A stretch of 64,000 nt of DNA from Mermis nigrescens (Eukaryota; Nematoda; Enoplea; Mermithida; Mermithidae). The notes beneath the pieces were generated by a model. It was not told the DNA's origin, ran no database searches, and saw only the letters and a program-made list of their open reading frames with translations. Positions 1 to 64,000 of this stretch are shown piece after piece. Where the stretch lies: NCBI GenBank assembly GCA_036768485.1, contig JAVLUZ010000142.1, forward strand, positions 14,728,407 through 14,792,406, written 5' to 3'. A program made the position numbers and the translations under genes. Within the stretch, counting starts at the first letter, position 1, and each line of letters starts with the position of its first letter.

Positions 1-962
1 CGCTGAATGGTGGAAATTATGTGTTTTTGTCTAAACAAAAATGAGTAATATTGCAGTGAGTTCATTCTTGGGGATTTGCACCCCTCCCCACCCAGAAGTT
101 GGAAACCCCCCCCCCCGGGCAGATTCTGGGACATGACTGTGGGAGGCAGGAAAGGGGGCAATTCCCCCAAATTTTGGAAGCACAGGCATTTTCCACAAGG
201 TTCGCCAAAAGAAAAAATTGAAAATTCTTGAAGCGCAGATCGTTAGAATAGCTTTAGCACACCTTTGAGCTAATTAAATTTAAAATTTTCGGGCGCTTTT
301 CGCCAAATCTATTGATTTTGTATAATTTTTTCTTCCAAGGAGCCCATGTTTTCTGCAGAAGATCAGATATATGTTTAAAAGTTTTTGTGATCATTTTAGA
401 TAATAATTTGACTGAAAATAAAATTTCGTACCTCTAGCAGTGTGTAGTGCTTGATGAGAAATGCTCAAAAACCACTAGTTCTGTCTATCTATGCCTGTTG
501 AGATATATGACCTTAGAGTTTCAGTCCCCTAAACTCAGGAGGTCAGTATACGTGCCTACGCATATTACTGTAGACCCCCAGAATTGTGTTTATCAAAATA
601 TTTGGCAATCTCAGCCATCTACACCCCCTCCAGAATTTTAGTGTGTTGCCCAGGTATGGCGGAAGAACGAATAATACCGACCGGCTGCAGGACCTTTAGT
701 CTTGTACAAAAGCATAGAAATGTGATGAGTACTCTTGCTTACAATTTATGGATCAACAGAGTGTTTGGCATTATTTGTCAATTAATTAAGTTAAATCATT
801 CTTTGAATTTAGTTTTCCGAGCCTCTTTTTCCGTTTTCTGTTCTGTGGAAAAAATATCGTACAGGACATTTTTTCGTAAAAGGCGTTAAACGAATATTTA
901 ATTATGAGTTCATAGACATTTTGCAGTTTACCCCAAAACTTTGTACGTTGAAATGGGTGGTA
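1..962. other. No gene seen; repeat fragments
   Basis: Only short unsupported frames are present. C-rich runs at about 60-180 and 570-655 resemble the C-rich ends of the R1 repeat family described at 10,373-10,601, so this is probably decayed repeat. Confidence 0.4.
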
Positions 963-1224
963 TAAGCACACGTGGGCGTGGGATGGGTTTCGGGGTATGC
1001 AACCCCCAGAAGTTGGAATACCCCCCCAGAATTCAATTTTTAAAATTTTTTTGCTTTTGTAGCGATTTTTTGATGCCATTGGATAGTGCTCCATGACAAA
1101 CCTCGAAAAATGGTGTTTTTTTACCATACGACCACTTTTAAGATCATTTTTTGACCTTCGAAAATTTTTTCAATCCCCAGAAATTCCCTCCCCCAGAATT
1201 TCGGTGCTGCCCACCTATGGATAT
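963..1224 (+). repeat. R1 dispersed repeat copy
   Basis: About 260 bp that recurs near 10.4, 21.0, 23.8, 46.9, 49.4 and 61.2 kb. It begins with a CACGTGGGCGTGGG-like end and a C-rich 'ccccagaattc' block. It continues through 'gatgccattggatagtgct' and ends 'gctgcccacctatgg'. TA lies at both edges, as expected for a mariner-type MITE. It has no coding capacity. Confidence 0.65.
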
Positions 1225-1790
1225 AAGTCATGAGTGGGCCGGCTCTTTTAATTCGATTTTTATCTTTATTTTGTAATGAGTGAAATTCCTTAATTGCCTT
1301 CCTGATTGACATCATTTTCACCATTAACCGAAAATTTTCGTAACGCTAAAGCAGCATTTCAAAAATGCTTTCCCGCCCGCCCTTGTAATTCTGTCTGAAT
1401 AAACTTCAGCAAATTGAGCAGCTATGTATGTATTTCATTCGATTACATTCTTGATATAGGTACTATAAATCAGCGACTGAAGCTAAACCGATAAAACAAA
1501 ATTTGCTACAAATGGGCTATTTCGTTTAATCTAAAATATATTATTACTTTTTTCTCAATGATAATGTAGCGAGTAAAAAGCTGTAGCGTTCAATGACAAG
1601 CAGACCGAGAAAAACTTATTGCAATATAAAAATGGCAAATTATCGCGAAGAAAGCTATTAAAAACGAAGAAGAGGAATAAGAGAATAGATAAAAATGAAG
1701 TGGAATCGCTTAATAGAAGCATTAAGAGAGAATATCATCGTGAAGTATGTAAAAATAATTTTAAATTTATCGTATGCACTGTTTTAGAAC
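1225..1790. other. No feature recognised
   Basis: AT-rich sequence without a convincing frame or a repeat I could match elsewhere in the window. Confidence 0.35.
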
Positions 1791-1950
1791 CCTGGGAATC
1801 CCTGAATTCCCTGAATTCCCTGGAATCCCTGGAATCCCTGAATTCCCTAGAATCCCTGAATTCCCTGGATTCCCTATATTCCCTGGAATCCCAGAATTCC
1901 CCGGATTCCTCAGAATCCCTGAATTCCCTAGATTCCCTGAATTCCCTAGA
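1791..1950 (+). repeat. 9-bp minisatellite (CCCTGAATT/CCCTGGAAT)
   Basis: About 160 bp of near-perfect tandem copies of a 9-bp unit. Because the unit is a multiple of three, it stays open in several frames and gives spurious repetitive peptides. It abuts exactly the left arm of the protease inverted duplication at 1,951. Confidence 0.9.
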
Positions 1951-1960
1951 TCCGTTCCGT

Positions 1961-2104
1961 ACCCATGTCAACATTCATTTCGTAGAAGAATTGTGTGTGT
2001 GTCTCATGGTGATTATGACTATATTTACGAACTGCATGGATCAGTCGGTCTGGGGAACAAGGGTCAGCCAGGAAGCTTTTTGTGCCCAAATGGTTATAAA
2101 ATTG
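1961..2104 (+). CDS. Possible exon upstream of protease domain
   Basis: An open segment with several cysteines, including CQHSFRRRIVCVSHGDYDY and, near the end, GSFLCPNGYKIG. It ends at a GT donor at 2,105 in phase 1. It joins in phase to the exon starting at 2,188 across an 83-bp intron, which supports a real exon pair. The domain is not recognised; a small disulphide module such as CCP is possible. The inverted copy is at about 4,306-4,450 on the minus strand. Confidence 0.5.
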
Positions 2105-2187
2105 GTATAATAGTCAACAAAAGAGTCTTTGTCAATTTAAAAAATCGAAAATTTTAACTAAACAAATTAAGATATCTTCATATCTAG

Positions 2188-2456
2188 CTATTGAGTTCGA
2201 AAGAGCGATACGCAGTGTAACGTACCGCAGCTGTGGCTTAGGATTGTCTCCAGTTGCTGTTACTCAAAACCAACCGAAGCTGAAACGAATTATCGGCGAT
2301 CAAGCAGCAACCGCTACGCCATACTCCATTCCCTGGTTTGGCATAATGTACATTGATGGCCGCCGTCATTATGGCGTATCCCTGATCGCAATGAGCGATC
2401 TTGATACATCGACATGGTTTGGAATAACTGCTGCCCATTGTTTATACGAATTTTGA
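2188..2456 (+). pseudogene. S1 serine protease exon (activation site and His57), plus copy
   Basis: After a cysteine typical of the propeptide link (YRSCGL), the frame gives the zymogen activation site RIIGD, then ATPYSIPWFG and the catalytic-histidine motif GITAAHC. This is the N-terminal part of a trypsin-fold domain. The usual CGGSLI is GVSLIA, so Cys42 of the His-loop disulphide is lost. The frame stops three codons after the motif with no good donor before the stop, and no Asp or Ser exon follows on this strand. It is probably a stranded duplicate. The acceptor at 2,186-2,187 keeps phase with the 1,961-2,104 exon. Confidence 0.75.
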
Positions 2457-2559
2457 ATTCTTTGGGCTATCGTACGCTTTTATTTTACATCATTAAATCA
2501 CGTCGTATCGTTTTCAACAATCGCGCTTATTTTTTCAACGATTTCTGGTCCCTGCGTTA

Positions 2560-3845
2560 ACCCGGTCGTTATTTACGGAATCTAAAATTACTAAAAAATG
2601 CATATTAATGACGCATGAAAAGCAGGAATTTTTGACATAGCGAAAATAGTTTTTTCATCTTTGAATTTTATACATATTTTAATTTCCAGGAAGAAAAATT
2701 TTTATACGGACAACCTTAAATGAGCGTTTCTGCTGTCGAATAATTGAATTCCCAAAGGTTAATTTCGAGAAGTCGTAAATACTTCCGAAAAAAGCTGTTC
2801 TTGTCATGTACACGTTCCTGATGAAGTCTGGTTTTTAGGCTCCCTTGAATAGCTACTTACCCCTACCCCACCCGTAAAATAGAGGCGACTGCGACCCCGA
2901 GGATTGCCGAGTCCCGAAAAAATCGCAGAATTCGTGCAGTTTTAAGCGAGTCGAAAGGATCAAATTTTTTAGCGCTTCTGCGTCGTTTACTAATTTTTTT
3001 TTACTAAATTTTGACTGATTTACTCGAATTTTTTAATGATATGATCTTCAAAAAAATTTGTATTGTCTAAAACATAAAAAATAGGGTTTTTGACGTAAAC
3101 CCATCGTTTTTAGCCTAGAAAGCATTTTAAAAAAATCGTATAGTTGTTACTAAAGACACGAAAGGAAGGAGAATGATACACGGAATTTGTGTATAAATAT
3201 TCGAAGTAATTTCCATATGGCTACAGTAACGTTACTTTGCAACTTTGCATATACATTGCTCATAGTCATAACTTTTGCATAATATATCATGTATATATGA
3301 CATGAGTAATGGATTAGCAATGTTCTTTTGCTATAGATCATACAGACATCGCTGTAGGAATTTAAGAGCCATTTTGAAAAAAAACCTAAATATTAGTTAA
3401 AAAAACTATCTTTAGGAAGAAAATTAGTGATTTTTAGCTATACTTTTATTTTCTCACCTATAAAATCTCAGAACCATTCTGAGTCGCAAGAATATGGGAG
3501 GTCAGCCAGCCAGCAAGTTTTTTGAAAGTAAATGTCCTCAAACTCCTAAAATACAAAATGTACAAAATGCCTTAATTTACTGTTTGTAATCAGTTGTTTC
3601 ATACTTATAGCAAATATTTGATTATAACCGTTTGAGACATTTATTTTGTCATATTTTTCCCAGAAATTTCCTATATTTTCATTCTGGGGTCTATACCATA
3701 GGTGCACCCGTCTGGAGGTCAACGGGTCTAAGGGATGTACTACGGACTCTGCAGTCTGCACGTGCACGCTCATAGAACGCTTACTTTTCGGTTTTGTGTG
3801 AGCACTGGTCTAGTGCGAAGCCTTTCTGAACAAAAATCACCAGGG
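2560..3845. other. Spacer between inverted protease arms
   Basis: No gene recognised. About 2,985-3,130 resembles the R2 repeat family ('attgtctaaaac', 'gacgtaaacccatcg'). The remainder is AT-rich unique-looking sequence. Confidence 0.45.
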
Positions 3846-3947
3846 CTTGACGCAGGGACCAGAAATCGCTGAAAATATAAGCACGATTGTTGAAAACGAT
3901 ACGACGTGAATAAATGATGTAAAATAAAAGCGTACGATATCCCAACG

Positions 3948-4221
3948 AATTCAAAATTCGTATAAGCAATGGGCAGCAGTAATTCCAAACCATGTCGATG
4001 TATACAAAATCGCTCATTGCGATCAGGGATACGCCATAATGACGGCGGCCATCAATGTACATTATGCCAAACCAGGGAATGGAGTATGGCGTAGCGGTTG
4101 CTGCTTTATCGCCGATAATTCGTTTCAGCTTCGGTTGGTTCTGAGTAGCAGCAACTGGAGACAATCCTAAGCCACAGCCGCGGTACGTTACACTGCGTAT
4201 TGCTCTTTCGAACTCAATAGC
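3948..4221 (-). pseudogene. S1 protease His57 exon, minus copy (frameshifted)
   Basis: Same exon as 2,188-2,456 on the opposite strand, with RIIGD, ATPYSIPWFG and GVSLIAMSD. Extra bases after MSD, relative to the plus copy, shift the frame, so the TAAHC motif is read out of frame. This arm lies downstream of the PAN-like exon at 6,323-6,571 on the same strand, so it may be the ancestral position of a now broken gene. Catalytic Asp and Ser exons for it are not visible to the left. Confidence 0.7.
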
Positions 4222-4305
4222 TAGATATGAAAATATCTTAATTTGTTTAGTTGAAATTTTCGATTTTTTAAATTGACAAAGACTCTTTTGTTGACTATTA
4301 TACCA

Positions 4306-4450
4306 ATTTTATAACCATTTGGGCACAAAAAGCTTCCTGGCTGACCCTTGTTCCCCAGACCGACTGATCCATGCAATTCGTAAATATAGTCATAATCACC
4401 ATGAGACACACACACACAATTCTTCTACGAAATGAATGTTGACATGGGTA
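4306..4450 (-). pseudogene. Upstream protease exon, minus copy
   Basis: Inverted copy of the 1,961-2,104 exon (SHGDYDYIYELHGSVGLG ... CPNGYKIG). A longer TG repeat than in the plus copy shifts the frame at the VCV-SHGD position, so the cysteine-rich start and the remainder are in different frames here. Confidence 0.5.
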
Positions 4451-4683
4451 CGGAACGGATTTTTCCGTCAATATGCTACAAGCGCAGGAGTACACGGAGC
4501 AAAACATCAAATTTACTAATCTCCAGCCGCACTTCTATCTAGATTTCACGAATTCACTAGCGCTTTGCATAAATTTTCGCCCAATTAAATAAACTTTAGG
4601 CAGCGAAAATCTTTTATAAGCCCTTTTCGCACAAAATTATCAAAAAATTTTGAAATCTTCTCGGAAAATTTATACACCGGAAA

Positions 4684-5299
4684 CAGTGGCTGATTTAGAA
4701 TTTTTCAAAGGGGGTGGTACCATAGATTTTTCAAAAACCGCCAAAAATAGGTCCGAAAATTGGCCCATCACGTGCTAGCGTTTTACGGCGTTTCGCGTTG
4801 TCTACTTTCATTTAAAATTCTTTTAACGCAAGATTTTTTAGAAAAATATTGAAAGTTTCGACATTTTTGTGCAAAAAATTGTTAAATTTCTTTGAATTTT
4901 GCGAAAATTTGGCGCGAAGCGCCGGACAATCCGTGAAATTAAGGCAGAAGCACATTTGGAAGCTTGATTAACTGCACGATTTCCTGTTTTGTTCCATTTG
5001 ACGCTGAACGTAGAAAAGTTATGCTCGAAAACAGAAGAAAAAAACTGAAATAGCTATTTCTGCTGTTACAATTGTTTTTAAAACTATTCCAAGAACAAAA
5101 ACTGCTTTCCAGATCGTCCAGAAAATAAATAAATGTCATTAATTTGTATCATTCAGCACGGAGCGCCGGAAAAATTCGAGAAATTATAGTAGCTGACGCC
5201 AATAAATCATTGTAAATTACGAAACCATTCTTTATCTAACCACCATTTAAGGAGATGGTCGCCCCCTTCGCCCCCTGCCCTCCTATAAATCCGCTTTTG
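4684..5299. mobile_element. Non-autonomous hAT-type element with 8-bp target duplication
   Basis: It begins CAGTGGCTGATTTAG and ends in a decayed complement of that end (ATAAATCCGCTTTTG). It is flanked by ACCGGAAA (4,676-4,683) and ACCAGAAA (5,300-5,307), an 8-bp target duplication with one mismatch. The interior holds the frequent 'ggcgcgaagcgcc' palindrome and no transposase. The same end type occurs in the element at 12,661. Confidence 0.75.
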
Positions 5300-5307
5300 A
5301 CCAGAAA

Positions 5308-6009
5308 CAATTTTGAATTAAGTTTCCTCGTCAGAAAGTGCTACATACCCTGCACGTTACAAATTAATTTTTGATACATATTTTTGATTGCTATGGAAAT
5401 GTTGGGATTAGCTTGCAGAGATCCTGATACCACCACTGGTAACAGAAAACGATTTGGCTTTAGGTGAGACAAAACCTATTTGCTCATTGCTTAAAGCAAC
5501 TGCTTTTAAATCCATCTGAAATAATTAAATTCCCTTCACTTCCCTATTTATTTTGTTGCAGTTTTTCCTTCTTCGAATCAACTGACCGCTTCAAATAAAA
5601 AATAGAGCTGTGATAATTCCAAAAGCATCAAGATTACGAAATCAAGAAAACATCAGAAGAATAAAAAAAAATTAAATTGGGAACTCCCCATCCCTCACCC
5701 GAGATTAGACTTGCCCCCAGAATCTAATTTTTCTTACTTTTTTCGCGATTTGTCCCATTTAGTCCCCCGAAATTTGGTTGCTGCCCATTAATTGCGATGG
5801 ACAGTTCGACTTCTAAGACAATCAGATGCAGAATATCGGGGAGGGAGTCTAAAAGATAAAGCATCGTCGAAGAAACGAGTAAGAATTAAACTAAGAATGC
5901 CAGGAGTAAGAAACTCAACGGATTTTAAATAATAGGAAAATCAACACTTACAAGCAATAAGTCATATATCATAAGAAAAGTAGGTACCTACTGCTAAAAT
6001 TTACGATGC
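5308..6009. other. No gene recognised
   Basis: Unique-looking AT-rich sequence. A short C-rich repeat fragment around 5,690-5,790 ('cccccagaatctaattttt') resembles the R1 and R2 families. Confidence 0.35.
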
Positions 6010-6300
6010 TTGCATAATTTTTTTAGATGGGCTTTTCACCCACATTTTGAGTATTACCCGCACGTCAGAGACGTGTTTCTCGCTGAGATATCGCAAGGGG
6101 TCGCGACTCCCAAGGGCTTAACCTTCGCCACACAAGTGCAGCTTCCCATTTATCGACCCCGGAGGGATGAAAGGCTGGGTTGGCCTGCCGAAAAGAACTG
6201 CATTAACGTGGATTCGAACCTAGGACCTTGCGATCCGTCGGTTAAAGTTTTTACAATTCGGCGTCTCTCGACACGCATAATAGCACTGTATAATCCGTAA
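6010..6300 (-). mobile_element. tRNA-derived SINE
   Basis: On the minus strand a tRNA-like head (about 6,210-6,290) contains the T-arm/B-box sequence GGTTCGAATCC. It is followed by the central block CCTTTCATCCCTCCGGGG and TCGATAAA. That block resembles, from memory, the conserved central domain of cephalopod SINEs (TTTCATCC-TTCGGGGTCGATAAA). No intact tRNA cloverleaf can be drawn, so a functional tRNA is unlikely. It lies just downstream of the PAN-like exon. Confidence 0.6.
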
Positions 6301-6322
6301 GTCCGAGCGTTCTAAATCGAAC

Positions 6323-6571
6323 TAGCTTGCCTTCATTAGCTAATACTGTGTCATGCAGGAAACATAGATTAAGGTCGGACAGATGAGTGACTGAATGACA
6401 AGATTGATATTTGTAGCATATCAACCAACAGTGGATTGAACACCGTATGCCTTCCAACCGAGCTATAATGACAAAAGGATTAAAGCCAATGCTGGTGCGA
6501 ATTTTGCAGCCGTAATTCGAAATTGCCAAATTTTCAGCGCGATTGAATAATTCTCCCAATGACGACGCAAT
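6323..6571 (-). CDS. PAN/apple-like exon of a protease-family gene (gene B)
   Basis: An 83-codon exon, phase 0 at both edges, with acceptor TCGTAG before 6,571 and a weak GTTCGA donor after 6,323. Cysteines follow a PAN/apple-like spacing, C-x3-C-x5-C-x10-C (CWLICYKYQSC ... LNLCFLHD), after a conserved GFNP. It is a clear paralogue of the exon at 24,230-24,484, which has the same splice positions. PAN modules commonly mediate protein or glycan binding upstream of S1 protease domains; here that role is inferred. Its downstream protease exons (about 4 kb) look broken. Confidence 0.6.
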
Positions 6572-8402
6572 CTACGAGTATAAAGAGAACAAATTGCAAA
6601 ATACGACTTTTAAAATAGGTACTGAGATATTGGCAAGCTCGATAATAAAACGTAAGTTTCGAAAAATGCCTCAAAGAGCTATTTAACTGAAACAAGATTA
6701 TCAGGCGCTTTGCGGCAAAATTACTGTTTAGACCATTTTCTGGAAGTCAAACGATTTTATAACGACTTTTTTACAGCATGTGCGTCATCCACCTAATCTA
6801 ATAATGTTAATTAGAAAAAATTTATTTTTAGCAAATTTTAAACCCCGATACAGATTTTCGTACCAAACACTATCTTTTATTAAGTGTAGTGTTCCGATTT
6901 TAAAATCGCTATTTGGAGACTATTGTATATTACGCCAGGCAGAAAATAATTCGTATAACATCTTCGCAGGATAGTCTGTTCACTAAAGAAAATCTGATGT
7001 CATAATTCGACTTTTCGTTATCATCCATATTGAATTTGAAGGGAATGTACAAGATATTTAGTGGCGATCACATAGGCAACAGCAAGATTCTAGAGGTCCG
7101 ATGAGGCCAAATTGCCAAAAATCACATCGAATATTCAATTCTCTGGGGTTATCGAATTTTGGGGATCTTCCAGATTATGGGGCCCAGACCCCCACACACT
7201 AATGTATGGTTGTGCATGTACAAAACAAATGCATGATCATACGAGTAAATAATCAAAATACATATCGTAATGAAGTTTTGATCAAAATCTTAATTATTTC
7301 AAATTTACCGATGTATAGACGGAAGAAACGATAAAGAGCAGAGTGATTAAGCGTCGATTCCTCATTATATCTGTTTTAGCCTCAATACAAGTCAACCCTT
7401 CGATTCTGAATGGCGTATCATCTCTTGAAATTGATTTAGCGTATTGAACATTCACAATTTAAACTATAAAATCTCGAATCAATGCGACAGGTAAGGAAGT
7501 AAGGCAAATGTAAATGCTGCACATCCTGCTTTACTTTCGTGCTTTAATTTCTGGACTGCAGGTACAGGCAGCATACAATTTTTTATACCATATTTCGTCA
7601 TTCCATAGTTTTAAGTCAATACCAAGCGCTTTTGAAGAAAAATTTTAATTTTCATTCATTTTCGGCCTTCATTTCGCCTAATTTTCTCCGAAAATTTCCC
7701 ATTTTCATTTAAGACTCCCCAGACTCCTCTCCCATGCATTTCTGGTCATGAAACTGATTTGCAAACTGTTTTCGAACGCATCTCGTTCTTCAGAATAGTG
7801 TCGCGCTTCTGACTACTGTCGCGTTAGTGTATAGCGTGGCGCTTATGAATCCCAATCCTTATGTATATCGGTAATCGCGTATTTTTGTACCCATTTATTT
7901 ATTTTTATTTTAAAAAAATATTCTTAATATACTGAAGTTCCGATCAACGATAGATCGACATGAATACACAAGGACAATTATATTGGTCTGGAAACTTTTA
8001 AAGACCAAAAGGTCTGAAAATTATATTACATGAGCAAACGACATTGAGCAGAGAAAAAGTAAAGTGAATTTCTGGGGTCATTTATTCCATTTTCATTTTT
8101 TCATAGCATTATTTTATTTCTACTTAGTTTTCCGCAAATCATAAATTTCTTCGAGTACGTACCTATCGTTAAATTCGCTTCATCTTTATCGCTTTTCTAG
8201 CGGACTCGCTTAGTTCATAAAAATTTTTGTTTATAAACAATACGACTTTTTGAACATGGTAAATTATATCTCTTTATGCGAAAAAAGAAAAATATAAGGA
8301 AAATCAAATATGACTTCTTAAAGCTACTTTTAACATCCAAGACAACCTGAAGCAAGAAAAAAGATAAATAGTAAAGGATGAGAAGATGGAGAAAAAAGTT
8401 AG
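6572..8402. other. Intron or intergenic DNA, no gene seen
   Basis: No supported frame. 7,095-7,215 and 7,600-7,740 resemble pieces of the dispersed families R1 and R3. The rest looks unique and AT-rich. Confidence 0.4.
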
Positions 8403-8575
8403 AAAATACACAAGCGTACATGGGCAGCAACAAAATTCTTGGGGGTCAGGATGGGTAAAATTACCAAAAATGATAAAGCATACGTGGGCAGCAACAAAAA
8501 TCTTGGGGTCAGGATGGGTAAAATTACCAAAAATGATACTAAAAATACAATTCTGGGGGTTTACAGTAACCCCCA
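8403..8575 (+). repeat. Two direct 66-bp copies plus R1-like tail
   Basis: The unit starting 'gggcagcaacaaaa' and running through 'gtcaggatgggtaaaattac' occurs twice in tandem. It is followed by a C-rich R1/R2-like end. No gene. Confidence 0.7.
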
Positions 8576-9642
8576 TGTGTGTATACAAGCTACAATAATA
8601 TAAAATATTTGCGAAAAACCGCGGTCTTCTTTCAAAGGGTGACTGTATTATTTTCAATTCACAGTCAGCTTAGTGTAGATACTTTTTTAATGTCGAATTT
8701 TCTGCATTTTTGGTTCAAAAACACAAAGTGTCGAATAAATTTTATAGTTCAGGCAATTAGGGCTGGCACTACTGAGATTTATTCATTTTTCACCTTTTCT
8801 TTTTTTGTCTTTTTTCATTTTTCACCTTTTCTGTCGAGTCACAGTAAATCACCAAGTAAGGCAAACTGCAGCTTTTAAATTAACTGAAAATCTCTACATA
8901 TACTCTCACAATTTTTTGCCATCAAGACTATCTACTTCTCATACTACATATGTCGTTTTCTTTGATTCATTGATATGCCATTTTGCGAGAATATACTTGA
9001 ATCACACATTTTGCTTACACTTTTTCAATGGAATGAAATTCCAAAACATCTGAAATCGATAAATGACAAATAATCGATTTTCATAGTCATTTCAAGCATC
9101 GTTGTCTACAAAAAACTGGTTTTGATAGGCATAGTTCAAACAGATAAAATGACAGCTTATTTTGTACAGTCATGAAAGAAACATCAGAAAAAATTATTTA
9201 CTTTAACTTAAATCTGCCTAAAAGTTTAAAGTTAAGTTTGGTATAACTTCAGAAGTTTGTATTACTGTCCTACGACTAAGTAAAAATTTTTGATTTACAC
9301 AAAGGAAAAAATCTTTAAATTGAGTTATATAGCTTCTGTTCCTTATCAGATCTTTTTATTTTTGACAAAATAACAACCATTACAGCAGGATTATCGAACG
9401 CAATGAAATCGGGCAGTTTGAAGGCGCCTGATCTGGACAAAGACCCCAATATTTTGCTCATCGCCCTAGAAGACCCTATGATGCCAAGACCTGCAACTGT
9501 ATATGTATTACACATGTACAACAATGTACTATCAGCCTGTATTCTTCTTATATACATATGTACCAACTACATTTAAATTCAGTAATAATCTGGATGATCT
9601 TTCCAAGCAAACATACATACAAAAAGATAGAAAATAAGAAAT
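8576..9642. other. No gene recognised
   Basis: AT-rich sequence at the 3' side of the protease gene (which reads leftwards and stops at 9,643). It may include its 3' UTR; no polyadenylation signal was judged convincing. Confidence 0.35.
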
Positions 9643-9863
9643 TTATGATCCCAAAATACAACCTAATAAATTTCTTTTATAACAAGTCTTTGCGGACGAT
9701 TTTTCGAACATTTGTATAGTATTATTTATCCATTCTATTTGAACTGGCACGAATTCGTAACGATTTCTGCGAATTCCATGTAAGAGACGAAAGGCAGTTG
9801 CGACAGCAATGAATGAGAATTTGCCATCGCTTTCGGGGCAAAACACGGCACTCCCAGAATCCC
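9643..9863 (-). CDS. S1 serine protease gene A, last exon (Ser195)
   Basis: After an acceptor (TTTTTAG, 9,864-9,870) the frame gives GDSGSAVFCPESDGKF with the catalytic serine. It then runs to QIEWINNTI, which matches the C-terminal helix region of trypsin-fold proteases, and stops at 9,643-9,645. It joins in phase to the exon at 12,205 to make FVGDSGS. GDSGSA replaces the common GDSGGP. By alignment the residue at the primary-specificity position 189 is leucine and Cys191 is absent, so trypsin-like specificity is not expected. With the His and Asp exons upstream the full triad is present. Confidence 0.85.
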
Positions 9864-10372
9864 CTAAAAACGCAAAAGTATAAACAGACCTTCCGAAATG
9901 CGGAACGCGGGAAAGACAGAAAATGGCAGATGAACTTAAAAAAGCGTCTGCAGATTATACTAATTGCATAATTTAAGATAATATTACGTACCTATATCAT
10001 ACTTCTCGCATATTTTTGGTTTATCATCCGTTTGTAGTTTTGTTTCTGCTTCAGGTCGGAGAATAAGCATATGTGCAGCAGAGATCCTAATGGATCAGGA
10101 ATCAAATCGAGGTTCAGTCCTGAAAGTTCTTCAAAATTGACTCTTTGGACTTATGACGATTATAAGTCACAATAAATGACATTTCCTACATTTCTGACTA
10201 TTATCTAATCTCCCCGACAGAATGTAAAAACATAAAAGCTCTTAAGCCAAATCAGATGGAACCGAACGATGCATGGCCAATCGATCAATCAATCAATCAA
10301 AAAATCGTAATGAAATGCTTAATCGCAGCTTTTCCATTGCGGGGTAGTCAAAACCAGACATGCACATGAATA
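9864..10372. other. Intron of protease gene A
   Basis: No coding signal. Part of the 2.3-kb intron between the Ser195 exon and the exon at 12.3 kb. Confidence 0.4.
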
Positions 10373-10601
10373 GACCACACGTGGGAGTGGGGGTATGCAC
10401 CGCCAAAAGTTGGAATACCCCCCAGAATTCAATTTTTGAAATTTTTTTTGTTTTTTTCAGCGGCTTTTTGATGCCATTGGATAGTGCTTGATGAGTCACC
10501 ATACGACCACTTTTAAGACCATTTTTTCACATTTGAAAATTTTTTTCAGCCCCCTAGAAAATTTTTCACTCCCAGAATTTCGGTGCTGCCCACCTATGGT
10601 C
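10373..10601 (+). mobile_element. R1 MITE-like repeat, type copy with TA target site
   Basis: Flanked by TA on both sides. The ends are GACCACACGTGGG and CCCACCTATGGTC, imperfect inverted repeats of each other. It contains the shared interior 'gatgccattggatagtgct'. It has no ORF; a TA-targeting (mariner-type) transposase acting in trans is the likely source, inferred. Confidence 0.7.
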
Positions 10602-11039
10602 TAGACCGCAGAAAAGCAAAATGAATCCTTTAGTAGAAAATAAGGCAAATTAGGCCAATAGGGAAAAATTATGTTACGGTCGCCAGGTAACAAATAGCTT
10701 AGCTGAAGTAGAGCTATGCAATTGTTTTAATTTCTAATTTTTTTGTTTAATTCAGTATTTATTTCAATCCAATATTGATTTTCATTTCAAATTTTTACCG
10801 GTGGTGAAGTGAGTTGTTTCTTAGCGAGCTCAATAAGCTTGAGAGGAGAAAATTTAAAATATTTAACTTTATTTCGATCGTATACAAAAATATGTCATTC
10901 GAAATAGCCACATGAATGATTTTTCAACATTCAATCAAAGCTCGAGTCTGCTGAAAAATGTTTAATTTGTTTTTCATTATTAAATTCTGACGCATTGCAA
11001 GAAATTGGAAGAAAAAATAATTCTGCGAAGCGCCAAAAA
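10602..11039. other. Intron sequence, nothing recognised
   Basis: AT-rich intronic DNA of protease gene A. Confidence 0.35.
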
Positions 11040-11660
11040 AAAATTTGACGTGTTGTCTCGCTCAAATTTGGGCTTCAGAAGAAACAATTATATGTATCCG
11101 CCGCGAAGTGCCTGAAAATTTGGGGTCTATTAGATCACGAGGGTGCTAAAATTTATTCTGGCGGTCTTTCTAATGTGCTTTGAGAATTTCCAGTTTTTTT
11201 TCTTCGGGTGGAAACACTGCGAAAAAATAGTCGAAAAGTACATCCAAAATTATGGGGCATTGGCTTTCCAATCCCTTTTACGACCATTTCCAGGGATTTT
11301 CACACTAGATTCAAAATTTTCTTGCAACGCCTTGTATTGTCCCCAAATCACCTGATACCACCCAACTTTTTGAAATTTTAGAGAGTAGTGACAAACAGAC
11401 ATGCATTTAGGCGGGAACGTTTTTTAGGTCTACTACACTTCTAGATTAGAAGAGCGGGAAATTTTCTAAAGAAAAAAATTAAGGATTAAAAATGGATGTA
11501 ATTCAAAATTTTTCTTCATAACTGCTTAAAATCGACCATGAAATTATCATTGTTTGTACGCTATTTTTGCATTTGCCACTTTTTTGAAGCCATTTCCAAA
11601 CAAATAACGCTCTGCTGACACCCCAGACCGACCATGTTGTGAATCCATGGCAATAATTAC
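11040..11660 (+). repeat. R3 dispersed repeat copy
   Basis: About 0.6 kb that recurs at 45,570-46,260 and partly at 13,770-14,090 and 7,600-7,740. Shared blocks include 'gcgcgaagtgcctgaaaattt', 'gcggtctttctaa' and the end 'cagaccgaccat'. Non-coding. Confidence 0.55.
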
Positions 11661-12165
11661 ACATGGGTGTGGGGTCTGAACCACACATGAGCGTTTAGGG
11701 CCTTGGCCTTCCCCTGATTCTGAAAAACCCCCAAAAAATCGATAGACCTCCAGAATTGAATTTCTGGTGCAACTTTTGCAATTTGCCTAACGGACCTCCA
11801 GAATTTTGTTGCTGTCCATGTAGGGTCTGGACTTGGGGGGTTGACAAATCTCACATTTTTAGCGCTTCGCGCCGTATACACGTTTTTTGATTATATTTTG
11901 TTCAATTTACTCATTTTTTTTGAACTTTTTTGAAATTTTTTAACGTTTTTATTTTCCTTAAAGAGCGAGCATTATTCGAACCGTCAAAAAGAAGTGTTTT
12001 CGACGTGTGCCCGTCGTTTTTAAGCCCAAAAAGGCATTTTTTAAATTTTTTGAGCCTGACCCCCAGAATTTCCATGCAGACGGTCTGGAACCTCCAAAAT
12101 CCGACGGACCCTCAAAATCGAAAGACCCCCATAAAAGTTTTGTTACTATTTCTTAGCAATTTTAC
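11661..12165 (+). repeat. R2 family repeat, composite copy
   Basis: Contains the family core: 'gcgcttcgcgcc', 'attttgttcaatttactca', 'gacgtgtgcccgtcg', 'tttaagcccaaaaagg'. C-rich 'cccagaattt' blocks lie at both ends. Other copies are at 14.08-14.6, 26.14-26.56 and 60.0-60.4 kb. It sits in a protease intron and has no ORF. Confidence 0.6.
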
Positions 12166-12204
12166 CCTACCCAATGTTTGCTAACTCAGTGGTGATAAAG
12201 AAAC

Positions 12205-12345
12205 CTACGAAATTTAGTCCGGCTTGGTTTCCGGGGCACAAGCCAAGCGCCCAATATTGCTTACTACGTTTCGGATTGACATATCTATTGCGGATTATTC
12301 TAGTGTCAATACATTGAGGGACGTCCAGTAATTCTTCTGCGGCAC
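12205..12345 (-). CDS. S1 protease gene A, exon between Asp and Ser
   Basis: A 141-bp exon: acceptor CATTAG before 12,345, donor GTTTCT after 12,205. Translation includes EELLDVPQC and LCPGNQAGLNFV. The two cysteines correspond in position to the Cys168-Cys182 pair of S1 proteases. Splice phase fits both neighbours: one base is donated by the 13.3-kb exon, and one base is given to the Ser exon to form GDSG. This continuity is the main reason for calling these exons one gene. Confidence 0.8.
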
Positions 12346-12660
12346 CTAATGAGTAGAAAAACGGTAAACAAAAAAATGCGAACATGCAAGAAAGAAACTC
12401 GTCAAATCGTGTTGAGTGAAAATTATTCTGAAGAAGAATTAGCGGTGTTAATTTCAATAGTTTCAGCTTAATCCTAAAACAGGTTGAAATTTAAATTAAC
12501 TCATTGCGCCTATGTAAAACGCATTAAAGCCCGATTACTGTAATCATAATTATTTAATGAAATGTGATTTTTAGAGGCAATTGATCATTCAAAAAAATCT
12601 TACGACTGGCCTCTCAGCCCTCAACAGCAATGCGCTGGCGTAGAATCATTTAATTTCGTA

Positions 12661-13139
12661 CAGGCGCGGATTTAGAGGGGCGGCCGCCCCCGGCCCTCTC
12701 ACCTGTCCTCAAAAAATACTTGTGCGCAATAGACAACAATGTGCATCTTTTTGTGGTTTAAGCTATTTTTATCACAATTTTTCAAATTTTATCCTGCGCC
12801 GGGTAATACGAGTACTCATACTAACTTTCTTTGCGTTCTAAAAACTTTATTTCCATGTCGACAGAGTAGTTTATGCACAGAACAAGGATTATTTAGTTCT
12901 TACACTGATTTCTCGAGTGTCTTTTGTGCTTTGTGCCGATTTTTGCACTAATTTTGCGCAATTTTCGGCACAAAAATTCAAAATTTTAAATTTTTTAGGA
13001 CTAGAAATGATTATGTCGACCAAAAGACGAAAAATCGATATTTTTTAGCATAATGTACGGATTTTCGGACGATTTTTGACACTATTGAGAAAATGCGGGG
13101 TTCCGCTTTTACTGTCAGAAAATCCTGGAACCGCCACTG
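12661..13139. mobile_element. Non-autonomous hAT-type element in protease intron
   Basis: Starts CAGGCGCGGATTTAG and ends CCTGGAACCGCCACTG, approximate inverted termini. It is flanked by ATTTCGTA (12,653-12,660) and ATTTCATA (13,140-13,147), an 8-bp target duplication with one difference. The 479-bp interior is non-coding. It shares terminus type with 4,684-5,299. Confidence 0.8.
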
Positions 13140-13282
13140 ATTTCATACATTGTAATTGATACTAATTAATCGATGAATCATTAATCAAGTCTTAGCTTGA
13201 TAAAATTATCTATTCTTCAGAGATAGTGTGCCGTAAACTCAGATTTTTGATCAATTTCTGACTTAAACGCTGGAACACTTAC

Positions 13283-13507
13283 GGTCTATTGCCCCCTTGC
13301 CGCAAACGCGACAAAATTTGTCCAAATCCCCCGTTGCGTCATCCTTAGAAAAGCATAAAGGAACGACGTGCTCGTTGAAAATGACCGGTTTCGTAGATTC
13401 AACCAACGCAATATCAGCGTTGCTTCCACATATCGATGCAACATCCTGTACTTTTTTATGTTCAACTTTTACAACATGCGGTGTCATAAAACGTGAATCG
13501 GGCTGCC
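13283..13507 (-). CDS. S1 protease gene A, Asp102 exon
   Basis: A 225-bp exon with acceptor GGTTTAG before 13,507 and a strong donor GTAAGT after 13,283. The peptide contains ICGSNADIALVEST, where the DIAL-type motif holds the catalytic aspartate. HVVPLCF and CRVCGKG follow, matching the strand after Asp102 and the usual GWG region. The exon is fully open and its phase agrees with the 12.2-kb exon. Its phase to the 17.4-kb exon does not fit the donor proposed there, so a small exon may be missed or that donor is wrong. Confidence 0.82.
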
Positions 13508-13769
13508 CTAAACCAAAATTCGATCTGCCTAAATAGTATGATAGACTTTTTTATAGTTCGTTTGCGACACAGTAATTGCAATAAAATAATAGGGTAGGGA
13601 ACAGTTGGCCGATTTTAGGAGGGTGGTGTGAATGACCTGCAATTTTTTCTATAAAGAGCAAAAGCGCACCTAAAAAATAATCAAGACATGCAAGGTTTTG
13701 TCCAAAATAAGGAGGGGGGTTAAAGTTTTCTGACTTTAGGGAATGGGAAGTAAAACCGACTTTGGGTGG

Positions 13770-14090
13770 GCAATCCATTCCCCACCATCTCATGGGCATG
13801 GGGGATCTGGACCAGACATGCACGTGGGAGTTTGTGGGGCCTAAACTCCCCAAATGGGAAAATGAAGAATTTTTTTGTGGAAAATGAGGCCAAATGAAGG
13901 CCGAAAATAAATGAAAATCGAAAGTTTTCTTCAAAAGTGATTTAAATTGACCATAAACTGTGTGGTAATGTAGTTTTAACGCTATTTTAGCGCTTACACC
14001 AGCAGTATTTGAACTAATTTTGACCCAAAAAAGCTCAATTCGTGACCTCCCTAAGATCCGCCATGTTGTGCACCTATGGTCTACTACACT
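13770..14090 (+). repeat. R3-like repeat fragment
   Basis: Shares 'ttttcttcaaaagtgattt', 'cgctattttagc' and 'ccgccatgttgtg' with the 11.5-kb copy, joined to C-rich ends. Non-coding; the open minus-strand frame across it is fortuitous. Confidence 0.5.
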
Positions 14091-14640
14091 TGTTCTTGGG
14101 GGGAGTCTGAACCCCCAGAATGGCAACTGACCCCCCCCCCCTCGCAAAATGGCTACGATCCCCCAGAATTGTCGACTTTGTGTAAAAATTTGTAAAAATT
14201 GTAAAAAATATGCCTTTTTAGGCGTTTTTAGCTCATTCTTGGTTCAAAAATCTAAAATTTTTGGCGCTTCGCGCCATATGCACATTGTTTGACCATATTT
14301 TGTCCAATTTACTCAATTTTTCAAATTTTGTTAGATTTAATTTCTGTTTTTATATTCTAGAAAGAGCTAGCATTGTCTAAAACGTCAAAAAACAATGTTT
14401 GTGACGTGTACTCATCGTTATTTAGCCCAAAAAGGCACTTTTTAAAAATTTTCGGGCCTGACCCCCCCCCACCCACCCCCAAAATTCCCATGCTGTACTT
14501 GTATGGTCTGGACCTCTTAGAATCCGTCGGATTCCCAAAATCGATGAATCCCCAGAATTGAATTTTTAGTGTTATTTTTAGCAATTTCGCTCCATCGGAC
14601 CCCTCAGAATTTGGCTGCTGCCCATGTATGATCTCCACCA
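14080..14640 (+). repeat. R2 repeat copy
   Basis: Carries the family palindrome 'ttggcgcttcgcgcca', 'gtctaaaacgtcaaaaaaca' and ends near 'tgctgtacttgtatggtc'. Start and end form approximate inverted GACCATA/TATGGTC termini in this and the 26-kb copy. A second C-rich block (14,510-14,640) follows. Confidence 0.6.
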
Positions 14641-14678
14641 TTCCCTGTTACATGTATTGATAAATGCTAAAGTGAGAC

Positions 14679-17115
14679 TAGGGCTCCCATATGTCCTTTT
14701 TTTAAGAGCACAGTCGTTTTATTTGCATCAGCGTCCTTTTTTAAAACCTGTCCTTTTTTGTCCTTTGTTTGCTACTTAGCCTGAAAAGATCTCTACACAA
14801 TTACCGTCGCGTAGGGTGACTGGCCATTCGCGAAGGATTTTGTTTTAAATTAATGTTGTACCGTTATTATGAGCGTTGCAGGAGGGACGTTTTCTAGACT
14901 AATATTTTTTCTTTCAGGTTAATATAGTTTTATTCACTGTACTTATTTTATTACCTCGTAATTTCGCATTATTCTGAACTGCTCATTTTGCCATAAAAAA
15001 GTAAGGTGTTAAACTTTTCATGCTGCATTCAAAACCTAAAAAGTTATTAGGCTGTGACATTAAAAAATATTGTTTCAAAATCTTTGTACATATGAACTTA
15101 GTGATTGCCTTTATTATTCTATATTTATTCGTTATTCCAGGTGATGTCAAAACAAAAATGCGTATATCGTGGAGAGTTCTCAACTGACTATCCTGGTAAA
15201 AAGAAAAGTAGAAAAGACGAAAATTTTGCATTCTGTGAATATTGTTCGACTGATGTTAGCATTGTGAACGCAGGTGTTTCAGCTATTAAATAACATTTTG
15301 AAAAGGAAGTTCACAAATACAACGTGAAAATCAAAAAGTCTACTGCCGGAATATCGACGTTTTTTCACACTAATGATTCACCTGCGTCTAGAAAAACGGC
15401 TGCAGCAGAAGGAGCATTTGCATATCATGTCGCTGTTCACTCATTATCGTTTGAAGCTGCAGATTGTACAAATTGTTTGATTTCAACTGTTTTCGCCGAT
15501 TCGGAAACTGCTCGGAAATTTTTGTCTGCTCGGAAATTTTTGTTCGCTCAAACAAAAACGCAGGCGATCATTACAAGCGTATTGGCACCAAAATCAATTG
15601 AGAATCTTTTGTCTGAATTAGGCAGCGAGCCATTCTCTATTGCAACCGATTAGTCAAATTTTAAAGAAATCAAAATATTTCCCGTCACTATTCGGTATTT
15701 TTTGCATGAAGGATTGAAAGTTAAATTGTTGGAATTTTCAAATTTGCCTGGAGAAACGTCAGGACTGATTTTCAACTATCTGACAACAGTACTTGACAGA
15801 TTCAAGTTGAGCCCTAATAATTTGATAGCATTCAGTGCTGTCAACGCAAATGTTAACTTTGTTGGAGCCAAACTGGGTAGTCAAAACAACGTTTTTGCCA
15901 AATTAGAAAAACATTCAATCAAAACTGATTGCTGTAGCCTGCCCAGCTCACATGCTCCATAACGCAGCCAAAAAATCCTGTGAAAGGTTTTCACTTGACA
16001 TTGAATCGTTTTTGTTCAAAATCTTGAACTATTTTAATGGATCCACACTATGACGCAAAAAATTTAAAGAATTATGTGAATTTCTGGAAATTGAATATGC
16101 TAAATTTCCAACGCATTCTCGCACGCGATGTTTAAGCCTTCTTCCATTGATCGAACGAATTTTGCTTTTATGGAGTGGCTTAAAATCACTAGTTTTATCG
16201 ACGGATGACATTCCAAAGGTTCTGAAGAATTTTTTTCTGATGATTCAAATGAAATCTACTTTTGGTTTCTACAGAGCTCATAGCAGCTGTTTCATCAAAC
16301 GTTGCTGATACTTGAAAAGAAGGACCTTGTGCTTCCTGAAATGATAGAATCTGTCAAAAATTTGTCACAAAAGCGCACTGAGAGGATGCAAGAGAAATTT
16401 TTGGTGCCATGACTCAATCTAAGCTGCAATTAATTGAATATTCTGATTCAGCTCATTGACTAGGAAAAGAATTTTTGACGTTTTATTCAACAGCCGTTGA
16501 TTACATTCAAAAGTGGTTCAGAATTACCGATTATCCGTCTTCTACTTGGCTAATGCTGAAATCCGTCGAAACAATATCAATATGAAGATATTCGAAAATC
16601 TGCAGAGTTTCTAATGCCAGAAATTTCTGTGAAAGATTCTTTATTTGATGAAACTAGCCTTTTAATTTCAATGCTTAAAGATTCAAAAGAAACTTTTCAC
16701 GATTTACCGGTTGATAAAAAATGGGCTTTTCTGTTTCAAAACAAATCGTTTTTGGATTTGAAGAAATCGGTATACGCAATCTGCCATTCCAACATCGAAT
16801 GCTGCTGTTGAGCGAATATTTTCATCGTGCGAAAAGCAATGGACTGATGACAGAAATTGTCTCTAAATTGAAACTGTTAAAAATTTAGTAGAGGTCAAGT
16901 TCAATTATTCATTAACGTGCTCTGAAATGTGCGATTATTTGTTGAAAAACGATAAGTTTCTTAGACAAATTCAATCTAGCAATAAGTATGTTCATTGATC
17001 TGATTGTATTGGTCTTGTATTAATTTAGTTGTGTATGATTTCAGTAAACGTTTGTCAATTTAGACTTTTTGCGAAAAATGTCCTTTTTTCTGGCATAAAG
17101 TATGTGGGAGCCCTA
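14679..17115 (+). mobile_element. hAT DNA transposon, full length but decayed
   Basis: A 2,437-bp element with termini TAGGGCTCCCATATGT and ATGTGGGAGCCCTA (inverted, at least 11 bp). It is flanked by perfect 8-bp target duplications AGTGAGAC at 14,671-14,678 and 17,116-17,123. The interior encodes a broken transposase (15,144-16,998). Eight-bp duplications and the C-terminal dimerisation motif identify the hAT superfamily. It lies in an intron of protease gene A, antisense to it. Confidence 0.9.
15144..16998 (+). pseudogene. hAT transposase pseudogene
   Basis: The start is a cysteine/histidine zinc-finger segment (FAFCEYC, then HFEKEVHKY after an in-frame TAA at about 15,291). The same frame continues to a second in-frame stop (TAG, 15,651) and then through IRYFLHEGLKVKLLEFSN to about 15,940. 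A frameshift follows before AHMLHNAAKK, with more stops and shifts beyond. The end contains SNAAVERIFSSCEKQW, the hAT C-terminal dimerisation motif. Blocks such as AAAEGAFAYHV resemble BED/THAP-like zinc-finger hAT transposases often annotated as ZBED or SCAND3-like. It cannot make a functional enzyme. Confidence 0.85.
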
Positions 17116-17395
17116 AGTGAGACGAGACATACGAGTATATGTAAAAGGGGATGAGGGGATCCCGAAAGCTGGAGGCTGTCTCGTCCCACCATCTGAAAGA
17201 GATTATTAAGATCAAATAATTCCTGAAAACCTATAGTTACTAACTCTACTATATCCCATAATGGACAAAAACTTCCTTTCTGGCCATTTTTACGTACTTT
17301 TTTTGTCGTTTTTGGTCAGAACTAGATGTCGTTTACTCCATCTCCCTAAGAACGGCCATTTTATGAGATGACACATTGCATGAGATGACACATAC

Positions 17396-17678
17396 GGGAA
17401 AAAGATTCCCATATTAATTAAGCAATGCGCAGCAGTTATTCCAAAACGAGTTGACTTATCCTTTTCATTCATAACTATCAACGTTATTCCGCATGCATGC
17501 TTGCCGTTTTCCCTTATTACGCCAAACCAGGGTACAGAATACGGAGTCGCCGGTGCTTTGTGGTTGCCGACGATCCTTTTTCTCAAATGACCTCTATTGA
17601 CAACTAATTGTGCTGATGCTACTGTACCACAACCGCGATAGGGACCACTTTTGATTTTTCTTTCAAAGTGAACTTCTC
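17396..17678 (-). CDS. S1 protease gene A, activation-site and His57 exon
   Basis: After an acceptor (TTCGAG before 17,678) the peptide runs VHFERKIKSGPYRGCG, then the activation site KRIVGN, TPYSVPWFGV, HACGITLI and FGITAAHC. It therefore holds the zymogen cleavage arginine, the new Ile N-terminus and the catalytic histidine. Unlike the gene B copy it keeps the cysteine corresponding to Cys42. The proposed donor is GTATGT at 17,394-17,395, but the resulting phase does not match the 13.5-kb exon. The exon is intact and reads in the same direction as the Asp and Ser exons. Confidence 0.8.
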
Positions 17679-17699
17679 CTCGAAAACCAAATTTAGAAG

Positions 17700-18340
17700 A
17701 TTAAAACTAACACACTGCGAAAACTGAAAAATAAGCAATTGATGATACGCTCATGAGCCCACAAAGATATCTGAGATTAAACTGATAAATATAAAAAGCC
17801 ACCTAATGTTTTGTAACGGAAATTAGCGTTAGATTTGTAAACTCCTGTTCAAGAAATCTGAGATATTCATTTATAATTTATCTCTAGAATAATGCTCCGC
17901 TTGATAATTTTTGATATTTTTTTAAGATTATGACGAACATTCTTCTGATTAATCAGGGAAAATGCTGCAATTAGATACTACTTTGTTTTTTCTTGGTACG
18001 AGAAAGACGTTTCCGCGTGTAAAGTGTGAAATTGAACATAATTCGAATTCATCGAGTCGAATTTGGTGGAAAATGCAGAAACTTAAAACCCAAGAGGTGT
18101 CCCATCAGGAGAAAAATGCGGAAGTTTACTATTCTTTCTCTCTTAACACAAACAAGGATCTTCGCCGACCCATTAATTTTGCACTTGTGCAGAATTAAGC
18201 ATGATGGCAGAGACTTATTCGCAATTATTAGCTCTACACGCTGACACTAATCCACATTCTGTTTGATTTTGCTTTTCTTGACGGCGGATAGAGCTCTGAT
18301 GAGAAACATTAAAATGGTGTTTTTGTCCCCATAATCATAG
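17700..18340. other. Intron, nothing firmly recognised
   Basis: Open frames at about 17,962-18,244 on the plus strand have no recognisable domain and run against the gene direction. No exon homologous to the 1,961-2,104 segment could be identified here. Confidence 0.35.
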
Positions 18341-18344
18341 GTAG

Positions 18345-20980
18345 CGCGTTAGCGCGTACCTATAATATACTTGGGTACCCCTAACACCTGTGCACCCCTA
18401 CAGCTATAACAGGACACATCTAGAAGGTGCGGTTTTTTTAAAAGATAGATAATAAAAAAATTCGCTGCCCGTGTTTTTTGTTTTTCTTGAAACTGAAAAC
18501 TGGCTGTGTAAAGAAGGTGTAAAGTTTTTGTGTAACGTTATAACATGGGATAAATTTTGGGAGGTTTTTTAGGCGGCATGTGGACAACTCAGTATTGACT
18601 CCTCAAATAAATTAATGGCACAAATTTGTAGAGGAAGGGATGCTCCAAATTGACTTTTTTTTGTTTGTTGAAATTCGCATTAGTTCTCGAATGGGAGTGT
18701 AAAGAGTGCGAAAATCTGGGGTGAAAAAGCACATTTTGGTCGAGTTTTCAACTTGTTTATGTCTGATACTGACTCCGGTTATGAGTTTTTAAAAATGTTT
18801 TCTGACAGAAATGTAGAGCGGATCAAGGGCTACAATCTGCTTACAAGCAGACTTTTCTACGCTCAATAAGGAGTTAGGTCCTGGGGTTTAAAGTTTACAC
18901 TCTAGTCGATGGTGTAAAAAACAGATTTTAAGCTAAGAATTCTCTGCCAGCTTTTTCCGCTTATGAGTCGGGCTAAAATGAGTATAACAGTAATCAAGCA
19001 GCTTCTAGGGGCTACACGTCGCAGCAAACCGCGTTCAAAACAACGCAATATTGAGTTATTTATGGGGGTGTAAAGTTCGAAATCAGACGTGAAAAATGGG
19101 CGAAAAAACACGTTTTTGCCCCAATTTTGATTGGTAAATCATATCAAATAATTTTTGCAACAGAATTTTTGCACATAGAAACGTACTACGACTCGAAAGC
19201 TACAAACTGTACCAAACCGAATTTCTTTACACTCAATGGGGAATACGGTACGGATTTTTAAAGTTTACAATGTTCTGAATGATGGAAAATATGTCTTTGT
19301 TTGGGTTTTGTTCGCCACTTTCTCCTTTCAGAAGTCAGGATAGGTCCAATAGAATAAAAATAAAGTGCCTTATATGGGGTGTATGTCATAGCGAATCGCG
19401 TATGTCTAAACCAATATTAAGCGAGTGTAAAGTCAAGAATGGGGTGCTTTAAACAGGTTTCTGTCTTGTTTCTTTCTGCCAGCTTCTCCGGTTATGAGTC
19501 AGGGACATGATTCTCAAGTCTGTAAATGAACCTGAAACCAAATTCGATACGCAATTTTGGCGCGTATGTTTACACTCAACAGTTCAGTAAAGTGGTTTAA
19601 ACCAATGTTAATTTATCCTTACGACATTATGGAGACTTACTATTTTCATAAAAGTTGGTCGTAATATCGAAGCAATATTAAAATTACGATTCTGACTAAA
19701 ATCTTTTTTACACTAGGTGTTAACATATCGTTTACACTACATATTAATCTTCGTTTTAGAGCCTTGCGGAAACCTAATTTTTTCCTTATGACTAGAAATT
19801 TTTAAGGAATCAAGTGTGAGAAGTCGGTTAGACACATTTTTTTACACAACAGTGGTGTAAACTGTTTTACACCTAATGTTAATTTGTCATCAGACCATTG
19901 TTGAGACGTGATGTCTTTATAAATGTTGATTGTAATATCCGCGTAATATCAGATTTACGAATCCGACTAAAATCTTCTGTGCATTCTGTGTATGTAAGTA
20001 AACACTGCATATGAACTTTTGACCTAGAGCCTTGCAAAAACATAATATTTTTCTTAAATTCAAAAAAACAATAAATCAAGTGTGAGATGCCAGTTGGGCG
20101 CGTTTGTTTACAATGACGCTTTTCAAAAAGTGGTCTTATAACGATTAGAACATAGGTTTTGGCTTACTGTTGATGCTACAGTCTTATGTATTTCATGTAA
20201 TTCTGTGCATGAGAATCAATTTTCAGCTCATTATCAAGTGACCACAGAAGTGATTGAAAAATTGCCTACAGTAATATAGTTTTGAAAAGTAAACATTCAT
20301 GTGTCATGTAATTGTTAAGTACAATATTATGATTGTTGCTTCAGCTAAAGTCACTTCAGTTTTGTGAGTACAGTGATTCAAAAATTGTTATTCATGCATG
20401 TTGCTCCGCATTCATAATGGTTTGCTTTAGAAATTGTTATAAGTGTTGGTTACGTTATCATACATGTGTAAATTTATCATAAATGCTTTGATCCGCAGGT
20501 AATTGATTTGTCGTTCTTTGACTTGTTGAATAAGCTTAATTACTGTACGTAGTGTTAATGCGGGTATTGATAGAGTGAGTTGAGCGAATGCGAATGCAAG
20601 TATAAATTGCTAAGATGGAAGCAGTACCTAATGACATTCGCTACAACACTGACAAAGATAGGAATAACTACTATTTTTTGCTAACAAAAAGTTGGGTACT
20701 AGCAAGTAAAAATGCTCCGATGGAACAAAAAAGGTAGAATATACTTGGAACAAAGAATTATCAAGGACGTAAAAGGAGGGGACTAGAAAAAGCTCCTATC
20801 TACAAATGTCACAAAATTTGCTAAAACTCAGAAATTTCCTAAACAAAGAAAAAATGAAAGTAAGTAAATCAAAGAAAAAACCTACCTGTGCCTAAAACTG
20901 CAAGATCTGCTAAAAATCAGACTTTTTCTAAGCAACGCAAAAATCGAAGTATATTCTGCGGCCTCTGAAAAAAATAGGTG
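18345..20980 (+). repeat. Z dispersed element, copy 1
   Basis: Begins 'gcgcgttagcgcgtacctat' and is matched over long stretches by 27,985-29,520. It is peppered with GTGTAAAG or its complement. It ends in a segment (20,699-20,972) that recurs inverted at 21,722-21,992. No protein of a transposase type is visible, so it is probably non-autonomous. Confidence 0.65.
20699..20972 (+). repeat. Inverted repeat, left copy
   Basis: Near-perfect reverse complement of 21,722-21,992. It contains 'aatgctccgatggaaca', 'gacgtaaaaggaggggac' and 'gaagtatattctgcgg'. A diverged third copy lies at 29,350-29,510. Confidence 0.85.
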
Positions 20981-21002
20981 AACCTTCTCATATTGTCCAC
21001 CA

Positions 21003-21258
21003 TACAGTGAGCGGTTCCGAAATTCTGAGGGGGTTTTCAAATTGGAATATTGGGCTTAAAAATAGTGCTATGGCGAAGAAAACACCATTTTTGAACGTTT
21101 CTTGTCGAGCTCTATCTATTGGTACCTACCAAAAAACCCAAAAAGAGCAGAAAGATTTAAAAATTGAATTCTGGAGGTATTGTTGGGTATTTGCGTTTTC
21201 TTGTTGGGTATTTTGCCTTGGGGTGCATACTCCCCAAACCCCCTACGTCTAGTTATGG
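21003..21258 (-). repeat. R1 repeat copy between inverted repeats
   Basis: Reverse-oriented R1 copy ('gaaattctgagg', 'aaaacaccatttttgaacg', 'ggggtgcatactccccaa') lying inside the spacer of the 270-bp inverted repeats. Confidence 0.6.
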
Positions 21259-21721
21259 TGTCCAATGCTTAATATAAAGCTTATAAAATAAATCTTAAAT
21301 CTGCGTTTTTGCTAATCACTTGCAACGTTAATTTATTCGATATTGTGGCTAGATAAATATTACAAAAAGTCATATCCTATGATTATATGCGATACCGCAA
21401 CGAAAGACTGTAATTTCTATATAATGCATGCGTCCATTCAGTACTCATCTTGCGTTTAATCCCACCAGACCACCCGGACTTCATTCCTGCCCATGTAAAC
21501 TGATAACCATTAGGCATGGGAGGTTAGGGGTATGCACCAGTGTTCAATCAGAAACGTCGAAAATTGCCGTTTTTCCAACATACCATAATTACTATTTTTT
21601 GACCCAGAAAAATATTGCAACATGGCGCTGCTCAGCTATGGCGATATCTGCTTTTGCAGAGTGAGTGGTTCAGTTATCTAGCCCAATGTTTAATCTTTGT
21701 TCGACAGGATGCTGCTTTCTT

Positions 21722-21992
21722 CTGCAGGCCGCAGAATATACTTCGATTTTTGCGTTGCTTAGAAAAAGTCTGATTTTTAGCAGATCTTGCAGTTTTAGGC
21801 ACAGGTAGGTTTTTTCTTTGATTTACTTACTTTCATTTTTTCTTTGTTTTGGAAATTTCTGAATTTTAGCAAATTTTGTGACATTTGTAGATAAGAGCTT
21901 TTTCTAGTCCCCTCCTTTTACGTCCTTGATAATTCTTTGTTCCAAGTATATTCTACCTTTTTTTGTTCCATCGGAGCATTTTTTCTTGCTAG
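21722..21992 (-). repeat. Inverted repeat, right copy
   Basis: Reverse complement of 20,699-20,972. It ends 'cttgctag' directly against the Helitron 5' end at 21,993. Confidence 0.85.
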
Positions 21993-22329
21993 TCTATATA
22001 TATTTGTGAAAGTTTGTTTGTCTGTTTGTTCGGGGTTGGCTCCGGCTCCATAATAGTTGGTGGGCTGACGTTTTGGCCCGAGGTCAGCCTACCGGGGGAA
22101 GGATCCGTAGCGACATTAAAATTTGATCAACCCCACCCAGTCACCCTATACAGGGGTGGAGCGGGAGGCAGCCCTATGCTTAAGCATAGCATTTTTTGGG
22201 ACATGGCCGATTTTTCGCAAAATTTTAAAAAGGAACAAAACTCGGTTTACACTATTTTCTGGGTTATGGTTTTTTCTGAATTTTGGGCGGGTCCGGACCC
22301 CCCAGTCCCCCACAGCTACGTGCCTGGCT

Positions 22330-22880
22330 ATAAGATAGGACATGAAATAAGATACCGTGTGCTACAAGATAAGCAATGCTATACAATAGGATGTGATAGA
22401 TACCTGTGCTACAGGATAGGCAATGCTATAGGATAGGACGTGATAAAAGACACCCGTGCTACAAGATAGGTAATGCTATAAGATAGGACGTGATACAAGA
22501 TACCCCGTGCTACAAGATAGGCAATACTATAAGATAGGATGGGATATAAGATACCCTGTGCTACAGGATAGGCAATACTATAAGATAGGACGTGATATAA
22601 GATACCCCGTGCTACAAGATAGGCAATGCTATAAGATAGAACGTGATAAAAGATACCCCGTGCTACAAGATAGGCAATGCTATAAGATAGGAAGTGATAT
22701 AAGATACCCCGAGCTGCAAGATAGGCAATGCTATAAGATAGGATGGGATATAAGATACCCTGTGCTACGAGATAGGTAATGTTATTAGATAGGTGTGATA
22801 TAAGATACCCGTGCTTTAAGATAGGCAATGCTATAAGATAGGTGTGATATAGATACCCTGTCTGTGCCATAACATGCAGT
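22330..22880 (+). repeat. 51-bp satellite
   Basis: Tandem units starting 'gtgctacaagataggcaat' repeat every 51 bp (starts at 22,507, 22,558, 22,609, 22,660) with diverged edges. 51 is a multiple of 3, which explains long repetitive open frames on both strands. Related sequence lies at 44,930-45,200 in inverse orientation. Confidence 0.88.
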
Positions 22881-22969
22881 GATATAAGATAGGAGATACC
22901 ATCAGCTATAACATATGAGTGATATGAGATATCACGTGATATATGACACCCTTTGCTACAACAAACAAA

Positions 22970-23560
22970 AAATTTTGAAACATCAAAAATATGGTTTGAC
23001 CAAAAAATTTTCCAAAACATCCTAAAACATCAAAAATATGGTTTGACGAAAAAAATTTCCAAAACATCCCAAAACATCAAAAATATGGGTTTGATTAAAA
23101 AAATTTCCAGAACATCTCAGAACATCAAAAGTGCTTCGAAGCATGGATGTGTCGATAATGTAAAAGTGCTATAACATATCCTGTGCTGTAAGATAGGTGT
23201 CCCAAAACATCAAAAATATGGTTTGCAACCGAAAAAATCTTTAAACATCCCAAAACATCAAAAAAATGGTTTTGACCAAAAAAATTTTCTAAACACCCCA
23301 AAACATCAAAAATATGGTTTGACCAAAACAAAATATTTTAATCTCCAAAAACATCAAAAGTATGGTTTTGGACCAAAAAAGCTTTTTAATATTCCAAAAC
23401 GTTAAAAATATGGTTATGATCAAACAAAATTTTTGAACATCCCAAACCATCTAATGGTATAATTTCCAGAACATACCAGAACATCAAAAATATGATTTAG
23501 GATAAAGAATTCTCAGAACCATTCTATAACGTCAAAAATATGGATTTAATCAAAGAAATG
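22970..23560 (+). repeat. 47-bp satellite
   Basis: Tandem copies of 'catcaaaaatatggtttgac' at 47-bp spacing (22,981, 23,028, 23,075), decaying to the right. Inside the Helitron. Confidence 0.85.
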
Positions 23561-23828
23561 GTTGACAAAAGACAGTTTTAAAAATTTAAAAAAATACAAT
23601 ATGGTTTTCACCAACAATTTTTTTAGAAATATCCCAAAAACATCAAAAGTCCTGAAAAATAAAAAAATACAAGAGACATCTCAATCCCATACAGCTATCA
23701 GGCCTAGGTTCAGCCCGGGCAACGCCGGGCAGCTCAGCTAGTAATCTATATTTTGGATCGTTTTTGACGTGAATATTTGTAGACCCTTGAGTACTCGAAA
23801 TTTTGGCGCTGTGCAGTGCGCACCAAAC

Positions 23829-24088
23829 CTGTGCGTGGGGGAGGGGGGTTTGGGGGGTATGCACCCCCGAGAAACCGAAATACCCCCGATAAAAAGAAAT
23901 ACCCCCTCCAGAATTCAAATTTTGAAGTTTTTTTTTGTTTTTTTCGCAATTTCTTGATGCCAATGGATAGTCCACGATGAGAAACGTTGAAAAATAGAGT
24001 TTTTCCACCATGCCACCATTTTAAAGGTCATTGTTTGATCTTTGAAAAATCTTGCACCCCAGTATTTTGGTGCTGTTCACCTATGGTG
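23829..24088 (+). repeat. R1 repeat copy
   Basis: Ends 'gtgcgtgggggagg' and 'gttcacctatgg', with the interior 'gatgccaatggatagtcc'. Confidence 0.65.
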
Positions 24089-24229
24089 TGCACCCGTCTA
24101 TGATGGCAGAGATGTATTAGCAAAGCGATGGAAAAAAGGAAAAAGAGTGAGCAAATATCACCGAATGGTAAACTTACTGAACGGGCACAGGATCGTCAAG
24201 TAAAACGTGTTTTTAAATGGTACACCCAC

Positions 24230-24484
24230 GACTTTGTCAGCATTTTCTAACACGGTATCGTGGAGAAGGCATAAACGAAAATCGATCATGTAAGTCACTG
24301 AAAGGCAGGGCTGACGTTTGTGACACAAAAACCAACAGTCAATGCCACTTTTGACTCCATCCGAACGAGCAGCGACATCGTAGGGATTGAATCCTACGTG
24401 CGCCTTTATATCGCACTTAATAAGGTTCTCGTCCAAATTTTCCGCCAGTTCGAACAAATCAGCAATTGAAGCATATTCGCTCCG
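24230..24484 (-). CDS. PAN/apple-like exon of protease gene A
   Basis: An 85-codon exon, phase 0 to phase 0, with acceptor ATTCAG before 24,484 and donor GTGGGT after 24,230. It contains GFNPYDVAARSDG and cysteines in CWFLCHKRQPCLSVTY and FRLCLLHD, the same pattern as the 6.3-kb exon. PAN-like modules precede protease domains in several secreted enzymes. Its place upstream of the His57 exon, on the same strand, suggests one mosaic secreted protease gene of at least 15 kb. No signal-peptide exon was found in the window. Confidence 0.6.
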
Positions 24485-24489
24485 CTGAA

Positions 24490-26025
24490 TAAAGGAAATT
24501 TGGCGGGAAATTCGAAGACTGTCATTAATTTTGATTATAAAACGCCCTGTTGATGTGATAAGAGGAATGCGCGTTATCGTAATTAATTTGCACAGAAATT
24601 AATTGGGGAAAATAAAAATTTAACTGAAAATAGCATAAGGGGCTACATAAGGAGGGTGTCGTGTAGGGCGGATACGACGGTAAGGTGGGGGAGGGGCCGG
24701 CCACCCCATGGCCGGATTATACTTATCAATAACATTTATTCACTTTCTTAGAAGTCCGGAAGCCAAATTTTTGCCCAGAGAATAGGTTTTAGACGATTTC
24801 AACAGAAGAAAGAGCCTCCTCACCATTCTTTTGTTCTATTTTCGAGCAATATTTTATTTTCTGTGTCAAATGCTATAAATACATATAGCTTCTAAAAGTT
24901 CATGCGCTTTGATTTCAGACATTTTCCGGCGCTTCGCGCCAAATTTTCATTAAAATCAAAGAAATTTGATGATTTTTTGGCAAAACTGTCGAAAATTTAA
25001 AAATTTTTCGAAAAAATGTTGCGCTAAAAGCTATTTTAAATAAAATTAGACAATGAAAAACCTAGAAAAACACACTATTTCACACGCGAAGGTCAAATTT
25101 ATGGACTTATTTTGGAATAGTGATAGTCTTTAATTTCATTACAACGCTGGAAATTTTTAAAATGCTTCGATTTCTTAAGAATTATTATTAAAAAAATAGC
25201 TTCAAAAGTTTGAGTAAATTTGTTTATGAATAACTTCAGTGGAAGTTCATAATTGAATCTCATGACTACACATGGGTGTGGAAAGGATGAAGGGGTTGAG
25301 ACAAGCCAGCATTTTAATCCACAGAATCAGGAAGGCCCTCAGAATTTCATTTTTAGTCTTATTTTTGCGATTAAAATGTTTTACGTACCGTAGATTGAAA
25401 TATATAAATCACAACGAATAGAAGAAGACCTTGTTTAGCTTTATTCACTGCTATCATCACTCGGTTTTCGCATCGTAAGCGTGAAATTATAGACAGACAG
25501 CTTTGAAAACCTTGGAATCAGACGCATAAAAGCACTCTCTGATAATCGAGATTAATCTAATAGCAGTGTAAGGAGCAATCATAGACTATAAGACAAATAA
25601 CCAAATGTGATAATAAATTTACATACGAATGTGCTGCAATGCGTTTATCATGATCTTAGATTTAAAGCGTTGTTCAATCGACTGACACGCTTTTTTACTT
25701 ATTTGTAAGATTTTGTCTTTTTTTAAAATTACATTTATATTTAGAGGATTTTGCAGAAACCGTAAAAATTTAAGAATAATATGTAATACGAGTAATTATT
25801 TTCCAAAAAAGCATATGAATCTAAGACAATAGCACAGTTTTAATAGTTATAAAATTTTTCTTCGATCTATCCAGGTTCAATCAAATAGTGTTCGCACTTG
25901 AACATGGGTCTATCAGGATGAAAACCTATAATCTTTGTCGGTCTGTAATTGCATCAAAAAGGCATAGATGGAAAATAAGATCGAACGGTCATAATCATGA
26001 AAGTAGAGCCCGGATTTTTATGTGA
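24490..26025. other. No gene; repeat fragments
   Basis: 24,690-24,990 includes hAT/R2-type pieces ('ccggccaccccatggccgg', 'ggcgcttcgcgcc'). The rest shows no coding signal. Confidence 0.4.
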
Positions 26026-27090
26026 GGACTCCGCTTTTTCAGTGACTGACCCACCGATTTGCCCGATGGATCCGTCTTTTTAGGGACCGACGCACCCATT
26101 TTGTTGATATACCCACCTTTTTTCAGTGAATGACCATACGTTTTCTTGGTGGTTAGACCCCCACAGAATGGCATCTGACCCCCGAAAAATGACTGCGACT
26201 CTACAGAATTGTCGAGTTTTTGTAAAAGTTGGTAAAATTTGTAAAAAGTATGCCTTTTTAGGCGTTTTTAGCTCATTTTTCGCTCAAAATCTCAAATTTT
26301 CGGCGCTTCGCGCCATAAGCACATCTTTTGACTATATTTTGTTCAATTTACTGAATTTTTTCAATTTTTTTAAGATCTATTTTACGTTTATATATTCCAT
26401 AATGAGCGGGCATTGTCTGAAATGTCAAAAAACAGTGTTTCCAACGTGTGTGAAAAAACAGTGTTTTTGACGTGTACCCATCCTTTTTTAGCTCAAAAAA
26501 GGCACTTTTAAAAAATTTTTGGGCGTGACCCGCCCAGAATTTTTACGCTGTACATGTATGGGAACGACCCACTCATTTTGCTGATAGACCCACCATTTTC
26601 AGGGATTGACCCTCCCATTTTGGTGATGGACTTACCCTTTTCAGGGAGTGACCCAATGATTTGGATGATGGATCCACCTTTTTCAGGGATCGACCCATCC
26701 ATTTTCCTGATGGACCCATTATTTTCAGGGAACGATCCACCTATTTTGCTGATGGACCCACCATTTTAGGGGGCCGACCCACCGATTTAGGGGACCGACC
26801 CACCCATTTTGGTGATGGACCCACCTTCTTCAGGAACCCACCCACTCATTTTGGACTCACTATTTCCAGGGATTGACCCACCAATTGGCTGATGAATTCA
26901 CGTTTTTCAGGAACTGACATAGCTATTTTTCTGATGGACCTACCTTTTCACAGGGACCGACCCCCATTCCCCTGATGGAGCCACCTTTTTTATGGAACGA
27001 CCCACATATTCTGCTGATGGACCAACTTTTACAATCTGACCTGCCGATTTGCCTAATTAACCCACCTTTTTTCAGAGACCGAAAAAGTAG
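26026..27090 (+). repeat. 42-bp minisatellite (GACCCACCCATTTTGCTGATG type)
   Basis: Diverged tandem copies of a unit alternating 'gacccaccattttcaggga' and 'cgacccatccattttcctga', about 42 bp. Translated, it gives a fortuitous DPPFSGIDPPILLM repeat. The array is interrupted at 26,137-26,556 by an R2 copy. Confidence 0.88.
26137..26556 (+). mobile_element. R2 repeat inserted in the minisatellite
   Basis: A ~420-bp R2 copy with 'cggcgcttcgcgcc', 'ttcaatttactgaattttttc', 'gtttttgacgtgtaccc' and the end 'gctgtacatgtatgg'. The minisatellite continues on both sides, so the edges of the insertion are visible. Confidence 0.7.
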
Positions 27091-27984
27091 ATTTCTGTTG
27101 TGTTAAACACATCCAGGGGATGCATTTAAAGAGCTGGAAAGGAATAAACCACTAAATTTCCTTATTAGAAACTAATTTTCCCGTCTTGAGTTTTTGTGAA
27201 ATCACTGTAAATAGGCCAAAAAATGCCGATTTCTTACTAAACTATAACTCCTCTTTGAGCTAAACCATTAAAACGATGTAACTGAAGCCAAAACGAGGCT
27301 AGACAAAGTTTTGGACACATGGATAAGGTTGAACAAAAAAAAAATGCCACGAAAGTGATTCATTATACTTCCGGCATAGGACACGGTAAACGGAGGGTCA
27401 AGCTTAGTCCGATTGCACGACAATATAAAAAAGATTTCATGCATATGTATTGATTGTTCTCTGATTAAATTAGAAATCTACGATTAAATCATAAAAATTG
27501 AGTAGAGTCAAGAAATGCAAACGATCATCAGCAGTCGGTATCATATTGATGATGCCGCCCGGTTTAGCTGGTGAAAAATTTGCCCTGGACCTATGAAGAA
27601 ACCCTGATTTAGAAACAATTTACGTCAGGCAAAAATGCAAAATTTTGACTAAAAACGTCATGTGCAATTTTGGTTTCGGTGAGCGATTTTATTCACAATA
27701 CAAGTTAATTCTAAGTAATAGTCGAAGATTTGCGTTTGAAAACACCAAGATGGTTAATGCTAAGTGTTTTAATGCGTTTCTGAATGAACAAAATAATTTC
27801 TGTCACGCTGGTATGCACGATTATCGAAAAAATTTCCTACGTAATCTTCCGCGTAAAATGCTTTATTTTTCCACATACTCTTTCACTTAAAATTTTTTTC
27901 CCACTAAAATCCCGGCTCTAATCGAAAGTGCACAGCACGGCCGATCTGGGGGTCATCCAGAGAGTTGCAGTTACTAGTTAGTCG
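27091..27984. other. No supported gene
   Basis: An 81-codon plus-strand frame at 27,645-27,890 has no recognisable domain, splice context or homology inside the window and is not called. Confidence 0.35.
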
Positions 27985-29520
27985 TTAGCGCGTACCTATA
28001 ATATACTTGGTACCCCAACACCAGCGCACCTACAGCTGTAAAGGGACAATTCTAAATTGTGCAGTTTTTTAAAAGATAAATAATAAAAAAATTCGCTGCC
28101 CCTTTTTTTGTTTTTTTTAAATGAATACCCATTGTGTAAAGAGCGTGTAAAGTTTCACTGTAACGTTATAAGATATACTTTTAAAATTTTTGTTGGTTAC
28201 CAAACTTTCCTGACTCAGTATTGTAATTTGTTCAATCTGGCTGTTTTTAAATGTAGGAAATTGAGTAAGCTCCAAATCACTCTTTTTCTCTTTTAAAAAA
28301 TGACTTATTCCCAGAGTGACAGTGTAAAGAGTGTATTGAATCTGAGGGTGAAAAGACATATTTCGGCCTGTTTTGTCTGCCAACAACTCCGGTTATGAGT
28401 CCACCACAAATTTGTTCCATCAGGAACGTACTACGACTCAAGGGCTACTTTTGGCTTACCAGCAAACTCCTGTACACTCAATACGGAGTTAGATCTACGG
28501 GTTTAAACTTTACACTCTAGTGGATGGTGTAAAAAAACAGGTTTTGCCTGAGATTTCTCCGCCAACTTCTACGGTTACAAGTCGGGATAAATTGAATGAA
28601 ATAAAATAAAGTTCGTTTTAAGAGCTACAAGTCACAGCACACTGCGTTTAAAAATTAAATAATGATTACTTATGGAGGTGTAAAGTTCGAAATCAGGTGT
28701 GTAAAATGAGGCAAAAAACACGTTTTTTCTCTATTTTGGTTGGTAAATATCTCAAATAGTTTACAGAACAGAAGTTTTCCGCACATAAACGTACTACAAT
28801 TAAGAGGCTACAAATTGGCTTAACCCGAATTTCTTTACACTCAATGGGGAGTCGAGTTCAGATTTTTAAAGTTTACAATATGGCGGATGGTGGAAAAATA
28901 CGTGCTTGTCCTTTTGTTCGCCTTGTTACTTCGTTTAGAAGTCGGGATAAGTCGAATAAAATCAAAATGAAGTCCTTTCTAAGGGGTGCACGTCACAGTA
29001 AATTGTCTTCATTTACATCAATATTTAGCTTTTTCGGGAGGTGTAAAGTCAAAAATTGGGGGTGTTAAACGTGTTTCTCTCTTCTTATTCTTCTTCCAAC
29101 TTCTCTGGTCATGAGTCTGGACATGATCACAACTATAAAAATGTACAAGGGGTCGAACGTTTTGCGTCAGTTGGGTGCCTTTACTTACACTAAACAGTAG
29201 TGTAAAGTGGTTTCCATCAAATATTTATTTGTCCTCAGTTTTCGCGTTTTTGAACTGCTGTCATTATAGTGGTATGTTCCCGTAAGTGTTTACTGACCGA
29301 TTTACTCAAATCTTGCTAATTAAAAGTAGGGTACTAGTGAAGAAAAGTGCTAAGATGGAGCAAAAAGGACGAATATACTTGAAAATCCGCATCACTAAGG
29401 ACATAAAAGGAGGGGACTAAGGAAAAGTTACCACGCATGTAAAAGTTGTAAAAATCTACTAAAAATTAGACTTCCACTAAAAACGCTAAAAATTGATGTT
29501 TATTCTGCGGCCAGCAGAAG
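27985..29520 (+). repeat. Z dispersed element, copy 2
   Basis: Long match to 18,345-20,980, beginning 'cgttagcgcgtacctataat' and carrying the same GTGTAAAG-rich blocks. It ends with a diverged copy of the 20.7-kb terminal segment. A short inverted remnant ('gccgcagaatatacttcg') follows at 29,795-29,830. Confidence 0.65.
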
Positions 29521-29935
29521 AAAGTTGCACCTCCGACGTAAAAATATATAACATGAAAAGCTAATTCCTTGAAAAGAAGCGATCACTAATAAAAAGCTGT
29601 ATAGCGTGCTTTGTAACGCTTGTATGGTATGCATTGTATGGGGCAGCAATTAACAAGATGGTGTGCTTGATATATTTCCCTTAACCAGCCATTGACGATT
29701 AAGTATGTAAAACAAGGCTTCCTCATCATATGTTTTTCTGAGCTAGTGAACAATGTTTTATGAAGGCACGCTTTTTTCGGAAGGCACGCTGTTTCAGAAG
29801 CCGCAGAATATACTTCGATTTTAGCGTTAGTAGTAATGGCTGTCAGCCTGGGGGCAACGCTGTAGGATAGGCTGTGTTATAACATAGGCGATGACGTAAA
29901 AATCTGCTCCCTGAGGTAAGCTGAGGGAGGCCCCG

Positions 29936-30480
29936 TCATCCTTTCCGAATAGATTCCCATTTTGCGCTACTGTCCAGCTTCGCTATTCCTGTTACAATAG
30001 CTCTGGGTAAAAAAAAAAGCGATAAATTATCATTTGATGTAATTTTAATAAATGCTCCTCCATTTTTGCAGAACTCACTCACATCAAATTCCAGACCACA
30101 ACCTATTTGTGGTCTCCTATCAACGAGTACTACCTTAAATTCCATGTCTTCGTTGAAGCAAAGCTCATTCTTCGATTGAGCCACATTTCTATAATACTCA
30201 AAACCTTATCAGCATTAATATACTGGCGCTCAGTAAATGGAACTAACACAGGCGTATTAAGGCTTGGCTGTCTAATTTCAATGCCTACCATACTGTCGGA
30301 AGGGCAGCCATGTAACATCTTGTTAATAGCTTCCTCAAAATCTGTTCAAAAATCTCAAAGAGATTAGGGCATTCTATGAAGGTTCTTAAAACGCAACAAA
30401 AATGCCTTGGCAGTTGTCCTAAACCTACGAACAGAAATGCTCAGAGTTTATGTATTTCCAAAGTACTGATTCAGATCCAT
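29936..30480 (-). pseudogene. Polinton DNA polymerase B, N-terminal part (broken)
   Basis: From an ATG at 30,480 the reading begins MDLNQYFGN and then meets a stop. Continuation in other frames gives MVGIEIRQPSLNTPV, then VSEFCKNGGAFIKI, RAIVTGIAKLD and KWESIRKG at the left edge. These blocks match the N-terminal domain of Polinton protein-primed PolB. At least one in-frame stop and several frameshifts break it. The exonuclease and polymerase domains are absent here. The gene lies divergently from the zinc-ribbon ORF and has its own TATA box at 30,512-30,519. Confidence 0.8.
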
Positions 30481-30511
30481 TTTTGAGTAAAATTATATGT
30501 ATGTATATCCA

Positions 30512-30519
30512 TATTTATA
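30512..30519 (-). promoter_or_regulatory. TATA box of PolB
   Basis: TATAAATA on the minus strand within GTCTATAAATATGG. Its first T is 39 nt upstream of the PolB ATG (30,480). It forms a divergent pair with the plus-strand box at 30,530. Confidence 0.7.
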
Positions 30520-30529
30520 GACAAAAATC

Positions 30530-30537
30530 TATAAATA
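30530..30537 (+). promoter_or_regulatory. TATA box of zinc-ribbon ORF
   Basis: ATCTATAAATACTAA. The first T is 39 nt upstream of the ATG at 30,569, and an A-rich leader (aataaaaATGG) precedes the start. Confidence 0.75.
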
Positions 30538-30568
30538 CTAATATTTTGTTACTTAAAAAATAATAAAA

Positions 30569-30910
30569 ATGGAGGAAATTCAGGAAATAAAAAAGCGTTC
30601 ATTCGTGGACACGGAAAGGAAACCGTATGGGAGGCAATAAAGCCGCCCATTGAGATATGTGGTCGTAATATGGAGAGGCCCATGTACCCTTTGATGATTC
30701 AACTTTGTTATTTTTGCCAAAAAGCATCGTGTGAACGGGAATTTTTTGAAACTAACGGGGGTCTATGGTACATTAATATTCAGATGTGCCCTAGATGTGG
30801 GGGAATATAATAGAGCAGCGCAGGAGGCTGGAACTAAAGTGCTCAAACGGTATGCATCAGAAGCAGCCGAAGAACTAAAAGCTAAAATTGCTCAAGAAAA
30901 AAGTCTATAA
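30569..30910 (+). pseudogene. Small zinc-ribbon-like protein (frameshifted)
   Basis: The ATG start reads MEEIQEIKK, then an A-run frameshift leads into a frame with LCYFCQKASC and MCPRCG, two CxxC knuckles 23 residues apart. A second shift in a G-run leads to a lysine- and alanine-rich helical tail ending in KSL-stop. That stop (TAA) lies inside the TATA box of the next gene. An undamaged version would be about 110 aa. Paired CxxC knuckles are typical of zinc ribbons, including those of transcription factors, but no family can be assigned. The function is unknown. Confidence 0.6.
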
Positions 30911-30913
30911 ATA
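30906..30913 (+). promoter_or_regulatory. TATA box of second small ORF
   Basis: GTCTATAAATATGA, embedded in the last codons (KSL-stop) of the upstream ORF. The first T is 46 nt before the ATG at 30,952; the nearer ATG at 30,913 lies within the box. Confidence 0.7.
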
Positions 30914-30951
30914 TGAACCCACTAGCGTAATTTCAATAATCTCTTAAAAAC

Positions 30952-31279
30952 ATGGCTTCCCCGGAGAGCTTACCTACCAGCAATTTATCCTTAAGCTTGT
31001 TGAAAAAGCCTGTAAACGGTTTGTGACGAATCGTGATGTTCATAGTATAGGTGCCTTTTTCTGGAGAATTGTTAATGATGAGTTTAAGGAGCAAAGAAAA
31101 GAAGAGCTCAAACGCGACGCGTTTTGGCGGATTTGCGTTGAGACTTGAAAGATTGTATTCTGGAAAAGAAAACGGAACAGCTGTTCAGCCTATGGCAACA
31201 GTTCAATTCAAACGGGAAGAACCTGTTTGAAAATATGTACGATAATTGTATTTGGTACAACGTAAATTGTCTTATATAG
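30952..31279 (+). pseudogene. Small Polinton ORF of unknown function (frameshifted)
   Basis: The start reads MASPESLP and stops after 20 codons. An overlapping frame gives FPGELTYQQFILKLVEKACK, HSIGAFFWRIVNDEFKEQRK and FWRICVET. A further shift gives KTEQLFSLWQQFNSNGKN and ends at about 31,279. The segments are charged, helix-rich and contiguous, as expected of one decayed gene of about 110 aa. No domain is recognised. It sits between the zinc-ribbon ORF and the integrase with a TATA box at both ends. Confidence 0.5.
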
Positions 31280-31288
31280 CTCTCCCAT

Positions 31289-31296
31289 TATAAATA
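31289..31296 (+). promoter_or_regulatory. TATA box of integrase
   Basis: TATAAATA within CATTATAAATATTAA, 32 nt from the integrase ATG at 31,321. Confidence 0.75.
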
Positions 31297-31320
31297 TTAA
31301 TGCTAGTTTTTTCGTAAAAA

Positions 31321-32372
31321 ATGGACAGAAAATTGAAAAAGTTGTATTACGATACTAAATCGGGGCACTCTGGTGTAAACCAGCTGTACCTCAGAGCCAA
31401 AAGAGTATTTCCGAAATCAAGAATAAAACAATGGTTAGAAAAGCAACCATCATATACTTTGCACAAACCTGCATTAAGAAAATATCTGCGGAACAGGGTT
31501 TTAGTAAGCAGTATTGATGAACAGTGGCAAGCTGATCTGGTTGATCTCCAATCACTATCTCAGCGTAATGATGGGTACAAGTATTTATTGAACTGTATAG
31601 ACATTTTCTCAAAATACTCATGGTCTATACCCTTTAAAAAGCAAATTTTCTAATGATATTGTTGAAGCTTTCCAGAAAATCTTTAAAGATCGAAAACCGA
31701 ATAAATTACAGACTGATGCAGGTAAAGAATTCGTGAACAAAGAAGTTTCAGAAATTTTTAAAATCTGAATCCTGTTGACTTTTTTGTTACTAAAAGCGAA
31801 CTTCGAAAGCATCGGTAGTAGAACGATTTAATCGCACGTTAAAAGAGAAAAATGTGGCGGTACTATACTAAAAAGAATACGTACAGGTACATTGACGTCT
31901 TAGACAATCTCATGCATAATTATAATCATTCTATGCATAGAACTATAGGTACATTTCCAGCTAAAACGTTACGCCAAAAAACGAGCAAGAAATTTTAAAT
32001 AAAGCCTTTCGCATTACAAAAAAAGATGCAGTATTTAAGTTCAATGTTGGCGATAAGATACGTCTAAGTAAAGTTAAGCGCACTTTTGAAAAAGGATACT
32101 GGCCCAATTGGACTGAAGAATTTTATATCGTTAAAGAGAGATACGCTAGAACACCACCAGTGTATAGTTTAGAAGACCAAATGGGTGAAAAATTAGAAGG
32201 TATTTTCTATGAACCAGAACTGCAAAAAATTGACGTTTCAACTGAAGATTTATTCATTGTCGAAAAAATTCTAAAAACTCGAAAACGCGGCAACAAAACT
32301 GATTATTTTGTTCGATGGAGAGGTTACCCGCCCAAATTTGATTCTTGGGTCCCTGATCTGATAAACGTATAA
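31321..32372 (+). pseudogene. Polinton retrovirus-like integrase with chromodomain (frameshifted)
   Basis: DDE integrase that would insert the linear element into DNA. The first frame carries a zinc-binding-like N-terminus and WQADLVDLQ with the first catalytic Asp, then GYKYLLNCIDIFSKYSW. A shift near 31,650 leads to LQTDAGKEFVN with the second Asp, and another leads to SVVERFNRTLKEK with the Glu. The C-terminus (32,160-32,369) ends in a chromodomain, TDYFVRWRGYPPKFDSWVP. All three acidic residues remain but several frameshifts separate them, so it is inactive as read. The gene converges with TBP across a repeat-filled gap. Confidence 0.9.
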
Positions 32373-32635
32373 ATGGTAATTTTGAATCTGATTTTGAAAC
32401 AGGAAAAATGGAGGCTGGTCATTGTTTCTTCAAGCAAATTGCAAAATGTCTACTTTTCTGACACGCTATTTTAGTCTTTTCAAGCTTCATTAGGAAATGC
32501 TTAGAAAAAGGCGACGTGTGCACCCTGTCCAAGTTATGCCAGTATTTAAGCCCCAAGGCTGAATTTTATTCTGCTAATCTTTATGCAAAAAGCTTTATTA
32601 TGATCACATTTCTTCATCTAAAAAGCGCAAATTTT

Positions 32636-32822
32636 TTGTAAAGTTTGGAAAATTTCTTGCAAAGTTTTGGAAAATTTTTGTAAAGTTTGAAAAATTTCTT
32701 GCAGAGTTTGGAATCAATTTTATATGCTTAAGGATAGCAAATTTGTAGACATTAGAAAATTTATTGTAAAGTTTGAAAAATTTCTTGCTGGAATTGAAAA
32801 ATTTTTGCAATGAATGAAACTT
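32636..32822 (+). repeat. GTAAAGTTTGGAAA iterated array, copy 1
   Basis: About eight degenerate copies of a ~20-bp unit (gtaaagtttggaaaattt) fill the convergent gap between integrase and TBP. Related arrays lie at 39,260-39,560, 40,590-40,710, 41,915-42,215 and 43,125-43,400. The last two are inverted, and the last again follows a TBP copy. Confidence 0.8.
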
Positions 32823-32826
32823 TAGT

Positions 32827-33342
32827 TCATCCAATTTGGCATTGCTCAAGCATTGATTCAACTATTTTATGTGCTATATGCAATTCATGTTCTCTTTTTG
32901 CACCAGTGAGAATCATTTTTCCGCTTGTAAAGAGTAAAAACGTTACATTTCTGAATTTATATATTAAGCCAGGAAAGAGTTCTACTTCATACATGCATTT
33001 TCTTTTAACCAACTCATAAAATTTGCAAAGATTTATGCGAAATCCTAAATCAGCAGAGCCTACAAACAGCTGAGGCTGTATTTTTAGGTAACAGGCTTGT
33101 GCATTTATTAGCTCTATAAAATGTTTTATTGCATTTTCGCCATCTTTAACTTTTTTAGCTCCTACGCATACTATTTTACCTGACTTGAATATCAATAATG
33201 TAGCATGAGGTGGTCGATATATGATACCTGGAAATTTCTGAGGGTTATATTGTGCAGTATTTGGTAATTTTGCATATATCTCATCTAGATCAAGTGTGTC
33301 TTTAAGTGCTGCAGTAAGCACTATGTTCTGAATAGTAACCAT
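32827..33342 (-). CDS. TATA-binding protein homologue encoded by the Polinton
   Basis: A 171-residue intact protein made almost only of the two TBP core repeats. Repeat 1 starts TIQNIVLT and includes QYNPQKFPGIIY and LLIFKSGKIVCVGAK. Repeat 2 includes VGSADLGFRINL, EVELFPGLIYKF and LLFTSGKMILTGAK. TBP forms a saddle that binds the minor groove of the TATA box and kinks it with four phenylalanines. The aligned residues Phe37, Phe52, Phe123 and Phe138 are all present. The Asn of repeat 1 (Asn6) is kept, but its partner in repeat 2 is Leu92. There is no N-terminal extension, and the loops between paired phenylalanines are about two residues shorter than in animal TBP. It is divergent from the ATPase gene, with its own TATA box. 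A role in element-specific transcription is inferred. The alternative is a captured host TBP paralogue. Confidence 0.95.
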   Translation of the reverse strand: MVTIQNIVLTAALKDTLDLDEIYAKLPNTAQYNPQKFPGIIYRPPHATLLIFKSGKIVCVGAKKVKDGENAIKHFIELINAQACYLKIQPQLFVGSADLGFRINLCKFYELVKRKCMYEVELFPGLIYKFRNVTFLLFTSGKMILTGAKREHELHIAHKIVESMLEQCQIG

Positions 33343-33346
33343 TTTC

Positions 33347-33354
33347 TATATATA
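33347..33354 (+). promoter_or_regulatory. TATA box of ATPase
   Basis: TATATATA within TTCTATATATACCC. The first T is exactly 40 nt from the ATPase ATG (33,387). It lies next to the TBP start codon on the other strand. Confidence 0.72.
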
Positions 33355-33374
33355 CCCACCTGTTTCTTAATACA

Positions 33375-33382
33375 TATTTATA
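33375..33382 (-). promoter_or_regulatory. TATA box of TBP gene
   Basis: TATAAATA on the minus strand within GGTTTATAAATATG. The first T (33,382) is exactly 40 nt from the TBP ATG (33,342). Together with 33,347 it makes a symmetric 44-bp divergent promoter. Confidence 0.75.
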
Positions 33383-33386
33383 AACC

Positions 33387-34040
33387 ATGATTTTTCAACA
33401 CCCTTTTACTTGCCTTGTTTCTGGGCCAACAAAGTCTGGCAAGACAACTTTTGTCAGGCAATTATTAGAAAACAGAGCACACTTGTTTGATACAAAAATT
33501 AAAAAGATTTGGTGGTGCTTTGCCGAAAATCAGCCGCTGTATAGGGAAATGCAAGATGTTTCATTTATAGAAGGGCTTCCTGATTTTAGTTATTTAAAAA
33601 AGTTTAGTCCAATGCCGCAACTTTTGATATTAGATGATCTAATGCAAGAGAGCAAGGGTAATGTTCAAATTGTACAGCTTTTCACAAGGAGATGTCATCA
33701 TTGGAATATTAGCATCATTCACATTGTTCAAAATGTGTTCTTTGAAGGCCTCAGAACTTCACGCATAAACTCTGATTATATAGTCTTATTTAAAAACCCT
33801 GCCGATCAATTACAGTCACAAATTTTGTCTCGCCAACTTTATCCAACAAATTCCAAATATTTCCTAGAAGCTTATTCTGATGCTACCTCTCAGCCACATG
33901 GCTATCTCTTGATAGATCTCACCCAAAATGCTAGAGATGAATTAAGACTTAAAACAAACATATTTAGCAAGCATCCGACTGTTTATGTAAAAAAATCTAT
34001 AAATACTAATAATGACGGTGTAACCAATAAAAATGGGTAA
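33387..34040 (+). CDS. Polinton genome-packaging ATPase (FtsK/HerA type)
   Basis: 217 aa. Walker A GPTKSGKT is at residues 13-20 and Walker B LLILDDLM at 79-86, followed by TRRCHHWNISIIHIVQN, a typical sensor region. Polinton ATPases of this family are related to the DNA-packaging enzymes of double-jelly-roll viruses and are thought to load DNA into the capsid. The frame is intact and the length is normal for the family. The start is set by the TATA box 40 nt upstream. The 3' end overlaps the next gene by 8 nt, and the last codons (KSINTN) are encoded across that gene's TATA box. Confidence 0.92.
   Translation: MIFQHPFTCLVSGPTKSGKTTFVRQLLENRAHLFDTKIKKIWWCFAENQPLYREMQDVSFIEGLPDFSYLKKFSPMPQLLILDDLMQESKGNVQIVQLFTRRCHHWNISIIHIVQNVFFEGLRTSRINSDYIVLFKNPADQLQSQILSRQLYPTNSKYFLEAYSDATSQPHGYLLIDLTQNARDELRLKTNIFSKHPTVYVKKSINTNNDGVTNKNG
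33998..34005 (+). promoter_or_regulatory. TATA box of 116-aa gene
   Basis: ATCTATAAATACTAA inside the 3' end of the ATPase gene. The first T is 35 nt before the ATG at 34,033. A nearer ATG (34,012) opens only three codons. Confidence 0.75.
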
Positions 34041-34383
34041 AGAACGATTAAAACGCAATATTGTGTGCTTACACCTTCTGAGTCGAGCAAGAAAACCTCA
34101 AAGGGAGTCAATTATAAATACTGCCAGTAAAGATCAAATACTTTGTCTCTGTGACTGTGCAAGCAATTTTTTAAATGGTAACATTCCTTTTTCCGAAAAA
34201 GATATAAACAAACTTCGGAGATATCAAAATCAAATAAGACGTCTGGCAAATAATAAACAAATCAGTACAAAAGAAAGAAAAAATATTATAGTACAGGACG
34301 GTGGTTTTCTTCCTCTTTTGTTAACTCCGATACTTACAATTGCAGGCAGTCTTTTAGCTGATGCAATAACAGGTAGAAAATGA
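34033..34383 (+). CDS. Small conserved Polinton protein with C-terminal hydrophobic segment
   Basis: 116 aa: a basic, helical N-terminal part (INKLRRYQNQIRRLANNK), then a glycine-led hydrophobic stretch GGFLPLLLTPILTIAGSLLA near the C-terminus. Proteins of this shape (charged helix, GGFLP-type hydrophobic end) are common next to capsid genes in Polintons. A membrane-active or capsid-cement role is plausible but unproven. The frame is intact. Its TGA overlaps the ATG of the next gene (ATGA), and that gene has no TATA box of its own, suggesting one dicistronic message. Confidence 0.7.
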   Translation: MGKERLKRNIVCLHLLSRARKPQRESIINTASKDQILCLCDCASNFLNGNIPFSEKDINKLRRYQNQIRRLANNKQISTKERKNIIVQDGGFLPLLLTPILTIAGSLLADAITGRK

Positions 34384-34946
34384 AACATACTGAAAAAATG
34401 ATTCTTATACCCGCTGAAATCAGCGAGCGGACTAAACCTATTGATGTTGTGCTAGAGTCCTTGGATAATGAGATGCAGAAAGTGTTGAACAGCAAAAATA
34501 TACCATCTGATTTAAAACTTATAAAATATAATCAGATACTTGGCAAATTTAAGCGATTGCATGAACAGAAACAGGAACCGTACAAAGCCAATATAATTGA
34601 ACATACAAAAGATGTACTTAGCAATGATGAAATACTAACTGCTATGCCAAAAAATCAAATTCCAAAGGCTAAAATGCTTCTCCACTATATTCGTACAAAC
34701 CCTTTTATTGAAATAGAGTCTGATGGTGAGCTTGTTATAGATGGGCAAAAAATTGAAGGCTCAAACATTACAGATTTAATTAATGATTTAGCACGTGAGC
34801 GTAAGAAAATAAGCAGACATCCTGGTACAAAGGAATTGCTGAAAGTGTTGAACCGCACAAATGTCCCACTAGCAAGTATTGGTAATAGACAAGGTAGGGA
34901 AATTTTTGCCGCAGGTGATGACTTTGACTGGGACGAAAGTCTATAA
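34380..34946 (+). CDS. Conserved Polinton protein, 188 aa, unknown function
   Basis: Acidic and helical, with no membrane segment. It contains KNQIPKAKMLLHYIRTNP and ELVIDGQKIEGSNITDLIND, blocks I recognise from uncharacterised proteins of many animal Polintons. The C-terminus is FDWDESL-stop; the stop codon is inside the TATA box of the following gene. The start overlaps the previous stop as ATGA. A second in-frame ATG (34,398) could also serve. It is probably virion-associated, inferred from its position in the capsid block. Confidence 0.7.
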   Translation: MKHTEKMILIPAEISERTKPIDVVLESLDNEMQKVLNSKNIPSDLKLIKYNQILGKFKRLHEQKQEPYKANIIEHTKDVLSNDEILTAMPKNQIPKAKMLLHYIRTNPFIEIESDGELVIDGQKIEGSNITDLINDLARERKKISRHPGTKELLKVLNRTNVPLASIGNRQGREIFAAGDDFDWDESL

Positions 34947-34949
34947 ATA
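34942..34949 (+). promoter_or_regulatory. TATA box of 146-aa gene
   Basis: GTCTATAAATACC. Its TATAA carries the TAA stop of the 188-aa gene. The first T is 45 nt before the ATG at 34,987. Confidence 0.75.
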
Positions 34950-34986
34950 CCTTGTGTGTTTCAATTTTTGTGAAATAATCACAAAA

Positions 34987-35427
34987 ATGCATGTTCAATT
35001 TACTCCCGACAATTACAACATTTGGCTGGAATATTATACAGGGCAGGCTGCCCAAACTGGTTATGGATTGGATGGGTTTAAAGGCATCCCATACCAGCGG
35101 GGCGTTGGTCTTGGCAACTTTTTCCGCTCCCTATTCAGAATGGCCATCCCTGTTCTGCAATCAATTGGTAAGCAAGTTGGAAAGCATGCTTTAGTTGCAG
35201 GTTCAAATATAGCATCCGATTTGGCCCAGGGAAAACCTCTTTTTGAGTCTACTAAAAAGCATTCAAAGCGAGAAGCTGCCCAACTTTTTGATGAAGCCTC
35301 TCATGCCCTAGAACATCAGCAAGGAGAGGGTCTTGGTAGTCGCCCAAAGTCTATAAATACTAATGCACTTGATGCGTTTTCTAAAAAACATGGCTCTCAT
35401 AGACGTAAAATCTATTCCGAGTACTAA
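34987..35427 (+). CDS. Small Polinton virion-type protein, 146 aa
   Basis: Starts MHVQFTPDNYNIWLEYYTGQ. The centre has a glycine-rich amphipathic segment GVGLGNFFRSLFRMAIPVLQ followed by GKQVGKHALVAGSNIASDL. The C-terminus is basic (KKHGSHRRK). The amphipathic segment followed by a lysine-rich tail resembles adenovirus core or minor proteins and the equivalent uncharacterised gene next to capsid genes in other Polintons; the homology is not proven. The ATG at 34,987 is chosen because it lies 45 nt from the TATA box. The 3' end overlaps the major capsid gene by 38 nt and contains its TATA box. Confidence 0.72.
   Translation: MHVQFTPDNYNIWLEYYTGQAAQTGYGLDGFKGIPYQRGVGLGNFFRSLFRMAIPVLQSIGKQVGKHALVAGSNIASDLAQGKPLFESTKKHSKREAAQLFDEASHALEHQQGEGLGSRPKSINTNALDAFSKKHGSHRRKIYSEY
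35352..35359 (+). promoter_or_regulatory. TATA box of major capsid gene
   Basis: GTCTATAAATACTAA within the preceding gene (coding SINTN). The first T is 38 nt before the ATG at 35,390. The upstream in-frame ATG at 35,363 is only 11 nt away and would precede the expected transcription start. Confidence 0.78.
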
Positions 35428-36682
35428 AACTGAGTTAGACCTTTTCACGGTCCCTCCTACCCAAGTGGTAGTAAAGCGCGGCTTTTGGCATGAAATACAA
35501 CCAACGCATCCCATAACTAATGAGGGACCATATGAATTTAGAATACCTCCCGATCCTCATTATATTCAGCTGAACAAAAATTACATTTATATGCTACTAA
35601 GAATTAAAAAACCAACAGTTGCTGCAGGATCAGTAGTACCTGACTATGCACCTATCAATCTTATTGGTAAAACTTTTTTCAAGCAAGTAAAATGTTTTCT
35701 AGGAGGCCGTTTAGTTTTTGACAGCTCCGATAAATATGCATATAGATCTTATTTTGAAACTGAATTAAATTATGGATTTGATGCAAAGCATTCACACTTA
35801 CAGGCAGCATTATATTTTCATGATGGCGGCATTAATGTTGACACAAAAGATAGTGAATCATTCAAAAAGCGAGCTGCTATGTTTAAAGATGAAAATTTTG
35901 TAGAAGTTGCGGCTCCACTGCATATTGATATGTTCTTGCAAGATAGGTATTTAGTCAATTTTACCGATTTTCGCTTAGAATTACACAGAAATAGTAATGC
36001 ATTTGCTTTGCAGTGTTTTGAAGATGTTAACTTAGATTTGAAAGTCTCTCAAATGAAATTTTTTATTCGAAAAGTTGAGGTTTTGGACACAGTAAATTTA
36101 GCTCTAGAGCAAACAATGCTTTCATACACAGCCAAATATCCTATAAGGCGCGTAGCTATCACTAACTTGCATATATCAAACCCTGCTAGGGAAACGCCAA
36201 ATTATACATTGTTCACTGGTCAGCTACCTAGACGTATTGTATTTGCTTGTGTTGAAGGCAGTGCTTATCGAGGCAATCTAGCAAAATCGCCTTTCAACTT
36301 CAAACCTTTCAGCATATATGATGCAAAAGTAACGTGTGGGGGTATAACCTACCCTGCTTACCCACTTGGCATTGCATTCAAACATGATAGGTACTTGCAA
36401 GCCTATAATCAAATGTATGATGCACTCGATATAGGCCGTGAAGGTAATTTCATTAGCAGAGATGAGTTTAAGACAAGTCACTGCTTTTTTGTATTCGACT
36501 TGACACCTGATGCAGATGATGGGGGGCATTGGGATCTAGCACATGAAGGAACAACAAGCATAACTGTAAGGTTTGCTGATAATTTGCCTGATTCTGGCAT
36601 AGAAATCATTATATATGCTGAATTTGATAATTTAATAATGATTGATAAAAATCGAAACACATTTCATGACTATAGTGCATAA
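35390..36682 (+). CDS. Polinton major capsid protein (double jelly-roll)
   Basis: 430 aa from MALIDVKSIPSTKTELDLFT. It includes PYEFRIPPDPHYIQLNKNYI, FFKQVKCFLGGRLVFDSSD and SYFETELNYGFDAK, hallmarks of the protein family often annotated F54H12.2-like. Structural comparison in the literature identified this family as the double-jelly-roll major capsid protein of Polintons. Length and motif order look complete and there is no internal stop. It would form the trimeric capsomers. An alternative start 27 nt upstream is less likely given the TATA position. The protease gene follows after 2 nt. Confidence 0.93.
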   Translation: MALIDVKSIPSTKTELDLFTVPPTQVVVKRGFWHEIQPTHPITNEGPYEFRIPPDPHYIQLNKNYIYMLLRIKKPTVAAGSVVPDYAPINLIGKTFFKQVKCFLGGRLVFDSSDKYAYRSYFETELNYGFDAKHSHLQAALYFHDGGINVDTKDSESFKKRAAMFKDENFVEVAAPLHIDMFLQDRYLVNFTDFRLELHRNSNAFALQCFEDVNLDLKVSQMKFFIRKVEVLDTVNLALEQTMLSYTAKYPIRRVAITNLHISNPARETPNYTLFTGQLPRRIVFACVEGSAYRGNLAKSPFNFKPFSIYDAKVTCGGITYPAYPLGIAFKHDRYLQAYNQMYDALDIGREGNFISRDEFKTSHCFFVFDLTPDADDGGHWDLAHEGTTSITVRFADNLPDSGIEIIIYAEFDNLIMIDKNRNTFHDYSA

Positions 36683-36684
36683 AC

Positions 36685-37110
36685 ATGAATACTATGGAAG
36701 TATTTAAAATTCTTGAACGTAATATCAAAATGGATATGTTTTTGGGCGTTTTTCCATTAGACCGCTTACCACCTATAAAAAACTATCCTGCAGCTATAGT
36801 GGTTAATTTGGATGCTAGCAATGAGCCTGGTTCACACTGGGTTGCTTTGTATTTTGTAAGCAAGAAACGCTGTGACTATTTTGATAGCTATGGCTTAGAG
36901 CCACCTGTGCAATTGAAGCATTATATTTCTGATAATGCGCTTTCATTTACATACAATAATGTCCAAACACAAGGGCTTTTTTCCATTAGTTGTGGACATA
37001 TGTGCATCTACTTCCTCTTATGCAGGAGTAATGATATTCCCTTCAAAAATATTGTTCTATCTATGCTGAGCGAAAAAATTTATAAATACTTTGATAAGCT
37101 TAAATTATAA
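36685..37110 (+). CDS. Polinton maturation protease (adenain-like, Ulp1 clan)
   Basis: A 141-aa cysteine protease expected to process capsid proteins. The triad is visible: His51 in GSHWVALYF, Asp67 in DYFDSYG and Cys103 in FSISCGHMCIYFLL, with a Gln near 94-96 for the oxyanion hole. It is shorter than adenovirus protease but comparable to other Polinton PRO proteins, and the frame is intact. No TATA octamer lies at the usual distance. With only 2 nt between the capsid stop and this ATG, it is probably expressed from the capsid transcript. The last codons overlap the TATA box of the next gene. Confidence 0.9.
   Translation: MNTMEVFKILERNIKMDMFLGVFPLDRLPPIKNYPAAIVVNLDASNEPGSHWVALYFVSKKRCDYFDSYGLEPPVQLKHYISDNALSFTYNNVQTQGLFSISCGHMCIYFLLCRSNDIPFKNIVLSMLSEKIYKYFDKLKL
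37081..37088 (+). promoter_or_regulatory. TATA box of minor capsid gene
   Basis: ATTTATAAATACTTT inside the 3' end of the protease gene. The first T is 32 nt before the ATG at 37,113. Confidence 0.75.
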
Positions 37111-37112
37111 AA

Positions 37113-37889
37113 ATGGATACTAAACAATTCTATTTAACGCTTCCGAGCAATTCACAGGAAGCCAATACTGCGGCTACATTTGTAACTGGCCTGCCAAGGC
37201 AAATTATATTATCTGGCGATTGGGAAGTTGGTTTAGCTGAGATAATTTATGCTAATACATGGCACAATGTTGCTGAGGATCAGAATATGATACAATTTTA
37301 TGATTTTAAAAATAATGTACGAGTAAAAATGCTTATTCCTAGAGCTAGATACCAAAATATACACGATCTTATTAAAACAATCAGTGAGGGAATGAAAATG
37401 GTTAGTCAAAATGAAAAATTTGAATATACTGAGTACCTGACTTTCAAGTATCATGAAAATAAGAAATTTTGTCATATAGTAATTAACACTGCATACATTA
37501 AAAGCTTAAAGCTAACGAATCATTTGATGTATATGTTAGGCTTTTTAGATAGTCAGCTTAAAAATGTAAATTATACTCTTGCACAAGAAGTGACCATAGC
37601 TGCCCATCACTCTCCTGACATGCTAGGCGGAATGCACAATTTTTACGTTTATTGCGATATAATTGAGCCTCAAATTGTTGGAAACGTTTTTGCGCAACTT
37701 TTGCAGGTTGTAAACATTGAAGGAAAATACATGGATATTGTAAACCATGCATATATTAGCCCACACTATATACCCGTGCTGAAGAAATCATTTAACACAA
37801 TTGAAATAAATATCAAAACGGATCAAAATCAGCCCGTACCTTTTGAATTCGGCAAAACTATCGTAAAATTGCATTTTAGACACCAATAG
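37113..37889 (+). CDS. Polinton minor capsid (penton-type) protein
   Basis: 258 aa beginning MDTKQFYLTLPSNSQ, then TFVTGLPRQIILSGDWEVGL and AEIIYANTWHNV. This is the N-terminal signature of the Polinton minor capsid protein with a single jelly-roll, proposed to form the capsid vertices. The C-terminal part has the LHFRH end also seen in relatives. The gene is intact and of normal length. It is the last complete gene of the block; a further TATA box lies 3 nt after its stop. Confidence 0.88.
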   Translation: MDTKQFYLTLPSNSQEANTAATFVTGLPRQIILSGDWEVGLAEIIYANTWHNVAEDQNMIQFYDFKNNVRVKMLIPRARYQNIHDLIKTISEGMKMVSQNEKFEYTEYLTFKYHENKKFCHIVINTAYIKSLKLTNHLMYMLGFLDSQLKNVNYTLAQEVTIAAHHSPDMLGGMHNFYVYCDIIEPQIVGNVFAQLLQVVNIEGKYMDIVNHAYISPHYIPVLKKSFNTIEINIKTDQNQPVPFEFGKTIVKLHFRHQ

Positions 37890-37891
37890 AC

Positions 37892-37899
37892 TATAAATA
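37892..37899 (+). promoter_or_regulatory. TATA box after the capsid block
   Basis: GACTATAAATAAAAC, with the first T 38 nt before an ATG at 37,930 (caaaaATG) that opens only 18 codons. The gene it served seems cut off by the rearrangement that brought in the PolB fragment. Confidence 0.65.
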
Positions 37900-37929
37900 A
37901 AACCTATGTAGGTTACATATAATACAAAA

Positions 37930-37986
37930 ATGATTTTCTTGTTGGTGCTCTTACATTCCACATATGGGGTTGATCCATGTATATGA
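37930..37986 (+). pseudogene. Truncated start of an unidentified Polinton ORF
   Basis: An 18-codon frame (MIFLLVLLHSTYGVDPCI-stop) correctly placed after a TATA box. It is too short to identify. It lies at the presumed inversion breakpoint. Confidence 0.35.
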
Positions 37987-37995
37987 AAATGAGTT

Positions 37996-38202
37996 ATGGT
38001 AATTTGCCATAATTTAGCAGACTATAGTAGCACGTCACACTCTGCAAAAATACAAAAAGTTCTAGTGCCCGACTACCAAATAAAAGTATATTATAATAAT
38101 ATTTTGTTTTTTCAAGGACCTGTGGCTGATAAGGTGCTTGATTTACATGCTGCTAATAATCATCATTATGATCTGATTACAAAAATGCCTCAAGTGCAGT
38201 AA
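37996..38202 (+). pseudogene. Polinton PolB fragment (second segment)
   Basis: An open 68-codon frame with VPDYQIKVYYNNILFFQGP, DKVLDLHAANNHHYDLI and TKMP. It matches the part of Polinton PolB that normally follows the N-terminal block found at 29,936-30,480. Here it is on the opposite strand and about 7.5 kb away. The frame ends at a stop and the rest of the polymerase is missing. A tandem GTGTAAAG array begins shortly after. Confidence 0.75.
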
Positions 38203-38284
38203 GTTTTTTCCTCCAAAAACAGCGCTTTGGTGGTGCTTGTGACCCGCGCAAATCCTCTCATTCTATGCTCATGCTTAAAGAGCA

Positions 38285-38458
38285 GCAAAAAATGTAACGT
38301 ACAGTGTAAAGAGGTGTAAAGTCGTGTAAAGTGTAAAGTGGTGTAAAGTGTAAAGTAGTGTAAAGTGTAAACTTGTGTAAAGTAGTGTAAAGTGTAAAGT
38401 GGTGTAAAGTAGTGTAAAGTGTAAACTAGTGTAAAGTGTAAAGTGGTGTAAAGTGGTT
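38285..38458 (+). repeat. GTGTAAAGT tandem array
   Basis: About twenty irregular copies of GTGTAAAG, GTGTAAAGTG and AGTGTAAAG. Single copies of the motif pepper the Z elements at 18-20 and 28-29 kb. Confidence 0.9.
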
Positions 38459-38554
38459 CACCATCCCATTCTTATCCTATTCCTATCATAGGCCTACCTT
38501 ATACTACCCTCCCTCGGCCCCTCTTATCCTAAGTTTAAAGAGAAGGCGCTAATG

Positions 38555-38850
38555 AACCCTTGTTGGTGGCCCCTCCCCCTGGGACAATTTTTTGAAAGTT
38601 CCCGAACTCCCTTCCCCCCAAGGACAAAACTTCCCGAACTACCCCCATCCCTATGGACAACTTTTTTGAAAGTTCCCGAACTACCCCCTTCCCTAGGGAC
38701 TTTAGAAAATTCCCGAACTACCCCCTTCCCCCAGGGATAAGTTTTTGAAAGTTCCGGAACTACCTCATCCCCACCAGGGACAACTATTTTTTTCGGCAAA
38801 ATACCCAGGGCGCACTCAGGGCGCACTCAGGGCGCACCCCTCACCCCCGC
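38555..38850 (-). repeat. Minisatellite (GTTCCCGAACTACCCCC) and CAGGGCGCACT repeats
   Basis: About five ~50-bp units with 'gttcccgaactaccccc' and 'ttccctagggac', followed by three or more 'cagggcgcactc' copies. GC-rich against AT-rich surroundings. Non-coding. Confidence 0.8.
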
Positions 38851-39054
38851 CTATATTATAACACAGGAACCCCTCTCAGGGCGCACATTGTCATAAGCCA
38901 GGGCGCACGTTTTAACCCCCGTTTTTCAGCTGCCTACCACGTTTGCCTGATACTATAACACAGGAAAAAAGTTCCCGAACCTAGTTCCACCTATCTTATA
39001 ACATGGGCTATATTATAACGTTGTACACCCCAGGGTCGACAGGGTATACTACTC

Positions 39055-40550
39055 ACATGATTTTATTGATTAAAACTAAAGAACAAGTGCTTGTGATTTT
39101 TGTCTTACTGGTATAATTGGAAATTGCATTTAAAATAGTATTACTTAAATACAATAGAAGAATAAGTGCTACACGAGTTTTAATCGTTTTTGTATAAGGC
39201 TATTGAGATTTATATTTTCTCGACATGCTAACAATATTTTTGATCTAAGTGAACAAATTTTTGTATTTTTTGGAAATTTTTTGTAAAGTTTGGAAAAATT
39301 TTTGTAAAGTTTGGGAACTTTTTTGTGAAATTCGGAAAATTTTTTGTAAAGTTTGGAAAATTTTTTGCAGAGTTTGGAATTAATTTTGTGTGCTTAAGCA
39401 TAGGACTTTTGCAGAGTTTGGAAACTTTTTTGTAAACTTTGGAAATTTTTTTGCAAAGTTTGGAAATTATTTGTAAAGTTTGAAAATTTTTTTGTAAAGT
39501 TTGGATTTTTTTGTAAAGTTTGGAACATTTTTTAGTAAGGTTTGGAATATTTTTTGTTGAAGCCTGAACAAAACTTGTAAAATTTAGAACAAAGCATGTA
39601 AAAGTCATAAGAAAGTTTTATAAATGTTTAGAAATCCCAATTCAACCATAATTAAAGGGGTATATATCTGCCCATATTGCATCCAAAAATCCTTGTTTTT
39701 ATTGCCTAAGTTAATAAGGCAAGTTGCAGAGATAAGCATAATAGGTATACTGTTAAGCATCAGAACAGAAATTTGTATTTGTGAGGCTGTGTTATCTGCC
39801 TTATTGGGAAGGTGTAGCATGATATAAAGCTAGTATTGCACTGTGCGCTTAAAATTTCTTGTTAATTGATAACAAGCATAATAAAGCTAGCCTAAGCACA
39901 CCAAATGTGCCAGAAATACTCATATTGTATACTTAAAACTATTCAAATTCCACACTTTATTGAGATAGCGTGTGCTGCAAAAAAACAACATAATTCTCTT
40001 TGTTATTTTTCTCACAAGCAGGCTACAATGCGCATGCCTGCATACATGAGCAGCCCTGCATGCCTGAAATCGAATTATATTGGCGTATACCCACCTATCA
40101 AGAAAGGCTACAGCTTACAACTACTCATCCTGAATGATCCAAATATGCGCTTATCAGGGGGTGCTGATAGTGTTATCTGTTTTTAGGAGTATTATTGCTT
40201 ACAGCCCAAATTCTTAACATCAGATATAGAACGCTGTTTAGAATGAAAAGGATTAATTTTGCTCAATGAAAGGCTGTGCCTATCAGTTCTTGGCAATACA
40301 CTATGCAGCAGAGCTTTCTATAGGGGTGGGGCAAATCCCCCTTCCTCAGGGTTAAATACTGTTAGGCGATTTTAGCGAAATTTAACGCGGCCAAGTAGTA
40401 CATTTCTGTATGATTTCAGCGAACTTTCACACCAAGTAGTACATGAGTTCTGTTTTTACCCATAAAATTCCTAGAATGAAGTGAAAATGAACTGATTAGT
40501 CTATTTTAGCGACAAAATTCTTATATTTTCGACTAATAAAGATATTATGA
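39055..40550 (+). repeat. Large palindrome, left arm
   Basis: About 1.5 kb that matches 40,960-42,440 in reverse complement with moderate divergence. Both arms carry a GTAAAGTTTGGAAA array and short unsupported frames (MRMPAYMSSPACLKSNYIG and MLHLPNKA...). The mirror axis is near 40,755. Confidence 0.85.
39260..39560 (+). repeat. GTAAAGTTTGGAAA array, copy 2
   Basis: About a dozen ~20-bp units. The internal variant 'gtttggaattaattttgtgtgc' matches 'gtttggaatcaattttatatgc' of copy 1. Confidence 0.8.
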
Positions 40551-40959
40551 ATAGTTTGTGTGGGAGGATTCCTCCCACCCATATAGAAAGCTGGAAATTT
40601 TTTTGTAAAGTTTGGAAATTTTTTTGTAAAGTTCGGAAATTTTGCGTAAAGATTGGAAAAATTTTTGTAAAGTTTGGAAACTTTTGTAAAGTTTGGAACA
40701 TTTTTTCTTACTTGTATTAAAACCTGCAACATTAAGTGAGCAATTTTGCAACATGACAAGCATCAGGCTGTATGCTTTTTGTCTGTATCATGAAAAACAT
40801 CATCTTAGTACAAGTTTATCTTTATGGCAGAGTTTCCCAAGTTCAAAACTTCAGGGAAAGGGATACAGACCTTATATTTGAGACCACTAATTTAGAGTTT
40901 TTGTTATACAAAATCTCATAGTGCAGAAAAACGCAATTCTTTTTATCAGTTCTGTTTAC
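40551..40959. other. Centre of the large palindrome
   Basis: About 410 bp not shared between arms. It contains a short GTAAAGTTTGGAAA array (40,590-40,710) and otherwise no gene. Confidence 0.6.
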
Positions 40960-42440
40960 TATTCTTATTATCTTTATTAGTGGAAAATATAAGAATTTTG
41001 TCGCTAATATTGACTAATCACTTCATTTTAACTTTATTCTAGAAATTTTATGGGTAAAAACAGAACTCATGTACTACTCGGTGTGAAAGTTCGCTTAAGT
41101 CATACAGAAATGTACTACTTGGCGTTAAATTTCGCTAAAATCGTCTAACAGTGTTCTCGAGGAAGAGGGATTTGCCCCACCCCTAGAGAAAGCTGTGCTG
41201 CATAGTGTATGGCCAAGTACTGATAGGCACAGCCTTCCATTAAGCAAAATTAATCCTTTCCTTCTAAACAGCATTCTATATGTGATGCTAAGAATTTGTG
41301 CTAGAAGCAATAATACTGTTAAAAATAGATAACACTATCCGCACCCCTGATAAGCGCATATTTGGATCATTCAGGATGAGTAGTTGTAAGCTATAGCTGT
41401 TCTTGATAGTTGGGTATAAGCCAATATAATTCGATTTCAGGCATGCAGGGCTGCTCATGTATGCAGGCATGCGCATTGTACTACTTGTGAGAAAAATAAC
41501 AAAGAGAATTCTGTTGTTTTTTGCAGCACACGCTATCACAATAAAGTGTGGAATTTGAATAGTTTTGTATATACAATATGAGTATTTCTGGCACATTTAG
41601 TGTGTGCTTAGGCTAGCTTTATCATGCTCGTTATCAACTTAACGAGCAAAGTTTAAGCGCACAGCGCAATACTAGCTTTATATCATGCTACACCTTCCCA
41701 ATAAGGCAAATAACGCAGCCTCACAAATACAAATTTCTGTTCAGATGCTTAACAGTATACCTATTATGTTTATCTCTGCAACTTGCCTTATTAACTTAGG
41801 CAATAAAAACAAGGATTTTGGATGCAATATGGGCAGATATACCCTTTTAAATATGGCTGAATTCGGATATCTAAACATTTATAAAAGTTTCTTCTGCCTT
41901 TTACAAGCTTTGTTTTAAATTTTACAAGTTTTGTTCCGACTTCCACAAAAAATATTCCAAACCTTACACAAGATGTTCCAAACTTTACAAAAAAATTCCA
42001 AACTTTACAAAAAAAATTTCCAAACTTTACAAAAAAATTTCCAAACTTTACAAAAAAGTTTCCAAACTCTGCAAAAGTCCTATGCTTAAGCACACAAAAT
42101 TAATTACAAACTCTGCAAAGAATTTTCCAAACTACTTTTACAAAAAAAATTTCCGAACTTTCACAAAAAAGTTTCCAAACGTCTACAAAAATGTTTCAAA
42201 ACTTTGCAAAAAATTTCCTAAAAAATACAGAAATTTGTTCACTTAGAACAAAAATATTGTTAGCATGTTGAGACAATATAACTATCAATAGCCTTATACA
42301 AAAACGATTAAAACTCGAGTAGCACTCATTCTTCTATTGTATTTAACTAATACTATTTTAAAAGCAATTTCCACTTATACCAATAAGACAAAAATCACAA
42401 GCACTTGTTCTTGTAATTTTAATCAATAAAATCATGTGTT
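40960..42440 (-). repeat. Large palindrome, right arm
   Basis: Inverse of 39,055-40,550. It includes the inverted array at 41,915-42,215 ('tttccaaactttacaaaaaa'). Confidence 0.85.
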
Positions 42441-42870
42441 TACATAAGACATTGTAAAGAATAAGCATACCTAAAATCTTCTAATCAGACGATTTTTAAA
42501 CTCTGCATGAAATTTGTTGAATTTTAGGAGGTTATAAGTACAAAATGCAGTACTTTTGGATTATTTCATCTTTTTCATGTTTATTCTTGCAGATACGCAG
42601 CCTTCAAGCTATACTTTAGCTTGTCACCTTTATGTGAAATAACTTCACCTCCATAGGTATGCAACTTGAACAGCTTTAGTGGTTTTTAATTGTATGCTCA
42701 AACAAATCTCGGAATCTTTATGCATCATTTACTCAATTCACACGACACATATCAAATTTAGCTGAAGTGAGTCTAAAGTTTTATCCCAACTTTGTGCTTA
42801 TTATGCTGTATTTCCTCAAATCGAATCACTGAAATCACTGAAAAAAATTTTTCTCAATCAATTAAAAAAT
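42441..42870. other. No gene recognised
   Basis: AT-rich sequence between the palindrome and the TBP fragment. Confidence 0.35.
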
Positions 42871-42879
42871 GATTTTATT

Positions 42880-43098
42880 ATGGGTTCTGCTTATTTAGGG
42901 TATCGTATTATTCTATATAAATTTTATGAGATGGTAAATGGGAAGTGCATGTGCGAAGTAGAATTGTTTCTTTGTTTAGTATACAAGTTTAGAAATGTAA
43001 CATTTTTGCTGTTTACAAGTGGGAAAATGATTCTTACGGGTGCAAAACTAGAACACGAGTTGCACGTTGCATATATAAATAGTTTCAGCATTACTTGA
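42880..43098 (+). pseudogene. Second, truncated Polinton TBP copy
   Basis: Encodes only repeat 2 of the TBP fold: GSAYLGYRIILYKFYEMVNG, then CEVELFLCLVYKFRNVTF and LLFTSGKMILTGAK. It is a close relative of 32,827-33,342 but lacks repeat 1 and has LCL in place of PGL. As at copy 1, the 3' end is followed by a GTAAAGTTTGGAAA-type array (43,125-43,400, inverted). So a TBP-array segment from a second Polinton copy or a duplication is stranded here. Confidence 0.9.
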
Positions 43099-43124
43099 GA
43101 AATGCCCTATTGAATAGCAAAAGT

Positions 43125-43400
43125 TTCAAACTTCACAACAAATTTTCCAAACTTTACAAAAAAATTTCCAAACCTTATAAGAATTTTCCAAACTTTACAA
43201 AAAATTTTCCAAACTTTGCAAAATTCCTCTGCTTAAGCACGCAAAATTAATTCCAAACTCTGCAAAAAATTTTCCAAACTTTACAAAAAATTTTCCAAAC
43301 TTTACAAAAAATTTCTAAACGTTTACAAAAAATTTCCAAACTCTACAAAAAAAATTTTTAAACTTTACAAAAACTTTATAAAAGATATTCCAAATTTAGG
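43125..43400 (-). repeat. GTAAAGTTTGGAAA array, inverted, beside TBP fragment
   Basis: About twelve copies of 'ttccaaactttacaaaaaa', downstream of the TBP fragment exactly as array 1 follows the intact TBP gene. Confidence 0.8.
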
Positions 43401-43762
43401 CATCTTGATGGGCTGCGAGATCATTAATTTTACTCTTTTTAATCCTATTGTAAAAAATTGATTCGCCAATGCGCTAGTCAACAAAATGCATAGATAAATT
43501 TGTATCATAAAAAATGCTACGCCAATGTGCTTATTTATCAGTTGATAAATTCCAAACAGGCTGCCAATGCGCAATATTACCAGCTGCGAAAAAATTGCTT
43601 CGCCGATGCGCAATATTACTAATGCGTCACACGGTTTCGCCAATGCGCTATATTACTACCTAATTGTGTCTGTTTATAGGCTATTATAATCATGATGTTT
43701 CGGTCTATTTTGCATTAAACGGCCAAACAAGCAGGCTATTAGCGGTGGAAGACCTCCATTTT

Positions 43763-43793
43763 TTACACACACACATACACACACACACATACA

Positions 43794-43887
<94 letters not shown>

Positions 43888-43893
43888 CACATG
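43763..43893. repeat. (CA)n microsatellite
   Basis: Over 100 bp of CA dinucleotides with rare interruptions. Frames across it are artefacts. Confidence 0.97.
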
Positions 43894-44082
43894 CACACTA
43901 GGTACATAGGTATCATGTATCATAGTTGGCGCGAAGCAGACTGTGATGGTGTTTGACTGGGTGGGCTGGACACGCCTTCTCCCACATGCCTCATCATTGT
44001 CTATCCCTCATCGTTGAGCATATGAGAAAAGCCAGGGCACAAGACACAATATTTCACCACCTCCGCCTATGCTGTAAGATAG

Positions 44083-44199
<117 letters not shown>

Positions 44200-44223
44200 T
44201 TGTGTTGCGCCCCATGTTAATTC

Positions 44224-44740
44224 ATGAACATTCCAAAATTTAAGCTCAGTACAGCTGAATTGGTTAAAAATTATGGAAAAACAAACTTTTTCATATGCTC
44301 GCTTTGCACTACTTCACACATTACACTAGTCCCCCTACAAAACACAACAATACTCCCTAGGACTGGGCAACTTATATTGCCTTCGTTTCGGAAACAGCTG
44401 TTTTGGAACCAGCTATTACTGTAGAACCCTTTTTCAGGACCCCCACCTAGGCTCACTGATGGGACTGGGCAGGTGGCGGTTGTGGACCCCACACGGGGAC
44501 TGCTACCCCCAGCACACTTACACTGCCAATGTTGTTTCGGAACAAGTTGTTTCGGAACCAACTGTTACTGTAAAAAAATGAAGCTCTCGAAGCTTATGCA
44601 TTCATGTAATGTGAATAATAAACATTCTAAAATTGGTTAAAAATTAGAAAACACTTTTTCCCTAAGCTTGCTTTACACTACTTTACACTTTACACTAGTC
44701 CCTCCACAAAATACAACAACACTCCCTAGGACTGGGCAGC
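44224..44740 (+). repeat. Direct duplication
   Basis: 44,224-44,370 and 44,620-44,735 share 'gtccccctacaaaacacaac' and 'actccctaggactgggca' in the same order. This is a diverged tandem duplication of about 390 bp. Non-coding. Confidence 0.7.
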
Positions 44741-44929
44741 TGTTACTGTAAAAAATCGATAAAATGCGGAGGAACCCCCTTTTAGGACCTCCGTTGCCTT
44801 GTTGGTGGTCCCCAGGCACTCCTCAGGCTTACAAGTAGGTCCGGGCAGGTCCCCAACCCATTTGCTCCCTGGCGCGACCTCGATTTTGGGCCAGGGAGCA
44901 GATCTGCTTATTTTATAACACAACAACGC

Positions 44930-45200
44930 TATAAGATATGAGTCTAGGGTGGCAGGGTATACTACTCATTGGGTATGTTATAACGTGTCCTATGCTGCAG
45001 CATTGCTTATCTTACAGCATTAGGGTATGTTATAACGTGTTCTATTCTATAGCATTGCTTATCTTATAGCATTTAGTATGTTATAACGTGTCCTATCCAA
45101 TAGCATTGCCTAAAGCGTTGGGTATGTTATAACATATCCAATGCTAGAAAATATGCAACGCTATAAGGTAGGGCACGGTTTAGCATACCAGTGTTTTGCC
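44930..45200 (-). repeat. Satellite related to the 22-kb Helitron array
   Basis: Units of 'gtatgttataacgtgtcctat' and 'gcattgcttatcttatagca'; in reverse complement they resemble the 51-bp units at 22.5 kb. Confidence 0.7.
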
Positions 45201-45249
45201 TATGTTATAACGCGCGAGGTTCAGCAACCCGAAAATGGTGTAAACCGAC

Positions 45250-45485
45250 TTTTGGTGCACTTTTAGAAATTGGCGAGACATCTAGAAAACCCTATGCTTA
45301 AGCATAGGGCGCCCTCCCAGCTAAAGTATGTACAGGGTGTCAGGATGGGTTTGGAAAATTTTGAATGCCGCTACGAACCATTCTCGGGGTAGACCGATCT
45401 CGGGCCCAAGTGTCGGTCCACCATCTATTACGGGGCCGGAGCCAACCCCGAACACACAAACAGACTTTCTAAAATATTTATAAGA
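45250..45485 (-). mobile_element. 5' end of a second Helitron
   Basis: Reverse complement starts A|TCTTATAAATATTTTAG, then GTTCGGGGTTGGCTCCGG and CCCTATGCTTAAGCATAG, matching the 5' end of the Helitron at 21,993. The expected A precedes the TC. The element would extend leftwards; its 3' hairpin and CTAG end were not found. Confidence 0.65.
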
Positions 45486-45569
45486 TCGGCAGTGGCGCAG
45501 CTGGACTTCTGATTATGGGGGACGAAAATTTCGAAGTTGGATATCTCAACAACAACTTATGAATAGGCA

Positions 45570-46260
45570 AATGTGATGATGTTTTTGAGCTTTTCTTAAC
45601 GAGTCGACACATTGGAGGAAAATTTTAGAAAAATCAAATTTCTGATTTCAATTATATGTAAACAACTTTGCTGTATATAAATAAGATTATGCGCGAAACG
45701 CCCGAAAATTTAAGGCTTATCAGCTCGAAAAGTATTCTAAAATCTCTTCTAGCGGTCCTTAACATACGCTTTAAGAATATTTTAATTTTTCCTTTGAGGT
45801 ACCCTTTAAAAAGAATTCATACCTTCAAAATTTTAGGTAGACTAGTCCCACATTCCCTTCCACAGCTGTGTGTTAATGATCAAATGCATAAAAATCGTTA
45901 AACAATTATTTAAAAAATTTTTAAAATCTCAGTCTGGCGTCGTCTGGATTCTAGGGGTCTTTTGTATTTGGGATTTCCAGATCCTAAGACTATGTATAGC
46001 TCAAATTCTCTTAATGGACCTGACAGAATGTATTTGTAGTAACGTCGCATCCCACAAAATCAAAACAAATATTTTCGCATAATTGGTAAATTGAAGTCAA
46101 AAATGAAAAAATAAAACTTCTTTCGATCAAGTACCAGGATTCGTATGAATTCAAGTCGCTTTTACGCTATTTTGAAATCTGTACTTTTCTGGGCTCTATG
46201 AGCTGAAAGAACCTCCTTTGTTAATTCTCCATCCAGACCGACCATACCGTGATTACGGTC
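45570..46260 (+). repeat. R3 repeat copy
   Basis: Matches 11,040-11,660 ('gcgcgaaacgcccgaaaattt', 'agcggtccttaac', 'cagaccgaccat'). Confidence 0.55.
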
Positions 46261-46923
46261 TTTTTAACGATGGAGAATACCCGTAAGCCACATCGATAAA
46301 AATCAAAAATTTGTTTCACAGGTAATCCCTTTTGAACATTATAAAAGCCGAAATCAAGCGGCTCCCAAAAAATGATCACGTTTCGCAAAGAAGCCTGAAT
46401 ACGCTATAAAACATCATTCAAAATAATTCCGTCGTATTTTGCCCACAAATCATCTATCTAAACCCTATGAAATAAGATATATTTTGAAGATTTAATTTGA
46501 TGGTACATAATTATAATTCGGTAAAATTTAACGTTAATTTAATAAAATAATATACTTTGATGTAATATAATTAAATAAAATCAGATCAAATGTCTAAACT
46601 ACGAGTACAACGAGTGCGCTGGCAAGCCGCTGAAATAATTAATTTCAAGCGATCAAACTGAATTACGCGCTTAATATTTAATATTTAGGATTTTAAGATT
46701 TAGTTTAAATTATATTTTAATAAATTAGTTTTAAAGCCTTTAAAAAAAGTTTGATTTCAGACTTAAACGATCGAGGGGAAGTCCATAATCCTTTTCGAAT
46801 GCACTGCATCAATTCTAACGCTCGTCGTTCGCTGAATGACGTAGACTTGCTTTTTGAAACATCCATGGCTAGTACATTTACTGGAGCCAACTCAGTAAAA
46901 AGCTTATTGCTGCATCGTGGGCA
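46261..46923. other. No gene recognised
   Basis: AT-rich. The minus-strand 71-codon frame near 46,717-46,932 has no recognisable domain. Confidence 0.35.
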
Positions 46924-47178
46924 TAGGTGCACGGCACCAAAATTCTAAGGGGAAGAGGGGGTGCAAGATTTCTCAAAGGTCAAAAAGTGGTCTTAAAAAT
47001 GGTGGTGGTATGGCGAAATAACACCATTTTTTAACATTCCTCATCGAGCACTATCCATTGGTATCGAAAAATTTCAAAAAAAACGAAAAAATTTACAAAA
47101 ATTGAATTCTGAAGGGGGTATTTTGGTTTCTGGGGTGCATGCATACCCCCTAAAACTTCCCCCGCGCCCAGGTATGAT
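46924..47178 (-). repeat. R1 repeat copy
   Basis: Reverse-oriented copy: 'caccaaaattctaagggg', 'tcgagcactatccattggta', ending near 'cccaggtatg'. Confidence 0.6.
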
Positions 47179-48780
47179 CGTCGGCGATAAAATAAACATA
47201 TTAAGATCGAAATTCGAATTTCTTGAAAGATTTAAAAAATATTCAAAATATCTACAATATAAAAATATTTTTGCAAGACTTTTATAGAAAATTTTAAAAA
47301 TATTTAAACTTCAATAACAAATAGGATATCCAAGTAGGGTAGCAAACTAGAGATTTGCTCATAATTCAAGGGTTAATTAAGAAGCCGTGGAAAAGCTTCG
47401 GAGGATAGTTAAAAAATAATAACTTACATATAAACTGGTATTCTGTTTCCCGTTTTTTTTGTCATTTTTGTCAAATTGTGCATTAATTGCTTCTTTTTTC
47501 GAAGAATAAACTTTTAACTTATCATGTTCGTCTCCTGATTTCAACTGAATAAAGCCAGACGGACATTTCAGAATAATTTTCCTCCGACTGTGTCAATTGA
47601 ACGGGAAGTTTAGAGATAAAGCACACTGAAAAATTTTAATTAAATCATTTTTTGCTGAAAAATATTTGTTTAGTTCTTATCAAATATGTTTATCTGCACA
47701 AAGGTAAGACCATGTGTTAATTGTCAAGTTGAAAATTTTGGACTAATTGAAAAGCAAAAAGTTGACTAGGCCAACTGTGTTTTATATGTTTGCTGTTCGG
47801 CATATTATTTCCATCAAATAATCATTCGACGATGGGAGGATGATTCCCAATTCGACAGTTTCCATAATTTTTTAGTTGATAGTCAACGTTTTAAGCTAGT
47901 GAATTTTTCTCAAATTTAACAGTGACGGTGAAAGGACTGCAAAAGAAGTATATTTTGATTGAGACGGCAGAAAAGCATCAAAATGGCGTGAACGAATTCT
48001 GCCTGAAATTGAGAGGGTGAAAAATCAGACTCTGAGGATGTGGTTAGACAACGGCCGATTTTAGAAACCCCACCCCCACTTACGCATTTGATAATTAAAA
48101 TGATAAGACGCTGGCCCGACGCGTAATTTCAAACCGCAGGCCTTTGTTATGTATGTACTAGGGTCAAGCGACCGCTAGAAATAAAGCCACAAGGCCTCAA
48201 TATGCCAATTATTAATGGACTAATCATAAATTAACTGACCAATTAACTAATTAGAAATGCTCACGAGCATAAACAAAATATGCTGATTTCATTTTTTTGT
48301 AATTTGGTAAATTGATCTCCGTCACTGCACATGTGAAAAGGAGGTATTTGGAGCATTATCTACCCAAAGTTGGACGTCCTGCCCATCCACCTAAAGTCAG
48401 GAAATTTGGAACTCCCCCATTTTCGGAGAAAACTTGCGTTTTTTAGCTGCTATTAGGTATTTTTCTGCCATTTTCAGCCAAAATTTGGAGTCATTTACCC
48501 CCTCCTGCCTAAAAATTTCCAGCGACCCCCACCCAAATAATTCGAGTCGTTATTTGTGTAGTCGCCACCATAGATGCGCAGCATCGCGGATCTGGTGGGT
48601 GGGGTCAGCCTATCTGGGGGGCGGGTTAGAAAGTTAATGGTATCATTCTTTTTCGGCCTAAATTTTAGTTCCCCAGAAATTTCTTTCATTCGGTCCTCCC
48701 CGCTCCAATGCCTGGTCGTCGCCGGCTGCTAGATATTTAAAGTCCGTTTGACCTTCACTAATTTATATATGTTGTCTTAG
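47179..48780. other. No gene recognised up to the Ser195 exon
   Basis: Unique-looking AT-rich DNA plus a C-rich repeat at 48,340-48,720. It could be intron of the protease gene whose last exon starts at 48,781, but no His or Asp exon was found here. Confidence 0.35.
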
Positions 48781-49002
48781 GGTGATTCGGGAGGAGCGGA
48801 CGCTTGTCGAGGCAAAGGTAAAGGTCCCGCTACTTTAATGGGCATTGTAAACGGACGAAACGTTTATAAATATTATCGTGATCCTTCGCATTATTATTAT
48901 CATTTTTATCACGCTTTCGTACCATGCTACGTGACATGGATAAAGGGAGTGATGAAAGGCGTGGGGTGCGAGTCAAAAAAATCATGTTTTAAATGCTGGT
49001 AG
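48781..49002 (+). CDS. S1 serine protease last exon (Ser195), gene C
   Basis: After the acceptor GTCTTAG (to 48,780) the frame opens GDSGGADACRGKGKGP, with the catalytic serine in a near-canonical GDSGG. It continues through a YRDPSHYYYHFYHAF stretch and VPCYVTWIKGVMKG, the C-terminal helix region, and stops at 49,000-49,002. It is on the plus strand and belongs to a different gene from the minus-strand protease at 9.6-24.5 kb. Other exons are not visible in the window; either they are far upstream or this is a stranded exon. Confidence 0.7.
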   Translation, partial: GDSGGADACRGKGKGPATLMGIVNGRNVYKYYRDPSHYYYHFYHAFVPCYVTWIKGVMKGVGCESKKSCFKCW

Positions 49003-49009
49003 TCACGAT

Positions 49010-49403
49010 TCATATTATATGTCAACATTAATCATACACAAGGGCTGGGTCGTATATATGGGGGGCGGCCACTCCCTTGTCCCCGGCCGAAAAAATTTTT
49101 TTGAACAAATAAAATGGACGGAAAGATGGAAAATTGCATTCATTTGTCATAAAATCTTCAAATTTTCAACGCTTCGCGTCACACGTCTCAAGTTTTAAAG
49201 ATAATTTGGTCTCAAGTGCGACCGAAGAATGACACTTTAATAAAATTTCACGCAAAAATTTTTTCTGAAAAGGTTAAAATTTTATGATTTTATCGGATAG
49301 AGCGTGTATGCGGTTTCTTCAATCTGCTTCGATGAAATTTCCGGAGATGATACCAATTTACGTTGAGTCCTCCCCGTTCCTCCCTCCAGGTGAATCCTGG
49401 ATC
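49010..49403. other. Repeat fragment, no gene
   Basis: 49,035-49,230 ('gggggcggccactcccttg', 'aacgcttcgcgtcac') resembles the hAT/R2-type families. No coding signal. Confidence 0.4.
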
Positions 49404-49665
49404 CAACCAAACGTGAGCGTGGGTGGTTTGGGGGTGTGCACCCTCAGAAGGCCGAATACCTCCCAAAACACAGAAATACGCCCCCAGAATTCTGTTATTG
49501 AATTTTTTGTTTTTTTCGGTATGTTGATGCCATTGGATAGTGCTCGCTGAGAAACGTCGAAAAATGGCGTTTTTTATATACCACCACTTTTAAGATCATT
49601 TGTCGACCTTTAAAAAATGTTGCACCCCTTCCCCCAGAATTTTGGTGCCGCCCACCTATGGATAC
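49404..49665 (+). repeat. R1 repeat copy
   Basis: Ends 'cgtgagcgtgggtgg' and 'ccgcccacctatgg', interior 'gatgccattggatagtgctc'. Confidence 0.65.
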
Positions 49666-51330
49666 AACCTGCATATTGGTACTCACGTTTTCGGTTGTTT
49701 TAGAAAAACTGAGGATCGAAGAAAAATGTAAAAATCGATATCTGGGCAAGGCGCTGTTTTTTACGTTATTAAAATAGAAAAAAATCTCAAAATACAACAA
49801 ATTCTCAAAAACTCACGTGTGGTGTTGCTGACTTCTGCTAATTAAGCCAATCCCTACGCCCGTGTGTGCTGCTGATGATCATGATGCTTATCGTTGGTTT
49901 AAGTACGACGTTGGAATATTAGCAAGCTGATGAAAATGAAAATGTTGTTCTGGTTGCTTTGATATCGACGAATAAATTACCAAGTGTGCCTACAGCGATT
50001 ACTTTTGATCTATTTGTTATTATAAAAAAAGAGTAAAGCAATAATAGCAATGGTTGTGCTATGCACAATTTAGACTGCATATTGATAAAGTATGGTAAAA
50101 ATCTTGAGCCCTCAGCAAATACCACGCACGTACGTTGAATTTTCGATGGCCCAGAGAAGGATAGAATAAAAAGTTTTTCTAAAGGAATGATAAAAAATCG
50201 GGAAAAGTAAAATCCGGAAACGGAAACTGAAACAATGAGTGAAATCTGGAAACGTAAATGATTGTGCAATCCGATTCTGCCGGGGGTTTCTCCGCTCTAA
50301 GAATTGTCCGAAGTGGCGGAAGTGAAGTCTCCCAAGTAGGCTTACCAGGGCGAACACCCTGACCACGTTTTAGGCAAAATTTCTCCCACTGAAGCGGAAT
50401 TTTAGGGCTCTTAGCTGCTGGATAAATTTTGTGGTATTGAAACATTTATGGCGCTTTAGCCTGAAGTTCGAAAAAATACGCTGTGCAGTGTGCATATATG
50501 GCCAATTTAGCAGTCCTTTTAATTAAATTCTGAACAGTAGTGTGGGTATTTAAATCTTAAAATTATTTCGTTCAAACTCTAATTTTAATTAAGTATCACC
50601 AGACCAAAAGTTTTAGGTTTCAAAAGTATTAAAGTAAAAAATGTCCATTATATGTGCGAGTATATAAACTGATTAAGAAAATAGTAGGTAGAAGAAATGG
50701 GAAAAATTTTGAAGGAGAATACTTTTTCGCCGCTTTAGATTTCGACTTGGCCAGGTAAAAGAGTCCATACAGCGGGGTTAATACGAAGAAACTGGCCGCT
50801 TCTAGTGAGTTGCATAGTCTCCAAACGACTTATGCGTTCTTTTGAATTATTTTTGATCTTCATAGTTTGCACTAAGAACACACGCTTTCGTAAATGTAGG
50901 GGCCTGTATCTACAAGAGCGACACAGGCGCGCCTGACATTTGCCTTTCGGGACTTACTTACGTAGGTACCTACATAGACTGCTCTTAGCGCTGGTTCCGA
51001 TCGCGTAGTCGCTAACAACTTCGATCTTCTGAACCCTTGTAGACCTACGGCTTCGACTCCCTCCGCTAAGGTTGCTGGATCAGCCTTATCGAGTAACGAA
51101 CGCCTCATTTTTATATTCTTGGCTCACTTCGTTGCCTGAATTCAAATTGTGGTCGATCCGTTTGATTAATGCAGACGTCTTTCTCTCATAATCTACTTAT
51201 TCCATTGTTCTTCGATCCGATGAAATGTTCATTCGAACGATATTTTGATTGATAGCGTGTATAACCGTACACTAAGCAAAAAGACCCGCCAAGAGTTCAA
51301 GTCGCCAAATGGCAAGAGGCTAATTGAACA
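49666..51330. other. No gene; may include the LINE 5' UTR
   Basis: Nothing recognised. The part after about 50,870 may be the 5' UTR of the LINE that starts coding at 51,331. Confidence 0.35.
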
Positions 51331-52226
51331 ATGGGTGGCGGCGCGAAAAACAAAAGAATAAATAGCTCGGCATCAGCGACTAGTACTGCGTCCAAAAACA
51401 TTTTTGCCCCGAATGCAAAAATGAGGCCGACGACGATTCGTTAGCCATATTTTGCGACTTTTGTCGATTTTGGTACCACTCGAATTGCCTACGATTGAGC
51501 GACGACGCTTATGATTTTATTTCGACCTTGGACCAACTGTTTTTTTGTCCTCGTTGTTTGCCCGCCGGCAAACGTTATTTTGCGGTCGAACAAAGGCTAG
51601 TGGTCGTCGAAAGGAAATTCGATACTTTTGTAAAGCGGTTCGATACATTCGAGTCATCTGTTAATGAAAAACTCGACAATTTAGCCGAAAAATTCGATTC
51701 GTGCGTTCGTTCAAAAACTTTACCTGTAGCACCGACTGCAGACATCAATAAAATTGTTGTCAGCCGTCAAAGATGCTTTGGAGGCCGACTCGAAAAAGGC
51801 GACTGCCGTTCTGGAAAACTTTACCCCACTCAACAATGACGCAAGTTTGAACGATGATGTAAAACGTTTTTTGGCGCTGGCCGGTTTTGACGACATTAAA
51901 ATCGTCAATATTTGCCAATCACTTCTGGTCCAACCATCAACTCGCGTCGAGATGGTACCAAACTGCCCCGTATCATCAAGGTAAAATGCGATTCCGAATT
52001 TTCATAAGCCGATCTGATCAAAGCTGTAACCAAATACGCCGACCGCGGCCGCAAAACGAAAATCTACGCTCGCCCTGACCGGTCTTGGCAGCAACGCGAA
52101 GCCTTGCGACGGTTGAACGTGCAATTGACCGAAAAGCGGACAGCTGGAGAGCAGGACTGGTTCATAGATCGTAATTTATATGAATTGGAAAAATTTTCGA
52201 GTCAAAAATTTTTGCCTCGAGCATAG
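51331..52226 (+). pseudogene. LINE ORF1 with PHD-like zinc finger (frameshifted)
   Basis: The start reads MGGGAKNKR. After a shift near 51,400 the frame gives CPECKNEADDD, FCDFCRFWYHSNC and FFCPRC, a PHD-type Cys4-His-Cys3 finger as found in ORF1 of several CR1-clade elements. A coiled-coil-like stretch (VVERKFDTFVKRFDTFES) follows. Further shifts lead to RSWQQREALRRLNVQLTEKR, an ORF1 C-terminal-like region. ORF1 proteins bind element RNA; this one is broken. Confidence 0.7.
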
Positions 52227-52254
52227 GTTTCTGCGGCCCCTAAGAAATCCGCTT

Positions 52255-53361
52255 CGGTTAAAAATGATAAATTAGGCTTAAAATGCATTCTTTTTAACGC
52301 TAGGAGTCTTGTAAACAAGCTCAGTGAACTTCAGACAATGCTAGTTTCAGCTGTCTATGATCTCATTTTTGTTTGTGAAACATGGCTCACAGATGCCATA
52401 TCTGATGGCCTTCTTTGTGCACCTACTGTGTTTGATGTTTATCGATGTGACAGACTTGTCCGTAGGGGAGGTGGTGTTGCTGTTTTTTATAAAAATTCGT
52501 TAAAAGTTAGCAAAATTAATCTAGAGGAACCTTTTATCGATTTTCCTGAAACCCTTCTAATTGATTTTCACGTAAATTCCCACAGAAGCATTCGTTTTAT
52601 TTTGTGTTTTGGGCCACCCGGCGTATCATCTCGACCATGCACGAAAGTTTTGTTTACTCCTCGAAAAATTTACAGAAAACATGGATAACTGCATAATACT
52701 CGGTGATTTCAATTTATCTGATTTGAACTTTACCGCAAACTTCGCACTTCGAAATCTACTGACCCAACTTTTTTATGATTGCTTCGTAAATCTGGGTTTA
52801 GTTTTAGTGACAAATGAGCCTAGTAGAAATGATAAAATGCTAGATTTAATTTCATGCACTTCTTATGACCTACTGTATAATGTAAACGTAATTGAACCTT
52901 TTTCTAGAAGTGATCATGAAATGATTTCTTTTAACTTAGCAGCTGAAAATAAAAATGAATCAGCTATTTTCGTACTAGATTTTAAAAAAGCGAATTTTGA
53001 AGCAATTGAAATGTATTTGGCATCTGTCGAATAGGATGTTATTTTTTCTTCCTCCATTACTGTAAATGATTTTTACCGAAGTTTTTTGTCTGTAATGGAA
53101 TTCGTCATTTCAGAATTTGTTCCAAAGAAGAGTGAAAGACGTAGAAAACTTCTACCCGCGGTTATCTATAAATTGCAATCTCGTAAACGGAGACTTTGGA
53201 AGAAATACAAAATTGGCCGAGATGTCAAAATTTTAGAAAAGCGCAAAAATTTGAGCAAAAAGATAAGGAATGCGACCAAGCAATTTTTTGCTGATGAAGA
53301 AAATAGGTTAATGAAATCAAAGAACCTAAAAACTTTTATTCTTTTGTCAACCGACGTTTGA
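52255..53361 (+). pseudogene. LINE ORF2: apurinic-type endonuclease and linker (broken)
   Basis: An endonuclease/exonuclease/phosphatase domain: LKCILFNARSLVNKL, VCETWLTD, a shift near 52,615, CIILGDFNLSDLNF and the catalytic SDHEM motif. These are hallmarks of the LINE nicking enzyme. After an in-frame stop at 53,032 a basic linker (SERRRKLLP ... KRRLWKKYK) continues. Several frameshifts and stops make it inactive. Confidence 0.8.
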
Positions 53362-53540
53362 AAAGTCAAAAGAAAATCCCACTACTACGAAACCAGGATG
53401 GTACATTTATTGATGAGGATTTTGACAGGGCAGACATTTTTAATAAATTTTTTGTATCAACTTTTGTGAATGATGACAACATTTTACCTTACTTTCCTGG
53501 TAGAATTAAATGTAAATAAAACTTTGCTGTTAAATTTGAT

Positions 53541-54000
53541 TTGTTTTCTGTTTCAGTTGCTTTAAACCGCCTCAAACCATCATTGTCAGTTGGTCCCGAT
53601 GGCCTATGTGCCTTTTTGTCAAGAGACTCAAATTGTTTTTGGCACAACCGCTTCCTACAATCTTTGAAATTTCTTATAGGACAGGAAGCATACCACCAAC
53701 CCTTTGGAGTGAAGCCATTATAGTGCCTATACACAAAAAAGGTGACATGTCATCGCCGGAAAACTACAGGCCCATATCCCTTTGTTGCATCCCTTGCAAA
53801 ATCATGGAATCGATAGTAAATGAAAACATTACGACTCATCTCAATAAGCATAGTTTACTCAGTGATTGCCAGTTTGGATTTAGAAAAATAAGTCGTGCGC
53901 CTCACAGCTATTAGAGTGTAAAAATGAATGGTCGAAAAACCTTGACGAAAAATCGCCAATTGATGCTATCTACATCGATTTTGTGCAAAGCTTTTGACAC
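53541..54000 (+). pseudogene. LINE reverse transcriptase, first part
   Basis: RT fingers: LKPSLSVGPDGL, then a frameshift, GSIPPTLWSEAIIVPIHKKG, YRPISLCCIPCKIMES and FGFRK. It runs up to motif A (AIYIDFVQSF), where the 3.7-kb insertion begins. Multiple shifts. Confidence 0.8.
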
Positions 54001-54084
54001 AGAGTCACACAAGATAATAACAGAAAGTCATCTATATGAAAAAATAATAGAATAAATTTGAAAAAAATAAAATAAAATAAAAAA

Positions 54085-54135
<51 letters not shown>

Positions 54136-54136
54136 A
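54085..54136. repeat. (TAAA)n microsatellite
   Basis: About a dozen TAAA repeats. Confidence 0.95.
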
Positions 54137-54654
54137 AGGTAAATAAATTAGGCATGCTGTTAGTATAAAAGAAACAAAAAGACGCGAGAAATAGTATATA
54201 CACAAGTACATAAAAAGCACACAAAATTATATTATGAGAAATTACGGGTTTTACGAGGTGCAAGAGTTCAAGTGAAACGAGAGAAGTAAGCAGGAGTTAT
54301 ACAGAATAAATACACAAAAAACGTGAAAAATATAAACAGGCGAGGTCATCAGAGAGGAACTAGGTTGCTACAGTTTCGTGCCTTTAATCCTCTGACTGTC
54401 ACTGCAACCTAGCGGCACCAGTCTAGGCGGCTAGACTGCCTCTCATCGTTGAAAAAAAAATAAAAAATAAAAATAAAAAATAAATAAATAAATAATAAAA
54501 TAAAAATAAAAAAGGGAAAAATTAATTAATTGAATAAAGAAATAAACGAATTAACATTATAGATACTATAAATATTATGATATATAAAAAAGAAACATTA
54601 ATAGAGAATATATAAATAATTTAAAAAATAAATGGAATAATAAATAATAAAGTA

Positions 54655-54950
54655 ATTGTAAACCTACACGTGAAATACTGCCGTAACTGGCCTGTTCAAT
54701 CACGTGAGGAAACACAATGAGTAAATAGATAGCGAGAGCAGGACAACACGAATAGAAAATCTACATCGATGTGCCCGAATACTATGAATACTATAATAAT
54801 AGTAATAACATCAATAACAAAAAGAATATTCCAAAAGAAAGAAAATAAATAAAAATCATTGTAAACCTACACATGAAATACTGCTGCACCTGGCCTGTTC
54901 AATCATGTGAGGAAATACAATGAGTAAACAAAAAGCGAGAGCTAAGGCGG
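54655..54950 (+). repeat. ~197-bp direct repeat pair
   Basis: 'gtaaacctacacgtgaaatactgccg' type sequence at 54,658 recurs at 54,856 with 'cctggcctgttcaatca' and 'gagcaatgagtaaa'-like blocks in the same order. Two tandem units. Confidence 0.7.
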
Positions 54951-55299
54951 AAAAAATAAAAATGTGGGATTGACGTGGGAACATGCCGACGCAACTACAT
55001 ACTCATATGATTAGCGTACTCTAATGAAAACCGAAGCTACTTACTAATACGGATGTAGTTATGAAGCGCGTCTGGGAATGTGACGGGAGGCGCAGTGCAA
55101 ACGCGAAGAAAAAATTCGAAATGTCGTTATTGGAAAATTTAAAGTATTGTTGACGTATAATTTTAACATATTGGCTTTGCTTACAGTTTGGTGAAGCTAC
55201 TTATTCATGCGCATAATGCTGGAAGCAGCGTCCTAACAGCGATGATAAAATCAAAACGGTCTTAAACAGTTTTGAATATAAGAATGTGCTGGAAAATCA

Positions 55300-55453
55300 G
55301 AAAGGTCGCTGTTAGAAAATTTTAAGTATTTTTGGCGCATGATTTTAACATTATAGCCCTGTTTTTGCAATTTGAGTGACAGATGATTCACGCGCGCTTT
55401 GAAAAATTCTTCTTTAGAGCAAAGACGCGCAAAACGATGGAGCTGACTTAAGC
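55300..55453 (-). pseudogene. Penelope-like RT, C-terminal part
   Basis: KYGLSQLHRFARLCSKEEFF, then LKLQKQGYNVKIMRQKYLKF: the thumb-like region that follows the RT palm in Penelope-like elements. It is separated from the palm at 56.1-56.7 kb by a foldback insertion. Confidence 0.65.
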
Positions 55454-55454
55454 C

Positions 55455-56137
55455 GTATTTATACTTCACGCAGGATCGCGTCGCAGGATTAAATGGCGTG
55501 ACTTTTTCTAAAAATAGCACATCCTGCGAAAATCGTGCGAATTGACGCATCGCGCCGTCCGTTTATACTTCCTGCGAAAAATCGTGCGATAATCGACAAA
55601 ATTCGTCGCATCGCGTCTTCGATTTATACTTGCTGCGATTTCTCGCAAACTCGACTATCCTGCGATAAATCGTACGATTTTTTCTGCGAATCTTGCGAAT
55701 CATCGCACGATTTTTTCGCGCATATTTTTGCTCATTTTCGTCCTCGCCTGACCTCATTACAAATTCAAAGCATTGTTGCGTGACATAAATGATTTAAGTA
55801 GGTACGTCGACCCGCGTCGATCGGCGTTGTACATGTCAAATTTGACAGTTCAATAGAAATGTGCGCAAAAAAAGGACGCGAATTCGCTTCCGAGCCCAAT
55901 TTTGCGAATTCGCGTCGGACGTCAACTTGTTACTAAAATTAGTAATTTTTGACATTTTTCGCGGAGATGAACGCGATGAAGTATAAACTGAAATGCGATT
56001 CATCGCACGACGAAATTTCTTGCCTGCGCGAATTATTAAGCGATGCGAACTTCGCAGGAAGTATAAATCGAAAAATCGTATCGCGGACAATCCTGCGATT
56101 CGCGCGAACAATTATTCGCGCGATAGTATAAATCGAA
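55455..56137. mobile_element. Foldback-type non-autonomous element
   Basis: Ends GTATTTATACTTCACGC and GCGCGATAGTATAAATCGA are inverted relative to each other. The interior is rich in TATACTTCCTGCG and CGATTTTTCGCG palindromic blocks in both orientations. It interrupts the Penelope-like RT. The exact target duplication was not resolved. Confidence 0.6.
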
Positions 56138-57600
56138 TTCGCGTGCTTTGCCCGAAACCAGGCTTTACAAAAACGGCATATAAAAGATTTTTAGGTACGT
56201 TAGAGTCTGAAAAAGGGAAATTAACAATAGGAAATCGAAATTGTTCTCTTTTATCAAAAATCGTGTAAGAAATCGGTGTAGAAAGATTAATTTCGACGTC
56301 TAAATAACTAACTTTTTGAGCAGAAAAAGTTTCCGTGACATTTAATGATTTTGGGTAAATCTCTTTGATGTAATCACGAAAATTTGAAATATTTATAGCT
56401 GCGATGTCATCAATGTAACGAGTTACGTTATTAAAACAATAAGCAGAGTCATTATTTTTAGACGATGATAGGAATTTATATTCGCAGTAGAAAAGGAAAA
56501 GATCCGCCAAAAGTGGAGAATAATTAGATCCCATTGGGATGCCAATTTTTTGATGAAAGATTTTACTTCCAAAATTAACGAATGAATTTTGGATCAAAAA
56601 ATTTAAGACTTTTTGTAAAAGTGTCAAAGTCAAAAGTGAAATAAGACTTTTTATCCGAGGGAGAAGAACTCCAGTATGATTTGAAACCGTTAGTACATAA
56701 AAATTTATTCTTTTCAAAAGGTTTCTCCAGAAATCAAAAGAAGTGGAAATAAGTTCATTTTGCGGAAGAGATGTGTAAAGAGGTGAAAAATCGAATGTAT
56801 TAATCGATTTAATCTTTTTAATTGATTCTAATTTCTTAACGAAAGAAAATGAATTATTGATAGACCAAAAATCTGTTAATTCGAGAATTTCTAAAAATGG
56901 CTTTACAATAGTTCTCCCAGAAACGACGGACTAACTTGAGGCCTTCAGTAACTAGCGACGATATGAAAGTAGTAGAACAATTTTTAGCCGAAGTAATAAA
57001 CCTGGATTTATAGGGAATTTTGTGTAGTTTTGGAATCCAATACATAAAAGGTAGTTTTTTGTTGAGACGTCCTTCATTAACAGGTCCGGAAAACTTAGAA
57101 AAAATATTTTTCTGAAACTGAATATGGTCAAAGATAATGTTTTCTTCACGTAAGTTAGACAAAACGTAGGTACCACTAGAGGGTAGGGATGGAGATGAAA
57201 AATAGCCCAACTCCTCACAAAGAACGGACAAATAATGATGCTTACATATGATAACTAAGTTATTACTAGCCTTATCTGCGACGGTGATGACAAAATGATC
57301 ATGTAAATTCTTAAGTTTCTCTTTAACGATAGTTTTACCGAGGAGCGAATTAGAAAAGGAAGGAAAATTTGATTTTTTAAATTTATGAATTCTTTGTGAA
57401 ACAACTTGTTTTATTCGATTTTTCCAGTCAAACAGCGAAGAAACAGGGGCTTTTTCTCGTTTGGCCCAATTAATGACAAAATTATGGAGAGCATGAAAAA
57501 TGTCATTTTCACAAACATCCCAATTTATACGAGGAGTTTCACGGGAATTAGGACCTTTATTGAAAAGTGAAATTAAGTCAGGATCCCCAATGAAGTTCAA
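56112..57600 (-). pseudogene. Penelope-like reverse transcriptase, main part
   Basis: The N-terminal part includes VITVADKASNNLVIICKHHY, then MYWIPKLHKIPYKSRFITSA (an RT finger motif of this family). After a stop or shift near 56,850 the frame gives INTFDFSPLYTSLPQNELI (motif A aspartate). IGIPMGSNYSPLLADLFLFY (motif B region) and RYIDDIAAIN (YxDD catalytic motif) follow. The YIDD and the FDFSPLYTSLP block support Penelope-like RTs rather than LINE RTs. It is broken in the middle and by the foldback element at its end. Confidence 0.78.
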
Positions 57601-57654
57601 ATCACCAGTAATGACATGACCACATGGTTGATAAACATATGGGGATGAATGACA

Positions 57655-58701
57655 ATGACAGGGCGGAATGACACCATTCTAGTTAAATTGGGTGCATATG
57701 ACATTAATGGTTTTTGCTTGAACTGGTTGAAAGCTTTCTTGAATAGGAGATCCCAAAAAGTTAAAATTGAAAATTTCTTGTCTGATTCACTTCCCGTTTT
57801 GAGTGGAGTCCCTCAAGGTAGTGTATTAGGTCCTACAATGTTTTTGCTGTACAGAAACGACTTGTGTGATCGTCAGACCACCAGTTCTATCTCACTTTTT
57901 GCTGATGATATTAAGATCTCTAATCTAGCCTCAAACTTTATCGATTTGCAAAATGATTTGAAGCACATCAAAACTTGGGCTGACATGTGGCAGCTGAAGA
58001 TATCATTAGATAAATGTTTTGTTTTGCAGATGGGAAGGTCTAACCCTGAATATTGTTACAAAATCGATGATTTTCAAATACCAAAAGATGCGACTGACGT
58101 GAAAGATCTTGGTGTTTTGATGTCAAAAAATTTGAAATCTAGAGTTCATTGTGAATATATAGTAAAAAAATCGATGAGAGTCTCGAACCTGATTTTTCGG
58201 ACTTTTGTTTCAAAACAAAACACAATGCTGATAAAGGCTTTTACAACTTATGTTAGGCCCATTCTTGAGTACAGCACTATAGTTTGGAACCCCTACCTCA
58301 TTAAGGACATAAATTTAGTAGAAAATGTACAACGAAGGTTCACAAAGCGATTAGATAAAATTCTATCTTATGATTTAAGATTGAAGGAATTGTGTCTCGA
58401 ACGACTAGAACTTCGACGGCTCTATTTTGATTTAAACATGGCCTATTCTATCATTAAATTTCAAGCACTGCCTTTTGAAGACTTTTTTGTTCTCAATACA
58501 GGGTCAAATCGTGCCACAAACTCTCGGAAACTAATTGTAAATAAATCAAATCTGAACGTTAGAAAATATGAATTTTGTAATTGAATTGTTTCTGTGCGGA
58601 ACTCTTTGCCTGAGCATCTTATACAAGCTCCTAACTCGAAAGCGTTTATGATGAGATTGAAAACCCTTGATTTTGATGCTTTTCTTCAGGGCCGTAAGTA
58701 A
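57655..58701 (+). pseudogene. LINE reverse transcriptase, second part
   Basis: It resumes at ILVKLGAYDINGFCLNWLKA, then motif B LSGVPQGSVLGPTMF, motif C SLFADDIKIS and the LINE-specific tail (VRPILEYSTIVWNPY, LRLKELCLERLELRRLYF). After a stop at 58,582 it continues ISVRNSLPEHLIQAP and ends at about 58,701. It is a 311-codon uninterrupted stretch. The upstream half is before 54,001. Confidence 0.85.
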
Positions 58702-58963
58702 GCACATTTCTAATTGGCCTTTACGTGTCCTTGTCTATCAAACTTTTTGGTCCAGATTTAATATTATTTCGCATTATTAAAACCGTAATTTATGCACGCA
58801 GGTAATTGTTTGGGTATCGTTTGGAATTATATGATGTATGTATCAAGAAATATTCTCGTGCAATTGAAGAATAATACGCATATTTCTATGTCGATTTACT
58901 TAAATTACTTGCCCATTTTTTCGTTTGATGACAAATAAATTTTTGATTTGATTTGATTTGATT

Positions 58964-59990
58964 GCTGACTGCACTTTCGTCGGGAGTCTTAGCAGCTACG
59001 CCCTGGATCCTACAAGTACCTACCTAAATCCCGGAATTGCCGCGAGGTCAGTTGACCTATCTCAACCCTGCTCAAGTTGATAAATTAGCTTGTTTTCAAA
59101 GTTTACACTTGATCCGAAATGTTTTGGTTCCTAATGTACGTAGCACAATGAAGTTTGAAAACAACACCAACGAGCTCTAGACTGATCAATCATCATAAAT
59201 AATTAAATACTGCTTTTTACCAATTTTGGGGTTGAGAAAAGGATATTGAATTTTTAACGAAATAAATAATTAAAAACTATTTACCTATCCTCTCCACCAA
59301 AAGCTCAGATATCCTCGACGGTCGGGGCCGGCCTATCTCACCCTCTGTATAATTTACCCCTGAGTGGATTTTATAATTTTATTCGATAATAAACACACGG
59401 CAGATGCCGGGAAGCAAAAACAATATCGCTAAACGATAAAATAAAACAGACGACTACTTCGTCGAAAACCCCACTCCAACTAACTTCCCAACACGGGATC
59501 AATACAGTAAAACTAAAGTTTAAGTCAAACTAACGTTAATCAAGATTACTCTCGAATCTACGCATACGATAATACGATAAGCGGTTACAAGTAAAACAAT
59601 TACTATTATCATATACTTAATTCTATTTTACCGGACAAGTACCTATCTAAAAGATTTTGTAATAAAAAATAAGGGATTTGTATGAGAACTGAAGGCATAG
59701 CCACGAGCTCACCCATCCGCAGATGTCAACTCGCAAGTGGCTATGTTAACCGATACAGTACCAAGCTGTTGTCGGTTGTGCGAACTAATGGAACGAGTTC
59801 GCACCGTGTAACTCTCGTAGTTACACTTTTGAGATTATGACTTATTTACATGCAAGAGTTTCAACAATACGCATGATCTTTGGGAAAGAGAAATTTCTCA
59901 CTTCCCTCCCAATCAAGTTTTCACCCTTCCCAGGAATTTTTTCACCCGCTCCAGATTTTATGATTGTCCTAACAATCCGTAAAAATATGC
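58964..59990. other. No gene recognised
   Basis: Unique-looking DNA after the LINE tail. No supported coding frame. Confidence 0.35.
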
Positions 59991-60430
59991 TGATTTAAGC
60001 GTTTTTAGCTATATATTTCCTCAAAAAGTGTAAAATTTTTGGCGCTGCGCGCCATAAACTCATTTTTCAAACATATTTTGTTCAATTTAATCATATTTTT
60101 CTTACATTTATTCAAACTTTTTTATTGTCTTACGCTGTGGAAAACTATAGTCGTGTTTCACATAACTTCGTGCATAAATTATAAGAATTATCGTCGACAG
60201 TAGGCCGAGGGTTACGACAATTATATATCATATCAATGCTATAATTGCAATCTGTCAGCTTGTTGTCGGAGATGGTTTTAAAACTTATGACCGAAGTTGT
60301 GTGAAACAGACTATTGACATTCGTCGAAAACGCCGAAAAATTATGTTTTTTACGTATATCCACTATTTTTGAGCTTATAAAGGCACGTCAAAATTTCACC
60401 CTCCCCCCCGCCGCCCACAATTTCCATGCT
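59991..60430 (+). repeat. R2 repeat copy with nested foldback MITE
   Basis: The R2 core ('ttttggcgctgcgcgcca', 'attttgttcaatttaatca') is split by a MITE at 60,149-60,312 and resumes with 'cgtcgaaaacgccgaaaaa' and 'cccacaatttccatgctgtg'. Confidence 0.65.
60149..60312 (+). mobile_element. Foldback MITE copy 1
   Basis: Self-complementary ends: AGTCGTGTTTCACATAAC ... GTTGTGTGAAACAGACT, about 164 bp. It matches 60,486-60,648 in reverse complement. Confidence 0.75.
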
Positions 60431-60485
60431 GTGTATAATTGTATGTTGCTGAAACTATAGGAGCTGACGTTGTAACAATAGCTTA

Positions 60486-60648
60486 AGTCTGTTTCACACA
60501 AATTCGGTCATAAATTTTAAAACTATCCCCAACAATAAGCTGACAGATTGCGATTATAGCATTGATCTGATATATAATTATCATAACCCTCGGCTTACTG
60601 TCAATGAAAATTCTCAGAATTTATGCACGAAGTTATGTGAAACAGACT
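60486..60648 (-). mobile_element. Foldback MITE copy 2
   Basis: Inverse copy of 60,149-60,312, with ends AGTCTGTTTCACAC ... GTGAAACAGACT and TA-rich flanks. Confidence 0.75.
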
Positions 60649-60689
60649 ATAATTTATGGCTTTCGTTCATACAGTCAGTGGCAGGTCCA

Positions 60690-61150
60690 GGATTTTCGCA
60701 GAATTACTATATTTTACTTAGTTTCATCACGTCTTTCGTACGAAATTTTTACGTTCTAGATTATAAAACGGAAAAAACATCGTCAGAAACGTCAACAAAT
60801 GGTGTTACGCATATTCTTCGTTTTCTAGGCTAAAAAATTTTATTATTCTGGGTAGATTCCCCCAGAATTTCTATTATCTGCATGTTTATATGGTAATTAA
60901 GCCTCTAAGGTTATAAAATCAACGAATAGGTCAAGAAATAATAGTTAAATTTAAGATCTGATGAAAGCAGATAAGATGCCAAGGCATCAGTCGTGTTATG
61001 GACGTTTCGAATTGAAATGGAGAACCGCGATAAATTTTCTCAGACACGTGCAATGTAAGGGCCTCGACTGCAAAAGCTCTTTTAATTAAATCGCTTTAAA
61101 TGCGAGCTAATTGCGTAGATGGATTTTTTGATACTCGAGACGAAGTTCTA
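60690..61150. other. Repeat remnant and unique DNA
   Basis: 60,690-60,900 is a decayed R2 fragment ('agaaacgtcaacaaatggtg', 'cccccagaatttctattat'). The rest shows nothing. Confidence 0.4.
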
Positions 61151-61159
61151 GGCACTGGC

Positions 61160-61372
61160 ATATCTGCACGTGGAAAGGAGGGGGTTGAGGGTATGAACTT
61201 CCTGAGAAACCAAAATACCCCCCCCCCTTCGGAAACCAAAATATCCCTCCCCCCAGAATTCAATTTTTGAAAATTTTTTTGATTTTTTAACCATACCACA
61301 ATTTTTAAGGCTATTTTTTGATCTTTGAAAAATCTTGCCACCCCCAAAATGTTGATGCCGCCCACCTATGGA
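61160..61372 (+). repeat. R1 repeat copy
   Basis: Runs from 'gcacgtggaaaggaggg' to 'ccgcccacctatgg'. It lacks the 'gatgccattgg' block, so it is an internal-deletion variant. Confidence 0.6.
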
Positions 61373-61767
61373 TACAGGGATAAGGAAGATCTGAAAAGAA
61401 TGCCAATACAGTGATCCATTATGATTTTCTTATAGGACACGGTAATTGGAGGGTTACAACGACATGGTCACACAACACCACTAACTGATTATGAATTGAA
61501 AAGCGACAGTACAACGACGATCCTTGCGGGCGGATAAAGATTTCATGTGTGATCGAATGCTTAAATGAGCAACAGGTTTTTCTGTTCGCACAAATAACTG
61601 GCTTTGCAGATTACTGTATGGTGTGCATCAAACGCTTGATTTCGTGCTCGAGAACGTGAACGCTGTCCTATTTCCACACTTCGGGGTTTTGTGAACCAAA
61701 ATTCCATGATGTAGGAAAAAATTGTGTGCTTCGTTCACATTGTGGAGAATTTCTATAAGGTAAAAAT
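61373..61767. other. No gene recognised
   Basis: Unique-looking sequence between an R1 copy and the hairpin. Confidence 0.35.
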
Positions 61768-61816
61768 GATAAAAGTGGTGTGATCGGCGCGCCGCGCCGA
61801 TTGCACCACTTTTATC
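61768..61816. repeat. Near-perfect 23-bp hairpin
   Basis: GATAAAAGTGGTGTGATCGGCGC (split here as GATAAAAGTGGTG + TGATCGGCGC) is followed after 3 nt by its complement with two mismatches. It resembles the 'gccgcaccgtgccgatcgcagca' segment at 63,923-63,945, beyond the other end of the LINE. Confidence 0.8.
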
Positions 61817-61826
61817 GACAACTTTG

Positions 61827-63770
61827 AATGAATGAATGAAATAATTTATTACTGAAACGCGACAATTACGAAAGATGTAAAAGAGTAATAAAACGTACGG
61901 TCAAAAGAATAAAAGCGTACAGCAAAAGGCGACGAGTGAGTCATGAAAATGACGATTTAAGCCCGCCCTATAATAAATTTAGATAAGTCGACATCAATTA
62001 ATCTAGATTTGAATATATTCAAGTTAGGGGAAGAGACTACAAAATCAGGTAGGTGATTCCAAATTGAGATATACTTATAGAAAAAGTCAAATTTTTGTAA
62101 ATTAGAACGGACAAGAGGAACAACTAGCTTGAAACGATTTGTGCAGCGTGTAGTATTTTGATTAAGCACAAAAAAATCTGTCATGCAAAGACAAGATTTT
62201 TGACTAATAATTTGATACATCATACATAAGCAAATATGAAGGCGACGTAATTCTAATCGACACAAATTAAGTTGGTTAAGGCGTTCGTCGTAAGAAAGAG
62301 GGCTATGATATCCAACTATGTATTTAGTAAATTTACGCTGAAGAGTCTCCAGCCTGTTGATATCACTAATATAAGAGGGGTTCCATAAAGCACAGGAATA
62401 TTCAAGGATCGGTCTGACGTAAACAATGAAGGCCTTTACGAGATTATTTTTATCACGCGAAAAGAAGGATTTTCTAATTAGGATAGATCTCAAGAAAGCT
62501 TTCTTGATAATACTGTTGTAATGTTCCTTAAATTTAAGGTTGTGCGAAATGAGCACTCCTAAATCGCGAAGATAGACAGAATCGTTCGTAATAACTTGTG
62601 TATTGAGTGTATATGACAATTTAGGATTATTTTTGCCCAAATATAGGGCTGTGCATTTAGAATATGATATTGGTAAACAATTTCTGGTGGCCCAAATGGA
62701 AATTCTATCTAAATCGGTCTGAAGTGTTTGATAATTGCAGGAAAGATTGAATATTTTTAAGTCATCCGCGAACATAAAAGTCGAACTTGACAAGTTATCG
62801 AAGATATCATTTATAAAAATCAAAAACAACGTAGGTCCAAGAATGGACCCTTGAATAACTCCACTTGTAACAGCGGCATAATCTGAAAAACACTGATTAA
62901 CGCGAACACACTGAATACGATTAGATAGAAAAGCTTTTAACCAATTAAACAGGTGTTGTTGAATACCGTAACTAGTTAATTTAACAAGAAGTTTAGATAT
63001 GTCGACTTTGTCAAAAGCTTTAGCAAAGTCTATATAAATAATATCAACGGTTTCTTTACAATCCAGTGATTTAACCCAAGAATGTTTACAATTTAATAGT
63101 TGCAATTCGCAAGATTTATGTTTTTGGAAACCATATTGAAAAGGTGATATTAATTCATTTGTAGATAAATAAATTGATAGTTGAGTATTAATAATACTTT
63201 CCATTATCTTACAAGTTGAGCAACATAAAGAAACAGGACGATAATTTTCAGTTAATGAGGGGTCACCCTTTTTAATTATAGGTACAACGTAAGCCTCCCT
63301 CCAAATGTCTGGGATATCACCTGATAAAAAAGAAACAGTAAAAATACTGATAAGGGGTTTAAGAAGATAATAAGCTAATTTTTTAACAAAAAAGTTACTT
63401 AAACCATCAGGCGCTATCGAAGTCGAGTTTTTCATCTTAGCAATCGCCCGTGAGACATTATTTTCGTCAAAGACGATGTTTGAAATAGAAAAATCGCCCC
63501 GCTTCTGAAAAACAAAAGAATCGTTAGTATCATCATTGGTAAATACGGAAGAGAAGTAATGATTGAACATATTCGTTTTACAATGAAGATCAGTTACTAC
63601 ATTATTGTCGGTGGAAGTAATAGGTGGAATGCTTCGAGAATTATTTAAACGATTATTTACAAATCTAAAAAAGGATTTCAGATCGTTATGTTGCAATAAA
63701 TTACTTTCCTGTAAGCAAAAATGAATATGAATTTCTTTGCGTAACATTTTACATTTAACATTTAACTTGC
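61827..63770 (-). mobile_element. 5'-truncated LINE with (ATTC)n tail
   Basis: On the minus strand the RT gene is followed by a short 3' UTR and an ATTCATTCATTC tail (61,827-61,842). Sequence homologous to the flank at 63,915-63,965 ('atcgacaactt' / 'attgacaactt') borders the tail, so the LINE appears inserted in another repeat. Confidence 0.7.
61957..63747 (-). CDS. LINE reverse transcriptase, long intact frame
   Basis: A 596-codon uninterrupted frame. RT fingers: SIAPDGLSNFF (residues 110-120) and WREAYVVPIIKKGDPS. Motif A is YIDFAKAFD (about 238-246), motif B SGVIQGSILGPTLF and motif C FADDL (326-330). After that comes the CR1/Jockey-type tail VRPILEYSCALWNPSYISD. The endonuclease domain is missing at the 5' end (truncated insertion). 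The first Met is simply the start of the remaining frame. It differs considerably from the LINE at 51-59 kb, so it is a separate family. The intact frame suggests a fairly recent insertion. Confidence 0.88.
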   Translation of the reverse strand: MLRKEIHIHFCLQESNLLQHNDLKSFFRFVNNRLNNSRSIPPITSTDNNVVTDLHCKTNMFNHYFSSVFTNDDTNDSFVFQKRGDFSISNIVFDENNVSRAIAKMKNSTSIAPDGLSNFFVKKLAYYLLKPLISIFTVSFLSGDIPDIWREAYVVPIIKKGDPSLTENYRPVSLCCSTCKIMESIINTQLSIYLSTNELISPFQYGFQKHKSCELQLLNCKHSWVKSLDCKETVDIIYIDFAKAFDKVDISKLLVKLTSYGIQQHLFNWLKAFLSNRIQCVRVNQCFSDYAAVTSGVIQGSILGPTLFLIFINDIFDNLSSSTFMFADDLKIFNLSCNYQTLQTDLDRISIWATRNCLPISYSKCTALYLGKNNPKLSYTLNTQVITNDSVYLRDLGVLISHNLKFKEHYNSIIKKAFLRSILIRKSFFSRDKNNLVKAFIVYVRPILEYSCALWNPSYISDINRLETLQRKFTKYIVGYHSPLSYDERLNQLNLCRLELRRLHICLCMMYQIISQKSCLCMTDFFVLNQNTTRCTNRFKLVVPLVRSNLQKFDFFYKYISIWNHLPDFVVSSPNLNIFKSRLIDVDLSKFIIGRA

Positions 63771-64000
63771 TCTAGTACTTCTACTATAATTGAAAATCCT
63801 CATCTACTGAACGGATTTGGTCAATGTTTGTGCTGCAAAAATGCGTTTTAGAGAGCCAAAATGTCAAAATTTTCGGCACAGCGCCGGATTGTCTAATCTT
63901 GTATTTGTTATTGAAGCTTAGGCCGCGCCGCACCGTGCCGATCGCAGCACATTTACCTATTGACAACTTGTTCTAGAACTTTACTAAGATTGAAAATCCT
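63765..64000. repeat. Direct repeat of ~35 bp, ~195 bp apart
   Basis: 'cttgctctagtacttctact' with 'attgaaaatcct' at 63,768-63,800 recurs as 'cttgttctagaactttacta' with 'attgaaaatcct' at 63,967-64,000. This may be a satellite unit of about 195 bp running out of the window. Confidence 0.55.

What the first reader, a model, noticed from the sequence alone, without database searches (positions are those of the whole stretch)
32827..33342. A Polinton that encodes its own TATA-binding protein
Seen: an intact 171-aa frame whose two halves align throughout with the TBP core (TIQNIV, YNPQKFPGIIY, LLIFKSGKIVCVGAK; ELFPGLIYKF, LLFTSGKMILTGAK). It lies between the Polinton integrase and ATPase. Known: TBP is a host general transcription factor and, to my knowledge, is not in the described Polinton gene set. 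Inference: the element supplies its own promoter-recognition factor.
Basis: partly seen in the sequence, partly recalled or inferred. Interest (0 to 1): 0.96.

Follow-up and report, generated by a model that had tools for sequence, protein, structure and literature searches.

The report
Polintons with their own TATA-binding protein
Many copies of a virus-like mobile element (a Polinton) in this genome carry an intact gene for a TATA-binding protein that is not a recent copy of the host's own, and this protein is predicted to switch on the element's genes from the TATA boxes that lie in front of most of them.

Summary
The frame is real: 171 aa on the MINUS strand (32827-33342), PF00352 at E=5e-45, predicted TBP saddle (pLDDT 92.7; TM 0.93 to human TBP on DNA). 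It lies in a Polinton (broken integrase, packaging ATPase, protease, double-jelly-roll capsid), head to head with the ATPase. It is no chance insertion: of the 150 best TBP matches in the host genome 94 have a listed ATPase 43-49 bp away in the same layout, and 15 of 16 sampled 'unpaired' ATPases have a TBP match there too. At least seven TBP groups occur; 14 of 19 fetched loci hold Polinton hallmark genes. One metagenomic Polinton shows the same pair. A tree uniting the window lineage with host TBP is rejected. dN/dS is 0.10-0.24 in the informative pairs. The element has TATAAATA 9 times on one strand against 0.64 expected; 8 genes have a box 32-45 nt before their start. The metagenomic relative lacks these boxes. 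DNA and TFIIB contacts are kept; TFIIA contacts mostly not. Best reading: the element's own promoter factor. Function is untested. Not found in the Polinton texts I could search; giant viruses and mirusviruses have TBPs.

The parts
32827..33342 (-). TATA-binding protein gene, 171 aa, intact
   Evidence: PF00352 E=5.4e-45; AlphaFold2 pLDDT 92.7; PDB TBP matches
33343..33386 (.). 44-bp divergent TBP/ATPase promoter gap with a box facing each gene (TATATATA towards the ATPase, TATAAATA towards TBP)
   Evidence: boxes in related copies: TCTATAWATA in 17 of 21 and TATTTATA in 20 of 21 gaps, 14 distinct sequences
33387..34040 (+). packaging ATPase (A32-like), 217 aa
   Evidence: PF04665 E=8e-05, 22.7 bits against a cut-off of 22.8; HMM built from relatives
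31318..32372 (+). Polinton integrase with chromodomain, spread over four frames (broken in this copy)
   Evidence: rve PF00665 E=0.016, below cut-off; HMM pieces; the open frame in relative L022 has rve and Chromo over cut-off
34033..34383 (+). conserved small protein p116
34380..34946 (+). conserved protein p188; no TATA box found before it
34987..35427 (+). conserved protein p182 (start at the conserved Met is inferred)
35393..36682 (+). major capsid protein, double jelly roll (start at the conserved Met is inferred; the longer frame begins at 35363)
   Evidence: 324 metagenomic relatives; AlphaFold2 pLDDT 86.0; PBCV-1, Sputnik, iridovirus, mavirus capsid folds
36685..37110 (+). adenovirus-type cysteine protease; no TATAWATA box found before it
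   Evidence: PF00770 E=0.00045, 20.4 bits against a cut-off of 21.3; relative L016 over cut-off
37113..37889 (+). p258, conserved in relatives (minor capsid protein by position, inferred)
30530..37899 (+). array of TATAAATA boxes at 30530, 30906, 31289, 33998, 34113, 34942, 35352, 37081, 37892
   Evidence: 9 against a simulated mean of 0.64 in 30501-38000; distances to start codons
30566..30889 (+). zinc-ribbon-like accessory gene, broken in this copy; in groups B and C it lies beside TBP
30187..30432 (-). match to the frame that precedes PolB in relatives; no PolB body found in the window
   Evidence: tblastn E=1e-10
42859..43074 (+). second, decayed TBP copy (C-terminal half), 69% identical

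Best explanation
The window holds a Polinton whose gene set includes its own TATA-binding protein, and this protein likely recognises the TATAAATA boxes set in front of most of the element's genes and would recruit host TFIIB and RNA polymerase II to transcribe them. Shown: the gene, its place beside the ATPase in many copies, its presence in several groups of Polintons, selection on the protein, the TATA array, and the kept DNA-contact and TFIIB-contact residues. Inferred: that this protein rather than host TBP binds these boxes, that it works with host TFIIB, and that the loss of TFIIA-contact residues frees it from part of the host's control of TBP. In this reading the element brings the first step of promoter recognition and borrows the rest from the host.
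For: TBP fold with the four intercalating Phe in 11 of 12 element or metagenome rows (Tyr once) and Glu284/Glu286 in 12 of 12. Same divergent TBP/ATPase layout at 43-49 bp in 94 of the 150 best TBP matches, and TBP matches at 15 of 16 sampled ATPases that had no listed partner. Hallmark Polinton genes in 14 of 19 TBP loci fetched. One metagenomic Polinton with the same pair. dN/dS 0.10-0.24 in seven informative pairs. TATAAATA 9 times on the coding strand against 0.64 expected, none of 2000 simulations as high; 8 of 13 TATAWATA sites stand 32-45 nt before a recognised gene, TBP included; 16 of 42 gene starts against 2 of 42 in each of three controls. Box facing TBP kept in 20 of 21 gaps, box facing the ATPase in 17 of 21.
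Against: No binding, expression or transcription data. TATAAATA is also a good site for host TBP (recalled), so the boxes do not show which TBP is used. L001, which has the same gene pair, has TATAAATA before 0 of 9 genes. Two window genes (p188, protease) have no box. With the looser patterns TATAWAW and TATAWA the antisense control is high, 10 and 18 of 42 against 26 and 28. A codon-preserving shuffle reaches the observed count inside genes in 36 of 2000. The 42 gene starts are partly related and were placed by me.
Confidence: 0.6

Rival explanations
1. The element's TBP acts on the host: a decoy or competitor that occupies host promoters or host TFIIB and dampens or redirects host transcription, while host TBP transcribes the element from ordinary TATA boxes.
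For: DNA and TFIIB contacts kept while TFIIA contacts are mostly changed, as a competitor might be; TATAAATA also suits host TBP (recalled).
Against: Boxes are concentrated in the element on the coding strand and stand at a set distance before its genes. The TBP gene sits in a shared promoter gap with the packaging ATPase, which fits a part of the element's own programme.
Confidence: 0.17
2. The protein is used as a DNA-bending factor in packaging, replication or integration, for example to steer the integrase to promoters, and not for transcription.
For: It neighbours the ATPase or integrase in several groups.
Against: Its place varies between groups (beside ATPase, zinc ribbon, F-box gene, p258); TFIIB-contact residues are kept in 12 of 12 rows; no tRNA genes in the window or in 21 loci, so no sign of Pol III targeting.
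Confidence: 0.13
3. A host TBP copy was carried along by chance and has no use for the element.
For: Some copies are broken: 13 of the 150 best matches have stops inside, and the second TBP copy in the window is decayed.
Against: dN/dS 0.13-0.24 between distinct subgroups; kept in several groups and in a metagenomic relative; a clade of window lineage plus host TBP is rejected.
Confidence: 0.05

Closest known systems
Polintons / Mavericks (Polintoviricetes, with adintoviruses)
   Same: rve integrase with chromodomain, A32-like packaging ATPase, adenovirus-type protease, double-jelly-roll capsid; gene set as described in the introduction of PMC11071308 (passages)
   Different: Carries a TBP. 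Term searches of five Polinton or Polinton-like-virus texts found no 'TATA' or 'TBP'. PolB of the window lineage was not found.
TBPs of giant viruses (Nucleocytoviricota)
   Same: Virus-encoded TBP. PMC12085832 proposes that TFIIB and TBP of a Chrysochromulina virus redirect host RNA polymerase to viral genes (passage); TBP in Mimiviridae (PMC3620924, passage) and in megavirus chilensis (PMC11464507, passage)
   Different: Genomes far larger; viral models in BFVD are only 8-21% identical to the window TBP in the 50 listed matches (TMq up to 0.81), against 36-42% and TMq 0.93 for cellular TBPs
TBPs of mirusviruses
   Same: TBP in 59% of mirusvirus genomes (PMC10132985, passages)
   Different: Other virus realm features (HK97-fold capsid), much larger genomes; no mirusvirus TBP was compared here
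TBP-related factors of animals (TRF1)
   Same: Divergent paralogues of TBP with changes at TFIIA-contact positions
   Different: Host genes; they group away from the element TBPs in the tree
Virophages with promoters shared with their giant virus
   Same: A repeated promoter motif before many genes of a small capsid-bearing element (recalled; shared promoters stated in PMC10328495, passage)
   Different: Virophages borrow the helper's transcription system; here the element carries a TBP itself

Membership tests
Polinton | Retroviral-type (rve) integrase | tested here: met
   Open in near-identical relative L022: rve E=2.3e-11 and Chromo E=4e-09, both over cut-off; broken in the window copy
Polinton | Packaging ATPase | tested here: met
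   Pox_A32 E=8e-05, 0.1 bit under the cut-off; same gene order in relatives
Polinton | Adenovirus/Ulp1-type protease | tested here: met
   Peptidase_C5 E=0.00045, under the cut-off for the window; over the cut-off in L016, 29.1 bits
Polinton | Double jelly-roll major capsid protein | tested here: met
   Fold matches to PBCV-1, Sputnik, iridovirus and mavirus capsids, E to 3e-14; no Pfam hit for the window protein, weak ones below cut-off for L020 and L001
Polinton | Protein-primed PolB | tested here: inconclusive
   Not found in the window or in adjoining pieces of two relatives, only a frame that precedes PolB elsewhere; DNA_pol_B_2 E=1.1e-19 in group C, tblastn PolB matches in E and G
Polinton | Terminal inverted repeats and target-site duplication | tested here: inconclusive
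   Window 38046-39053 matches the left part of L022 in inverted orientation in two pieces, but the window copy stops matching at 29935 on the left; ends and duplications were not defined
TATA-binding protein | Two PF00352 repeats and saddle fold | tested here: met
TATA-binding protein | Four DNA-intercalating Phe | tested here: met
   4 of 4 in the window; 11 of 12 element or metagenome rows, Tyr at one place in L011 (role recalled)
TATA-binding protein | Binds TATA DNA and supports transcription | not testable with these tools
   needs a binding and a transcription assay
Recent retrocopy of host TBP | Groups with host TBP in the tree | tested here: not met
   p-AU 6e-126 for window lineage plus host; 6e-4 for groups A and C with two metagenome rows plus host
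Giant-virus TBP | Closer to NCLDV TBPs than to cellular ones | tested here: not met
   By fold search only: 8-21% identity and TMq up to 0.81 in the 50 listed viral matches against 36-42% and 0.93 in PDB; no named NCLDV TBP in the tree

The most novel reading that the evidence does not exclude
A whole branch of Polintons carries a dedicated promoter system: a TBP of old, separate descent that has shed most of the contacts by which TFIIA and other host regulators control TBP, paired with an array of extended TATA boxes (TCTATAAATACT) at a set distance before most genes. Such elements would be a living intermediate between capsid-bearing transposons that lean on the host and giant viruses that bring their own transcription apparatus.
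Probability: 0.45. Interest if true: 0.93.

Novelty: new variant of a known kind. Interest (0 to 1): 0.84.

Why it matters
Polintons are proposed relatives or ancestors of many eukaryotic DNA viruses, and an open question is how some of those lineages gained independence from host transcription. A general transcription factor kept under selection in small integrated elements, with candidate target boxes beside it, makes that step testable in one genome with many near-identical copies. It also offers natural TBP variants that keep DNA and TFIIB contacts while most TFIIA contacts are changed.

Tried and rejected
IMG/VR scans with the window TBP, window capsid, capsid alignment A1, TBP alignment A2 and the L001 capsid found no relative. 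The GTDB contig scan gave one locus, L001. The zinc-ribbon protein was tested as a possible second transcription factor: no PDB match at E up to 10 and no Pfam family over cut-off; left open. Pol III targeting was tested by tRNA scans: none in the window or in 21 loci. dN/dS rows dropped from the quoted range: window-L040 (0.63; L040 taken in a frame with a stop), L011-L013 (0.43; very few changes), and three pairs with saturated silent sites that gave no ratio. Group D (L020) sits on a long branch outside the main clade; one clade for all is not rejected, p-AU 0.24. No named viral TBP was put in the tree. The 20 loci were chosen by me for variety from the 150 rows, not at random. A PolB search of the genome did not complete.

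Full report
WHAT IS THERE. The frame given in the finding is real but is read from the minus strand: 32827-33342, 171 codons, no stop. Pfam TBP matches at E=5.4e-45 (151.6 bits, cut-off 22.9) over two repeats. AlphaFold2 on an alignment of 14 such proteins gives pLDDT 92.7 and pTM 0.81; Foldseek places it on archaeal TBP (1mp9) and on human TBP bound to DNA (1cdw, TMq 0.93, 36% identity).

THE ELEMENT. Around it lie an integrase that matches in four separate frames (31318-32372; broken in this copy), the TBP (-), an A32-like ATPase (33387-34040), three small conserved proteins, a capsid protein, an adenovirus-type protease and p258. Pfam scores for ATPase and protease fall just under the curated cut-offs (22.7 against 22.8; 20.4 against 21.3) and the capsid has no Pfam hit. 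The capsid model (pLDDT 86.0) matches double jelly-roll capsid proteins of PBCV-1, Sputnik, iridovirus and mavirus, and the capsid has 324 metagenomic relatives at E up to 0.001. The integrase of a near-identical copy (L022) is open and carries rve and chromo domains. No PolB body was found in the window or in the neighbouring pieces of two relatives; three other TBP-bearing groups (C, E, G) have PolB matches close by. So the element is a Polinton by integrase, ATPase, protease and capsid; PolB of this lineage and the exact ends are unsettled.

MANY COPIES, SAME PLACE. The window lies in a 524-Mb assembly of 860 contigs. A search with the window TBP listed the best 150 of 2130 candidates, one with the ATPase the best 150 of 2058. 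Of the 150 TBPs, 94 lie head to head with a listed ATPase at 43-49 bp. Of the 150 ATPases, 99 have a listed TBP partner (the TBP list plus 13 matches taken). Both lists are cut off at 150, so I fetched about 700 bp upstream of 16 of the 51 unpaired ATPases: 15 of 16 have a TBP match in the same place, several of them in pieces; L030 has none. Over 121 bp across the TBP/ATPase junction 24 of the 40 scored copies (316 candidates) are identical to the window's, the window itself counted, which points to recent spread.

SEVERAL GROUPS. I fetched 20 loci chosen for variety from the 150 family matches. One, L010, is taken as the host's own TBP: a canonical sequence whose two halves match in frames about 2.6 kb apart (introns inferred). 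Of the other 19, 14 have a hallmark Polinton gene within the 9.9 kb (integrase, PolB, ATPase, protease or capsid; in L011 and L012 only a short integrase piece), 4 have only an accessory gene shared with those (L013, L026, L027, L028), and 1 (L023) only a weak F-box-region match. By sequence I sort these TBPs into seven groups, A to G. Place varies: between integrase and ATPase (A, window), beside the zinc-ribbon gene, F-box gene and PolB (C), beside zinc ribbon and integrase (B), after p258 (D).

OUTSIDE THIS GENOME. The one contig found elsewhere (L001, 11.6 kb, titled as a Planctomycetota MAG, so by inference a mis-binned eukaryotic element) has capsid 37%, TBP 37% and ATPase 39-59% identical in pieces (its ATPase lies in two frames), with TBP and ATPase again divergent and adjacent; its integrase lies elsewhere in the order. 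The protein search with the TBP alignment also found metagenome proteins 49% and 54% identical to the window TBP (P0197, P0141).

DESCENT AND SELECTION. In a tree of 68 rows, 15 of 16 rows labelled as element TBPs and 5 unlabelled metagenome rows form one supported group (97/86); group D, on a long branch, falls outside; host TBP sits with canonical eukaryotic TBPs. A clade of the window lineage with host TBP is rejected (p-AU 6e-126), as is one of groups A and C with two metagenome rows plus host (6e-4); one clade of all 16 with the 5 metagenome rows is not rejected (0.24). dN/dS: window-L022 0.10, window-L029 0.15, window-L025 0.19, window-L034 0.16, L029-L034 0.16, L029-L025 0.24, L015-L017 0.13; ATPase window-L029 0.09. 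Dropped rows are told under Tried and rejected.

THE TATA ARRAY. In 30501-38000 TATAAATA occurs 9 times on the plus strand; first-order simulations give 0.64 on average and none of 2000 reached 9. The 8.2-kb region 29901-38100 has 9 plus and 2 minus; the other 55.8 kb of window have 8 and 3. Of 13 TATAWATA sites in the element, 8 stand 32-45 nt before the start codon of a recognised gene: zinc ribbon 39 and integrase 32 (both broken in this copy), ATPase 40, p116 35, p182 45, capsid 41 (to the conserved Met at 35393; 20 to an earlier ATG), p258 32, and TBP itself 40 on the minus strand; 3 stand 38-46 nt before short frames and 2 have no gene. p188 and the protease have none. Several boxes lie inside the end of the preceding gene; a codon-preserving shuffle gives 1.3 against 4 observed, 36 of 2000 as high, so coding explains them poorly but not impossibly. 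Over 42 gene starts from the window and 11 loci (placed by me, partly related), 16 have TATAAATA 15-75 nt upstream against 2 in each of three controls; with TATAWAW it is 26 against 10 antisense, 4 and 5; with TATAWA 28 against 18, 6 and 8. In the TBP/ATPase gap of 21 copies (14 distinct sequences) the box facing TBP is kept in 20 and the box facing the ATPase in 17. L001 has neither, and TATAAATA stands before 0 of its 9 genes, so the box array is shown for this genome only.

RESIDUES. Against human TBP, 12 element or metagenome rows keep the four intercalating Phe in 11 cases (Tyr once) and Glu284 and Glu286 in all 12. Of the TFIIA-contact residues, Ala184 is kept in 5 of 12, Asn189 in 4, Glu191 in 1, Arg205 in 0; group D keeps three of the four. 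The basic residues of helix 2 are mostly changed, while host TBP keeps them. TRF1 and archaeal TBPs also differ at some of these places (counts are mine from its table; roles of residues recalled).

MECHANISM. Best reading: the element makes its own TBP, which binds the boxes before its genes and recruits host TFIIB and Pol II; a giant virus with TBP and TFIIB has been proposed to redirect host polymerase in this way (PMC12085832, passage). The TBP gene has a box itself, so it could feed back on its own expression. Not shown: binding, expression, or that host TBP is dispensable. Rivals are a host-directed decoy and a role in packaging, replication or targeting; no tRNA genes were found in the window or in 21 loci.

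KNOWN OR NOT. Ten literature searches were made; no listing, by title and start of abstract, reports a Polinton TBP, but not every listed paper was opened. Term searches of the main texts of PMC4642659, PMC11071308, PMC11071296, PMC10120064 and PMC7805220 found no 'TATA' or 'TBP'; PMC10328495 and PMC12721341 likewise. PMC12220804 has 'TATA' twice; the place shown is an author name in its references. PMC10675990 (passages) reports TATA-binding proteins in elements of putative mirusvirus kind in an alga. TBPs are known in Mimiviridae (PMC3620924), in megavirus (PMC11464507), in a Chrysochromulina virus (PMC12085832) and in 59% of mirusviruses (PMC10132985), all seen as passages. Two key papers on animal and nematode Polintons (PMC8502044, PMC10748475) and the review PMC5898198 are not held, so a mention there cannot be excluded. 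I file it as a new variant of a known kind: both parts are known, the combination and the box array were not found in print by these searches.

Noticed in passing
L015:5724-6608 (+), L014:6264-7166 (-), L011:5543-5875 (+): F-box proteins (PF12937/PF00646 over cut-off) encoded beside the TBP in several Polinton groups; a possible ubiquitin-ligase adaptor carried by the element.
   Followed up: partly
L015:4393-4821 (+), L011:4168-4539 (-), window 30566-30889 (+): Conserved small protein with two CxxC pairs (zinc-ribbon-like), next to TBP in groups B and C; no Pfam family over cut-off and no PDB match. Could be a second transcription or DNA-binding factor.
   Followed up: partly
G000:C51:3876189, 3884571, 3892956: Three TBP matches with the same two stops, about 8.38 kb apart: looks like a tandem array of one element.
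   Followed up: no
window 39054-42438: Large inverted repeat, arms of about 1.5 kb at 91% identity with a 0.4-kb centre, beside the Polinton; perhaps a fold-back element.
   Followed up: no
window 32629-32827 and 43119-43380: A minisatellite (units like TTCCAAACTTTACAAAAA) directly follows the 3' end of TBP in both the intact and the decayed copy, and recurs at 39258-39511 and 41917-42213.
   Followed up: no
window 34033-37113: Neighbouring genes overlap by 4-8 bases or lie 2 bases apart, with TATA boxes inside the preceding gene.
   Followed up: partly
L014:3205-3519 and L021:8236-8801: Second, shorter or broken TBP copies about 1.4-3 kb from the main one in groups E and D.
   Followed up: no
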